A stretch of DNA of 64,000 nucleotides from Gautieria morchelliformis. Taxonomy: Eukaryota > Basidiomycota > Agaricomycetes > Gomphales > Gomphaceae. Shown piece after piece: positions 1 through 64,000 of this stretch. Both the position numbers and the translations under genes were made by a program. The notes beneath the pieces were generated by a model. That model was not told the origin of the DNA, did not search any database, and saw only the letters and a program-made list of their open reading frames with translations. The DNA is taken from the NCBI GenBank assembly GCA_015179125.1, contig WHVA01000013.1, forward strand, positions 372,001 to 436,000, in the 5' to 3' direction. The stretch's first letter is position 1. Every line of letters starts with the position of its first letter.

Positions 1-1002
1 GACGAGAGCGAGAGCAGCACAACCTTCTGCGAGCGGTACACGTGCACGGTGACATGAGAGGAGAGGAGACCGTCTTGCATAAAGGAGCTGAGATACAAAC
101 ATCTTGCCGTTTCCTCGTCCACACGACACATCACGCCTAGGCAGAAGACCGTCCACGTGCCTCTCGTAGTCTTCACCCGTTTGCAGGTTTGTGTGAGGCT
201 GCCAAGGGTGTCACGCGAGAGAACCCGCACCCGGCATCGATCCGTGACCCGCCGAACCCTCATGGCTTCCGTGGAGTGCGTTGTGTGTCCCGCGCAGAGA
301 AACCCATCGGCGTCGTTGCGTTGTGCACGCCTCTCGTGGTCTATGACACCAGGAGCCTCTCCAGGACACATGTCTACGGTTTGGTTGTTGGAGAGCGTCC
401 CCAGGAGACCTGTCATGCACGTGGTTTCCAAGGGCGCTTCGTATATCGTGTGTGCGATGTGCCCCGAAGGACGGCGTGCGGCCTCCCCGTGTGCATGCCA
501 CGAGTACCGAGTACATCGACAACGGACTTCTGCCAACAGCGGAAACGGCAGAGAGACACTCGCTAATCTCGGAATCGACGACTGGTGCACTTCCGTAGAC
601 CCACTTCCCTTTGGAACGTCGCAGCAGATTGACACCAACCAAATCCCAGAGGAGTCCCTTGCTGAAGGTGAACTCGAGCTTGTTTGCCAGGACCGTGCAC
701 ATGCCCTCTAGGCTATTGACCATGCACGGCGGGAAAGCAAGCGACATGTCATCCTTGAAGTGCCCGTACAGGTTGTCAAAGTACGTCAACGGAGCAAAGC
801 AGTCCTTCGCAACGCATCGGCTGAGCTCTTCGTACAACGCTTTGTCTCGCTGGTATCCCCTGGCGTTTATGTAGTCCCTGTTCATCATCCGAAGCGTGCA
901 TCGAGTCTCCACAAAGCGATTCGTGGCATACAGCTTGGACTCGTAGACTGAGAGACGTATGTGATCATCGGAGGCTTCTGTTTCGGATCGTTCCTGTGTC
1001 AT
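1..1002 (-). pseudogene. RNA polymerase second-largest-subunit-like protein, virus-like, frameshifted and cut by the window edge
   Basis: Reading leftward from ATG at 1002, one frame is coding to about 490-560. A second frame, shifted by one base, is then open without a stop to base 1, so a single indel (or sequence error) splits the gene. The second frame has a TLSNN segment, then GFLCAGHT, then RVRVLS, then a VFCLGVMCRV stretch. In order these resemble the beta/RPB2 fork region (LS.LRR), the G.LCP..TPEG motif and the VFVNG...G strand. Known family roles are RNA synthesis as the catalytic partner of beta-prime; the C-terminal active-site motifs would lie beyond the window. Only about 160 residues precede the fork-like part, so the N-terminal lobe is missing or encoded elsewhere. 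Divergent from the next gene with 47 bp between. The family call is by eye and moderate. Confidence 0.42.
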
Positions 1003-1049
1003 GGTGGTGTGCATATGCGACCGTCTGTCGCTCACGTACACACAAAGCC

Positions 1050-1910
1050 ATGGATTCTCTGGAGATCCTTAAGCGCTTCGGTGATTCATGTCGCAAGGAA
1101 CACTTCAAGCAAGACTCTTACGCAGGAACTTCGTTTTTGGATTCCCTTGGCGGGTTCTTCTCTGCGTTTCCTGCCTATAGCGTAACGAACACCAGACTCG
1201 AGGAAGGGTATAATCCTCCGAACAGCGACCTGGCGAAGAACGTTCTGGCTGACATGCACTTTATGCTAACCTGCACACCGGCCTCAACGTACGTCATAGT
1301 CTCCTTCGACCGCCAGATTTACACAGAGAGATCCATGCCGTTCTTTGAAGCCCTCAGACGAAAGCTCTGGAGTCCCTCGTGTTACATACTTGTGCTTTTC
1401 GAACGAAGGGACCACACCTGGGACTGCCAAAGCTTCGGGTCTGCACACTCGTACGAGAGACTCCCTAACGCAGACGTTGTTGAAGAGTACCTCCGTTTCC
1501 TGATGAAGGATCAGCCAAACGGCCTAGCAGTTTCATGTCACAGGCAATGCACCCTCCTTCTGCGTCTCTCCGATATGCAGCTCAGCCCTCGGATATACAG
1601 CTGGAGCATTCAATGCACCCCGTCTAGGTTTGTGCAGGCAGAGCACTCTCAGACCGCGTATCAGCACATGTTCTTCACAGACAAGCACTCCGAAGAGACA
1701 CGCGCCATAGGACAAGGAAAGCTGCTGGTCTCCTCCAACGCGTCCTTGGAGTACCTCAACACTGTGCATGTCTTTAAGTACTCGGTCCGAGGCTCAAGCG
1801 ACGTCTCTGGAAAATGTGCAGACTGCGCCTCTGTTCAGAAGATGTGCCAATATGTCTCTCCCGTCAGTGTGTCCCAAACGAGCTTCGACGTGAACATAGA
1901 CCTCACATAG
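1050..1910 (+). CDS. Unknown protein of the virus-like cluster (286 aa)
   Basis: Uninterrupted ORF from ATG at 1050 to TAG at 1908-1910. The ATG was chosen over the open frame running further upstream because that extension crosses into the divergent neighbour. I do not recognise the family. No signal peptide or membrane segment is evident. The protein is mixed alpha/beta in appearance and rich in Cys, Ser and Tyr, with a Cys cluster near the C-terminus (C-x2-C-x6-C within GKCADCASVQKMC) that could bind a metal. It is divergent from the polymerase-like gene (47 bp) and convergent with the RING-like gene (88 bp, including a short T-run near 1930). No introns are visible and the packing is far tighter than elsewhere in the window. 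I infer a viral accessory protein from context only. Confidence 0.5.
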   Translation: MDSLEILKRFGDSCRKEHFKQDSYAGTSFLDSLGGFFSAFPAYSVTNTRLEEGYNPPNSDLAKNVLADMHFMLTCTPASTYVIVSFDRQIYTERSMPFFEALRRKLWSPSCYILVLFERRDHTWDCQSFGSAHSYERLPNADVVEEYLRFLMKDQPNGLAVSCHRQCTLLLRLSDMQLSPRIYSWSIQCTPSRFVQAEHSQTAYQHMFFTDKHSEETRAIGQGKLLVSSNASLEYLNTVHVFKYSVRGSSDVSGKCADCASVQKMCQYVSPVSVSQTSFDVNIDLT

Positions 1911-1998
1911 CTTTGCGTTTCGGCGGTTTCTTTTTTAAAAGACACTCCGACATGTGATAGTACAACCTCAAGGCACGGGGAACTCCTTCGTCATGTGC

Positions 1999-2997
1999 TC
2001 AGTCACTACGGGCTTCGTGGGAGTCTTCCCAATCGGCGTCCAACCAGTCCGGCGGATAATCGATCTCATCCACGTCGCTCTTGACGGTTCCGACGTCGCC
2101 TATATACGTGCCGTGCTGTTCTATTTCTATGACGTCTATGGCTCGTGTGACGACGAGGTACCGTGGGCGATAGCTGGTTCCCATGAGGTCGCATATCCTC
2201 TTCGGCACCTCGAGCTTGATGCTAAGCACGTCGTTTATCTCGCTGATGCTAGACTCGACGAGGCCTTTCGTGTGCCGATGCGGACGGCGGAACCTGAACA
2301 GACCCGAGGACACCACAGGCCAGCATGCCATGTCTCCTATGCAGACTTTAGCCTGCCATCTGGTGTTCAGCGGCACGTCTATCTCCCGGGGACGAACCAG
2401 CTCTGCGTCCGTAGGCCATTTGGAACCAGACACACAGGAGAACCGTTCGAGCCAAGGAGACATCGTCAGAATGTTGAACTCAGCCTTCTTGGTGACGTGA
2501 TCGACTACAACAGTCTTGTCGACGAGGACACGTGGCATGTTGTAGTAGCTGTATCCGTCCCGTTCTATGTCGCCGGAGGAGAGCCAGCGTCTAGCCTCCA
2601 AAAGGAAGCGAGAGCACTTGACACAGGGTGCGTTCGTCATCTTCGCGTCCAGCTCTGTGTCCATCTTAACGTGGTCCTGGAAGGTCTGGTTTGCATGCCA
2701 TCTGTTCCACATGTAGTTCGGGATGCAATCGACGTCGTTGTTCACGTAACGGGAGACCTCGACGAAGGCCTTCAACGCAGGCGTGTCCCTCCAGCAGGCT
2801 TCCATCGTGTGTGCGCAGGGGACGAACGCCTTGACATAGTCCTGCTCGTCGCATATCAGGCAGCGGTTGGCGAAATGATACGTGATGCACATTGTTGCGG
2901 TGCAGGCGACGACTCTGTCGTCTTGGGGCGTTTCATCGACAATGTCGAGTACTACACATGTTGCATGGACTCGTTTCAAGAGAGCATCAAAGAACAT
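1999..2997 (-). CDS. RING-finger-like protein of the virus-like cluster (up to 332 aa)
   Basis: Single open frame on the minus strand. Numbering from the ATG at 2997, the N-terminal third holds C46-x2-C49, C61-x-H63, C68 and C125-x2-C128. That spacing resembles a C3HC4 RING with a long loop before the last Cys pair (local texts RCLICDEQ, VPCAHTMEAC, APCVKCSR). RING proteins commonly act as ubiquitin E3 ligases and are frequent in large DNA viruses. The remaining 200 residues are unrecognised and end in an acidic tail. The first ATG overlaps the neighbouring plus-strand gene by 33 bp. ATG at 2892 (residue 36) would avoid overlap, keep the whole RING and leave about 70 bp of divergent promoter, so the start is uncertain. 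Without a conserved fifth zinc ligand the E3 role is unproven. Confidence 0.5.
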   Translation of the reverse strand: MFFDALLKRVHATCVVLDIVDETPQDDRVVACTATMCITYHFANRCLICDEQDYVKAFVPCAHTMEACWRDTPALKAFVEVSRYVNNDVDCIPNYMWNRWHANQTFQDHVKMDTELDAKMTNAPCVKCSRFLLEARRWLSSGDIERDGYSYYNMPRVLVDKTVVVDHVTKKAEFNILTMSPWLERFSCVSGSKWPTDAELVRPREIDVPLNTRWQAKVCIGDMACWPVVSSGLFRFRRPHRHTKGLVESSISEINDVLSIKLEVPKRICDLMGTSYRPRYLVVTRAIDVIEIEQHGTYIGDVGTVKSDVDEIDYPPDWLDADWEDSHEARSD

Positions 2998-3717
2998 CTA
3001 GCTGTCTTCATGGGACTCCTGCGAACACACAAGCCCAACATAAGTGACGACGAGAGCGCCTTTCTGTATGCATACCAAAGGTACCTTGCAACGTGGAGCC
3101 TATACCTTCCTTTGCACACCGTCGTGATCGGAGAGGCCCCGTACAACAGAGCGATATACCAGTCCACGTGGGCTGCGTTCTCATACGACGAGGCGAAGTC
3201 CGTCATGTACACAAACCGCAGTATGCCTCCGAGTGTAGCGGTCCTCGCGAACGACATGCACATAAACACATCCCTTCCGTTTGAGGACTGCGTTGATATC
3301 TTCAGGAACTCGTGGAAGCACATCTCTCGAGGGGTGGTCTTCATAAACGAAAGCGTCATGACACGAGACTGCTCCGACGTTTCGATCCTAACGCAGTCTG
3401 AACTCCAACGAATATACCTGACACGTCTGCTGCTTGCGTCCGTGGGGCGAGGGCAGAAGAAGATACACGTGATGTCTTTGGGACGATGTGCTGATCGCTT
3501 AGCCAACACTCTTCTCTCAGGTCTCGAGCATAAGAGCGAGATTTGGATGGTGAGGGGTGATGCTAACTCTCTCTCCTCCGATCCAGAAACCCTTCCGGAC
3601 AACTACATCTCGGCTGTTGACATGAGGGAGACGCAAGAAATAAAGGGCGATGATCTCTATTCATACGCCCAGGATGGTGGTGGTGGTGACTGGTGTGGCT
3701 CTGAAGCATCTGACTGA
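2965..3717 (+). CDS. Divergent uracil-DNA glycosylase-fold protein (250 aa), probably catalytically inactive
   Basis: ORF from ATG at 2965 to TGA at 3715-3717. The same frame is open further upstream to 1954, but that stretch is the shadow of the RING-like gene. Family-1 UDG landmarks occur in order: VVIGEAPYN at residues 53-61 aligns with the GQDPYH water-activating loop, AFS at 71-73, PPS at 88-90 with the Pro-rich loop, GVVFINESVMT at 123-133 with the GVLLLN strand, and a final strand and loop at 168-205 where the Leu-intercalation motif should be. The catalytic Asp position is Ala58 and the His of the HPSPLS motif is not evident, so uracil excision is doubtful. In some large DNA viruses UDG-fold proteins serve as polymerase processivity cofactors, which would fit. 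Length is normal for the family. The C-terminus has an Asp/Gly-rich tail. Confidence 0.55.
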   Translation: MDSFQESIKEHLAVFMGLLRTHKPNISDDESAFLYAYQRYLATWSLYLPLHTVVIGEAPYNRAIYQSTWAAFSYDEAKSVMYTNRSMPPSVAVLANDMHINTSLPFEDCVDIFRNSWKHISRGVVFINESVMTRDCSDVSILTQSELQRIYLTRLLLASVGRGQKKIHVMSLGRCADRLANTLLSGLEHKSEIWMVRGDANSLSSDPETLPDNYISAVDMRETQEIKGDDLYSYAQDGGGGDWCGSEASD

Positions 3718-6120
3718 CTCTCTGACCAGCAACAGCGGTCAGTTTGCACGTGATGACTTTGGACCGCTTTCTGCTCTGTTCTCTTAGCCAAATTCTCCGG
3801 TGCACCTCACCACCTGGCATGAAGACGATGAATTAGCATCATATATGTCTGCTAGCTCACTGGAGGAATCTGACTCTGACTCCAAGATGACAGACATCGA
3901 AATGATCCTTCATTTATACCGCACGCTCAGCTATTCTCTTTTTGTGGCCCAGGCGAGAAATAAGGTGACCCTGAACCAGCCCCTGCTATAGTACCACCAT
4001 TTTTATCTGAATATCCCATTGTTCGACAGGCATACATACCTTCGTTGAAGCATGGGTCATATACATCAAGTGTGTTGCTCTCTCCTGCCTACCATACACA
4101 TCTGAGATCGACGCCCACAAAATAGTGTGCATTAGTTTATCTCAGAAATACACACAGGACTTTCCATTGCAACCATTCTCATGAACTTCACCATGACCGG
4201 CTGCAGTGCAAGCCAGGAAGTTCTAGGTGTGTGTTCCATTCCTGTAGAACCCAAGACTCGATGGTACCTTCCATCGCTACAGCTCCCAGCCTAAACAATT
4301 GCAAGTGAGTCATGCATTTGTATCCTGTATCACCACCATGAGTTTCCCTTGCAGTCTTTGTTATGAACCTCACCTTGTCGGGCTCGCCAGGGGGAAGCTA
4401 TGGGTACGTGCCTTCCATTACTGCAGGACGCATGGGACGCATTGATGACTTCCCATCATTCCAACTTTCGGCCATGGACACCGGCGAGGCGAATTATACA
4501 TTGTATATTGTGTATAATCATTTATATCATATATGGAAGATCCTGGATGTTGCTTATTATGGCAATTTTGGTATGGGCCTCACCCGCCATCTGCTGCCCC
4601 GCCAAGCGCCCTATGTGGGGCATGCCTGTGCTTATCATCCTCACCACCATGTTCTTCACCGAGGTGGTGTGGCGGACTGCCCAGGACCAGATCGCGTTCC
4701 AAGACGAGTGGCTGTGCGGCTGAGTGCGGCGCCCTCCCCTGCCCTGCTTTCTCTAGTCAATCTGACGCAAATCCCCACACAGATGCACACATACTACACT
4801 GCATGCACAGCGGCGCTCCTCCTCCCCCTCTCCTTCAGCACCTCCCAGCGCACTCCCCGCTCGCCCTGCTCCTGCCCTTTATTGCCATCACCACTTGTGG
4901 TATGATCCTGAAGTTTCCAGCTATCAAGCGTTGTAAACAGTTTATTTATTGGCAATCCTATTTTACGCTACTATACTGGCGGCCGGGAGCCTGTGCGTGA
5001 CTCTGACCCCAGTAAAAGTTTTATATCTAGTGACATCTGGGACAACATTTGGATGACATGTCAATTATATTGGATAATCAGTCAAATCTCGCAAAGGAGT
5101 TATTTGGGTAACAGTTGGATGACCTACGGATTATTTTTGGAAAATCATCGAGGTATCGGTCGACCGTAATCTGGAGCGAAGCGCGGTGACGACTGAGTGT
5201 ACCAAAATATATTCAGGAAGCAAAAACAATAAAGGTTTCAAGCAGAGCAATGATGCCAATAGATGCTGTTCTTGACCCAACTTAGCATACATATTTTCCA
5301 AAATTTTGGTCCAAAAAATTTAGGAGACATGTTTTCTGACATATTTCAACCCCCTGAATCCAATTCTGAACTCAGTTCCCCGACTGAGCCAAGAATAGAA
5401 CAAGAAAATGTTTATAGGATGAGACCCACTAGCCTGTAAATACTTCGAGACTCATAAGACCCAATTCATACATTGGTTCGACTGGTTATCTCAAGAGACG
5501 TCTTCTAAGAACTTGCTTTATCATGGATTAGAGCTCCAATTCTTAGCTTCCTTAGATTTTTAACCTATCCCACATGAACATCAAGCTCATCACCTGCTGT
5601 TGAGTAACAAATTCCTTTTTTTTTTTTTCTAAAACATTTTACAGCTGTTTTGCTTACATAAGGCAGAGTTCTAATTTGACTCCAAAACTGTTCTGAATAA
5701 AAGAATGCGCTGTATCTCAATGATTATAACCTATTAAGGTCTGATAGATTGTGGTCAGCATCTCCCATAGCATATGTACAATAATATCACAAAATATATG
5801 CGTAATGTGTAGTGTCCAATATGCCGGTTTGGAGGACTGCAGAGGCAAAGCCCAAATTTCTACAAAATGTCCTGATATTTTAGATATACAGTATTACACA
5901 TGTTATCTTGGATTTTACCGAAGGGATTTGCAAATAACTCACTTGTTGGCTAGCTGCAGGCCACACTATATATGCACTCAAACAAGCAGTCTGTGCACTC
6001 TACTGGCCTTTACAAGATCTGTTTTGGCATTATATTTACAACAAGACTGCTATTTACAGTGCACATATGTTTTATAGGCTTGAGGCTAGCTATATTGTTT
6101 ACTGGGCTCCGAGGTGACAA
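3718..6120. other. Intergenic stretch without a convincing gene
   Basis: A short ORF at 3800-3991 has an acidic Ser-rich start and could be the first exon of a transposase-like protein, but it cannot be placed. 4140-4440 contains two degenerate copies of a motif starting ATGAACYTCACC (at 4181 and 4363), followed by similar CCTTCCAT tracts; the copies are separated by an intron-like GTGAGT...TTGCAG segment. 4400-4905 has overlapping open frames, one encoding a hydrophobic segment, with no recognisable family. From 5000 to 6100 the DNA is AT-rich with a T-tract near 5617 and many stops. I see no RNA gene here. The boundary between the virus-like cluster and fungal DNA falls somewhere after 3717. 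Confidence 0.4.
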
Positions 6121-7245
6121 ATGCGATGGTATGTCACAGAGTGTGACACACTCATGGTTTTGGATGCCATGGTCAAGACACCCCGACATCCAGATTCACA
6201 TCGCACCCGGCGGTCATACTCAAAAGATGTGCATGGTCTTGTAATATATCAGCGAGTCACCCTTGGATACAAGGTTGGGGCCATATCCACCCATCTCAAC
6301 ATGTCACAACGTGTTGTTGAGAGCATTCTCAAGTTGTGGAGAGAGACAGGGGAGGTTATCCCGGAAGGACCTGGAAGATCAGGGAAGAGATCTAGAGTCA
6401 TGGATGGGGAGGAAATGGAGGCATGTATGATCTCTATATATGAACTATTTCACTGACATTTGTATCCAGTTTCTTCTCGCTCTTTTAGAGTGTAATCCTG
6501 ATATCTATCTTGATGAGATGCAAGACCAGCTTCAGCAGCAGCATGGCATCATTGTAGGTATCTCAACAATATGGGACATGTTAACTGAGTTTGGCATTAC
6601 ACATAAGAAAGTGCGACTTATTGACTGTTGGCATGAAGTACACTCACCCTGGCCATTCAATAGCTCTCCAAGGCAGCAGCTGAGCGTAATGCAGCGAGTC
6701 GAGCCTGTTTTCAATTTCAAATTGGTGCCGAATCACCAGACCATCTAGTATTCATTGACGACAGCAGGATCGACTGTCGGATGACATATAGACTTTTCGG
6801 GTGGGCATATAAGGGTCAGTGCGCCAGAGTGAGTGCAAAGTTTGTGCGTGGGCCAGGGTATGTGCTTGTTTATCAATATACCAAGCCTAACGTTGCTCTT
6901 AGGTTCCCTATACTTCTGGCCCTTTCCAGCGATGGAATAATATTTTCAGATATTCGTGAAGGCACGTATGACGTATGATGGCCCAGCATTCGTATGATAC
7001 ATTGAGCAGTTACTTCCGCATATGAACCCTTGGCCAGAACCACGGAGTGCATTAGTGATGGATAATTGCTCAATCCATCATCTTGCTAACGTTGCGCCAA
7101 TCTGTGCTGCCAGGTGAGTCACATTCTGTTTTTCAAGGCCAAGCTCATAAATCTTTCCAGTGGTGTGCGGCTTTACTATCTACCTCCATACTCCCCCGAT
7201 TATAACCCCATCAAGGAAGCATTCTCCTGTGTGAAGTCTGTCATT
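6121..7245 (+). pseudogene. Tc1/mariner-type transposase relic
   Basis: Pieces of a cut-and-paste transposase lie in order with stops, shifts and probable introns between them. A helix-turn-helix region at 6240-6400 reads VGAISTHLNMSQRVVESILK. Then come ALLECNPDIYLDEMQDQLQ and a second HTH, VGISTIWDMLTEFGITHKK. The first catalytic Asp lies in VFIDDSRIDCR near 6750-6780, the second in VMDNCSIHH near 7060, and the Glu in LPPYSPDYNPIKEAFS near 7180-7220, as in DDE enzymes of this superfamily. A GTGAGT...TTTCCAG intron of about 50 bp separates the last two. The reading stops just after VKSVIRR where the decayed virus-like sequence begins. No terminal inverted repeats were identified, so the element limits are unknown. 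Confidence 0.75.
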
Positions 7246-8085
7246 CGACGTCCCTCTCCTGTATGTACCTGAGGGAGGGACACATGATATCCAGGTCATT
7301 CAGAGACAGGGACCGCCGATCATGGCATTGGCCGTGGATCCTGTGACGATGGCATGACACAATGACATTTGTGACATGAACTCCTCTGCATGAGAGACAC
7401 CTACATGTCCCTTCTGCACTGCACCGTTCTCCTCTGAAGTACATGCGACACGTCCAGGTCTCGCATCTCCCCCGGGAAGAGAGCCCTGAACATCAGGATC
7501 CCCGTGCTGTGACACTGCAGTACTCAGACATCTCAACCAACACGTCCCTGTGCATCCTCATATGTGGGTGTCTTGCTGTACAGCATCATCTTGCAAAGTG
7601 AACGTGGTAGCAGACAGAGTCAGTGCACGGATGGCAAGGGATCATACTACAGCAGCAACAAGGTGGTTGATGCATTCAGTGCTGCCACAACGAGAGCAAG
7701 GAGGGTCATGGTCCTTTGTGACACCACATCACATGTTGGGCAGACCCTGAGAGAGAACAAGTTGATGACCCGATGCGCGTGTGCAATGGCATTCTACTCT
7801 CTGTCGTACATGTACAAGGACCTATCAGAGCTCTCGAGACACGGCATTCCTGTGCTCTCGTGCGGATATGTGTATGACACCGCAGATTCTCACAGTGTCC
7901 TCCTGAACGTGGCAGGTACACATATGCTGAGGACAGGTAGCACTGATGCCGTGGTGCAGTGGGGAAGGGACCATGAGTACACCGAGCATGGGTTGGTCAC
8001 AAGCAACATACATGACAGACTCAGGACAGTGCGTGCAAGTGACATGGAGTCCACGGAGTCAGTGACACTACTGCCCTGTGTGTGA
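7245..8085 (+). pseudogene. Decayed coding fragment, possibly from the same virus-like element as 1-3717
   Basis: Three successive open stretches join in different frames. 7245-7350 reads DVPLLYVPEGGTHDIQ and onward. 7384-7605 includes HVQVSHLPREESPEHQD and TLQYSDISTNTSLCIL. 7564-8085 has about 170 residues including RARRVMVLCDTTSHVGQTL and HGIPVLSCGYVYDT. Each looks protein-like, with few low-complexity residues, and the last is followed 66 bp later by another ATG-initiated frame, a compact layout like 1-3717. I do not recognise the family. The left border abuts the truncated mariner transposase. Linking it to the first virus-like cluster rests on style (Cys/Met/Tyr-rich, intron-less, compact) and is an inference; it could be an unrelated decayed fungal gene. 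Confidence 0.35.
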
Positions 8086-8151
8086 TATCACACATGGTAC
8101 TTGTCCACAGCAGATCTGTGACCGTTCAATACGCATGCTTTCTCAAAAACC

Positions 8152-8274
8152 ATGAGTGCAGGCGAGTCGTACGTTAGTTCCTTGAGGCTGCACATTGAGA
8201 AGATACTCAAGGAAGGCACACATGTGGCAAGGTTCAGCACTACCCCCTTGTCAAGATTGGTTTTTAGGTGTTAA
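8152..8274 (+). CDS. 5' fragment of an unknown gene cut by an LTR
   Basis: An ATG at 8152 opens a frame beginning MSAGESYVSSLRLHIEKILK. It runs through a Thr/Pro stretch until it enters the LTR at 8249 and meets a stop at 8272-8274 inside that repeat. The first 32 residues look like a natural N-terminus with an amphipathic helix. It follows the preceding decayed ORF by 66 bp on the same strand, resembling close gene packing in a viral or plasmid-like segment. The rest of the gene is not seen on the other side of the LTR (which abuts LINE sequence), so it is truncated. Function unknown. Confidence 0.3.
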   Translation: MSAGESYVSSLRLHIEKILKEGTHVARFSTTPLSRLVFRC

Positions 8275-9056
8275 TATCATGTATTAGTGAACACAGCGAA
8301 TGCCCAAATAGCTTGTGCGAAGAGGTGTACCTTTCGATGAATAAGGTGAACCAATAAATGTTCAGCAGGTAAGAGGGCTGTCTGAACAGAGCTCTCCCTA
8401 TCTACAGTCGTAGCGAAGTAGCCCGTGACACTTGATGATATAACATACAAGGTGTCATGGAAAGATTGTTAAGCAGCAACAATCCTTTCGCCGGCGAAGG
8501 TGCTCCTTCGGAGCCCTTCGCTGACGGCACGAAGGTGAAGTACCAAAACTCACCAGTGGTGCTTAAGTCCTTCTCTGGTTGAAGATAGGAATCTACAGGA
8601 GAGGGCTCAAGACGATGGTCACAGTGAGGTCAAGTTTTTGCACAAGATAGACATATGATAATTGAACTGCAGAATGTACATGGAAATGTAAATTACTTAT
8701 ACTGAATGCTCATATGATATCAGCGAATAGGAAAGAGGCTGTCATGAGTCAGGGTTGGATAGGGGTGCGCAGTCAGGATACAAATAGGTGAAACACATAT
8801 ACAATAGAAATAAGGAGGAGTGTGAATGTGAAATGACGGGGAGGAAAGAGGATGAAGGTACCTATGTATGAAAACACACCTTAAGACCTGCATACATGTT
8901 ACCCTGCATGGACTCTTGGTCTGCTGGGTTGATCCCACACCATCCATGGGTAGGATGTCCCGCAAATGCATTCCAACGGAGCGAACATAGAAGTGGAGTG
9001 ATGAAAGGGAAAATGGTGTTACTGGATTCAAGAAATAAAGGTGCTGCTGAGCCATG
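8249..9056 (-). repeat. LTR copy, minus orientation, 5' end eroded
   Basis: The reverse complement of a family found again at 10514-11786 and 31123-33745. It starts TGTCAAGATTGGTTTTTAGG, the complement of the family end AAACCAATCTTGACA. It contains the family's conserved blocks: the CTTCGCCGGCGAAGG segment near 8490, the AGGAAAGAGGC block near 8730, the TTGATCCCACAC block near 8930 and CAAGAAATAAA near 9033. The other terminus (expected TCATGACA) is not preserved and the copy is shorter than the 1.03 kb standard. CCCCT precedes it but no matching duplication follows, so a deletion or rearrangement is likely at its right edge. Confidence 0.7.
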
Positions 9057-9088
9057 CTAGATTGAGAACTTGATGCCCGTCAGGCATG
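9057..9088 (-). mobile_element. LINE ORF remnant, piece 3
   Basis: Continues in frame, on the minus strand, the LINE-like coding sequence of 10045-10148 across the solo LTR target site (reading MPDGHQVLNLAW). It is cut by the eroded LTR to the left. Too short to classify alone; assigned by continuity. Confidence 0.4.
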
Positions 9089-10044
9089 TGTCATGATTCG
9101 TTTATTCCATGAATCAGACATCCATATTCAGCGAACAAACATCCCCACTGTCGGACCTTCAAACACTTCGCTGAACCCCTTTCGCATTTGCTGATCCATC
9201 ATTCATGTCAGGACCCCGGCCCGTGGAGCCATTGTCAATCATAGAACCCATCACCCATGAAACTCCCACTCCATGAATGACTCTCATGCTCAGGATGCAT
9301 TCGGGAAGTGTCGGTTGCAGCCTCCATGCAGGTTAGGATCAATGGGCTTGATACCTCCACAGGACAGGACAGTAGGAGCTGCCAAGGTGTGGAATCTCTA
9401 TTAATCTTTCGAAAACCCCTCTTTCTTGTTGGAATTAGCTTCACTATGGGCACCACTCTATATAGTATGTTTCCCCTTTGTTTGTAACATGACTGTACAT
9501 CCTTTGTAATATTCCAAACACCCGGCCTCTTTCTCATTTTCCAGTAGCATACATGTATTCTCTATAAAAAGGGCTCACCTTGCATGTATGCTCCCTAGTT
9601 CAATTATCTTCCTTGTGCTTCACCTTGCTCACTTGTGAATGAACTCTTGAACTCAACCCTCCCCTCATGCCTCCACCTTTATCAAGGCCAGGAACATCAC
9701 TTGTGAGTTAACACCATCGATTCTCTTTACTCCAAACCCTTGGAATTACTCTGAGCCTGTTGGTGAAGGCCTCTCAAGCAGTGCCTTTGCCGACGAGGGG
9801 ATCATCTACCTCAGATAACCCTCCCTCATCACTTTGGACAATTTCACCAAGTGTTGAAAAGGCTTCGCTTCGACTGTAGACTTGGTGTTCATCTCTCGCA
9901 TACCCCCACATAGTACTAGTAGTAGTCTGGTACCATTTGCCAGCTACATAGTCAGTTTGCACAGGGACCCATTGGTTCGCTGCATTCAGGTGTCTCGAAT
10001 TCACTGACATCTGCTATTAAACCCTTAAAGAACCAATCCTGACA
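9089..10044 (+). repeat. Solo LTR (956 bp) with target-site duplication GCATG/GCGTG
   Basis: Begins TGTCATGATTCGTTTATTCC and ends CCAATCCTGACA, giving the inverted TGTCA...TGACA ends of an LTR retrotransposon. Flanking pentamers 9084-9088 GCATG and 10045-10049 GCGTG differ by one base, consistent with an aged 5-bp duplication. No internal region follows, so it is a solo LTR left by LTR-LTR recombination. The first 340 bp are closely related to 31123-31460; the terminal bases match the other LTR family in this window. It splits the LINE remnant. Confidence 0.8.
9563..9570 (+). promoter_or_regulatory. TATA box of the solo LTR
   Basis: TATAAAAA lies about two thirds of the way into the LTR, followed by GGGCTCACC and a pyrimidine-rich leader with TTCAATTATC that also occurs in the sister LTRs. 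The position fits an RNA polymerase II start at the U3/R boundary. No expression evidence. Confidence 0.5.
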
Positions 10045-10148
10045 GCGTGTTGTCTATATTGCTGCCTTCAACGCCATTGATGGTGTCTTTGAGATCCTCC
10101 ATCTCAGACCAGAAGCTGGTAGGGACCTTGTGTGCCACCACCTTGTAT
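10045..10148 (-). mobile_element. LINE ORF remnant, piece 2
   Basis: On the minus strand this reads KVVAHKVPTSFWSEMEDLKD. Joined across the copia target site (TGTAT at 10144-10148 and 16975-16979) it continues the reading frame of the LINE piece at 16975-17826 without a shift. It is bounded on the left by the solo LTR. The frame continuity before and after removal of the two insertions is the main support. Confidence 0.55.
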
Positions 10149-12098
10149 TGTTATGAAAAGGACTGCACGGTATTCCGTTACTCTCTCACCCGTTCCGAGC
10201 TGCTGGTTACTCACCATTCCTTTCCCATCACAAGCACACACTGTCCCATGAGCCACGCAGATCCACTGAGGCACGCACACGTGCACTGAGCCGAGTCAAG
10301 TTGAGTCAAGTCGAGTCGAGGAGTCACATGAGCCCATGCGTGATCACAGGCTTACAATGCAATATCTCAATCACGGATCAACCAGACGATCAATACCTAA
10401 TCATTTTTCTTTCTCCTCTGTACCTGACATGACCCTGTCTACTTTCATGCTCGTATCATGTCACTCCCACCATATGTACTCACAGGTAGTTTCCCCTTCC
10501 CGACCTACCCCCTTGTCATGATGCGTTTATTTCCCATACTCAGATGCTCTGTTCTCCCATTTCTCACTCCACCTTTGTGTTCGTTCCGATCACCCTTGCC
10601 ATGTTCGGCAACCGATCTTCGCTGTTCGCGCCATTTACCATAGCCACGCTGTCAAAGCACGATTGACGTCCTTGGACTGACTTGGCAGTCATCACTGGGC
10701 CTATCACCTCCTCTGCTCAACCCTCTTTTGATGGTGTTCCTATGATCGGATTGTCATGACTTGTGTATTTCCTGGACCTTGTTATCTCCATTTCCCCTTT
10801 CGCCACTCCTCCCCCGTGTTCGCTCGGCTTCGCCTTCCACTTCGACCACTCCTCCCCTATGTCATCTCCGCTCGCCCTTCCTTGCATTTCACCAAACAGC
10901 CATTCGCTGCTCGCATCATTCGCCAGCAGGCACACCATCAAATCACGATCGACATCCCTACCCGGCATAATGGCTCGTCAGTAGCTCCAACAGTTTCTTG
11001 ATCTAACCCCCTTTTAGTGTTCATATGAGCAGGGTGCATTCGCGGGACGTTCTACCCGTAGGTCGTGTGGGATCAACCCAGTAGATGAAGAACCTGTGCA
11101 GGGCGGTATATATGCGGGCCCCAAGACATGATTTTGTACATAGGTGCCTTCGCCACCTTCACTCTCCGTCGTTTCATGTTCTCCCTCTTCTCTCACTCTA
11201 TTGTATGTTTATTTCATCTATGTTGTATCACGACTGCGCACCCCTATCCAACCCTGACTCGTGACGGCCTCTTTCCTATTCGCTGATACCTTACGAGCAT
11301 TCGGTATAAGTAGTTTGCATTTCGCATGTATATTCCCCAGTTCAATTATCATATGTTGTCCATCTTGTGCAAACTTGACCTCGCTGCGATCATCGTCTTG
11401 AGCCTTCTCCTGGAGATTTCTATCTTCGACCAGAAGAGGACTTAGGCATCACTGGTGAGTTTTCATACTTCATCTTCGTTACCTTAGCCTTTGAACTATT
11501 TTCTGTGCTGACAGCGAAGGGCTCCGAAGGAGCACCTTTGCCGGCGAAGGGATTGTCGCTACTTAGACAGCCCTTCCGTGACACCTTGTACGTTACACCA
11601 TCAAGTGCCACGGGCTATTTCGCTATGACTGTAGATAGGGCGAGCTCCGCTCGGGCAGCCCTCTTATCTTGTGAACATTTATTGGTTCACCTATTCGCCG
11701 AACGGCATACCTATTTGCACAAGTTATTTGGGCATTCACTGTGTTCACTAATACATGATATTAACGCCTAAAAACCAATCTTGACACCCCTGATCGCTCC
11801 ACATCCATTACTGACCCTCGGCCCATCCTGTCTGACGCTCTTCTCGCCCATGCCCCCTCTGTCCCACCATCAATCTGCAATAGCTACATTTGTATAAAAA
11901 CAGAACCATACCTTCCAATTAAAATCACCTTCTTGCTGGTCATTTTCCCCACGCTCGAGTTCTTAGTGCATCAGTTCTCTCTATATCGCACCAGATCACT
12001 TCAGGATCTATTCCCTTAGCTACACATAGTAGTATTGTCCCTAGACACAGCTGAGACACACTTTCAACTACCTGCTTCATTACCCCATATTCTTTAGA
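10149..12098 (+). repeat. 5' LTR of the copia element, split by a nested LTR
   Basis: Left part 10149-10513 and right part 11792-12098 together match the 3' LTR 16319-16974, about 670 against 656 bp. Landmarks shared by both include GAGCTGCTGGTTACTCACC and GTATAAAAACAGAACC (a TATA-like box near 11893). The gap is exactly the inserted LTR plus its CCCCT duplication. Confidence 0.88.
10514..11786 (+). repeat. Nested solo LTR with two 5' modules and TSD CCCCT
   Basis: Inserted in the copia 5' LTR, with CCCCT at 10509-10513 and 11787-11791. It begins TGTCATGATGCG and ends CAATCTTGACA. A second copy of the terminal motif (TGTCATGACTTG) starts at 10752, so the first 238 bp are a duplicated 5' module in front of a standard 1035-bp LTR (10752-11786). 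The pentamer before 10752 does not match the right flank while the one before 10514 does, showing that the longer form is what integrated. Confidence 0.85.
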
Positions 12099-12122
12099 GA
12101 TTAAAAGTCCCACTACTCACCG

Positions 12123-13151
12123 ATGACTCAACCCACGACCACCACCATTGCGCACCCAAAACACAACATCCACAAGTTTCGGGACATCAAGCTGAAGCTC
12201 GGACGCGACAACTGGGTGTCGTGGAAAAGGGAGCTACTACCCACTGCAAGGGACAGAGGCTTGTATGTCAACATCACCAATACTGACGCACTCCCGAGTG
12301 ACACGAGCCCTAACATCACCACCGTCGGAATGATACCGCACATAGGGACCACACCACTCACCCAGCTCATAGACAAGTGGAACGACAGAAATAACCAGAT
12401 CCTGTTATGCGTATCACCTGACCTGCAGACCGTGATCGACAATACGGACATTGCCTCGGAAGCCTGGGTCATCCTAACAAAGAAATTCGAGTCCAAAGAT
12501 CCAAGTAAGATCAGTATAGTCAGGACGAAGTACGAAAACTACCACATGGTCAAGGGTCAGTCTGTCAACAAGTACCTCACAACCATGAAGGACTTCTGAA
12601 ACCAACTGGGACAAATGGGTGAGATCATAGCCGATTTGACTCACGCAGCCATGATCCTCAGGAACGTACCTGAGTCCTGGAGGCCAATCGCCCAAATCAT
12701 CCGCATGATTATGCGCAACCCTGACGACATTGAGGAACACCTCGAGGCCCATGAGGTGAACCTCAATGCCGTCGAGATTTCCAGTCAGGCCGCCACTGTG
12801 TTCATCGCAAGGGCGGTGTGCCCTGTCCCCTACAGGCCCAACTTACCGAGTGTCCTGCAGAACCGACAGTTTACTGCAGCGCAGAACGTGCCTCGAGCCA
12901 ACCAGAGGCCATTCTACCACTGCAATTACTGCGGAAAAGAGGGGCACAGCGCTTCCAGGTGTTTTGCGCCAGGGGGCGGTTTAGCTGGGCAATCACCTTG
13001 GAAGCCTCTCCAAGGCCAATCTCCTTCCGCTCCCACCATCAGACCTCATAATAACTCACCTTTCGTTTCCCCTCAGCAACCCAACCAAGCGACGAACCCA
13101 AAGCTGAACGACTCAGCTCGTCTCATGGGCCAGAGCGGGACATCACCATGA
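12123..13151 (+). pseudogene. copia gag with zinc knuckle, one in-frame stop
   Basis: From ATG at 12123, 24 bp after the LTR. The N-terminal part (FRDIKLKLGRDNWVSWKREL) is the typical copia capsid start. A TGA at 12597-12599 interrupts a frame that resumes at 12615 (GEIIADLTHAAMILRNVPES). A CCHC zinc knuckle, CNYCGKEGHSASRCF, lies near 12920-12965, then a Pro/Gln/Ser-rich tail. The product would form the virus-like particle core and bind element RNA. The stop means this copy cannot make full-length Gag. Confidence 0.85.
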
Positions 13152-14180
13152 TGGCAAAGATTACAGAGGTGCCAGAGGAGATGAGTCAAACAGTCGTCCT
13201 GTCAACAGTGACCACAGTGCTATCCACGATCAAGAACAAGGTGCATACCTGGCTGATAGACTCGGCCACGTCCAGTCATCTCTGTGGGAACACTGATCTG
13301 TTTGACCACCTTTACACAGTCACGCGGATATCAATTGAGACAGCCAGCGGGGAGGCATTCATTGCCAACCAGAGAGGGACGATACACATCACCCTCTGCT
13401 CCGATGTGTCATCCCAACTTCCCCATCTCCCGATAACGCTCCTTGATATCATCTACATGCCAAAGCTTGACGCGAACCTTCTATCAGTTGGACAAATGAC
13501 CACTGCCAACATTGATGTTATATTTAGCAAGCACCACTCCTCGCTTTCAGTGGACAACAAGATCCTCGCTCACGGTCCAAAGATCAGTAATTTATTTACT
13601 TACACTGCTCTTGCCACTCCCAAAACCACAGTCAAAACCACAGTTGAGACAGTGAGGTACTCAAACGACCCACCTGAAATCAAGCTATGGCACCACCGCC
13701 TTGCACATACTACGATTGAGAGATGATCAGAATGAGGATGGCGAACAGGTTCATACCGTACATCAAGGCAGACCTCATGATGCAGCATGAGAACTGCCCA
13801 TTCAGGAAGCAGACCAGGGCCCCGTTCAGACGCGTGGAGGATCTCCCATCAGCCATCGGAGACGTCATAGTCTTGGACCTCTGCGGCCCCTTCGAAGCAT
13901 CGATCGGGGGCTATAAATACTTCATCACCTGGATCGACTTGAAGTCCAGATACACAAGTATTGATTTCCTAAAGAATAAAGAGTGCGTGACCATCACGGA
14001 GTCATTCTGACTCTACCTGGCATGGATCATGAGGCAGAAGAGGGCAGAAGAGAAAAGAGTTAGGATGGATAACGGGGGAGAATATACGGGGCAAAAGTTC
14101 AAAACATATGCAGTGAGCTTGGAATTATCTGCGAAACAACCTCACCATACACCCCAGAGCACAATGGGATTGCCGAACGA
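13148..14180 (+). pseudogene. copia protease and integrase region
   Basis: The frame starting ATG at 13148 contains the aspartic protease motif WLIDSATSSHLCG (DSA rather than the common DSG/DTG) near 13250 and the pre-integrase HH motif LWHHRLAHTTIER near 13690. A stop or shift at 13726 leads to a second frame with integrase pieces CGPFEASIGGYKYF (first Asp in VLDLCGPF), MDNGGEYTG near 14070 and TPEHNGIAERYS near 14160 (third acidic residue). Stops at 13726 and 14010 and further shifts inactivate it. Confidence 0.82.
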
Positions 14181-14189
14181 TATAGTGTG

Positions 14190-14597
14190 AGATGCTCAAA
14201 ACTGACCACTCGGTCATAGGCGCGACGCAGATTGTATCTCGTCCTTGGATATTTAACTTAGTCACTCCAAAAGTGGTGGAATTGAGTGTGATTGAGCTTA
14301 GCTAGAAGTGTATCTCGTTACTTTTTCAAAATTCCAATGTTTACCCAATGAACCCCCCTCAAAATTTGGACTTTGAGCGGAGATGTCGGAGTTTGGTATT
14401 AGCTGAGTTAGCCGAGCTTGCCGGTCACCGGCAATCATGGAGTGACACCATCATGTTGCTCCTGCAGCACATAATAATAGTGTAAAATATATACAAATTG
14501 TTTGTTTAGACAGGATTGTCTAATATTGCAAGGCTCATCATGAACCTGGGCCCACATTGGCAGTGGGATCTGATTTTTTTCATCACAAACTGCAGGT
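14190..14597. other. Gap in copia pol with unrelated non-coding sequence
   Basis: The integrase C-terminal half is missing here. In its place are about 400 bp with many stops, a GCCGGTCACCGGC palindrome near 14420 and AT-rich stretches. Neither clear terminal inverted repeats nor target duplications were found, so it may be a deletion scar with filler or a decayed small insertion. Confidence 0.4.
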
Positions 14598-16203
14598 GTG
14601 GGAGAAGCCACAGCAGTGAAAGACTTCGAGAGAGGGCCATGGCTTGACCCAGGGAACACGTTGTACGGAAGAGGAAAGCGCCATCAAGCCCTGATTGCGG
14701 AAGTCGCAGTACTGGCACACGGGATGACGACACTCGAAGACACAGAGTCAGCATTCATGACCCTAGCTGAAGATGAGCCTGACCAGTATCAAGATGCTAT
14801 GAACTCACCTGATGCAGAAAAGTGCAAGGAAGCGTGCAAGCAAGAGTACGAGACCCTGATGGGATACCACACGTGGACCCTCATCCAGAGACCGCTGAAC
14901 ACGAACATCGTCGGAAGTCGATGGACGTTCAGAGTCAAAAGGGACAATCTAGGACAGCTCAACAAGCATAATGCCAGAGTAGTTGCTCAGGGATTCTCAC
15001 AGGTGCCCGGACTCGACTACAACGAAATTTACTCCCCCACCATCTGACTCACTTCCATCAGACTAATCCTAGCGCTTGCGTGCCGATACGGACTAGAGCT
15101 TCAACAAGTCGACGTTAAGGGGGCATACCTGAATGGAAAGCTGGAGGATGAGGTGTATATGAGGCAGCCAGAGGGATTTGTGCAGGAGAGAAGCGAAGGA
15201 AAGGTGTGTAAGCTGAATAAGGGGGTCTACGGACTAAAACAGTCAGGACGCATGTGGCACAACACTGAGAACTGAGATCGAGAAGATAGGGTTCAGAGCG
15301 GGGGAGGCCGACACCACAGTCTTCTTTCGATTCGGAGACAGCGGCTCCATCAAGATAGCAGGCTGGTACATCGACGACGGCCTTCTCGTGGCCAATTCCA
15401 CACAGTCCATGGACCGGATGGTGACGGACATAAAGGGGAGCTTCAATATCCAAGACCTTGGAGAACCAGAACATCTCCTTGGCATCAGGATAAGCAGAAA
15501 CAAATCATTGAGTACTATTCATATATCTCAACCGTCATTTGTCTCTACTATCACAAAAAGGTTCGACATCTCCCCCGGTCGACCTATCACATCACCCATG
15601 GACTCGTCACTCCATCTCAGAGCGGCCACTAACACCGATGGTACACTTGACATCCCGTATGCTTCCCTCATCGGCAGCTTGAACTACTGCGCCATCGTGA
15701 CCAACAAGTGCTCACAGTTCATCTCCAGACCGACACTCCAGCACTGGGAGGCTGCGAAGTGAGTCATACACTACCTGCTACACACAAAGGAGTACGGGAT
15801 ATTGTACAGGGCAGAGCGTGATGGAGTTGAAGGGTATGCTCACAACCTGGCTGGTTTTACAGATGCAGACTTCGCAGGTGATGTTAATGACCGCAAGTCC
15901 ATGACAGGCTGGGTATTCACATTTAGTGGCTCCCCACTCTCATGGGCATCCAAGAAACAGCATTCTGTGTCAAGATCATCGATGGAATCCAAGCTCATCG
16001 CCGGATCATTTGCATCGGTCAAGGGAATATGGCTGATACACCTAGGGAAGGACTTTCACCATATATTCACTCCCATTCCACTCTTCACAGATAACCAGTC
16101 TTTCCTCTTATTCTCAAAGAACGACATCAGCAGCAACCGGACCAAACACATCGACATGCACTACCACTATACGGTCGACCAAATCGACACCGGAAACATT
16201 TGA
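14598..16203 (+). pseudogene. copia reverse transcriptase and RNase H
   Basis: The RT begins with GYHTWTLIQRPLNTNIVGSR and RVVAQGFSQVPGLDYNEIYSPT, then LQQVDVKGAYLNGKLEDEVY, KLNKGVYGLKQSGRMW and the active site YIDDGLLVAN (YxDD) near 15370. RNase H is marked by FTDADFAGDVNDRKSMTGW near 15860 and SRSSMESKLIAGS near 15975. Stops at 15045-15047 and near 15275, 15762 and 16203, plus a shift between 15240 and 15390, disrupt it. Copia order is confirmed because RT follows integrase. Confidence 0.87.
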
Positions 16204-16318
16204 CTACAGTACATCCCCAGCTCCGAAAACCCAGCAGATATACTCACAAAGCCGCTCTCACTGTGCAAGCACATCCATCTCCTTGACCTACTCGGAGTAT
16301 GTCGTGCTTGAGGGGGCG

Positions 16319-16974
16319 TGTTATGAAAAGGACCGCATGGTATTCCATTACTCTCTCACACATTCCGAGCTGCTGGTTACTCACCATTCCTTTCCCATCA
16401 CGAGCACACACTGTCCCACGAGCCATGCAGATCCACTGAGGCACGCACACGTGCACTGAGCCGAGTCGAGTCCAGTCATCACATGAGCCCATGTGTGATC
16501 ACAGGCTCACAACACTGTATCTCAATCGTGGATCAACCAGATGATCGAGACCTAATCATTTTTCTTTCCCCTCTGTACCTGACATGACCCTGTCTACTTT
16601 AATGATCATATCATGTCACTCCACCATATGTACTCGCAGGTAGTTTCCCCTTCCCAACCTACCACTTGATCGCTCCACATCCATTACTGACCCTCAGCCC
16701 ATCCTGTCTGACGCTCTTCTCACCCATACCCCCTGTATCCCACCATCAATCCACGATAGCTACATTTGTATAAAAACAGAACCATACCTTCCAATTAAAA
16801 TCACCTTCTTGCTGGTCATTTTCCCCACACTCGATTTCTTAGCGCATCCATTCTCTCTGTATCACACCAGATCACTTCAGGATCTATTCCCTTAGCTACA
16901 CATAGTAGTATTTTCCCTAGACACAGCCGAGACACACTTTCAACTACCTGCTTCATTACCCCATATTCTTTAGA
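16319..16974 (+). repeat. 3' LTR of the copia element
   Basis: Starts TGTTATGAAAAGGACCGC directly after AGGGGGCG (polypurine tract) and ends TTCTTTAGA before the TGTAT duplication. Uninterrupted, 656 bp, and alignable with the split 5' LTR apart from scattered substitutions. Confidence 0.9.
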
Positions 16975-17826
16975 TGTATGAGCACTGAGGGGTGGTGGCT
17001 GCAGGGTCAATTTCCTTGACCCATTTGTCTGCATGCGATCAGGCCTTGTTGGCATCTTCGGTGGTTTTGAAGGTGAGCATGATGTTGCTGGCAGTGGATT
17101 TGGTGATGCCACATAGTGAAAGCAGCGTTGGCAGTGCAGCATCTGGATGTCTTTCAAAGTAGTTAGTAATAATGCCATTACAGTACCTTGTGGTGACAGC
17201 TGGCTCCCATCTGAGAATGTGGGAGTCCTAGGTGATGTGCTTCATAGATAGGAAAATCTGTTTTTTTTTTGCTGAAGACCAGCAATCATCTTCTGCTTCT
17301 GCAGAGCCACTTGACTTGAAGCTTCCCTGAGACCACGTTTGGCAGCAGCGGCATATGAGGTCCCACTCAAGGCCGGGAGGGACTGCCCATGACCGGTAGC
17401 TACTGCCTCCTTGATATCACAGACCGCCTTCTGCAGGTCATTGTTTGTTGCCAGTCTGTTCGCCCTGTATAGGAGGGAGGCCTCCTGCAGCAGCTTTGTG
17501 ATTTCAATAAGCTGGGTGGCGCCTTCTTTGCCCAGGTTCCACAATGTTCCATGCTTGAAGCCTCTGAAGGATTTGAGGGCAGTGGCAAGAGCTGAGATGT
17601 CAGCTTTATTACCTTCATTAATCCCCTTGGTGTCCAATATGGCAACAGGATCACCAGGGTCTAGAATCGGTGTAGGTGAGCAGGCGGTTCTGATTTGGGG
17701 GATGACCTGGTCGGGCACCAGTGTCGCCAGTCCCTGCGATTGTAGGATGCCGGGTGGGTTGGGAAGGGCTGGCATGAGAGGGGGAGTGTGCAGGTGTATC
17801 CACAAGTATTCAGAAAGAGGAAACAC
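16975..17826 (-). pseudogene. LINE (Tad-like) ORF1-type protein, piece 1
   Basis: Minus-strand coding sequence. The N-terminal part (17826 to 17242) includes LATALKSFRGFKHGTLWNLG, EITKLLQEASLLYRANR and SGTSYAAAAKRGLREAS, a style I associate with the first ORF of fungal non-LTR elements. The second part (17178 to 16975) includes DIQMLHCQRCFHYVASPNPL in one frame and a better-looking frame with NYFERHPDAALPTLLSLCG. It then runs in frame through the copia target site into 10148-10045. Frame changes between the parts indicate decay. No endonuclease or reverse transcriptase of a LINE was found, so the element is truncated. The superfamily call is tentative. Confidence 0.45.
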
Positions 17827-18239
17827 TTAGCTGTCTTGGGCCTATACACAAGTCTGAAGGACTGAACAGTGCCTTAGACCATGGTAAAGTAAGTTGAGGT
17901 GGTGGTGTGGGTCCCTTATTTTAAGGAATAAAAGGAGAACCTCAATTCTTTTTAGGAGAACCATATAGTATTTATATGTTTTAAAATGCTTTCCTAGGAA
18001 GTCAATCAAAAAGGCCATGTGATACAACACAAAGAGTATTAATAACAATAGTGTAAACAACCTATTTATATTGTACCTTAGCTAATGCCAGTGGGTCCCT
18101 ATGGACCCACTGTATAGTTCATGCGTGGGAACTGTCCAGTGGTTCCTGTGTGGGAACCGTTGCTAATGAAAATCCTCATGAAAAAAGGATTAAAATCGCT
18201 TTAAAACCCTGTTTTACCAGCTGATAGTAGCTAATACAC
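17827..18239. other. Non-coding spacer with a gypsy LTR fragment in inverse orientation
   Basis: AT-rich and gene-free. 18085-18165 contains CCAGTGGGTCCCTATGGACC and GGGAACTGTCCAGTGGTTCC, which match the reverse complement of part of the 215-bp gypsy LTR next door. It is therefore an older fragment of the same LTR family lying beside the complete element. Confidence 0.5.
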
Positions 18240-18450
18240 TGTAAAGGATGTCGATCTTATGCCTTGTATCACAAGGGCACAGCAGAACTTGACCAATATG
18301 TGGTATTCTGAATGCTACGTAGTGACAGTGTAAGGGATGCAATGGGAACTGCTGGCCGGTTCCCACGCATAAACTATACAGTGGGTCCCTAAGGGGCCCA
18401 CTGGGATTATGTAATAACTATTGTACATGTAGATACACAGGTTATTTACA
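18240..18450 (-). repeat. 3' LTR of the gypsy element (211 bp)
   Basis: Plus-strand ends TGTAAAGGATG and GGTTATTTACA form an imperfect inverted pair. It contains the palindromic block GTGGGTCCCTAAGGGGCCCAC near 18380. Adjacent to the polypurine tract on its right. Confidence 0.92.
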
Positions 18451-18486
18451 CCCTCCCCCTCAATAGATAACTATAGGGGTTGACTA

Positions 18487-20415
18487 TTACTCATAGAGGT
18501 TGTCCATGAGAGAGTCCTCTAGAGTGGCCGATACGATGACGTCGTCGTCGTACGGGGCCGGAGGAGCACGTGACTCCTCCGGGGGCACCTCCGCGTCGTC
18601 GGTGGTGATCGGGTGATGCTGGTCAGCCTCACCACTCGCGGCGGTCTCCGCTGGGGCGCTGGGACCCGTGTCCTCGCGGAGCATGGCCTCAACGGCTGGG
18701 TCCTCTGTTTGAGGAGGGGGCCGGAAGCGCGCCAGCTCTTGGTCGAGCTGGGCATGAGTGAGGGGTCGCGGCACTGCGGCCCTCATGTGGCTGGTCTCGA
18801 TGACCTTTTGTTGGCCCTCATGGGCGGCGGCGCTGAATGCTGCGCTGGTGATGCTGCGCTGAACGTAATGTTAAATGCGCGCTGCTCGCTCGCGAGTGGG
18901 ATGTCGGGGCCGGCTCGGCCCTCCACGGGGAACGAGCCCATGATTGAGAGCCGCAGGGTGGTGCTCTGAGGCGTCAGCACTTCCCTGGCGTCGACGAGGT
19001 TCGACCATTGGTCCGTCGAGCCGAAGAGGTCAAGTAGCCTCGCCCTTAGCGGTGATGCGACCCCTTTGACCCGGGGTGCAAGGGCCTTCAACCACATCCA
19101 GACGTCCATGTCGTCTAGGTTGAAGGTGCCATCCGCGTTGTCATGGATGGCGGAGGGGATTCCTTCAGGGTTGTGTATCCAACCCTTCAGGATGGCCGCG
19201 ATATCGTGCGGGGTACCGCCTGCTATCACGAGACAATCCCTTTTGGGATTGCGAGCGCGTTGTTCGCGCTCGATGCGTTTGAATACGCCGATCATCTCGT
19301 GCGTACACGTGATCTGCGGCGTTTCTTTTGCCCGCGCTATGAGTTCGACGAAGTGGGGTTCGTCGAGCGGGCAGATGTCGTACCATTGGGTACGACGTTG
19401 TTGGGCCTTTCCTACTGGTCGTGGTAGGAGGCCCGTCTCGGAGATCGGTGGATCTCCGAGTGGGATGAGCCTTCCCTCCCCCGGGTATGGAGGATGAACA
19501 GACTCAACTGTCCCCGCCGGCGGAGGTAGGGCCATGCCAGGCCCGATGTACTGGGCCTCGACCTGTGCTATCCGCCGCTGAAGGGCGGGGTCGTGGATGG
19601 TGTGCGACGATGACGCCGCTAGGTAAGTGCTGATTGCGCTTTCCTTCGCAATGGCTAGGCCATTGACGGTGTGGACGGAGCCGCGCAATTTCTTGCGCTT
19701 CTTCTTTGGCTGCTCTGCCAGCCGCTGTGCCCGTTCAGGGTCGTACGTCTTCCAGACAGACGAGTCAGACTCCCATCCATCTAGGACGCTGTACGCAGAG
19801 TCGGAAGGTGCGCTCTGCCCTTCCGTTGTTGTCGTGGTCGGCGTTGGCGCCGACAATCGGGATGCGAGCCCCGATGTTGCGCGCGCCGGCAACGGCGCCG
19901 TCGCGCGAGGTGAAGACGGCCCGGCCACTGGGTCTGTGGCTGGGTCATGTCGCAGACTTTTCGAGGCAGCGTGGACCAGGGTAACCTGGAGCTGGGCTGC
20001 ACTCAGCTGCTGCTCCAGCTCCTTGATCCTGGCGCGCTCGGTTACGAGCGCGTCGTCGCGGTCCTGACCGCGCGTTCTAGCTCCTTGACCTCTTTTTTGA
20101 GGTCGTGGACTTCCCGGAGGGGCTCCTCCCATGCGTCACGTGCGATGCCCCGTGGGAGCCACCCCCAGGCAGCATCGATGGCGTCGCCGTGTCCTCATCC
20201 CGCAATTTGACCTTGCGGGTGCCGGTCGCGGCCCTAAGGTGCATGGCGTAGTCCGCGCACGTCGTGCAATCGTCCGGGTGGACGATGGCGAGGGGTCCTC
20301 CCATCCCACGATAGTCCAGTGCTCCTGGTCTATCGGAGCACGGAGAATGTCCGCGGCCCCTTGTCTCGGGGCCGTTGTTCGGTTGTGGACGTTGACGGGT
20401 CAATGTCCATCCCAT
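18487..20415 (-). pseudogene. Third ORF of the gypsy element, downstream of pol, function unknown
   Basis: Begins ATG at 20415, 110 bp after the chromodomain ORF, in the sense direction where an env-like gene would sit, and ends at 18487. It is spread over three frames: 20415-20077 with a C-x2-C site in HPDDCTTCADYAMHL, 20132-18783 (449 aa), and 18786-18487 with an acidic C-terminus. The junction near 20100 breaks an evident coiled coil (LKKEVKELE in one frame, ERARIKELEQQLSAAQLQ in the next). The middle carries a basic KKKRKKLRG stretch (possible nuclear localisation signal) and a globular region with DDMDVWMWLKALAPRV. No signal peptide or membrane segment is seen, so it is not a conventional envelope protein. 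Family not recognised. Confidence 0.6.
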
Positions 20416-20525
20416 CTTTGGGGGGCATCATCTTCGTGGGTAGATGATGGTGGTGGTTGCTTCCAAGAAGCGATGCGCCCTGGAAAGATCCGAGGTGAAA
20501 ATTTAACCGTGCCGTGGCCGGCGCG

Positions 20526-23500
20526 TCACGTGGTCTGCACGTGACAGACGCGTCTAGCGGCTCTGGGGAGGTCGCGTGGCTTGCCCACCCCCCGAAGCTC
20601 TAGGTAGCTATCCAGGGCTTCAAGGTCCTTGCAGGACGACATGGGTTCCCATGTCACGTCACCTAGGGTCCAACGGACCTGGAATTCCAGGTCCGTCGAG
20701 TTTATCCATCGATGTGCGATAATCTCGTCGACGAGCCACTCCTCGTCGTCATTTGCTCCGAAGTCATAAAATGACTTGGCCTCACGACGAGGGAATAACT
20801 TGTCGTTGTTAGCCTCGTATCGCCGTACGAGGCTGGAATGGAAGACCGGTGAAATGCGACGGCTTTTCAGTTCGTCGGGAAGATCAAGGGTCACCGTCGA
20901 GGCGTCGTTGTGAGCCTCGACGACGCGGTACGGTCCGATGTACCGCGGGACTAATTTTCTGGCTCTTCCTTTCGGGAGAGTTAGGTTTTGTGTCGAAAGG
21001 TAGACGCGGTCGTTGGCCGCGTACCTGTCGCTCGCCATACGTTTCTTATTTGCGTGAAACGTTTGCGTCACTCGATGCTCTATGATTGCATCGTGTGCCG
21101 CCATCAGGTTCCATTTTGCCTGATGTGCGAACCAGGGCCACCCCCTTGAACGGGGTGTCCGCGGCTATGGGAGGTCTATCCGCGGCATATAGCCGTGGAT
21201 CAGCTCGAAAGGTGCGAACCCTGTGGTCGCACTGATGTTGCTGTTGAGGGCGACCTCAACCATTGGGCATTTCACTGCCCAATCCTTCTGATCGTCTCTG
21301 ACGACCGCGCGCAATATCTGGCCGATCGAGCGGTTTGCCCGCTCGGTTGCTCCATCCGTTTGTGGATGGAAGGCAGTTGACATGAGGAGCTTAGTCCCCA
21401 TGAGTCGCTGGAGTTCACGCCAGAAGATCGACGTGAATTTGAGTCTCTGTCCGAGACGATGGAGTGGGAACTCCGTGCAGTCGGATGACCTCCTTCAGAA
21501 ACAGCCAGGCTACTCCCTTGGCTGACACGCTCGTCGTGGTTGGACGAGGTGTACGAGCGACGTTAGTCGGTCGATGACTACCATCAGGTAGTCGCAGTCG
21601 TTAGATTTGGGTAGGGGCCCCATGAAGTCGATGCCAATCGACTGCCACGGCCTATCCGGAATGGGTAGGCTGTGTAGTAGGCCTTTGGGCCGTTGTGGCC
21701 CGGTTTTCGTCATCTGACACCTCGCGCACGATGTGCAGAACGCTTCTATGTCTGGGTTCATGCCCGGCCACCAATATGCCCTTCGAATGTAGTTCGAAGT
21801 CTTCAGATGGCCGTAGTGGCCGACTATCTGATGTGCCCGATCGATGATAATTTCGATCAGCTTCCTTCCCCTTGAAGAACAGAGCGGGGGACGGCAATGA
21901 CGTCTCTCTTGAGCTGATTCTTAGTCCAGATCAGCCCGTCCCGGATTCCGAATCTCGGGTGCGCGTCCGGGTGCGCCATGATCTTTGTGAACATGGTGTC
22001 CCTATGGTACGCGTCTCGTAGGACCTTAGACAGGTCTACGCCTTGCTCGACGATCCGGCGCAGGGGTGCGCTGTCGTTCCCTGCGGCGATGGCTTTGACG
22101 TCATCGTCGTCGTCGCTGAATGCGGCGACGTTCGCGGGCTCTGGTGAGCCCTCGTTTAATGCGGCGGCTTCTGTTACTCTCGCCTCTGTCTTCTCAGCGA
22201 GGCGTTTAGATCGTCTTGTCGCCGCTGTTCGCAGCTCGACATACCGGTCGGTGGGCAGTAACTCACCGTCCGGATCTAAACGCGCATCCGCGTTCACGAA
22301 GACGTGGTCCGGGTGATTGTCGTCACCCGTGTCGCTCTCGTAATAGCGCGACAGGCAGTCCGCTACCTTGTTCTCTACACCGTCAACATGAACGGTGTTG
22401 AAATTGAACCGGGAGAGAAACTCCCACCATCTGACCTGTCGGTCAGATAGGCTCTTTTGGGTCTCGAAGTACTCGAGTCCCTTGTGGTCTGTGACAAGGG
22501 TGAACCTTCGCCCCAGCAGTTTGTCCTCCCATTTCATGAGAGCCTCGAGCACCGCGATAGTCTCGTGCTCGTGAGTCCGATAGTGTTGCTGAGCAACGCT
22601 GAACTTCTTTGACAAGAAGCCGGCTGGTCGACAAGTTTTCCAGTCGGGACCTTGGCCGTAGACCGCACCGACGCCGGCTTTTGATCCGTCGGTGATCACC
22701 CAGATCGGCTCTGGGCACCTTGCGTCTACTGGACGCAGGATCGGGGCCTTACAGGCCAACGCCTTAATGCTTTGCCAGCATTTGTCGAGCAGAGGCGTCC
22801 ATTCGAATGGACGGTTATTACGCGCACAGCCCGATAGCGGGGTGGTATATGCGCTAACATCTGGCATGTAGTGTGCCAGATACTGTACGAGCCCGAGGAA
22901 ACGCTGGACGTCGTTGAACGTCCGTGGCCTGCGCCACTCGCGGATGCGTTGCATCTTATCCTCGTCGGCATGTACCCCTCGGCCATCGATTATATGGCCG
23001 AGGCACTCCATTCGGATGGAGTAGAGGTCCACCTTTTTCTTGCTCAGAAAGAGGTGGTTCTTCCTCAGTCTGTCAAAGACGATGTAGAGGTGCTCTTCAT
23101 GCTCTTGTATTGAGAGCGAAAATATGAAGATGTCGTCCATGTATACATGGACGAAGCGACCTATGCAGTCGCGGAAAATGGCTGTCATCAGCCGTTGGAA
23201 TGTTGATGGGGCGTTACAGTCCCCCATCTGTATCACCTGGCTCCTGAAGGTGCCGAGGATCGTGGCAAAGGCTGTCTTTGCTACGTGATCCGGATGGATC
23301 CGGATCTGCTCGTATGCTTCTGACATATCGAGTTTAGTTCGATATCGGCCGCGAGCCATGTCGCTGCATATGATATCCTGATCCGGAAGGGCGTGACGTC
23401 CTTCACCGTGTTCTCGTTCTGCTGGCGCAGATCGAAGACGGTTCTCAACGTACCGTTCTTCTTCGGCACACACAGCATGGGCACTGCCTGCTGCGCTACT

Positions 23501-23816
23501 GCCGGAATCCACCACTTTGCAGTGGTGTATCGTTCTATCTTTGCCGACAGTTCCTCTCGGAAGTGTTCGGGCATTTCGGTAGTCGATACCGCATGTGCTT
23601 GTTGGGATCAATGAGGTTGATCTCCCACAGTGGCGGGAGTTCTAATGGAATTCCACTGACTAGGTCAGTGATTCTTTCCATCCATTCCTCGCTCGCGAGG
23701 AAGGTCATCATTGTGAGGATGATGGTAATGGTTGGCTTAGAAGCCGTTAGGCGCTGTTGGCGTCTATTAGGTCCCGCGGCGCGCGGGCCCGCTTTCCTCT
23801 TTCCCATCGCTTTCAC
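20526..23816 (-). pseudogene. gypsy pol: reverse transcriptase, RNase H, integrase, chromodomain
   Basis: RT motifs are WIPAVAQQAVPMLCVPKKNG (near 23500), TKLDMSEAYEQIRIHP (23330), GDCNAPSTFQRLM (23200) and the active site VYMDDIFIFS (23130). RNase H has VITDGSKAGVGAVYGQG near 22690 and a conserved TDHKGLEYF near 22480. The integrase zinc-finger part is SCARCQMTKTG near 21720, catalytic pieces are IGIDFMGPLP (21630) and STAFHPQTDGATERANR (21370), and the GPY/F-like PRYIGPYRVVEAHND leads to a chromodomain (EEWLVDEIIAHR...FQVRWTLGDVTWEP, 20750-20640). Frames change near 23570, 23400, 21860, 21510 and 21165, so no intact polyprotein can be made. The chromodomain would direct integration to marked chromatin. 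Confidence 0.9.
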
Positions 23817-24077
23817 GTTAGGTGAGGCGTCTCTCCCTACGACTGCAGGGTGAGTTCGAGGACGAGTCGTCCCGCGACTCGTCCTCCTGGCTTCAATGAG
23901 CCAGGTTCGGCGTCGGCGCTTGGGTGATCCTGCTCACCCGTGGCCCTTCGTCCTCGTTCTTCGATTCATCGTCGTTGAATGAGACCTTGCCCGTGGGGAT
24001 CACCTCGTTTCCTTTGCGGATCATCCCTGGGCTCGAGAAGTCCAGGGTTATGCCGAATCTCCTTAGGAACGGAGTCC

Positions 24078-26942
24078 CTAAGATCGGTCGTAATATTCGA
24101 CGTTTGCTACATCGAAGTATTCGTCGTATGTCCCATGACCAAACTTGATGGTCGTGTTCGTTCCATAATTGATTGTGGAACAGCTGCCTATGCAGGCTAG
24201 CTGCAGCGCGATTGGTTGCTCCAGGGAGAATGTCTTCATCCCTGTAGCTCGCGTGAATTCGGGGGACAGCAGTACCCCTTCGCTGCTGCTATCTAGCAGG
24301 CAGTGGGCTTTTATGCCGTTTATCTCCCAGTACCCCGATAGGGTACGGTTCTCACTACGTGGACGCGTTGGCCGCGTTCTGTGCTTGCTTCGGTGGTGAT
24401 ACACCGGTTCGGCCGCCTTGTCTGGTGTGACCGATGTGCGAGCCGCCATGACTTTTGTGGCGGTTTCGTCTTCCAACGCGAATCTGATCGCGCTGGACCT
24501 GTAGGTGGTATCCTCCACATCTTCGTCCCATTCATAGTATTGGGACGGCTCAGGGTCCCACTCTTCGGCGGGCATGTCTCCGTTATCTGGAGTGTCGTTG
24601 GGTTGGGGATCTCCCTCCCCCTCTTCATCAATTTGATGAAGAGAGTTTTGATCGGGATCCGTCTCTGGATCCTCGGCCTCACCGTCGTGCCTCACGGCCG
24701 CTGTCCTTATACCGGACCTAAGCCGGGGGCATTCTGCCTTCTTGTGGCCAGGTTGGCCACACTCAAAGCATGTGGTGCTGCTTTGGTTGCCTCCGGGCCT
24801 GTCGTTAGGCCGGCCCGACGTTTTCGTCGGTGGGGCAGGTCGCGGGGACGATCCTGACGCTTGAGGCTGTTTAGCTTCAGGCGGGCGTCCAGCTTGTGCT
24901 GGGCGTGAGGGCGGTAGCCATTGACCTGTTCCGCTTCTTGCGAACAGGCTGGGCCTGGTCAGGCCCGTTTGTGTCAACGGCTTGCTCCCTGTGAGCCGGG
25001 CGGCGCTTGCCGTTGCTGCTGCGCTTTCTGCGCAGCACATCCCCATGTTGTATCGGGATGCTTCCTCGATCATTCGGGCCGTCTCGAAGAGTTGCTCTAT
25101 TGAGCTGCTCTCGGCATTATAGCCCTTTTTGAGGACTTCATTGCGCAGCGTTTCGCGTAGCGCCGATACGAACCGTCTCCGGAACGTGTACTCGTCTGGT
25201 GGCTGTATCATACGTGCCGCGTATTTCGTGAGCTCGTTCAGCATCTCCTGAACGGTTTTCATGCCTTGCATGACCGTGTCGAATTTATTCGATGCGTGAT
25301 GGTATGTCAGTGTGTGCAGGAACCTCTTTTGAAGGCCTTGCATCACTGATTCCAGTGTCCAGCTGCGGACCTGGCGATCGAAGCGTTCAACATTTCGAAG
25401 GAACCACTCCTGGGCTTCGCCGGTGAGGCGAGTGCCCACATAGCTGACCTGCGTGTCAATGCTGGTTGGCCCTAGGAGGCAGTTCATTTTTAGCCATCGT
25501 AGGATGGCTGCCACGAAGATTTCAAACTCTTCGAGGTCCGATCCCCCTGCATATGGCTCGGGGTGGGCCAACTTTACGCCGGCCTTCGCTAGCACAGACT
25601 TCTCCGGGTCTGTGTCCGTGGCATCTGCTAACGCCATGCAGATCATCCGTGTGATCCCGTCATATGGCTCTATTGGTACGACGTCGGCCTGGTCGGGGAT
25701 TCCCTGGCCTTCCGTTGGGGCCATGGATCTCTTGCACGGTTGTGATGCCGCGTGGGGCAGGCTGTTATATGCCCTGACGGGCCCCGGGCCAGGGTCGGGC
25801 TCGGGATCGGGAGCATTTTGTGTTCTCGGTTCCGGGGGTGTTTTGTGCCTGGTGTCCCCGGTTAGTCCTGCGTTGCGGATCCGTAGCCTGCTGTTGTAGG
25901 CTGCGCGCGCTTGCCATGCATCTTGTACGGCTTGTGTGAGCTGCTCGTCGGGTAGCTGGGCGGTGTGGCTGTGGGCCACCGTTTCTTCAGCATTCTTCGC
26001 TAGTAGTTCGAGTGCCTGTGTGTGGCGGCGTGCGGCTGCGGCTTCTTTATGCTGCCAGTGTGCGACTTCGAGCTCCAAGCTCTCGGTCGTTGTTTCAGAG
26101 TCAGGCTCTGAGGCGACCTGATCCCTAACGATCTGTTGGATTGTTTTATGGCTGTCCGTTGGGGCAGCCGGTTGTTCCTGAGGTTCGTTTCCGAACCTTA
26201 CGTCCTGTTCGACCAGGACGGCTGGCGGCGGCATTCACTGCTTGTCTCGCTCCTTTCGGTTTGCGTCGTGACTGCGTTCGTTAGCTGCGGACTGTCGCGA
26301 GCTCGGACGAGTTGCGTCGCCTTCCCCGCGTGGGCGGAGTGCTTTCTGGACGTCCTCCAGTGTGGCTGCGTCTTGCAGCCTGACCTCCTCCGCCTGGTGG
26401 AGTTCCTTGCCGATTGCCATTAGGGCGGCGGCGGCGTTGTCAAGCTGCGATGCCAGCTGATCGTGCTTGTGGCGCGTCAGCGTACTTCGGTGCAGCGCAG
26501 CCTGCACCTGTTTGTTCAAGGCCTCTGCCTTCTCGTGGTCGATGGCGTGAGCCCTCGAGCTCTTGCGACTAGACGTCGCTCTACTTTGTGAGCATCGGTT
26601 TGAGTCGTGGCTTTGTGCCCGCCTCGACGTTGTTGCTCTACCATCTGACGACGGCGAGACTTCTCTGCCCTTTCCTTTGTCTTTGGGCAGAGAGAGATGG
26701 GGGGGCGGCGCCGACTCGTTGCCCAGCGTCGTCTCTTCTTCGGCCACGCTCGACAAGATGTGGTCGGGATTTTCCTCGTCCTCTGCTGAGGGGACGAGGG
26801 TGGTGAGATCTATGATCTCTCCGTCTTCTATCGTCCTGGTCTCTTGATCCAGGATAGCGTCAGCTGTCGTGTCGCTGGGCTGCGCCTGGGGCGTGGACCT
26901 CGAGCTCGTCGCTCGTGTCCGTCTTCGACTGCGTGGAATCAT
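24078..26942 (-). pseudogene. gypsy gag and aspartic protease with one in-frame TGA
   Basis: One continuous minus-strand frame from ATG at 26942 to 24078, interrupted only by TGA at 26237-26235 immediately before ATG at 26234. The N-terminal 235 residues are Ser/Arg/Glu-rich with a predicted coiled coil (HKHDQLASQLDNAAAALMAI). The second part (718 aa) has the capsid-like region (EWFLRNVERFDRQVRSWTLE, 25400), a CCHC zinc knuckle CFECGQPGHKKAEC (24760) and a retropepsin-like site LLDSSSEGVLLS (24290), where the usual DSG is DSS. The TGA-ATG junction could be a mutation, readthrough, or reinitiation. The gag relic at 28864 shares the PQAQPSDT and DLTTLVP blocks. Confidence 0.85.
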
Positions 26943-27083
26943 CACGCTCGCAGCCGACAGTAGAGGGTCTACTGGAGGGTCTCAACGATGTTTAGTCGTC
27001 GACGCAGCGATCTTTTTCAAGATTGCTTCGAATCCACTATCGGTTGGTCGCGTGGCGATCAACCGCAGGATAGTTCAAAAAGG

Positions 27084-27298
27084 TGTAAAGGATGTCGATC
27101 TTATGCCTTGTATCACAAGGGCACAGCAGAACTTGACCAATATGTGGTATTCTGAATGCTGCGTAGTGACAGTGTAAGGGTAAGATGCGATGGGAACCGC
27201 TGGCCAGTTCCCACACATAAACTATACAGTGGGTCCCTAAGGGGCCCACTGGGATTATGTAATAACTATTGTACATGTAGATACACAGGTTATTTACA
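27084..27298 (-). repeat. 5' LTR of the gypsy element (215 bp)
   Basis: Same sequence as 18240-18450 with a few substitutions and a 4-bp insertion near 27180. Its inner edge is followed (minus strand) by CCTTTTTGAACTATCCTGCG, which is conserved at 28768 in a related relic and so is the likely primer-binding and leader region; the tRNA is not identified. Confidence 0.9.
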
Positions 27299-27303
27299 TA
27301 CAC

Positions 27304-28640
27304 GTGGCTATTGTTGGGAGAACTCTATTCAAATATTCCTTGAATTTCCTCTTATTTCTTTGCCATTTAACTTGGCTTCCCTGGCTCAAAAACTCCTTAT
27401 TCTGTCAGGCAGAGTTATGAACCCACGCACATCCACAACTCTGCCACAGCCGCTCAGTTTCAAACTCCGACCGGAGCTTCCCATGAACCGTAAACTCGGA
27501 GTTGCAGGCACTCAAGCACCTACAACTCCGGTACCTTGGCTCACTCAAACTCAGCCACTGAGACTGAATGTGTCCTCTACCACTTACACAAGCCTGTGCA
27601 ATTCAAACCCAGCTGGCACATGACTTGCATCATAGCAACCATGGCTGTGCAAGGCTGCGTACAAAGTCACACAAAGATGTACAAAGCCAAAACTAGGGTG
27701 CAGGTTTGATAAAGCCTATTGGATGAATGGATCCTCCAAATGCAACGCTATGACACCAAATAGGCCCCTTGATGTCACAGCGGCTGTGTAGGGCTGTGCA
27801 GGGCAGTGTAAGGCTGTGTAAGGCTGTGCAAACCAGGGAAGGTGATTGGCTATCTATTTCCAATTTCTTTGCACAAACACGCCACAATAGTTATGAGGGT
27901 GTGTTTCAGCAGTGCAAATATTTACTTATGACATCACTCGCCTAATAGATAGAAGAACCCCATTTTACGTAATCATGTGTATTTTACAATATAAAAGGAG
28001 GCCATTCTGACCTCCTTGAATCATCATTCTAGCAATCTAACATCTTCTATCCACGTGACCTCATGTGACTTGCATCTTACTAAGCTGCTAATCCCAGCTA
28101 GGGTTATTCACTTACTTTAGTGTCTAATTCCTTGTTAAGTAGATACTTTACTGCTTAGCCACTTGGACTAATCCTCCGAATGTAATTCTACAGAGTGAGT
28201 CTGTCAATTGATAGTCTTGCCATTCACACTCCAATACCCGAGACGATCTGATCAGTCAATTTTCCTGATTAGAGACTTTCACAAGCCACTTCTAAAACAC
28301 GTTCATCCCTCGTTTTATTGCTGTGCGCTGGTAGATTATCAGGGCAGTCCATTTATAAACTCGCCTGCTAAGTACATTCCTTTATATTTTGGAATACGCT
28401 TGGACCCCGATAGTGTCCTTGAACCTACATTCTTTTAGTTTATTGTTCAGTGCTGCTAAGAAATGTATTGCCTTCCATCCGTATTAACTTGGACTAGTTT
28501 TTACGCGGATTGCAACCAAGGTACAAATATTAAATTATTTCTGGAGTTGTGCTGCAGCATTGTTTAATATTCTTTGAGTCTCGTAAACGACACATTCTGA
28601 TAGATTGAAGTGTTAGCAATAACACCAAAGTCTTGAAGGG
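27304..28640 (+). repeat. LTR-like repeat copy 1 with a TATA promoter
   Basis: No gene. Its 3' half aligns with 30890-31122 plus 33751-33890: CAGAGTGAGTCTGTCAAT, CCAATACCCGAGACGAT, GGAATACGCTTGGACCC, then CAAAGTCTTGAAGGGTTCC at the end. Its upstream part (CCACAACTCTGCC, TGTGCAATTCAAACCC) matches 30735-30850. TATAAAAGG at 27990-27998 sits inside. The pattern suggests a long LTR or its flanking leader of an old element; exact ends were not determined. Confidence 0.55.
27990..27998 (+). promoter_or_regulatory. TATA box in the LTR-like repeat
   Basis: TATAAAAGG followed by a pyrimidine-rich leader (TCATCATTCTAGCAATC) about 35 bp downstream. It has the look of a retrotransposon U3/R promoter. No experimental support. 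Confidence 0.4.
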
Positions 28641-29885
28641 TTCCAAAACAGTTCCCCATCTTACTCTTACCTTACACTGTCACAACATAGCATCCAGAAT
28701 ACCACATCTTGGTCAAGTTCTGTCTGCCCTTGTGACCCAAGGTTCTAAGATCATACTTCCTTACACCTTTTTGAACTAGCCTGCAGTTGATGGCCAAGTA
28801 ACCAACTGATTGTGAACTCAGAGCGATCTTGAAAAAGATTGCTACGTCAATGACCATTCATCATTGAACCCTCCAGTAGACCCCTCTACTGTTGGCTGTG
28901 AGCATGATGATTCCACACAGTTGAAAACAGATGCAAGCCTCAAGCTTGTGGGCCCAACCCAGGCACAGCCCAGTGACACAATAGCTGATGCTACCCTGGG
29001 CTTGGAGCCCAGGAACCCAGAGGACAGAGAGGTCACAGACCTCACCACACTCGTTCCCCCAATCAAGGGTGAGGAAGACCCTGACCACATGCCACCAGGC
29101 AGCCAGCCGGCATCATCACCCCAGTCCCCTTGCCCAGGGATTAAGTCAAGGGCAGAGAAGCCTCACTGTCACCAGACGGCAGAGGATCATGGTCAGACTG
29201 GACATCAAGACAACCTTGCAGTCAAAGCTCCAGTCATGCCCAAAGGGGAATGATGGCACAAAAAGCGTGCACCGGACAATAGTCAGGGCTCCAAGTACTT
29301 GAGCTCCAGTAGAAAGAGCTCGAGGCCAACCCTGGCCAACAAAACTATGACAGCACTGAGACTAAACACTCAGATGCACGAAGCGACGCTACCACCCTTG
29401 CCACATACATGAACGTGAATGCAAGGATAGGTGGCCTTACATGGCCTCACAGAAGACATCGAGGGCCTGGACCACAACATGCAAGAAGCTGAGGCCAAAC
29501 GACAATGTGGCACAGCAGTGCTTGAGAGCGTCCGAGCTGAAGTTTGAGAGATCGAACTGAGGAATGAAATGCGCTGGCACAGGAGGCCATGAGACATGGA
29601 GCAAGATAGACAATGCATGCCACTGCCGCCCACTCCCAGGGGACAAGACCTGTGATTCAGAAAGGAATCGCACACAGCTCTGGCCGCCCTGATGGGGAGC
29701 TGCAAGACGATCCAACAGATTGTCAGGGAACAAGTTGTCTCAGAGCCAGAATCTGAGGCCACAGCAGAGATCTTAGAGCTTGAAGCCACCCACTGGCAGC
29801 AGAAGGAAGCCAGTGCGGCATGCTGCCACACATGGGCTCTTGTATCCCTGACTCTCTCTGAAGGAGAGGGAGGGTTGCATGACCG
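28641..29885 (+). pseudogene. Truncated gypsy relic: LTR end, leader and gag
   Basis: 28672-28767 is the reverse complement of part of the gypsy LTR described at 27084, followed by the same leader (CCTTTTTGAACTAGCCTGCAG). The ORF at 28864-29253 carries PTQAQPSDTIADATLG and DREVTDLTTLVPPIKG, the same blocks as the complete element's Gag. Later segments in other frames continue it (IQQIVREQVVSEPESEATAE at 29706, matching IQQIVRDQVASEPDSETTTE). It ends abruptly near 29850 before any protease or RT. Orientation is opposite to the complete copy and divergence is high, so it is an old 3'-truncated copy. Confidence 0.8.
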
Positions 29886-30650
29886 TGAATAACCGTGATC
29901 ACGGTTATGTGGATGAATTCGTATTCATTTAATTGGATGGCCCTTTCTACCGGTTTTTTCTGTGCTGGCCTCTCGTTTTAGGGGGGGGGGTGCGTTTCTC
30001 TGTGTCTCATGGGGGGGTAAAAGGTATCCCCAGTCTCGAGTCCTTTGCCTTGCCTGCCGCGCTTTTTCTTTGTCATCCCCTTTCCACCCATGCTCCGTTT
30101 GCACAGTGGGAACTCTATCCGCGCTTTTTTGGCACGGCCTTCGGAAGCGTCTTTCACTGCGTTCCCTGGCCTGGTGGGGGGACCGTCTCCAGCCTCCTTT
30201 GTTTTTCGGCGCTCTGTTCACCCTGGGCTTTGTTTCCATGCCCTGTCCCTTGCCGAAGTCAGCTCAATGTGTAGGGGCGCGAAGAATGGCCCTGGCCAGC
30301 GAAGGACATGGCATGCATCATGCCCGGAATGTACGTTCGCACTAAGTTTATTTATTAAATCGCAACGCAATTGACCAGTAATCATGTTAAGAAAATCAGA
30401 GAAGACAATACTACAAAGTACATGCTCGACAAAGGGTTTTCAATCTCCGATGGGAGAGAGTCGGGGACTGGGGTGGCAGCCGCCGCCACTATGATGGGAT
30501 CTTGCTTTGTTGGGCAAATGCCAAACAGGATATTTTCGATGTATCTGCTCGAAGTCCAAATTTTGGAGGGGGTCCCCAGGTAAATGTTGGAATTTTGAAA
30601 AAGGCGCTTATATGCATCATTATGCCCTCAAATTCTTTCATCTGATTCCC
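29886..30650. other. Unassigned stretch with a G10 tract
   Basis: Open frames exist on both strands (29933-30345 plus, 29925-30239 minus) but neither resembles a known protein and they shadow each other. A run of ten G at 29981-29990 and a GGGGGGGT run nearby stand out. 30360-30650 is non-coding. I cannot name a function. Confidence 0.3.
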
Positions 30651-31122
30651 ACATTTGGCCGTGACACTTGATCACAACACGCCGCAAGAGAGTAAAAAAT
30701 GTCAAAACACTTCTATTCTGTTGCAGCAGTCCACAACTCTGCTTATTCAAACTCGTCAGACTCAGCACTCTGGAAATAGCAACTTATTCCCAAGCCTCCA
30801 CAAAACTGTTTGTGCAATACAAACTCAGCACAGCCAATGCTACCATAGCAACAAGGCTATGCTAGGCTGTGCTGTCCCATGACTCCACTCCTAGATGGAC
30901 ACTCTAGGTGAAATTCTGCAGAGTGAGTCTGACAATCGATTTCCTTGTCAATTAGCTCTCCAATACCCGAGATGAACTGATCAGTGACTTTCCTCTTCAG
31001 TGACTTTCACAAGTCACTTCTTAAACCCTTGTCACTCGTTTATTGTGGTGCATTGACATTAATCAGGTCAGTCCACTTACAAACTCTCCTGTGAAGCCAT
31101 TCCTATCTTTTTGGAATACTTG
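30651..31122 (+). repeat. LTR-like repeat copy 2, left part
   Basis: Aligns with 27420-28390 at lower identity and stops at GGAATACTTG where the compound LTR is inserted. Continues at 33751. Contains no gene. Confidence 0.55.
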
Positions 31123-33745
31123 TGTCATGATTCGTTTATTGTGCGAATCATCCCTCAACACACAGCGAATGACCTCCTCAACCAGCAAATGGGTTCCTGA
31201 CCCAGCGAATATCTTTCCAAAATATTCATCGCCATACTGCTTTCACATTCACTATTTGCATCATTCCTGCCAGGACGCCAGGTGTTGGGGCCCTCATCCA
31301 TCATAGAACCCATCATCTGTTAAACTCCCACTCCATGACAGACCCACATGCTCAGGATGCATTCGGACAGTGTCAGTTACAGCCTCCATGCAGGTTGGAC
31401 TCAATGGGCCTCGTACCACTTCAGGGCAGGATGAATTAGCTTCGCTGAAGTTTTCACTACACAAGTTGTCATGACCCATTCATTTCTTGTATCAAGCTAT
31501 CCCTGTTTTCCCTTTCACCACTCTTCCATGTTCGCTCGGCTTCACTCCAGTCACTCCTTGCTCCATTCACTATTCGCCACATTCGCCAAATGACCATTCG
31601 CTACTTGCATCATTCGCCAGTAGCCATGCCATCAAACACAATCGACATCCTTTACCTGGATTGATGGTTCATCACTGGTCCTATCATGAATTGCAAGGAG
31701 GTGCAGGCTGTCATGACTCATTTATTTCTTGTACCCAGCTATCCCTGTTGTCCCTTTCACCACTCTTCCATGTTCGCTCGTCTTCGCTCCATTCACTCCT
31801 CGCTCCATTCGCTATTCGCCACATTCGCCATATGACCATTCACTACTCGCATCATTCGCCAGCAGGCATGCCATCAAACACAATCGACATCCTTTACCCA
31901 GATTGATGGTTCATCACTGGTCCCATCATCTTCTCAACTCAACCCCCTTTGGGTGTTCTTATGGCCAGAATGCATTTGCGGGGCATCCTACCCATAGGTC
32001 ATGTGGGACCAACCCAGCAGATGAAGAGTCCATGCAGGGTGGTGTATATGCAGGTCCCAAGGTGTGTTTTTGTACATAGGGGCCTTCGCCCTCTTTCCTC
32101 TCCATCGTTTCATGTTCGCACCCCTCTTCTATTCTATTGTATGTCTATTTCATCTATTATGTATCCTGACCGCGCACCCCTATCCAATCCTGACTCCAGA
32201 CGGCCTCTTTCCTATTCGCTAGCACCATATGAGTGTCATGACCTGTCTATTTCCGTTACCCCGCTGCCTCTACGTGCCCCCTCGTCACTCCCTAGCATCT
32301 TCTCCAGAGTTTGCCTCACCCTCCAACCACTCCTCCTCTACATCCACCCTATTCGCTGTTCACCCCATTCTCCGAACCACTATTTGCTGCTTCCACATTT
32401 CTCCAGCAGGCACGCCATCAAATACAATCGATACCATTTACCCGGCGTGATGGTTCATCACTAAACCCATCATCTTCTTAATCCAACCCCTTTGGGTGTT
32501 CATATGGCCAAAGTGTGTTCGCGGAACGTCCCCTCTGTAGGTCGTGTGGGATCAACCCAGTAGACGAAGAGTCCGTGCAGGGTAGCATGTATGCGGGTCC
32601 CAAGACATGGTTTCGTACATAAGTGCCTTCGCCACCTTTACTCTCCGTCATTTCATGTTTGCACTCTTCCCTCACTCTATTGTATGTTTATTCCATCTAC
32701 TTAGTATCATGACTGCACACCCCTATCCAACCCTGACTCACGACGGCCTCTTTCCTATTCGCTGATACCTTACGAGCATTCGATATAAGTAGTTTGCATT
32801 CGCATGTACATTCCTCAGTTCAATTATCATACGTTGTTAATCTTGTGCAAACTTGACCTCGCTGTGATCATCGTCTTGAGCCCTCTCCTGGAGATTCCTA
32901 TCTTCGACCAGAAGAGGACTTAGGCATCACTGGTGAGTTCTCATACTTCATCTTCGTTACCTTAGCCTTCGAACTATTTTCTGTGCTGTCAGCGAAGGGC
33001 TCCGAAGGGGCACCTTTGCTGACGAAGGGATTGTCGCTACTTAGACAGCCCTTCCGTGACACCTTGCACATTACATCGTCAAGTGCCACGGGCTATTTCA
33101 CTACGACTGTAGATAGGGTGAGCCCCATTCGGGCAACCCTCTTATCTTGTGAACATTTATTGGTTCACCTATTCGCCGAACGGCATACTTATTCGCACAA
33201 GTTATTCGGGTATTCGCTGTGTTCACTAATACACGATATTAATGCCTAAAAACCAATCTTGCCAATGAGCATTCGGTATAAGTAGTCTACATTCGCATGT
33301 ATATTCTCCAGTTTAATTATCATACGTCCATCTTGCGCAAACTTGACCTCGCTGTGACTATCGTCTTGAGCCTTCCCCTGTAGATTTCTATCTTCGACCA
33401 GAAGAAGACTTAGGCCTCACTGGTGAGTTCTCATACTTCATCTTCGTTACCTTAGCCTTCAGGTTATTTTCTGTGCTGTCAGCGAAGGGCTCCGAAGGAG
33501 TGCCTTCGCCGGCAAAAGGATTGTCGCTACTTAGACAACCTTTCCATGACACCTTGCACGTTACATCGTCAAGTGTCACGGGCTATTTCGCTATGATTGT
33601 AGATCAGGGCAAATCCCTTTCGAGTAACCCTCTTACTTCTCAACCATTACCTCTTCGGTACTGTTCGCTGGGTGATAGATTGCACACGCTATTCGGGCAT
33701 TCGCCACTAACATACGATATTAACGCCCAAAATCCAATCTTGACA
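31123..33745 (+). repeat. Compound solo LTR with three 5' modules, TSD ACTTG, carrying a nested LTR
   Basis: Flanked by ACTTG at 31118-31122 and 33746-33750; removing it restores GGAATACTTGGACCC, which matches GGAATACGCTTGGACCC in repeat copy 1. It begins TGTCATGATTCG and ends CAATCTTGACA. The terminal motif TGTCATGA recurs at 31467 and 31708, so three 5' modules precede one body. The body is interrupted by 32234-33264. Without the nested copy and its duplication it is about 1.59 kb. Module 1 is related to the start of 9089-10044; modules 2 and 3 are about 240 bp each and similar to each other. Confidence 0.85.
32234..33264 (+). repeat. Nested solo LTR (1031 bp), TSD ATGAG
   Basis: ATGAG at 32229-32233 and 33265-33269. 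It starts TGTCATGACCTG and ends CAATCTTGCCA (terminal TGACA mutated to TGCCA). Nearly collinear with 10752-11786 (1035 bp), including TTCGCATGTACATTCC, the AGCGAAGGGCTCCGAAGG block and GAACATTTATTGGTTCACC. It lies within the homologous sequence of its own family, so the same block appears twice (33275 onward resumes the host LTR). Confidence 0.88.
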
Positions 33746-33750
33746 ACTTG

Positions 33751-34186
33751 GACCCGATAGTTATCTTCGAACCTACAGACTAATAGTTTGTTATTCATTA
33801 GGCCAGTAGTGTTTAATATTCTTGCAGTTTCATAGACGACACGTTCTGATAGACCAAAGTGTTAGCTCTGACACCAAAGTCTTGAAGGGTTCCAAAACAG
33901 CTTTCGAGGCTGCTAGCAAAAAAATGCAGAAGACACTGTGGCTCAGAGCCATGCCACTCAGCAGCCTGATGAGCAGCTCACGTGCACCGTATGGGAGGCA
34001 TGACAAGCCCATGCAGCATACAACAGCAGGCTGCACATCCGCAATGCAGGACTAATGGGGGATACCCATCATGGGCCCCCACCAGACACCCGTGGGCCAG
34101 AGGCCCCAGCTCGCGAGCCCGGGAATCATCAGGTCATATAATGACCCACCCTGCGTGGTGTCACAGCCACACAAATGATCAAAGGC
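33751..34186 (+). repeat. LTR-like repeat copy 2, right part, and adjoining spacer
   Basis: 33751-33890 continues the repeat interrupted at 31122 and ends with CAAAGTCTTGAAGGGTTCC as copy 1 does. 33890-34186 is GC-rich with weak frames on both strands and no recognisable gene. Confidence 0.5.
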
Positions 34187-34658
34187 TGTTAAGAACGTAA
34201 GTCGTACTTAAGACTCAACCCGAGGGCCGAGCTGAGGATAACCAAAGTTCGGAACAGAGGGCTTGGCTTCAACTTCGTAGGTTGCGCCCACTACAGTGTT
34301 CCGCCCTAATTTCGGGAAACGGAATCGGAGACGGGTTCGGCTGGAAGCCGAGGTTCGGAAATGAGGATCAGAGAGGAGCGGAAGATACGAGGAATCTAAG
34401 TTGATATCAGAACTGAGGAATTAGCATACATGACGGGGGTTTATGTACTAATTTGCAAGGAACGGAAAGAGGGCATCAATGCCCGTATCAAGCAGGAAGC
34501 AGGGTCGATGGACGATCATCAGAAATGGAACAGGACTATCTAGGAATGGGGATCAGGGTAAATGATGAACCGATAGGGAACCCGAGTTAAGCCCGAAGGT
34601 TCCCGAGTGAGAACCGAGGCTGAGGCCTCAGGTCTGGACTCAGGAACGAGTCTTAACA
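34187..34658 (-). repeat. 3' LTR of gypsy element A (472 bp)
   Basis: TGTTAAGAACGTAAG at one end and CGAGTCTTAACA at the other form inverted termini. Family members recur at 40420-40874, 44277-44729 and 44817-45259, all sharing the block GTTGCGCCCACTACAGTGTT or a close variant. Left flank is AAGGC. Confidence 0.85.
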
Positions 34659-34788
34659 GTACCTCCCCCTTATGGCTGAACCCATGAGGCCATAAGTGAG
34701 ATCCTGGAGATTGCCAGGATGGGCGTATTATGTAAGCTTTGTTTCACGTCTCTTTTTCTGCTTCCTCCCATCACCATCAAAAATCCTC

Positions 34789-36098
34789 ATGTCAGACATC
34801 CAAGACGTCCAAGAGCCCACAGTCGAGGAACTCGAGCACGAGGAACGAGAGGCAGAGAGGAAGAGGGAGGAGTTGAAGGAGAAGTGTCGCCTCGCCCAGG
34901 AGTGCAAGGACATGGCGGGAAAAAAGAGGAGGGAGGACACTTGGAAGGTGGAAGAAGCCGAGGAGGAAAAGGAATGGCAACACAAGGCAAAAGCCGAGGA
35001 GGAAGTGAGGAGGACCTGGGAAGCCGAAGAAGAGGCTCGGGAGGCCGAGAAGAAGGCCCGAGAGGAAGAGGCCAAGAAAGCCAAGGTAGCTACCCGTGCT
35101 CGTCTAAGACAACGTCTTGACGATATGATTAAGGAGTTTTGGGAGCGACAAGCCTCGGTTAGCCAAGAGATTCAGATACCTTCACCCGAGTTAGTGGTGG
35201 TGGATTCGGCTGCCGCGAAGGCACGCATCCTGATGTCGATGCAAGCTCGGGAGCAGAACCAAGCGAAGCCGAAGCCGAAGGCAACGGGGGTGAAGAAATG
35301 GAAGGTGGTTGAGGAGGAGTCGGAAGAGGAAGTGAGTCTTCCGTTATGGCTCGGTTCGGCTACTGACTTGTGATTTAGGAGTTCCCTTGCGACAATTGCT
35401 ATCGGCGGAAAGTCTCCTGCATACGGGGGACTAATATGGCATGCCGAGACTGTAATTCCCGCAAGGTTCATTGCAGCTTTACCGAGGGAAAGCGGAAGCG
35501 CAGGGTCGGGGCTGGGACCGAGGTACCGGCGGCAAAGACACCAAGGTCGACGCCAATGAAGCCGACAGGTGCCAAACCATCGGTTGAGATTAAAACAGTT
35601 CCTTCAGGGTCGGGATCTGGAAACGGATCTGGATTGCCCACCGAGGCTGGGTGGCCCAAGTTGACGGGCTTTTCCGGGGATCAGGCCTCGGTGGCCATTC
35701 GGGAGCTTCTGGCTCAACAAAACGCGCTCTTTGAGCGCATGCATGATACGCTCCAGGGAATGCTGGAGTTTGCCGAGAGAACACATCGGCAAAACACTCA
35801 CCTTAGCAAGCGGGTTCAGTGGTGGACAGGTGCGGCTGAAGAAGCCGGAGTGTGGGGTTCAGGTTCAGGTGCGGATTGGGAGGGATTCGGGTTCGTGGGG
35901 GGATCGGGTTCGAGAAGTGGGGACAAGGGAAAGGAGAAGGAGGATAAGGAAGAGGAAAGAGCGGGGTTGGATACGGGATCGGGATCGGGACATGGAGACG
36001 AGGACGCGGATAATGCGAGGGAAGGGGGTTCGGATGTGGAGTCAGGAAATGAAGACGGAATGGGTGCGGATGGGGATGCGACTATGAGAGAGGACTAG
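34789..36098 (+). CDS. Spliced antisense gene inside a Ty3 element: coiled coil plus Cys-rich module (420 aa)
   Basis: Exon 1 is 34789-35331 (181 codons from ATG, MSDIQDVQEPTVEELEHEE), the intron 35332-35378 (GTGAGT...GATTTAG, phase 0), and exon 2 35379-36098 ending TAG. Exon 1 encodes a long Glu/Lys/Arg coiled coil. Exon 2 opens with two copies of C-x2-C-x2-RKV-x-C (CDNCYRRKVSC and CRDCNSRKVHC), resembling fungal Zn-cluster or zinc-binding modules, then a basic patch. Later parts have EDQ-free linkers, a helical stretch (LLAQQNALFERMHDTLQGML) and a Gly/Ser/acidic tail. It runs opposite to pol, tail-to-tail, 246 bp from the pol stop, with its start 130 bp from the LTR. A decayed orthologue with the same intron lies at 41534-42817. 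Function unknown; DNA or RNA binding is a guess. Confidence 0.75.
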
Positions 36099-36344
36099 AA
36101 TACTACTGATGGTTTTTCAGAATAATATGAATCTTTTTTCTTGGTGTTTTTTTTGTCTGGGGTTCGGAATCGGAAACGGGAGTGATAGATGAAACAGGGA
36201 GTGAGGGGACAGATGTGGGGCCGAGAACTACAAGCGTAACTATTCAGCAAGGCGGCCGAGATAAACATAGCAAAAGAGCATGTGTCTAACTAAGAAAATG
36301 ACCATATAATGAGTGAAAGGAAAACAGGGAGCCGAAGCTTGGGT

Positions 36345-38326
36345 TCAAGGAACCCATGGTCCAGGCTTGGCAGGGTAGGCCGAGTGGAAGTCAGTCACGA
36401 TCTCGGATGCATGGCCGAGTTCGGTCGCAAGGACCCATGACGTCTCCTCATCGGTACCTTCATAACCAGCCCAACGGACAAGGTACAGGAGGTTACAAGG
36501 TCTACGGCGTCGGTCGATCTTGGAATCAAGGATCTCAGAAATCTCATACTCAGTCTCGCCGTCGATCTCGACTGGAGGCGGCAGAGACTGAACCCGGTTC
36601 GGAATGATGTTCAGGGTCGCGGGTTCGAGCATTGAGACATGGAAGACCGGGTGGACTGCCCGAAGGCTGTCTGGAAGCCGCAATATGTAAGCTCGGGATC
36701 CGGCCTGACCAATGATATCGAAGGGGCCAAGGTACGTTTCAGCCAGCTTCTTCGAGGGCCGAGTTGTCCGGAAGAACTGCGCTTTTACAAACGCTAAGGA
36801 TCCAATCGCGAACTCAGGGGCGGGAGCACGACGCATGTCAGCTGAGACCTGGTACCGAGATTGAGCGGATTTGATTTGCTCTTTCAAGGCAGCATGAAGC
36901 TGGTCAAGGTCGACTGCGAAGTCTCGGGCCCGAGAGGAAGCGAGGTCCCTTTCAGGGTGAACTGTCAAGTTCGGGTTGTACCCTTTGTTGGCAAAGAACG
37001 GCGAAATGCCGGTTGTGGCGCTGGGAGCATTGTTGTACACAAACTCGGCAAGCAGGAGCAACTCGGACCAATTGTCTTGTTGGTAGTTGCAATATACCCG
37101 GAGATATTGTTCGAGAGTTTGGTTTACACGTTCGGTTTGACCATCGCCTTCGGGGTGATAACCGGAGGTAAAATGCAAGTTCATGTCGAGAGCTTTGCCG
37201 AGGGAACGGAAAAAGTGTGATACGAATTCCAAACCTCGGTCCGATGTCACATGGCTTGGGACACCATGCTTTGAGAACACATGCAAGACAAACAGGCGGG
37301 CTAGGTCGGCGGAAGTGATTGTGTCATATGTTGGAATGAAGATGCTCTGCTTGGTTAAGCGGCAGACTACCACGAGTATCGCAGTGAATCCCGAGGATGC
37401 CGGCAACTGGTCAATGAAATCCATGGAGATGGAATTCCAAGGTTGCTCGGGTATCGGGAGCTGCTTGAGAGTGCCATAGGGCCGGTGACGCTGTGACTTC
37501 GAACGGGAGCAAGTGGTACAAGACTTGCAGAAGTCTATAACGAAAGACTGAATTGCGGGCCAGGTGTATTCTCGCGGATTAGAGCAAGGGTCTTGTTTTG
37601 GCCGAAATGTCCCGAGAGTATGTAGTCGTGTTTGTACTGGAGTACTCAGAGCCGGAGATCATCGGCATTGGGAACGTATATGCGGCCATCATGGCGTAGG
37701 AAGCCGTCGTCGGTTTGCGTCCATCTCGGGTCGGAACTATCACCGAGATGCCGGCAGGCAACAGGGTCAGATGTCAGGTTGGCTAAGATGTCGGCATGAA
37801 GCTTCTTGGAGTCCATCATAGTGCTCGCTCGGAGGATGGGTGCAAGCAGGTAAGTTGCCAGGAGTGATTCCGATAGTTGTTGGTTTGTGAAAATCGGTCG
37901 GAAGTTTTGCGGATTGACTGAGCCATAGTCATTACCTCCCTCTTTAAGGTAGATGTCCCATCGTCTAGTTAAAGCATCGGGTTTTGTACCGAGCTTTCCC
38001 AGACGGAACTGGATAATGAGGTTAAATTGTGAGAGGAATTCGGACCAGCGGGCTTGTCATCAGGTTAGCAACTTAGTGGTGGAAAAATACTCCAAGTTTT
38101 TGTGATCTGTGACAACGTCAATAGGGGAGCCGGAGCCCTCCAAGTAATGTCTCCAACGTTGAAACACTTCAAAGATTGCCAGTAGCTCTTTATCATGGAC
38201 ATCGTAATTTAGTTCGGCACCGGAAAAAGTTCGAGAGTGGAAGGCGATGGGATGAAGTTCGCCTGCGTCGTCGAACAGAGGCAGGATCGTGCCGAGGGCA
38301 TAATCCGAGGCATCATTGGGAATCAT
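36345..38326 (-). pseudogene. gypsy element A pol, RNase H to chromodomain
   Basis: RNase H is at 38326-38060, with PNDASDYALGTILPLFDD (first Asp), DVHDKELLAIFE and VVTDHKNLEYF. 38060-37430 covers the linker and integrase zinc-finger region, disrupted in frame. The ORF 37424-36345 holds the integrase core: MDFIDQLP (first Asp), HVTSDRGLEFVS (second Asp) and GQTERVNQTLEQ (Glu). It continues to the GPFDIIGQAG module, VFHVSMLEPA, and a chromodomain-like end EISEILDSKIDRRRRPCNLLYLVRWAGYEG, terminating PGPWVP. The RT is lost with the 5' half. The integrase ORF itself is uninterrupted, 359 aa. Confidence 0.88.
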
Positions 38327-38340
38327 CTAAGTAAGGTGTC

Positions 38341-39000
38341 TGTTAGAATAAACGAATAAAGCTATATTTCATTTTATTCTAAGGTTTATCAAATGGCTAA
38401 ATGGTTTTATTAATGCAGACATGGAATACTCGATGCATTCAAGCAGTGCACACAAGTGCCAGGAGATGTGAACAACGTCATATATCGGATAGATATGATG
38501 TGACTTGAGGCTTGGTCTTGATAACCAAGCTGTGGCATTGGCTGTGGGGCCTGCCCTGATCAGCAGGTGCCCAGGTATGGTCAGAATGAAATAAATTGCT
38601 GTGGCACTTACAATACCACACAGGAACATCAGATACAATGGAAATCATGTACGATAAACAATTACTGTTTCACCCCCTGAAGTACCTATATGCATGTCTG
38701 ATTGCTATAGCACTTAGTTCTTGATAGTTTTCTCCAATTCTTTGTTGAGAGTCTATTATCATTGGTTACTCTATACTGTTCCAAAAGCAAATACTTCAGA
38801 CCATTTGTTCCTCTGTCCGGCCCTGTTTTCTCCTTGACCCAATCATGTGACCAGTGCCAAGCAGTGACACACATGCTCCACCAGGCTCAGTCAGCCCATG
38901 CATATCTTGCACAAGGGGTGCACAAAGCATCCCCACTCCCTGAGCACCAGAATATTATTATATTCACAAGAGTGTCTAATCTTTTGAGATAAGGTTGTTG
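38341..39000 (+). repeat. LTR-like repeat, copy 1 (ends uncertain)
   Basis: Starts TGTTAGAATAAACG with an internal inverted pair (TTAGAATAAA/TTTATTCTAA) and aligns with 42900 onward, notably CTGTTTCACCCC(C/T)TGAAGT and CTCCAATTCTTYGTTGAGAG at 38665-38750 and 43640-43730. Probably an LTR of a third copia- or gypsy-type family that truncates element A. The right end could not be fixed. Confidence 0.5.
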
Positions 39001-39005
39001 TTGAT

Positions 39006-40130
39006 GACCATGCCAACCAAAGAGGGAGCAAATGTATCTGAAAAAGATGCAAGCCAACCTAGTGAGAAAGAGGCTGAATAACTTGACATTAATGTCATTT
39101 ATGTCACAGGTGAACCTTAAATTTCATCCCCAGAATCTGCATTTGTAATGGTTCAGCAATGTGTTGTAGATTCTGAAGATATTGGGCCACCTCCTGAATA
39201 TACTCACACACAGCAAATGATATATCAGTCTGAATCATGTTCTGTCATTGAACGTCATGACAATAAATCCTCATGTGATGTCAGATGCTACATGGCCAAG
39301 CTAATCAGGTTTAGTCACAATGAAAGCCTACAGAACTTGTGTTCCCTGAAGACGTGAAACCTACGCATTCAAATATTGTCCAGTATTTGGAGATCATGGA
39401 CGAGTATATCTTTATGGAACACTGTCTGCTTGGGTCCCTCAATCACTATCTTGGATTGCATACTAATGTGCCTGTGGTTGAATGGACACTTCAGCTCTGT
39501 GATGCTTTCACACTGGAGGCATAGTAAGGTTTTTTGGGCTGAAAAACTGTTCAAAAAACTGTAAAGATTTTCCAAAAATTTTTAGTGTTTTTTTATGTAC
39601 AAAAACTTCAATAAAATTTTCTTCAATAAAATTTTCAGGGTTTTAAAGCTTTCTCAATCCCAAAAAAGAGTGATAAAATTGTAAAAAAAGTGCAAAAAAC
39701 TTTAAAGAAACACAGAAAAATTCAAAGTTTTTTCAGACTTTTATGAATCAAGAAAATCTGTGAACGTTAGGTTTTTTATGGGTTTTTTATGGGAGTGTTT
39801 TTTTTTACATAAAAAACACTAAAAAAATTTGGAAATTTTTTACAGTTTTTTGAACAGTTTTTCAGACCAAAAAACCTTACTATGCCTTCAGTGTCATTCT
39901 ATGGGATGGGCACACAATCAGTTCTGTCCATTGAATATTCTGGTCGCAGACAATGGTACTCAATTGAAGATATGTGATTTTTGTGCATGTAACCACCATT
40001 AAAGACAGGGGCAATGAGATAGCGAGGCATAAGACGATGCTCTCGATATTTTGCCTGGGATTGGTGTTATGGTTCATTCAACAAGCAGGTGAGAATGTCC
40101 CAGGTGAGCTCTGGAATACTGATAGCAGTT
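39006..40130 (+). pseudogene. Protein kinase pseudogene split by a MITE
   Basis: 39339-39510 encodes HSNIVQYLEIMDEYIFMEHC and GSLNHYL, matching kinase subdomains IV-V (HPNIV..L, VMEY, GSL). After the MITE, 39890-40000 reads HSMGWAHNQFCPLNILVADN and KICDFCACN, the catalytic-loop and DFG region, with His-Arg-Asp replaced and DFG changed to DFC. 40010-40090 reads HKTMLSIFCLGLVLWFIQQA, like subdomain IX (DV.SFG.VLWE). Stops and shifts separate the parts. An upstream ATG frame at 39006-39080 and another from 39148 may be the N-terminus. The missing catalytic residues and interruptions make it non-functional. Whether it was an ordinary host kinase or an expanded-family tyrosine-kinase-like copy cannot be told. 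Confidence 0.6.
39511..39893. mobile_element. CACTA-type MITE (383 bp) with TSD TCA
   Basis: Termini CACTGGAGGCATAGTAAGG and its complement ...CCTTACTATGCCTTCAGTG form inverted arms that stay nearly identical for about 100 bp each; the middle is an AT-rich loop. TCA at 39508-39510 and 39894-39896 is the 3-bp duplication expected of CACTA/EnSpm elements. It has no coding capacity and would depend on a transposase in trans. It sits in the kinase pseudogene. Confidence 0.75.
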
Positions 40131-40419
40131 TATCTGGGATCGGTGTCTCCCGTTGATGGGCTTCAATTGTCAGAAATTATGGAGTACCAGACGTATACCT
40201 AAGTGCTATTGTACTGCATACTCTTTGGAGCGATCCAGGAGAATTACAGAGGTGTCATTTGGCAAACACTGTCAAATGGAATGGGGGGTTTTCTGGGACA
40301 CTCGTAGCACCTCGTGCACGCTGAGCTTCGATTGTCAGTGTTATGCGGCTGCCTTTGGCATGGGTGTATGAATGGGTGATTGGCATTCTGAACAATGAGT
40401 GTAGGGAGTTCAGATATAC
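40131..40419. other. Unassigned spacer
   Basis: Short frames with many stops between the kinase pseudogene and the LTR. No family recognised. Confidence 0.3.
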
Positions 40420-40874
40420 TGTTAAGACTATGTGTCATACTGTAGTTTGGCTCTAAACCAGAACTGAACCAGGATCTCAGAATAAAGGGCTTGGCTTCAA
40501 CCTTCTGAGTTGCACCCACTCAGTGTTCTGCCCTAATTTCGGGAACAGGTTTGGCTATAAGCCAAGGATTGGAAACAATATCAAGCAGAAGGGTTTAGTG
40601 TATGATGAGCTAAGTTGATATCTGAACTGAGGAACTATGATACAAGACTGGGGGGTTTATATAGTAAAGTAGTATGCAGGGTCAGAGGGATCAATGATTG
40701 GAACAACAGACAGGGGAACAAAGGGTTGGACATACAGGGAACCAACTAGGAAGGGGAATCAGGGGTGATGGAAAGGTATGAAGGGAACCCGAGGTAAGCC
40801 GAGTGAAACCCGAGGTTCCCGAGTGAGTACTGAAGCCAAGGCTTCGGGACTGGACTTGGGAATGGATTGTAACA
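40420..40874 (-). repeat. Gypsy element-A family LTR (455 bp)
   Basis: TGTTAAGACTATG at the left and GGATTGTAACA at the right. Collinear with 44277-44729. Left flank TATAC, right flank GGAGC: no simple duplication, but GGAGC also immediately precedes 44277. No polypurine tract adjoins, so it may be a solo or recombined LTR. Confidence 0.75.
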
Positions 40875-40996
40875 GGAGCGAGCAGGCTTGTGATAAAAAT
40901 AGCCAAAAACTGTGGAAAAATATAAAGTTTTTTTTATGTTTTTTTTTTTTGTTATGAAGATGTGAGAAACTGAGGTTTTGCAAAGGTAAAATTCTA

Positions 40997-41277
40997 ATGT
41001 CATTCTCAGTCTATAGGTCCACTAGTGATAGATACATGGGAAACTTGCCGCCTCCAGTTGAGATCAATGGTGAGACAGAGGAGAAGATTTCCAAGATCCT
41101 TGATTCCAAGATTGATCAACGACATAGACCCTGTAACCTCCTGTACCTCGTCCGCTGGGCTGGTTATGAAGGAACCAATGAAGGGTCCTTGTGACTGAGC
41201 TCGGCCATGTGGCCAAAATCGTGACTGACTTTCACTTGGCCTACCCTGCCAAGCCTGGACCATGGGTGCCTTGAACC
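40997..41277 (+). pseudogene. 3' end of pol (chromodomain) of gypsy element B
   Basis: Reads NLPPPVEINGETEEKISKIL, then DSKIDQRHRPCNLLYLVRWA, and after a small deletion VTDFHLAYPAKPGPWVP, the same end as element A's pol. Everything upstream is absent. It is followed by the antisense gene and by the first 29 bp of an LTR (42871-42899, TGTTAAGACCCGTTCC), so only the 3' tail of an element remains, in opposite orientation to element A. Confidence 0.8.
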
Positions 41278-41533
41278 TGAGCTTTGGCTCTCCCATTTCC
41301 TTTCACTCATTTTATGGTCACTTTCTTAGTTAGATGCATACACTCTTTGCTATGTTTTACCTCGGCCATTTTGCTGAATAGCTACGCTTGTACTTCTTGG
41401 CCTTTCTCTCGGCATCTGTTTCCCTTATCTCTCTGTTCTGTTCATTCACTTCTGTTCCCGATTCCATTCCCCAAAACAGAACACCAAGAAAGAAGATTCA
41501 CATTAAGATAAAAAACCTGAAACATTAGTAGTA

Positions 41534-42817
41534 TTAGTTATCCTCCATAGTAGCATCCCCATCCGCATCTTTTCCCCCATCATCCCACTCATTCCCCAAA
41601 TCCTCACCCGAACCCCAATTCCTCATCTTATCCGCATCCTCGTTCCCATTTTCTGAGCCCGAATCCATCTCCGCTCTTTCCTCTGTCTCTTTTTCCTTCC
41701 CCTTTCCTTTCTCCCTGCTTCCCGAACCTGAACCCGAACCATTCCCTACCAACCCAAACCCACCCCAACCCGAATCTGAACCCAACCACAATGCAGCTTT
41801 TTCTGCTGCTGTTGTCCACAGCCCGATCCACTTGTTCATCCAAGCGTTTTGCTGCTCGATCTGCTGGCAAAGTCCAATATGGCCCTGAGCAGGTGGTTGC
41901 TCCATTCCAGTTGCTGATTTTGCTGGGACAATAAGTCCCTCAGCATCCCAGACACCTCCTCCCCAGAAAGTCCCCGGACTTCAAGCCCCTCAGTCCTGAG
42001 GGTCCAGCACCTACAGTATGGCTCCTGACGGTTTGATTGGTGCTGCCTTCACCTTTTTTGACTCAGGACCTTCAGCCCCTTCCTCGGCCTTTCGTTTCTG
42101 CTTCCTGTCCAGGAAACTGCAGCGAACCTTTCGGTCCACGCAGTCCCAGCATGTGGTTTTCTTCCTGCGCAGACATTTTGTATTGCGACACATGCAAGTG
42201 TTGCAGGGCTCGCACTACAACAGAAAAGTATAAGTCAAAACCCGAGCCGAACCTACCCGAGCACTTACCTCTTCATCCTCCTCTTCCTCGTCCTCCTCTT
42301 CGGTCATCTTCCTTTTCTTCAGTGCGGAAGACCTTGGTTCCAACTTAGCCAAACTCCTTTCGAAGGCGTGTGTGGATGCGAGAATCCGAGCCTGTGCTGT
42401 TGCCGAATCCATGATGACAGCCTTGGGCGAAGGGATATTCTGATCCACCAATGCTTGCTGAACCCATTCGGCTTCCAAAATATCCATAAGCCTCTTGTGC
42501 TCATGCTCGGCTATTCTATCCCACTCCTTGTGGTCTTCCTTGGCTTTTGCTTCCCACGCTTTTCATGTGTCTTCGGCCCTCCGTGCCTCCTCAACTTTCT
42601 TCACAGCTTTGGCCTGCGCTTCCCATTCCTTCCCAGCTTCCTCGGCTTTCTGATCATCCTCCCACTGCTTCTTCTCCAGGGCTTCCTTGCGCTCTTACAC
42701 AAGTTGCTGTTTCTCCATCAGAGCTTTTCGGCGCTCATCGGCCTCACGTTCAGCTTGCGCAAGTTCTGTGTCAAGCTCGTTGATTTCGTTGATGGGAACT
42801 TCATGCGTGTCTGACAT
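41534..42817 (-). pseudogene. Second copy of the antisense Ty3-borne gene, decayed
   Basis: Runs opposite to element B's pol, from ATG at 42817 (MSDTHEVPINEINELDTELA). Exon 1 (42817-42269, 183 codons) has the same coiled coil but two in-frame stops (near 42695 and 42565). The intron 42268-42215 (GTAAGT...TTGTAG) sits at the equivalent acidic EEDEE junction. Exon 2 begins with the Cys-rich module (CEPCNTCMCR, then CWDCVDRKVRCSF), meets a stop at 42011, and resumes to an end (DADGDATME) like that of copy 1. Conservation of ATG, intron position, Cys spacing and C-terminus shows descent from a functional antisense gene. Confidence 0.78.
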
Positions 42818-42870
42818 GACTCATGAAGTTCTGATGATGATGGGAGAAGGCAAGAAGGAGAACATGAAAC

Positions 42871-42899
42871 TGTTAAGACCCGTTCCAGAGTCTGGACCC
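42871..42899 (+). repeat. LTR stump of gypsy element B
   Basis: TGTTAAGACCCGTTCCAGAG matches the reverse complement of the right end of 34187-34658. Cut at 42899/42900 by the start of another repeat. Confidence 0.7.
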
Positions 42900-43990
42900 T
42901 GTTATGATATACGCAACTATTTTATTCTAAGTCATCTATGTACACAAAGAGGCTAATAAAAGAAAGAAAGAAAAACAACTAAAAAGAATAGGAATGACAC
43001 TTATGACGGACATCGACACAGATGACAGATACACGACATCACGAACAGCTATCTTATCTACAGATTAGATAAGATACAGGGATACGGGCGTCGACCACAT
43101 GCGGTCGATCAGAGACAGCGCGCCTATCGACTGATGGCATTGGCCATGACGTCGACAGGTGCCAGGCCACAGGCACCGAGGAGGTGCGGGCACCAAACAC
43201 CGCAGAGGAGTGTAGACTGCGCAGGAGCACCGGACATTGTGGAGTGACTTCAGAATGTCATCCCTAATACGTGTACTCAACTAGCTGCCCCACAGAAGAG
43301 GCACAGAGACAGCGGCCCCATCACCAAGCCTAGCATTTATGCTAGGTAGGAGATATTTAATTTCTATTTTCTATTGAACTCCATAACACGACCAGCTGAT
43401 TACTATCTTGACACCATGTAGACAGGGGCTTTGTATAACAGGTACAAGACTCTATTCCAAAGCTTAAACAACCCTGATACTATCCCCATCACTCCCATGA
43501 CTTTATGACTATAATTAGTCACCCCTCTAGTTACAAGTAGTTTTTCGACCCATCGACTCACTATCTCGAACACTAGTAGTTACCACTAGTATAGTATAAG
43601 TAGCTACTATGAATGTATGAATAAATCATCCAGAATCAACTGTTTCACCCCTTGAAGTCACTGTAGTCTTGTTTGATAGCTACAGAACTTAGATCCCAAT
43701 AGTTTACTCCAATTCTTCGTTGAGAGTTCACTATTACTGTTTACTCTAGACTATCTCAAAAGCGAAGCCTTTTGACTTAGTTATCCCTTAGATCGACACC
43801 ATTCTCTCATCGACACGGTCACGTGACCTCCATCCATCAGTGCCAGACGCGCCTCGAGAGGCTTAGTCAGCACACAGGACCATGGTGGGAAGGGGCTCGG
43901 TTCAGAACACAAGAGGTCAGGTGTGTTTGATCACAGTGTGGGATGCCCATATGCCCATGGCTGATAGCTTACACGACTACTGGCACACCA
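42900..43990 (+). repeat. LTR-like repeat, copy 2 (ends uncertain)
   Basis: Begins TGTTATGATATACG inside element B's LTR and aligns in part with 38341-39000. No gene recognised. A small minus-strand frame at 43065-43280 has no family. Includes GATAAGATACAGGG and other short direct repeats. No matching duplication of the preceding GACCC was located. Confidence 0.45.
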
Positions 43991-44084
43991 ATTAGTCGTT
44001 CACTATTGCTCTCGTACTGTATTCAACTTGTTGAGAATTGTACAACTATGACAGTACTTACTACTACCTACATACATGGCTGTA

Positions 44085-44260
44085 CAACCTCGTAAATACG
44101 TGGCCGTACACTCCGTAAATACGGCCGTATTCATACAGCGTCATACGGCGTCATTCCTGCCGTCACCGTCATACGGTCAGATATGCTCAAGTGAGTGACG
44201 GTACGGGTACGGCACCGTAATACGGCCACTGTAAGTACGGTTAGTACGGGTACAGCGCCG
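44085..44260. repeat. TACGG-rich degenerate tandem repeat
   Basis: Many spaced copies of TACGG/CCGTA (for example AATACGTGGCCGTACAC, AATACGGCCGTATTC, TCATACGGCGTC, GTACGGGTACGGCACCG). Unit lengths are irregular, so it is a degenerate microsatellite or a hairpin-forming region, not a CRISPR. Confidence 0.6.
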
Positions 44261-44276
44261 AGCCCTATAGTGGAGC

Positions 44277-44729
44277 TGTTAAGACTTTGTGTCGTACTGT
44301 AGTTCAGCTCTAAACCAGAACCGAACCAGGATCTCGGAACAGAGGGCACTTCAACCTTGTGAGTTGTGCCCACTCAGTGTTCTGCCCTAATTTCGGGAAC
44401 AGGCTCGGCTATAAGCCAAGGATCAGAAACAATATCAAGCAGAGGGGTTTAGTTTATGATGAGCTAAGTTGATATCTGAACTGAGGAACTACAATACAAG
44501 ACTGAGGGGTTTATATAGTAAAGTAGTATGCAGGGTCAGGGGGATCAATGATCGGAACAACAGACAGGGGGAAAAAAGGGTTGGACATATGGGGAACTAA
44601 CTAGGAAGGGGAATCAGGGGTGATGGAAAGGTATGAAGGGAACCCAAGGTAAGATGAGTGAAACCCAAGGTTCCCGAGCAAGTACCAAAGCTGAGGCTTC
44701 AGGACCGGACTCGGGAATGGATTGTAACA
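44277..44729 (-). repeat. Gypsy element-A family LTR with adjoining polypurine complement
   Basis: TGTTAAGACTTTGTG...GGATTGTAACA, followed by GTACTTCCCCCTTATGGCC as beside element A's 3' LTR. This marks a minus-orientation element whose internal part is cut after 87 bp by the next LTR. Preceded by GGAGC. Confidence 0.8.
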
Positions 44730-44816
44730 GTACTTCCCCCTTATGGCCAAACCCATGAGGCCATAAGTGAGATCCCAGAGATTTCCAGGTCAGGAAGTTT
44801 ATGTAAGCTTTGTTTC

Positions 44817-45259
44817 TGTTAAGAACGTAAGTCATACTTAAGACTCAACCCGAGGGCCAAGCCGAGGTTTGGGAAACAGGGGGCTTGGCTTCAACTTCAT
44901 AGGTTGCGCCCACTACAGTGTTCCGCCCTAATTTCAGGAAACCGATTCAGGAACGGATTCAGCTTCAAGCTGAGGCTCGGACATGAGATCAGACAGAGAA
45001 GCAGGGAGATATGAGGATCTAAGTCGATATCAGAACTGAGGATTTAGCATGCATGACAGGGGGTTTATATACTAATTGCAAGGAACGGAAAGAGGGCATC
45101 AATGCCTGTATTGAGCAGGGAGAAGGGTAGATGGACGATCATCAGAAATGGAACAGGATTATCTAGGAAAGGAAGTCAGGGTGAATGATGAACCGATAGG
45201 AACCCGAGTTAAGCCGAGAAGGGTTCCCAAGTGAGAGCCGAGGCCAAGGCCTCAGGTCT
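44817..45259 (-). repeat. Truncated gypsy element-A family LTR
   Basis: TGTTAAGAACGTAAGTCATAC is almost identical to the start of 34187-34658. Collinear until CTCAGGTCT, then lost about 30 bp before the expected end. Interrupts the element beginning at 44277. Confidence 0.75.
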
Positions 45260-45314
45260 TTTATGATTAAAATATTAATGGTGCCTTTAGCAAACAATCT
45301 CTATTGCTTAGCGG

Positions 45315-46074
45315 TTGGGACCGCTATGTCTGTCGATGTCGTGCGAGGATGAATGCACCCAGTTGCAATATCTCTTTGAACAACTTCCAAAAACTTTGCC
45401 CAACTCACCCCCCAACTCAAAATTGCCTCCAGTGTTAGATTTTGTGTTCTTGCAGGAGGAGGGTGTATGGCCAGCATTCAACAAAGCCATGCATGCGTTG
45501 TTTGGGGAGAAGTCGAGTGGTATTCAGCTGACTGAGCGAGGGTCAGGTTTGATGCAGACGGTCGCATTGGTGCGCTGGTGTTTGGATGAGATGAAAAAGG
45601 AAGAGAACCCTGCCACTGACCTCATGAAACTGTGGATCGATGCTTTGCGTGTGGCGGCCGAGGCAGCTGGAGCCATGGCAGAAAATAAAGATGTTGCTGG
45701 TACGTGGTCCAATGTGTCATAAAACACTAACGGGTTGATAGGTGGATCTGAAGACAGCGTTTTCATTGCCGCGCAAGGCAGAAGTCGTCAAACTCACCAG
45801 CCAAATAAGCAACTACAGCTTCGGGAACAGGCTGCAGATGCAAACGCAACAGCAAGAGCCAAAGCACAGGAACAGAAGAGTCATGGAACGATGCAGGATC
45901 CTGCCGTGAATTCCCCAGGGTCAACGAGAAGCAAGAATGCATTTGAGATCTTAGAGAATAACATTGACTCACCTAGAGGCTCCTCTGCATATGTTGAAGA
46001 GGGAAGTAGTGGGGTGTGTAGTTCAGCAAGCGATACCAATGAGTTTGTTCCTAATGAGGAAGTAAGTATATCAA
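45315..46074 (+). pseudogene. 5' exons of a hAT-type transposon gene, interrupted by copia
   Basis: The first exon frame (from about 45336, MSCEDECTQLQYLFEQLPKT) encodes VFLQEEGVWPAFNKAMHALF and VALVRWCLDEMKKEENPATD and ends near 45700 at GTACGT. A GTTGATAG acceptor leads to GGSEDSVFIAAQGRSRQ. It continues with Ala/Gln-rich and Ser-rich segments to NEFVPNEE, followed by a GTAAGT donor at about 46062. The copia element at 46075 lies in that intron; the acceptor and next exon are at about 51350. I do not recognise the N-terminal domain. Continuity with the BED/hAT exons downstream on the same strand is the reason for the call. Confidence 0.5.
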
Positions 46075-46562
46075 TGTTAGCAACTCAGGGTTATGGCAGG
46101 GAAGGTTCCGTAGAGTTCTTAGAAAGCTAGAATCAAATGCACTCTCTCAGTGAATTTATTGTCACTGTTATATTAATACAATACCTAGAATCAAATGCAC
46201 TACATGATTTTCAGTCAACATGCTATGAAAATATAAAGAACACTACTCACCTCTCTCAGTGAATTTATTGTCACTGAGAGAGGAGCACTATCCTGTCTCA
46301 GAAGGCATATACATGCACCCGGCCCTTTAGCGCTCAAGAGCTCACGCGTCGAAGTCATTTCAAACTCCGCTGGGTGCAGCCGCCTGTGAAAATAGAGATA
46401 ATAAAATGAAATAGAGAGATAGGGAGTGACTGGAATTTTTCGAAAATAATCAGAGAAGTGAATGCATGGTACAAGAACAATGTGAGAAGAGATTGAAACA
46501 CCATACAATAAATTGAATACATTATGCTTGATTTTGGTGCAGGAGCATAAATGCACCCAACA
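46075..46562 (-). repeat. 3' LTR of copia copy 1 (488 bp)
   Basis: Contains two copies of the palindrome CTCTCAGTGA-AATTTATTG-TCACTGAGAG or half of it (46139-46170 and 46254-46285). Longer than the 5' LTR because of an extra 58-bp segment around 46140-46195. Confidence 0.88.
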
Positions 46563-49500
46563 CACCCCCTCAAGCTTAATATATTCCGATTCTCGTTGAG
46601 GATTCTCACTCTAGGACTAGGAAGTCCTTTAGTGAGAAGATCGGCTAGCATGTGTTCCGTTGGTAGGTACACAAGCTTAATTTCTCCATCTTCGACTATA
46701 TCTCGAATGAAATATAATCTAATGTTGAAATGCTTGGTCCTCATGTGTTGTTGAGTGGCCATAGATGATGGCAATGGCTGATTGATTGTCTGAATAAAGT
46801 TTGATGGGATAATTCAGTGGTTGGAACACTTCAGATATAAAGTGGCGCATCCATAAGGCTTCTTTGCTCGCATGAGTCAGGGCAACGAATTCGGCTTCAG
46901 TTGATGATAGGGCTACTATGGATTGTTTTGACAACTCCATGATACTGTCCCTCCATCAATCTGAAAAATATAAGCCGAGTATGAGTGCCTGTGCTCTTGT
47001 GAAGCCCAATCCGCATCTGAATACCCAATGAGGCCATCTCGATTTTTCCCAAGTGTCAATTTGTAGTCCATCATACCTTTTATATATTTAAAGACACGTT
47101 TGACTGCATTCCAATGAGTTAGACCTGGGTTTTCGAGGAATTGAGAAAATAGTGACACTGCGAATGCAATGTCTGGTCGAGTGGCTACAGCTGCCCACAT
47201 CAATGATCCTATCGCTTGTCTGTATGGAACTTTTGACATCTTCTGTTTGTCTTCATCTATGGAAGGGCATTGGTCCCTGGATAATTTAACTGGGTCGAGA
47301 GGCGTGGAAAATGTTTTGGCATCATCCAGATTGAATTTTTTGATGATTTTCTGGATGTATGCGGCTTGTGATATTGCAATTGATTTGTTATTCCAATCTC
47401 TTTCGATTTTGAGGTTCAAGAGCCAGTGAATCTCGCCTAGGTCTTTCATACTAATGACCTGGGCAAGGTCGTGCTTCACCCCATCGAGGATTGGTTGACT
47501 CTCAGCTGTGATAGTGAGGTTGTCTACTGCCGTTGCAATAATCGCATGCCCTCTCGGTCCACGTCTGCAAAATACAGCTCCATCCGAAGCTGATTTAGTG
47601 AATCATAACTTGAGAAATTCACCACTCAGACGTTTGTACCATTCCCTTCCAGACTGTTTGAGGCCGTAAAGTGCTTTCTTCAGCAGGAGGACATCATCTT
47701 TGTCTCCGGTCTCATATCCATATGGCTGTCTCATGTAAATAGGTTCTGGCAGTGTAGCATTCAAATATGCACTGTCCACATCCATTTGGTGAATAGGCCA
47801 GTTGTTCCTGGCAGCAATGGCACATAATATCCGTAAGGAAGTCATCTGAGCAACAGGTGCATAAGTTTCATTGTAGTCGACTCCAAAACTTTGTGTAAAG
47901 CCTTGGGTGACCATCCTCGATCTAGGTGTAATGGGTTCACCTTCTGGATTGCGTTTCCAGAGGAATACCCATCTATTTCTGACAATATTTGCCCCAGGAG
48001 GTGGTTTAACCACTTCCCATACACCTTTGTCAAGTAGCACCTTGTACTCTTTATCCATCAATGCTTTCCACATAGGATCATTTAAGGCTTCATCTGCATT
48101 GCTAGGCTCGGTCTGATTCAAATCCGGCAGGACTTTATCTTTGTTTTGATTGGAGGTCGAAAGTGTACTGATGGCAAGGTTATAATCACTGATGCCGTCA
48201 GTGACAGAGGATAAATCTTGTTCAAATAATTTGTCTTGATGGTCCTCAATGTCCTCGTAAGCTAGTGTAGTGATGTCTGCACCATCATGTCTCTTAGCTT
48301 GAGATCTTGTTATGGGACCACTTGGGCCGGCCGCTCCTGCTGCTGACGGATCCTCTCACTTCTCCTTGTTGGAGCAGCTTCTTTAGGTCTGACATCAACA
48401 GTCTGACTGGGTTGCAGCTCTTCAAGACATTCCTCTGGTTCATTATCATCAATTTCCTCGATCTTTGCCTCCTCGCTGACTAAGCGACTAGGCATAGGTG
48501 CTGGCGCCGAGATGGCCTGTATCACTTTTCTGGACGTAGGTAGCTGTGACTCTTCAATAGAAATGATTGGAGCTTTGCCCCCCTTCATCTCTGAGTCAAA
48601 TATAACATTCCGCTCGACAGAAACCTTCTGAGAGTCAGGCCAGTAGATGCAGTGACCATGGCTCTATCCAGAGATTCCTATCCACGGAGCTCTTTTGGCA
48701 CGGGCTGCTAGTTTGTTTCCCTCTTTGACTTTAACGTAGACTTCAATTCCCCACACGTGTATGTCCTTCAGGTTCGGTTTCTCGTGATGGATCATTTCAA
48801 AAGGGGTTTTGTCTGGCAAAGCTCTTGTGTGCATCCTATTCCTAAGATAGTTGGTTTGCAAAATTGCATGCCCCATAAAGTCTTAGGAAGACTTGATTCC
48901 AATAGCATGGCACGTGCTCTTTCAACTAGAGTTCGGTTTAGACGTTCAGCAACACCATTTGGCTCTGGGGTGTCGTGTACGGTTAACCGATGCTTTGTGC
49001 CTTGCTTGGCTAAATGCTGTTCGAATTCTGAGCTTGTGTATTCGCCCCTCTGTTGGAAACAAGTGCTTTGATGTGCACGTTCCTCTGTCGAAGCATCAAG
49101 GCCTCGTAGAGTTTGTATTCTGAAAATGCTTCTGATTTGTTTGCCATCAAATAGATAACCGATTCCCTTGAATAGTCATCGATGAAAGACACATAATAGG
49201 ATTTCTTGTCAATTGTGGAGTGTCTCACTGGTCCCCAGACATCAGAATAAATTCTGTCACTGAATTTTGAAGATTGGCTTCTGGGTTCCTGAGGAAGTGA
49301 TTTACGTGCAATCTTCGCTTGAATGCATGCATCGCAAACAACCTTGTCACCTTTTGAGCTCAATTCAATGCCTAATATCATGCCACAGTTGAGCAAATGC
49401 TGTAGGGACTTTTGTGAAATATGCCCCATTTTTTGATGTATCTCCATGGCTGATGTGCATATATGTGCCTCGGCACTTGTGTGTTGTAAGTCAAATCGAT

Positions 49501-50860
49501 ATAAGCCATTCAGCTTCGGTGCTTGCATCAATATCCTGCCTTTACGATTGGATATTGTGCATTTCTGATCAGCTATTTGAGTGTTATAGCCTGCATCATC
49601 GCACCGGCCGATCGAGATGAGGGTAACAGCCATTTTGGGCATGTAGAACGTATCCTTCAATGTAATGTTCACAGTCTTATCTCCAACCCTATTAGATAGC
49701 ATGAGTGAGCCTGAACCGAAGGCATCAAAAGTGCCTTTGTTGGCTGCACGAATTGTGCGTGGCTGTGAGAATGGACTGTAATCCCTCAGTAAATTCTTGT
49801 GAGGGGTCATATGTGCGGTCGTTCCAGTGTCGAGGATAACAACAGTGTCCAAGGATAGACTACTCAAATTGGAGCAGTCAAAATTGGTGAAAGCGGCTGG
49901 ACTGCCACTCTCATCCTCCTCAGAAGACACTTCTTCGGCAACATTCGCCTTGGCTTTGCCCTTCTTCTTTTTGGCTTGAGCTCTCTTCTTCTGACGTGGC
50001 CCCTGGCCTTCTTTACCACCTCCTTTAGCCCAGCAATTCTCGATAGCATGTCCAGGCTTGTGGCAATTAGTGCATGTAAGCACCTTCGGGTCTTTCCGGC
50101 CCTTCTGCCCTTTCGTAGATGAACCAATAAATGCCTGCTCTTCTTGTGAAATATTAAGGGTCTTTCTCCTGTCATATTGAGCCTTTAGTACTCTGATAAT
50201 ATCATCAGGCACTAAGGGCATTCCACATTCTTCGAGCAACGTGGTAAGGGCATTCATAACTGCCTCATAGGAGGGTGGAAGTGACGCAAGGATAATATCT
50301 GTGAACTCTCCTTCAGAAATTCTGGCTCCCATCTCATTAAGACGAGCATAGAGGTCTTGGGCCTTGTCCAAGTGATCTCTCAAGTCTCCCAAGTGATCTC
50401 TCAAGTCTCCCAAGTGATCTCTCAAGTCTCCATCCTCAGGACGCCTCATACTGCGAAGCTGTCTCTGTAGGTTGGTGAGGACCATCTTGGGCTTTTTGGT
50501 CATCTCATTGACCAATGCATCCCAGACTTCTTTTGCTGTATGCTTCTTCTGTAGCATCAGAGCTAGTGACTCTGACACTGAGAGGATTATTTGGGTTTTT
50601 TCCTGTCCTTCTCTGGCAAAATACTTCTCCAGCTTCTCCTCAGCCTTCTCAATCTGAGTTTCCTCAGCTTCTGTAAGAATATGGCCTGGGGGCATGACTG
50701 GAGGCTCAGGAGGTCGAATGGCTCTCCCTTCTATATGCCTGAGTAGATTTTTGGACTCAAAATAACTTGTGAGAGTAGCTTGCCACAGGGGCCAATTACT
50801 TCCATCTGTTGCAAGCTTCTCCACACCCAAAAGCTTCTGCGAAGTGTCTGCGGGGCCCAT
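46563..50860 (-). pseudogene. copia copy 1 gag-pol, several frameshifts
   Basis: From ATG at 50860 (MGPADTSQKLLGVEKLATDG), 7 bp inside the LTR. Gag has a tripled 21-bp repeat at 50370-50435 and a CCHC knuckle CTNCHKPGHAIENCW near 50060. The protease is VVILDTGTTAHMTPH near 49820, pre-integrase CDACIQAK near 49345, and integrase SDVWGPVRHSTIDKKSYY near 49230. RT has VDSAYLNATLPEPIYM near 47770 and KKALYGLKQSGREWYK; RNase H has GYSDADWASQEHRHSYSAY near 46990 and ALSSTEAEFVALTHAS near 46900. Breaks occur near 49010, 48660, 48310, 47600, 47480 and 46930. The shift at 49040-49060 destroys the DRGGEY motif. Confidence 0.9.
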
Positions 50861-50866
50861 AACCCT

Positions 50867-51296
50867 TGTTAGCAACTTGGGGTTATGGCAGGGAAGGTTC
50901 GGTAGAGTTCTTAGAAAGCTAGAATCAAATGCACTACATGATTTTCAGTCAACATGCTATGAAAATATAAAGAACAATACTCGCCTCTCTCAGTGAATTT
51001 ATTGTCACTGAGAGAAGAGCACTATCCTGTCTCAGAAGGCATATACATGCACCCGGCCCTTTAGCGCTCAAGAGCTCACGCGTCGAAGTCATTTCAAACT
51101 CCGCTGAGTGCAGCTGCCTGTGAAAATAGAGATAATAAAATGAAATAGAGAGATAGGGAGTGACTGGAATTTTTCGAAAATAATCAGAGAAGTGAATGCA
51201 TGGTACAAGAACAATGTGAGAAGAGATTGAAACACCATACAATAAATCTAATACATTATGCTTGATTTTGGTGCAGGAGCATAAATGCACCCAACA
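50867..51296 (-). repeat. 5' LTR of copia copy 1 (430 bp)
   Basis: Near-identical to the 3' LTR over its length but lacking one internal 58-bp segment. Contains one copy of the CTCTCAGTGA palindrome (near 50993-51020). Confidence 0.88.
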
Positions 51297-53403
51297 ATCA
51301 ATTTGAGAGGAAAAATGTGGCCACCACACTCAAGAGTTGACAGCTTGCAGATCTTCTTCCTCATAAAACCATTCCAGAAACAATTACCAAAGCTGGGAAC
51401 CACTCTGCGCCACGGATTGCAGCCAAGGCAGCAAACATGGCAATTGAGAATGAGGGCAAGAAGCGGAAACGCATTGCATCGAAACCTCCACAGCGCAGAA
51501 ACGACAAGGTATTAGTAGCTGATGAACACCCACGCACCACTCAAGATTGTGAGCCCCTGTCAAAAGGGTTAAGACAACGGAGGCCCAAGAACCCAGCAAT
51601 GGGGGTGTTGTTGATCCACGGGTGCGTAAAGAGGTTAGCCAGTAGAAATTTTACCGATATAATTCATGCAGACGCTGGTTGCTGGTGTTACTGGGCCCCC
51701 GATTTACCATTTCTATGAAATTGTAGCAAATAATGCTGAAGGAAACGGGCAACCAGGAGACAAGCATTATCGCTGTTACCATGGTAAGTGGAAGATGTTG
51801 ACTGTAACGAAGAAAATGAAGGGATCACAAAATGGTACGAACATGTATGGACCCCATGATGCAGTGCAATTGACAGGTGCAGGTCTGATAATGCACTCAC
51901 AGACTCACTTTCCTGAAATGTTCCGGTTGTATCAAACAATTAAATGCCATCAGGATCAGAGACCTACCGTGGAAGAGATACAATTTGCGGCAAACAAGAT
52001 CCCATTGAATTCAAAAACAGCTCAAGAATATCTTCGCACCTTGGAAGTCAACCAGGGCCCCCTGTGTGCAGCATTCTCACATCAAGTGGCAAAGAATGAG
52101 GTGGGTGTGTGAGCAATATATTGCATAGGAACAATGTGCTCACTTGGTGTATGGAACTTTGGATCTAGGTTCCTTGGGATCAAAGCAAGTTTGAGCAGCT
52201 GTTGGTCGAGTGGCAGGTTGCGTGTGACCAGCCTTTTGACGAAGTTGAAAAACCCGAGTTTAAGGCGCTAATGCACCATACCCACCATTCCTCAGCACCG
52301 CTGCATATCCCCAGTGCTACTGCCGTCAAGCGGTGTGTGATGAAGATGGGAGAGTCTACTGTTGATACAATGAAGCAGTTTATTATGGTGGGCATGCACA
52401 GAACCAGAAACATAGAACGTTGGCTGACCCAATGACTACCACTAGGACCTCGCAGGCAAGGTAAGCTTGTTGCTTGACACATGGACATCCAGCAATGGTT
52501 TCGCATTTCTGGCTGTAGTCATGCACTACGTGTCTAACAGTTGGGACTTAGGTACCAGTATCACCAGTTGATGATGCCTCCCACCACCTAACATTCAGAA
52601 CGAGTAGAAGAAGTGTTGATAGATTTTCAGGAACTAGTCGGTGAGCACTCGGGAGAGAACATGGCTCTGTCAGTGTGGAAAACACTGGAATTGTATGACC
52701 TAAAAGGACGGGTATGTCTGCTCTACACCTTTTCACCAATCTCTATGACACCAATGCAACTTATAGATCCAAGACATTGTTGCTGACAATGCCAGCAACA
52801 ATGACACTATGATGGAATCTCTGGGTATGTTATGTGCAAAAGAAGGGATTCAGTTTTCAGTGAGAAAGGCGCGGATGCGCTGTATCCCTCACACTGTTCA
52901 CTTAGCTGCCCTGAAGGTACACAGTTGGAATCAGTCCCTTCCATATTATGCACGGTATCATTTTCCCCTTAGTTGCTTGAGGGTCTAGGTGCCTTTACCG
53001 CATCACAGAGGCGAGGTGCGGAACGAAGCAATTATCAGGATATGGTCACACTGCCAGTCAACCGAGAGTCAGATGCAGACATTGTAACCCAGGAAGATGA
53101 TCTGGAAGAAGATGACGACAACATGGGACCTGTACTGAGTGCAGTAGCTAAGGTGTGTGTCTTTAACATGTTCTGGGGTAATAAATTCAGCCTGCTTCCA
53201 GATTCGCAAGATTGTGCATGCTGTGTGTTCCAGCCCTCAAAGACGATGACTATGGCTGGAGGAGGTTGAGACATCCATACACAACAAGGCAACTAATCAG
53301 GAGCGAGATGAGATCGCCAAAATGCTTATACTCGATGTCAAGACATGCTGGTCTTCGACACACCAAATGCTTCGTGCGACCCTTCATCCTCCTAGCACAC
53401 TAT
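51297..53403 (+). pseudogene. hAT transposase (BED-type), C-terminus lost
   Basis: Intron-containing. The first exon after the copia (about 51350-51720) includes KAANMAIENEGKKRKRIASK and RLASRNFTDII. The next (51690-52090) has a degenerate BED-like finger HYRCYHGKWKMLTVTKKMKG and FPEMFRLYQTIKCHQDQRP. Then WDQSKFEQLLVEWQVACDQP and KRCVMKMGESTVDTMKQF (52170-52380), the catalytic-region start LLLDTWTSSNGFAFLAVVMH (52465-52530), LIDFQELVGEHSGENMALSV (52620), IVADNASNNDTMMESLGMLC (52770-52830) and RMRCIPHTVHLAALK (52875-52915). It ends in VKTCWSSTHQMLRATLHPPS (53340-53400) where copia copy 2 begins; the hAT dimerisation domain is missing. Transposes by cut-and-paste when intact. Confidence 0.8.
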
Positions 53404-53881
53404 TGTTGGGTGCATTTATGCTCCTGCACCAAAATCAAGCATAATATATTCAATTTATTGTGTGGTGTTTCAATATTTTCTCATACTGTTCTTGTACCAT
53501 GCATCCATTTCTCTGCTTATTTTCGAAATTTTCTAGTCACTCTCTATCTCTCCATTTCATTCTGTTATTTCTACTTTCACAGGCGGCTGCACCCAGCGGA
53601 GTTTGAAATGACTTGACGCGCGAGCCCTTGGGCGCTAAAGGGTCGGGTGCAAGTATATGCCTTCTGAGACAGGATTACACTCCTCTCTCAGTGACAATAA
53701 ATTCACTGAGAGAGGCGAGTAGTATCTTTCATATTTACATAGCATGTTGACTGAAAATCATGTAGTATATTTGATTCTAGGTATTGTATTAATACATCAG
53801 TGACAATAAATTCACTGAGAGAGTATATTTGATTCTAGAACTCTACCGAACCTTCCCTGCCATAGCCCCTAGTTGCTAACA
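53404..53881 (+). repeat. 5' LTR of copia copy 2 (478 bp)
   Basis: Contains the palindrome CTCTCAGTGACAATAAATTC ACTGAGAG at 53691-53717 and again at 53800-53822. Ends TTGCTAACA, 6 bp before the gag ATG. Confidence 0.9.
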
Positions 53882-53887
53882 AGGGTT

Positions 53888-55132
53888 ATGGGCCCCGCAG
53901 ACACTTCGCAGAAGCTTTTGGGTGTGGAGAAGCTTGCAACAGATGGAAGTAATTGGCCTCTGTGGCGAGCTACTCTCACAAGTTATTTTGAGTCCAAAAA
54001 TCTACTCAGGCATATAGAAGGGAGAGCCATTCGACCTCCTGATCCTCCAGTCATGCCCCCAGGCCATATTCTCACAGAAGCTGAGGAAACTCAGATAGAG
54101 AAGGCTGAGGAGAAGCTGGAGAAATATCTTGCCAGAGAAGGACAGGCCAAAACCCAAATAATCGTCTCAGTGTCAGAGTCACTAGCTCTGATGCTACAGA
54201 AGAAGCATACAGCAAAAGAAGTCTGGGATGCATTGGTCAATGAGATGACCAAAAAGCCCAAGATGGTCCTCACCAACCTACAGAGACAGCTTCGCAGTAT
54301 GAGGTGTCCTGAGGATGGAGACTTGAGAGATCACTTGGACAAGGCCCAAGACCTCTATGCTCGTCTCAATGAGATGGGAGCCAGAATTTCTGAAGGAGAG
54401 TTCACCGACATTATCCTTGCATCACTTCCACCCTCCTATGAGGCAGTTATGAATGCCCTTACCACGTCGCTCGAAGAATGTGGAATGCCCTTAGTGCCTG
54501 ATGATATTATCAGAGTACTAAAGGCTCAATACGACAGGAGAAAGACTCTCAATATTTCACAAGAAGAGCAGGCATTTATTGGTTCATCTACGAAAGGGCA
54601 GAAGGGCCGGAAAGACCCGAAGGTGTCTACATGCACTAATTGCCACAAGCCTGGACATGCTATAGAGAGTTGCTGGGCTAAAGGAGGTGGTAAAGAAGGC
54701 CAGGGGCCACGTCAGAAGAAGAAAGCGAAAGCCAAAAAGAAGAAGGGCAAAGCCAAGGCGAATGTTGCCGAAGAAGTGTCCTCTGAGGAGGATGAGAGTG
54801 GCAGTCCAGCCGCTTTCGCCAACTTCGACTGCTCTAATTTGAGTAGTTTATCTCTGGACACTGTTGTTATTCTCGACACTGGAACGACCGCACATATGAC
54901 CCCTCACAAGAATTTATTGAGGGATTACAGTCCATTCTCACAGCCGCGCACAATTCGTGCAGCCAACAAAGGCACTTTTGATGCCTTCGGTTCAGGCTCA
55001 CTCGTGCTATCTAACAAGGTTGGAGATAAGACTGTGAACATTACATTGAAGGATACGTTCTATGCGCCAAAATGGCTGTTACCCTCATCTCGATCGGCCG
55101 GTGCGATGATGCAGGCTATAACACACAAATAG
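53888..55132 (+). pseudogene. copia copy 2 gag and protease
   Basis: From ATG at 53888 (MGPADTSQKLLGVEKLATDG). The Gag N-terminal WPLWRATLTSYFESKNLL and the central ALMLQKKHTAKEVWDALVNE are typical of the UBN2/copia Gag. A CCHC knuckle CTNCHKPGHAIESCW lies near 54630-54675, a basic Lys-rich tract after it, and the protease motif VVILDTGTTAHMTPHKN near 54865-54915. A 1-bp deletion at about 55068 (GCGCCAAAATGG against CCCAAAATGG in copy 1) shifts the frame. Only a single DLRDHL unit is present where copy 1 has three. Confidence 0.92.
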
Positions 55133-58100
55133 CTGATCAGAAATGCACAATATCCAATCGTAAAGGCAGGATATTGATGCAAGCACCGAAGCTGAATGGC
55201 TTATATCGATTTGATTTACAACACACAAGTGCCGAAGCGCATGTATGCGCATCAGCCATGGAAATACATCAAAAAATGGGGCACATTTCACAAAAGTCCC
55301 TACAGCACTTGCTCAACCGTGGCATGATATTAGGCATTGAATTGAGCTCAAAAGGTGACAAGGTTGTTTGCGATGCATGCATTCAGGCGAAGATTGCACG
55401 CAAATCACTTCCTCAGGAACCCAGAAGCCGATCATCAAAATTCGGTGACAGAATTTATTCTGATGTCTGGGGACCAGCGAGACACTCCACAATTGACAAG
55501 AAATCCTATTATGTGTCTTTCATTGACGACTACTCAAGAGAATCGGTTATCTATTTGATGGCAAACAAATCGGAAGCATTTTCAAAATACAAACTCTACG
55601 AGGCCTTGATGCTTCGACAGAGGAATATGCACATCAAAGCACTTGTTTCCGACAGAGGGGGCGAATACACAAGCTCAGAATTTGAACAGCATTTGGCCAA
55701 GCAAGGCACGAAGCATCGGTTAACCGTGCATGACACCCCAGAGTCAAATGGTGTTGCTGAACGTTTAAACCGAACTCTAGTTGAAAGAGCTCGTGCCATG
55801 CTATTGGAATCAAGTCTTCCTAAGACTCTATGGGGGCATGCAATTTTGCATGCCAACTATCTTAGGAATCGGACACACACAAGAGCTTTGCCAGACAAAA
55901 CCCCTTTTGAAATGATCCATCACGAGAAACCGAACCTGAAAGACATACACGTGTGGGGAATTGAAGTCTACGTTAAAGTCAAAGAGGGAAACAAACTAGC
56001 AGCCCGTGCCAAAAGAGCTCGGTGGATAGGAATCTCTGGACAGAGCCATGGTCACTGCATCTACTGGCCTGACTCTCAGAAGGTTTCTGTCGAGCGGAAT
56101 TTATATTTGACTCAGAGATGAAGGGGGGCAAAGCTCCAATCATTTCTATTGAAGAGTCACAGCTACCTACGTCCAGAAAAATGGTACAGGCCATCTCGGC
56201 GCCAGCACCTATGCCTAGCCGCTTAGTCAGCGAAGAGGCAAAGATCGAGGAAATTGATGATGATGAACCAGAGGAACGTCTGAAAGAGCTGCAACCCAGT
56301 CAGACTGTTGATGCCAGACCTAAAGAAGCTGCTCCAACAAGGAGAAGCGAGAGAATCCGTCAGCAGCAGGCGCAGCCGGCCCCAAGTGGTCCCGTAACAA
56401 GATCTCAAACTAAGAGACATGCTGGTGCAGATATCACTACACTAGCTTACGAGGACATTGAGGACCATCAAGACAAATTATTGAACAAGATTTATCCTCT
56501 GTCACTGACGGCATCAGTGATTATAACCTTGCCATCAGTACACTTTCGACCTCCGATCAAAACAAAGATAATGTGCTGCCGGATTTGAATCAGACCGAGC
56601 CTAGCAATGCAGATGAAGCCTTAAATGATCCTATGTGGAAAGCATCGATGGATAAAGAGTATAAGGTGCTACTCGACAAAGGTGTATGGGAAGTGGTTAA
56701 ACCACCTCCTGGGCAAATATTGTCGGAAATAGATGGGTATTCCTCTGGAAACGCAATCCAGAAGGTGAACCCATCACACCTAGATCGAGGATGGTCGCCC
56801 AAGGCTTTACACAAAGTTTTGGAGTCGACTACAATGAAACCTATGCACCTGTTGCTCGGATGACTTCCTTACGGATTATATGTGCCATTGCTGCCAGGAA
56901 CAACTGGCCTATTCACCAAATGGATGTGGACAGTGCGTATTTGAATGCTACACTGCCAGAACCTATTTACATGAGACAGCCGTATGGATATGAGACCGGA
57001 GACAAAGATGATGTCCTCCTGCTGAAGAAAGCACTTTACGGCCTCAAACAGTCTGGAAGGGAATGGTACAAACGTCTGAGTGGTGAATTTCTCAAGTTAG
57101 GATTCACTAAATCAGCTTCGGATGGAGCTGTATTTTGCAGACGTGGACCGAGAGGGCATGCGATTATTGCAACGGCAGTAGACGACCTCACTATCACAGC
57201 TGAGAGTCAACCAATCCTCGATGGGGTAAAGCATGATCTTGCCCAGATCTTCAGTATGAAAGATCTAGGCGAGATTCATTGGCTTTTGAACCTCAAAATC
57301 GAAAGAGATTGGAATAACAAATCGATTGCAATATCACAAGCTGCATACATCCAAAAAATCATCAAAAAATTCAATCTGGATGATGCCAAAACATTTTCCA
57401 CACCTCTCGACCCAGCCGTTAAATTATCCAGGGACCAATGCCCTTCCACAGATGAAGACAAACAGAAGATGTCAAGAATTCCATACAGACAAGCGATAGG
57501 ATCATTGATGTGGGCAGCAGTAGCCACTCGACCGGACATTGCGTTCGCAGTGTCATTACTTTCTCAATTCCTCGAAAACCCAGGTCCAACACATTGGCAT
57601 GCAGTCAAACGTGTCTTTAAATATCTAAAAGGCACGATGGACTACAAATTGACACTTGGGAAGAATCGAGACGGCCTCATTGGGTATTCAGATGCGGATT
57701 GGGCTTCTCAAGAGCACAGGCACTCATACTCGGCTTATATTTTTCAGATTGATGGAGGGACAGTATCATGGAGTTGTCAAAAACAATCCATAGTAGCCCT
57801 ATCATCAACTGAAGCCGAATTCGTTGCTCTGACTCATGCGAGCAAAGAAGCCTTATGGATGCGCCACTTTATTTCTGAAGTATTCCAACCGCTGAATTGT
57901 CCCATCAAACTTTATTCAGACAATCAATCAGCCATTGCCATTGTCTATGGCACTCAACAACACACGAGGACCAAGCATTTCGACATTAGATTATATTTCA
58001 TCCGAGATATAGTCGAAGATGAAGAAATTAAGCTTGTGTACCTACCAACGGAACACATGCTAGCCGATCTTCTCACTAAAGGACTTCCTAGTCCTAGAGT

Positions 58101-58134
58101 GAGAATCCTCAACGAGAAAATCGGAATATATTAA
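55072..58134 (+). pseudogene. copia copy 2 pol: integrase, reverse transcriptase, RNase H
   Basis: Pre-integrase HQKMGHISQKSLQHLL and CDACIQAK (55270-55390). Integrase core SDVWGPARHSTIDKKSYYVS (55460), ALVSDRGGEYTSSEFEQ (55640) and TPESNGVAERLNRTL (55740) with all three acidic residues. Small deletions at about 56110, 56478 and 56713 break the frame. The last ORF (56791-58134, 447 aa) holds RT from VAQGFTQSFGVDYNETYAPV through VDSAYLNATLPEPIYM, KKALYGLKQSGREWYK and the active site ATAVDDLTITA. It then gives RNase H with GYSDADWASQEHRHSYSAY, ALSSTEAEFVALTHASKEAL and KLYSDNQSAIAIV, ending NEKIGIY. The enzymatic domains are individually intact. Confidence 0.92.
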
Positions 58135-58147
58135 GCTTGAGGGGGCG

Positions 58148-58636
58148 TGTTGGGTGCATTTATGCTCCTGCACCAAAATCAAGCATAATATATTCAATTT
58201 ATTGTGTGGTGTTTCAATATTTTCTCATACTGTTCTTGTACCATGCATCCATTTCTCTGCTTATTTTCGAAATTTTCTAGTCACTCTCTATCTCTCCATT
58301 TCATTCTGTTATTTCTACTTTCGCAGGCGGCTGCACCCAGCGGAGTTTGAAACGACTTCGACGCGCGAGCCCTTGGGCGCTAAAGGGCCGGGTGCAAGTA
58401 TATGCCTTCTGAGACAGGATTACACTCCTCTCTCAGTGACAATAAATTCACTGAGAGAGGCGAGTAGTATTCTTCATATTTACATAGCATGTTGACTGAA
58501 AATCATGTAGTATATTTGATTCTAGGTACTGTATTAATATATCAAGTGACAATAAATTCACTGAGAGAGTATATTTGATTCTAGCTTTCTAAGAACTCTA
58601 CCGAACCTTCCCTGCCATAGCCCCTAGTTGCTAACA
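58148..58636 (+). repeat. 3' LTR of copia copy 2 (489 bp)
   Basis: Matches the 5' LTR closely, with palindromes at 58430-58460 and 58553-58575 and an 11-bp insertion (TTTCTAAGAAC) near 58590. Confidence 0.9.
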
Positions 58637-59693
58637 GCCCAACCTCTAAGAGCAAAGCCGGACGTGGATCTGAACATACTGTCAAGCGGATCAGATCATG
58701 CAGATCGCCATCCTCTCCATTTCCTGATCGACACAGTGATCTGCGCGATCCTTGGCTCACCACACAAGCGGCTAACGGAGATAGAGATCATGATTGCTAT
58801 TAAAAGAAGGTTCGCGTATTATGCCAATCCCCATCATGACCAAGGATTCTGGGTGAGTTGTGTCCTCTTCGATAGCTTTGCGAATCCTACATCGCTTTGT
58901 GGGATGCATAATTGTTTTCGTGGTTTCGTGGCGTAACTCGTAGTTCTTTCATGTTGACTTGTTGATTTGTGCAGGAACATCTACGCGACCTTTTGGACGG
59001 CCATCCATGGCTGACTTTGATGCCCCGGCATGCAACGGATAACAACCCCTGTCAGGCGTGTGTTCCACGTGTGGTGTTTGCAATTAGTGGCATTCTAACC
59101 TCTGTGCACAGGATGGGGACTGGTGGTGGACAGTCGTGCCTAGTAGCAGGTCGTGTAAGTTCGACTACAAATCCAGGCCTAAATTCAAAACAGCGAAGAA
59201 AACGAGGTCGATACGGGCCCACAGTGACTCCGAGGATGTATGGGCGGGTGCATCAACGCCATCACCTAGCGGAGACGATGCTGAAGGAGACGGTCGTAAG
59301 TTCGACTACAAATCCAGGCCTAAGTTCCGAAGAGCCAAGAAGACCAAGTCGATACGGGCCGACCGTGACTCAGAGGATGTATGGGCGGATGTATCAACTC
59401 CATCACCTAGCGGAGATGATGCTGAAGGACACGATCGTAAGTCAACAGTCATGGCCGTGGCCGCGACGCTAAACGATGCCATGCCTGAACAGCTGGAAGG
59501 CCAAAGGCAGAGCATCGACCGCGACGAGCTCGCCGCCGCAGGATGGCAGAGCCCGGAATCGACTCCTGAAATTGGGAGGGTACTGGTCCCGGCACCAGCT
59601 ACCCTCACCAAAACAAACATTACTATGCCCTCTCACAGGATTTGCCTATCAGAAGGCAAACCGTTGAGAGAGGTCAGTCAATATCTGCTGTGA
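58637..59693 (+). pseudogene. Forkhead-domain protein gene, 5' part missing
   Basis: The exon open from the LTR edge to 58852 encodes HPLHFLIDTVICAILGSPHK, RLTEIEIMIAIKRRFAYYAN and GFW. After an intron 58853-58974 (GTGAGT...GTGCAG), exon 58975-59055 gives EHLRDLLDGHPWLTLMPRHA. A probable GC-AG intron 59056-59111 is followed by DGDWWWTVVP. This is the forkhead winged-helix order: helix 1, SP..LT..EI helix 2, F.YY, recognition-helix region, wing W.V.P. The C-terminal part carries two 47-residue repeats (starting KFDYKSRPKFK and KFDYKSRPKFR, 141 bp apart) and ends at TGA 59691-59693. A sequence-specific DNA-binding role in the nucleus follows from the family. No ATG precedes the domain; the copia element replaced the promoter and start. 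Confidence 0.6.
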
Positions 59694-60218
59694 GGGATGG
59701 ATGCAAGGACAAGCCGTGCGTGGGAAGTCAGGGGAGTCCCCTTCGGTGGGGTACTTTGCGGGCTCTTATACCCGAGCAGCACCATCGGTCACTGCCAGAC
59801 TTGCGACTCTCCCGAGCAAAATATGTATCGTACCCTATTCGACTCGGAATCGGTTCCTATCTCCCTGCTTCTTCACGCTCTCGATGTAGTCTTCGCTCTG
59901 TTCCTGCGGTTTCCTTCGAGCCGTTTCCTATTTCCAATGGCCAAATTGAACTAATGCATGTGTATAAGAGTTTGTACTACATTCCGTCTCCTGACTGTGT
60001 ATTAAAGAATGTACACTTTGTTTTTTTTTTTACGTATGGTTCCTCTTGTGAATGGGCTTCAAAGACTACTCTGTCCACTTCACCGCGCGGATGGTGCAAA
60101 AGTCGCCGTCCGTCACTCATCTCGGCCGGCCGGGTTTATCGGTGATCGGGTTTTGGTGCGCTTGTACTGTCTTGGCAGTCATATGATAAACACGAGACAC
60201 AGGACAGCGTGAAGTTTA
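59694..60218. other. Intergenic, no gene seen
   Basis: Downstream of the forkhead gene. It has a T10-11 tract near 60020, short frames without recognisable domains, and a direct repeat GAGTGTCGTTCGAT around 60240. Probably 3'-untranslated and intergenic DNA. Confidence 0.4.
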
Positions 60219-60431
60219 TCAGTACTTAGTGTCGTTCGATGAGTGTCGTTCGATGAGTCGAGGATAAGACTTCTCAATCACGGTCATATATTCTTGTAGA
60301 TGAGGATCGTTAGCTTTTTCAGCCGAATGGCGAAATAATCGTGTACGACGAAGGGTATAAAGAACCTCGCGTATGCAGTACACAGTAGGAGAATGTATTT
60401 CACCTCCACCAAAGGAAAGATTATCTTGCAT
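60219..60431 (-). CDS. Small unknown ORF (70 aa), possibly the 3' exon of a host gene
   Basis: On the minus strand, ATG at 60431 to a stop at 60219. The text MQDNLSFGGGEIHSPTVYCI and VLYTLRRTRLFRHSAEKAND looks protein-like with a basic helix. An upstream ATG (60484, MFGMFGAS) could be an earlier exon ending just before the Harbinger target site, so that insertion may have hit the promoter. Family unknown. Confidence 0.35.
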   Translation of the reverse strand: MQDNLSFGGGEIHSPTVYCIREVLYTLRRTRLFRHSAEKANDPHLQEYMTVIEKSYPRLIERHSSNDTKY

Positions 60432-60490
60432 GGGCTCGGGGTCCTAATGTCCTTAGTCATTTGAGGCGCCGAACATCCCAAACATGATCA

Positions 60491-60493
60491 TTA
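60491..60493. other. Target-site duplication TTA of the Harbinger element (left)
   Basis: TTA directly precedes GGGCCTATCACAGTAGCGG. PIF/Harbinger elements duplicate TTA/TAA. The partner lies just outside the window. Confidence 0.6.
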
Positions 60494-60502
60494 GGGCCTA
60501 TC

Positions 60503-60531
60503 ACAGTAGCGGTTTTGATGGGGATTTGGAG
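60503..60531 (+). repeat. Left terminal inverted repeat of the Harbinger element (core)
   Basis: 29 bp identical to the complement of 63972-64000. Just inside, the motif GGTTTTGATGGGGATTTG is repeated in tandem (60510 and 60533). Confidence 0.85.
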
Positions 60532-60727
60532 TGGTTTTGATGGGGATTTGAGAAGGCGTTTCATGCCCGAAACTGACCCAAATTCCCAAAGCGCCTCTGG
60601 AGGCGATTTGGAAAAGTCGCGTCGTTTTGGATTTGGATTTCGGCCGGCACACCTAGCGGAGCTCCAAAGGCTGTCGCCATCTGCTACACCTTCTGAGCTG
60701 CCACATCATCGCATCGCCTTCCGAGAT

Positions 60728-62362
60728 ATGAGTCCCAGGAAGCGCAAACGTGCTGAACCTGTCACAACAGCTAGGATAGACACCCTTTCTGTTCCACAGC
60801 TGGAAGCTCTGCTCCATGCAGCTAAGGTAAAACAAGCTGACTCCTCCGTGAACAAAAGGCCTCGTAAGCCCAGTGCGAAGGCCGCTGCTATGACCAATGA
60901 CGATATCGAAGAACCCGAAGCAAAACCTGCCCTTGTTAAGCCAGGACATAAGGCGGAGGGCAAGAAACTCAGGGGAGATGAAGCCTCGATCCCCCCAGTG
61001 CCATGAGTGCGATCTTCTGTAATGAAGCCCTGTTACTAACGTTGCCACCAGCTGGCTAAGGAGCATGATCTCACAGACATGCTCCTAACGGTCCTTGAAG
61101 ATGACCCAGTCATGCGAGCAGCGTTCAGTATGGACAAGGGCGCCGAGAGCAAGAACAAGAGCAGTGCGAAGACTGTTGCTGATCATCATCGCTCCCTTGC
61201 ATTACGAGTCCTTATCCCTCATCACTCAGGCCGCTGGAAAGATGCGTCATTGGTACAGATGGGGAATGTAGTTAAAAACCGTGTCAATGCGTAAGTTCTT
61301 CTGTTCAGGTAGCCGTTGTAAACTAATATCTTGATTTAGGATCAAGAAGTCTTATATGTCTGAAAAGACACTGCTTGGTGAGACTGGTGCTGGTCTGGTA
61401 GAGACCAAAGATACGGAAAAGGAAATCATAGTAGGTAGTGCTATCGACAACTTGTGGGGTGCATCTAACTTTACCTATATCTGATTGGGTTCTTACTGCC
61501 TGCAGGGGAAATCAAGATCTGGTTCCCTTGGTTTCGGGGAATGCAGCGGCTTATGGGCACTAGTCCCTTGGTTATTCGGGATGCCGTTGCGCATTCCACC
61601 TCGCAGCTCAATTTAGACATCCTTGACCGTGTGTCTGCATCAGAGGTAGTGAAGAGCCCGGCAGAGAGCTCTCTGTTGGTATGTCACAGTGTGAATTGTG
61701 GTTATTGAGATAACTAACCAATAATGAAGGTAATAGACAACGATGGCGAACCCAGTATTGAAACAAGCGAAGATAACACACGGTACTCACCCTTTTCCTT
61801 TGATGCCGACCTTCCCTCTGAGGATCCCAATGATACCTACAATGAACAAAGCGGCTCCTCAAGCAGAAGCAAACAGGTGACTGTATCTATGCAGAAGGCT
61901 AACATGAAGCCCGAGACTGTCACACGGGTGGCATTGAATTCCACAACGGCAACCCGTCGCAAGGGTCTGCTTGATGGTCTGTCAGAAATGCAGGAGGCAC
62001 GGCGAGCCACTACGGAGCGACTTGCAGGACAGCTAAACCGGTCCAGGGAGGAGCGGGTGAGAATACAGGTACTAGCTGACTTTGAGAAGGAGAAGTTAAA
62101 ACTTGAACACCAAGCCCACAAGGAGGAGCTAGACCGTGCACATGCATTAACTATGCAGCGGGAGGGCTATGAGTTAGAGATGTCAGCACGATATGGAACT
62201 ATCAGGTCTAGTAGCCGAGTTCCCCTGTCAGCGTCGAGCTCCCGGGATGGACAAAGCATGGCTAACCACGGAACGTCAGACATGCCGGAGACTTTTACCG
62301 GGGAAGATTGGCACGCGGACTTCCCTGGAGGTATGTCAGGAGTATGGTACGTCTATTCATAA
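60728..62362 (+). CDS. Harbinger accessory protein (ORF2), multi-exon
   Basis: ATG at 60728 (MSPRKRKRAEPVTTARIDTL). Exon 1 runs to 60997; intron 60998-61051 (GTGCCA...CCACCAG). Exon 2 (61052 to about 61293) reads LAKEHDLTDMLLTVLEDDPV and HHSGRWKDASLVQMGNVVKN. Further introns (GTAAGT near 61294, GTAGGT near 61431, GTATGT near 61679) lead to the last exon from about 61730 to 62362. The N-terminus is basic with a probable nuclear localisation signal; WKDASLVQMGNVVKNR resembles the MADF/Myb-like part of Harbinger ORF2 proteins. The C-terminal third is a long coiled coil (MQEARRATTERLAGQLNRSR, EKEKLKLEHQAHKEELDRAH). In this superfamily ORF2 carries transposase to the nucleus and termini. Exon edges are my reading and need transcript support. 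Confidence 0.65.
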
Positions 62363-63793
62363 TCTAGTCTTGCTAACAGAGCGTTCTTAAGGTCCTCTCG
62401 TTTAACTTTTCCTTCCAACAGAGCTACCTCCCGAGTTGCCTCCTGTACCTCTGCCAGAGCCGCTTCTCCACCCATCCCTATAACACTCTCCTCCTCTATA
62501 ATTCGTAGTCCCTCACGAAAGAAATCATCGCTTGTGATGTCTGTGCCTGCCTCATGTGACATAGCATACGTATGAACTGCAATACACGCAGTAATCCAAA
62601 ATGTGGCGATACCCAATTGGTGAACCTGGTTTATTTGTACACGAAGGCCTCGCAGGGAGCCGAACCGCCCTTTGATGAATCCAACGCAGTGCTCAGACTT
62701 CACGCGTACTCGAGAAACCCAGTAATTGAACCGTGCATTCTCTGGGGTATCCTTCTCAGGTCTAAAGAGCACTTGTAAGGTACAGCTTAGAGATTGAGCT
62801 GGTAGCTTACTTCTTGTACGGCGTGCATAGCCACTTCTGCAATGGATACGCAGAGTCCGCCCATATCCACTCACCTTCCCGCAATAATGTAGCATGCTCC
62901 TTCGGTAAGGGAGTCTCGTTCCAGGCACGAGCATCGTGCTGACTTCCTGGTAATCCAACACCATAGTCAATGATGCGGAGGTCAGGGGTAGAGATGAGCT
63001 AGAGTAGCAGTTAGCTATACACCTATTTATTTATGAGAGAACTTGCCTGCACGTTCATTGAGTAATTGCTCTTCCTATCGTACCACGTATTTCCGTAGAA
63101 CCCTGGTCGCTGGAATAAGGGCACTAGCGTACCATCAACCATCAACCAGCCGTCACGCCACTCGGGGCCTGAAGCTTCCTCAACCCACTGCTTTGCTCTC
63201 TCCCTCTCTTCATCGGTTGGCCACTTTACAGCTACACGGCGGAATTCAGGGCGGCATAGAGCCTTGATTACATGGCGTGTGCTTCGGTCGACAGTCCCAA
63301 AACCCCAACCGGCCCACAGAGCGACCTCCTGCATACTCACTGCATTCCCAAAGTGGCCAAAGCGATAAAGTGCTACGGCAAGCTGATATGCAACGGGGAG
63401 CTGGGCGTTGTGAGAGTTGTTATGGAATACGGTGTCACCTTGTATCCTTTCAACGATGGCATCGAACGTCTGAGGCCAAACCCGCAAGTATTGTCGAAAT
63501 ATCTCGGGCCGGCTATATCTGTAGTCGGAGAGGGTGGTCATAAGGAGCGACATCGGCTTGTTGACTTTAACCCGGGAGTGAAGGTATCGTCTGGAGTGGA
63601 GGTCGGCCATCATCTCGAGAACCTCATCTGACTCTAACCGCAATTCCATGTTTTCATCTGAACTTGCACCAGTCTCAGAATCAGTAGTGTCTTCAAGGTA
63701 GACATCTAGCTCAGCATCTTCCTCAAGAAGGAGCTCCAACATAAGACACTGAAGGAGGGCATCGTTGAGCTCCATCCTATCAGTCTTTGTCAT
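62353..63793 (-). CDS. Harbinger DDE transposase (447 aa, three exons)
   Basis: ATG at 63793 (MTKTDRMELNDALLQCLMLE). Exons are 63793-63047, 62998-62811 and 62761-62353. Intron 1 (63046-62999) has a GC donor (CAG|GCAAGT) and AG acceptor; intron 2 (62810-62762) is GTAAGC...TTTAG. Lengths sum to 448 codons in one frame. Domains: an acidic N-terminus; a helical region with FRQYLRVWPQTFDAIVERIQ and QLAVALYRFGHFGNAVSMQE; the catalytic DDE_4 triad with Asp in WLMVDGTLVPLF, Asp in LRIIDYGVGLPGS and Glu in VRVKSEHCVGFIKGRFGSLR. All three acidic residues are present. It excises and inserts the element at TWA sites. The length fits fungal HARBI1-like enzymes. Confidence 0.85.
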
Positions 63794-63971
63794 GGCGTTG
63801 GCAGCAGAGAACAAGAAGCTAGAGCCGCTCTGGCCGGTGACGGCAGGAGCAACAAAAGCCCCATCGAAATCATATCAAAATGTGAGTTCAAAACTAGCTT
63901 ATCACAGTTAAAACCGGTTTTCGGGGCTTTGTCGGAGCTTTATAAATGTTTCAAATCCTCGTCCAAATCCG

Positions 63972-64000
63972 CTCCAAATCCCCATCAAAACCGCTACTGT
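63972..64000 (-). repeat. Right terminal inverted repeat of the Harbinger element (inner part)
   Basis: Ends ...AAAACCGCTACTGT at the window edge, perfectly complementary to 60503-60531. The outermost bases are beyond the window. Confidence 0.85.

Follow-up and report, generated by a model that had tools for sequence, protein, structure and literature searches.

Genes and boundaries of the insert

The window analysed here, 64,000 nucleotides of Gautieria morchelliformis DNA (WHVA01000013.1, positions 372,001 to 436,000; contig C149 in our numbering), opens inside a compact cluster of virus-like genes and passes at position 3542 into a repeat that is dispersed in the host genome. Its relevant features are these:

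1..3541 (no strand given): right part of the virus-like insert, which as a whole spans C149:371328-375541 (4,214 bp)
1..1002, minus strand: ORF A, ATG at 1002, two overlapping frames, its 3' part cut off at an internal joint left of the window
1050..1910, plus strand: ORF2, 286 aa, open throughout (own-genome protein search, alignment)
1999..2892, minus strand: RING-like cysteine-rich protein, alternative start at 2997 (Pfam zf-C3HC4_3, E 0.029)
2261..2916 (no strand given): segment with an exact inverted duplicate, 656 bp at 100% by blastn, partner C149:371326-371981
2965..3540, plus strand: putative uracil-DNA glycosylase (UDG)-fold protein, ATG at 2965, cut short after residue 192 (hhalign to the UNG profile, alignment)
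3542..4130 (no strand given): right half of the dispersed host repeat, the insertion target, matched by 22 fetched loci at 76-92%

The initial annotation had described four intron-less ORFs on alternating strands, and both the ORF listing and a comparison with a related piece on contig C948 agree with it, as do the gaps of 47 bp (1003-1049) and 88 bp (1911-1998). Its overlap between the starts of the RING-like and UDG-like genes is doubtful: the C948 codon matching position 2997 reads GTG, so a start at 2892 with a 72-bp gap is likelier. The single frameshift that it proposed does seem to exist, in ORF A, where C342:36523-36600 matches a second frame (65% over 26 aa); because this frame differs from the start frame, the break should fall between about 512 and 707.

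The host repeat stops at L002:9327 and picks up again at window position 3542, and when the two flanks are joined they align to unbroken copies elsewhere. We tried 10 of the 22 fetched repeat loci, and in nine of these the joined flanks read through the joint over at least 157 of 160 bp, with no target-site duplication in the alignment. Left and right halves of the repeat were found in 14 loci, and patchy homology to it runs on to about 5190. Together with a split tandem unit on C948, this empty site gives the insert the definable ends expected of an endogenous viral element. The left end lies 673 bp left of the window start, at C149:371328; the earlier statement that the cluster continues beyond the window thus holds for that distance and not for a larger virus region directly left of base 1. 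The inverted copy makes up the left 656 bp of the insert, its first 2 bases being common to the host repeat. Exact inverted arms of this kind could in principle be assembly artefacts.

The comparison of composition that had been proposed gave a GC content of 0.544 versus 0.495 in the host and a tetranucleotide distance to the host that 1 of 97 host windows matched. The observed/expected CpG ratio is 1.05 in the window piece and 0.75 in a transposon-broken copy on C342.

At the right end, viral homology of the UDG frame stops at about 3540, and the host repeat from 3542 supplies the last ~60 codons. The first 176 bp of the repeat prolong the frame, yielding a fused ORF (2965-3717) that is open for 250 codons; the C948 homologue of the UDG-like gene is open for 234 aa.

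Related pieces elsewhere in the genome

Searches of the fungus's own genome located related genes on ten contigs, C149 included. In one search, 32 of 42 matches were confined to the query's host-repeat tail and are not included among the viral ones, and a match on C191 (E 0.27) was left out of the contig count. Two contigs, C371 and C349, are counted solely through a gene that we call G1, which we assign to the set because it lies beside a RING piece on C1048 and near a 229-aa gene on C198. At least seven different genes were each found at two or more loci, and pieces homologous to ORF2 occur on C342, C160, C152 and C1070. The C342 copy is old and broken by a transposon. On C948, the virus-like piece splits a host tandem unit in two, and the adjacent unit is unbroken; 23 bp are missing, and GACTG is shared at one joint. 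This contig also holds a second exact inverted duplication, of 1,349 bp.

Between C149 and C948, the RING-like proteins share 95% of their amino acids (dN 0.022, dS 0.162, dN/dS about 0.14), with 31 of 43 nucleotide differences at third codon positions, and the UDG-like genes differ at 24 nucleotides, 21 of them third positions (dN/dS about 0.045). Since the copies of both genes differ mostly at third positions, they diverged as working genes. Relative to the old C342 copy, third positions are only weakly in excess (194 of 482 differences for the RING-like gene, 74 of 168 for ORF2); the gene G2, for which the frame compared contained stops, was left out of this comparison.

The fused ORF could be taken for a domesticated host gene under selection, as its frame stays open over 250 codons. 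Its tail, however, belongs to a multi-copy repeat, ORF A is frameshifted and the selection seen among the copies most plausibly acted before integration, and we regard domestication as very unlikely. Equally slim are the chances that these are normal genes of the fungus in unusual surroundings, contamination or a misassembly. Exact inverted repeats, present on both C149 and C948, are a recognised type of assembly artefact, and most of the proteins lack a known homologue; against such an origin stand the empty-site alignment on C149, the diverged copies on ten contigs (one of them old and transposon-broken) and the presence, on two of those ten, of RNA polymerase genes of the host, namely RPB2 on C198 and a host-type Rpb1-family gene in exons on C1048. 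The host RPB2 sequence would fit a basidiomycete.

Protein families

Three protein assignments in the initial annotation fared differently. Its RING-like protein does have a Pfam match, a weak one that scores 14.6 bits where the curated cut-off of zf-C3HC4_3 is 27. Its polymerase second subunit, ORF A, found no match in Pfam or the PDB, and hhalign scored it against Rpb2 at the level of shuffled sequences (9 of 60 and 17 of 60 shuffles scored as high); a match to an RNA polymerase in PHROGs had an E value of only 0.36. We therefore do not call ORF A Rpb2. Its UDG-fold protein was borne out: hhalign aligns the UDG-like protein to the UNG profile at E 5.6e-4 over 145 columns with the motifs in order, at a probability of only 30%, and none of 200 column shuffles was as good (best 23.1 versus 31.3; a reversal control was also run). 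The profile match points to membership of the UDG superfamily.

Within that superfamily, the protein shares motif order and the histidine of the HPSP motif with family-1 uracil-DNA glycosylases (E. coli UNG and relatives in IMG/VR). Where these enzymes have GQDPYH, it reads GEAPYN in all three copies, with alanine in place of the usual catalytic aspartate. Because of this substitution, the protein would more likely have been a structural partner in replication or repair than a classical uracil glycosylase.

Other searches for relatives returned little. The UDG-like protein had no match in Pfam or NCBIfam and none that was convincing in PDB sequence searches; the UDG profile run over prokaryote genomes and the protein itself run over phages likewise found no relatives. 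Across Pfam, PHROGs and NCBIfam, no gene product matched convincingly, the best hit being that of G1 to a PHROG of unknown function (E 0.0067). Scans of IMG/VR with ORF2, the RING-like protein, the UDG profile, G1 and an ORF2 profile gave no relatives; these scans depend on short peptide patterns and are weak for distant ones. AlphaFold2 run without an alignment gave no usable fold for ORF2 (mean pLDDT 33.2) or for the UDG-like fragment (36.7).

Hallmark genes of large DNA viruses

Family-B DNA polymerase matches (PF00136) lie close to the virus-like genes on several contigs. One at C198:151771 (E 3.6e-15, without a stop) is 3.0 kb from a virus-like gene match, another at C342:55654 (E 1.8e-7) is 44 bp from one, and a third at C152:201637, below the cut-off at E 0.003, is about 640 bp away. 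The C198 and C342 matches, assigned at family level, would place beside these genes a polymerase that counts among the criteria for Nucleocytoviricota.

The membership of the nucleo-cytoplasmic large DNA viruses that had been proposed found no further support in other hallmarks. An own-genome search for the double-jelly-roll capsid family PF04451 gave 0 matches, its control being equally silent. The D5 primase-helicase family PF08706 gave eight matches, none on the ten contigs, which carry no more than fragments of the source genome. Rpb1 matches occurred at three loci only, in exons, which we take as host genes, and none was linked to virus-like genes; some Nucleocytoviricota lack a multi-subunit RNA polymerase. 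A stretch at L065:606-974 with the motif GYNSYAFD was considered as a piece of a polymerase exonuclease, found no Pfam match and only chance-level PDB matches, and was not used.

Origin of the insert

The integration of virus-like genes into a fungal genome, as first suggested from the window, is upheld by the empty site, the spread over ten contigs, the adjacent family-B polymerase, the UDG profile and the third-position excess. We consider it probable that these pieces come from a large double-stranded DNA virus, as yet unclassified, and were captured by end-joining, the best reading of the locus. The feature would be a dead endogenous relic: when the fungus was once infected, viral DNA that lay broken in its nucleus would have been joined end to end and then used to fill a chromosome break within a dispersed repeat. 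The outcome would be 4.2 kb of patchwork in which one piece is inverted, without a target-site duplication. Such captures appear to have been repeated, from strains about 95% and 70-75% identical in nucleotides to the C149 insert, leaving pieces on ten contigs. The source virus would have carried compact genes without introns, arranged in divergent pairs, and would have encoded both a UDG-fold protein and a family-B DNA polymerase of its own.

The main competitor is non-viral mobile DNA with a family-B polymerase of its own, either a Maverick/Polinton-type transposon or a fungal linear plasmid. Maverick/Polinton elements carry a family-B DNA polymerase and occur in several genomic copies, both of which they have in common with the pieces described here, and the silence of the capsid search (its control included) suits such a source as well. 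Against it, the virus-like pieces that we read contain no integrase that we noticed, the C149 insert has no target-site duplication, and the fragments vary in extent and are scrambled; a UDG-fold protein and at least seven multi-locus genes also sit badly with the gene content known from such DNA. We judge this origin improbable.

Comparison with known systems and implications

The closest parallel is a 1.5-Mb endogenous viral region in Rhizophagus irregularis, where large dsDNA virus genes, a family-B DNA polymerase among them, are likewise reported from a fungal chromosome (PMC10640383). That region is described as one continuous stretch in an arbuscular mycorrhizal fungus and includes genes for RNA polymerase, capping enzyme and VLTF3, whereas the two sites measured here are scrambled fragments of ~4 kb, without detectable relatives, in an agaricomycete. 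According to the same source, no dsDNA virus infecting fungi was known in 2023, relics had been reported in basal fungi, and environmental virus genomes hinted at hosts in Ascomycota (cited in PMC10640383). Among the matches listed for the open-access literature without preprints, as far as their text was accessible, we recognised no report of large dsDNA virus relics in Basidiomycota, which is weak evidence that none exists.

The related pieces on nine other contigs suggest that fungi of this kind are, or once were, infected by a group of DNA viruses that has yet to be described. We lean, with less assurance than for the viral origin itself, towards the broader proposal that mushroom-type fungi are hosts to an undescribed lineage of large DNA viruses, ranking as a family or above, that this genome has captured repeatedly and in part recently; the fragments described here would be its first record. 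If true, repeated capture in an agaricomycete would extend large dsDNA viruses to mushroom-type fungi, and the polymerase and UDG-like sequences could serve as bait for finding such viruses.

An inserted fragment within a dispersed repeat

The virus-like insert at C149:371328-375541 lies in an assembly that totals 122 Mb over 1,113 contigs (window, C149:372001-436000), near a protein-kinase ORF (locus L002) and Copia-type and Gypsy-type retroelement ORFs. On the best-supported reading, which we consider quite probable, it is what remains of an unclassified large dsDNA virus, an endogenous relic captured via end-joining. The compact layout described in the initial annotation is present in the sequence, with four intron-less ORFs on alternating strands and gaps of 47 bp and 88 bp (window positions):

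1-1002, minus strand, ORF A
1050-1910, plus strand, ORF2
1999-2892, minus strand, RING-like gene
2965-3540, plus strand, UDG-like gene

The closest published parallel that we found is a Rhizophagus endogenous viral region (PMC10640383).

Because 32 of the 42 genome matches to window 211-3717 are confined to the tail from about 3541, that tail is a dispersed repeat. Its left half stops at L002:9327 (C149:371327) and its right half restarts at window 3542 (C149:375542), as seen with 14 of 22 fetched repeat loci. When the flanks were joined (80 + 80 bp) and aligned to 10 of these 22 loci as an empty-site test, at least 157 of 160 bp aligned in nine, at 83-92.5% identity; eight were free of gaps in the 10 bp on either side of the joint and L029 had a 3-bp gap immediately left of it, and at the remaining locus, L030, the alignment covered 112 bp. 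Since the joined flanks read through repeat loci, 4,214 bp were inserted without duplication; about 2 bp are shared at the left joint. Separately, window 6121-7000 holds broken transposase-like ORFs, presumably Tc1/mariner-like; a Pfam scan of two pieces from them gave zero matches.

Inside the insert, C149:371326-371981 is an exact inverted copy (656 bp) of window 2261-2916 and abuts the ORF A piece at C149:371981/371982. Contig C948 has a 1,349-bp inverted repeat, also exact, with a 254-bp spacer. It contains the 3' portion of the UDG-like gene together with a 153-aa ORF and some of a 229-aa ORF; this block splits a host tandem unit in two, with 23 bp of the unit gone and GACTG common at one joint. 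On C371, G1, another virus-like gene, occurs in both orientations; the two differ (91% identity, with a stop in the second), so this inversion is more than a copy artefact. End-joining is consistent with the scrambled fragments, inverted joints, small deletion and short shared bases, and no mark of transposition was seen in the pieces examined. About 195 bp between the virus-like genes and the C948 tandem unit (L045:7828-8022) do not match the window and include a possible gene start (MASIEERTRDMQ...). C371:9694-13065 (L057) is a decayed host RPB2-like fragment directly adjoining G1.

Related copies and selection

Ten contigs match the gene set (C149, C948, C342, C1048, C160, C152, C1070, C371, C198 and C349), C371 and C349 through G1 only. 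The C342 copy is old: Copia and PIF1-helicase (Helitron-type) sequence interrupts it, and its CpG o/e is 0.75 versus 1.05 in the window piece. It retains the order ORF2, RING, UDG, followed by 229-aa-gene matches whose strand relative to UDG is opposite to that on C948. On C198, virus-like matches span 137-152 kb, and the host RPB2 gene lies at 86 kb. The host RPB2 sequence (L048) is probably that of an agaricomycete.

Between C149 and C948, the UDG-like genes differ at 24 nucleotides, 21 of them in third codon positions (dN/dS ~0.045), and the RING-like genes at 43, of which 31 are third positions (dN/dS ~0.14). The excess extends to UDG-like C149 versus C342 (80/128) and G1 on C371 versus C1048 (52/82), and is weak in the old C342 copy (RING, 194/482; ORF2, 74/168). 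A strong third-position excess is the pattern expected of genes that diverged while working, before capture.

Gene identities and the source virus

A three-copy UDG-like profile, compared by hhalign with UNG of E. coli plus five UNG proteins from IMG/VR, matched over 145 columns with E 5.6e-4, at a probability of only 30%; its score of 31.3 exceeded the best of 200 column shuffles (23.1) and the reversed profile (12.5). Of two PDB sequence searches, one produced a chance match at E 1.3 and the other nothing. Alanine replaces the GQDPYH aspartate, the usual catalytic residue. The RING match is weak, its first cysteine not retained in C342, and the assignment of ORF A as an RNA polymerase second subunit found no support. 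Searches of IMG/VR, prokaryote genomes and phages, weak for distant relatives, found no relatives.

DNA polymerase B (PF00136) gave 21 matches, spread over nine contigs; the majority lie in exons and are regarded as host polymerases. Virus-like genes are nearby on three of these contigs.

PF00136 matches near virus-like genes
C198: 3.0 kb from G1
C342: 44 bp from ORF2 piece
C152: ~640 bp from ORF2 homologue (E 0.003, under cut-off)

Our inference of a viral origin draws on these polymerase matches close by, on the UDG fold, on the compact style of the genes and on selection; a capsid is not part of that basis. The PF04451 capsid search gave 0 matches, its control likewise silent; Rpb1 matched at three loci only, in exons and taken as host; and D5_N (primase-helicase) matched eight times in the genome, never on the ten virus-like contigs. 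Such absences say little, since the source genome is present only as fragments. We assign the relic to no virus phylum.

The D5_N matches (C179, C175, C221, C451, C180, C648, C41 and C222) are perhaps a multi-copy mobile element or another kind of virus; five have E 5e-8 to 1.1e-7, spans that are almost the same and frames open for 226-469 aa. At C148:57221-61899 (L056, L049) lies a second Rpb2-like gene, AT-rich (GC 0.31-0.34) and apparently split by an insertion, its two matched parts free of stops. It shares 43-47% identity with 11 of 19 fetched IMG/VR Rpb2 proteins and 39% with host RPB2, groups on a long branch with E. coli RpoB, and may be a separate relic of a giant virus within this genome.
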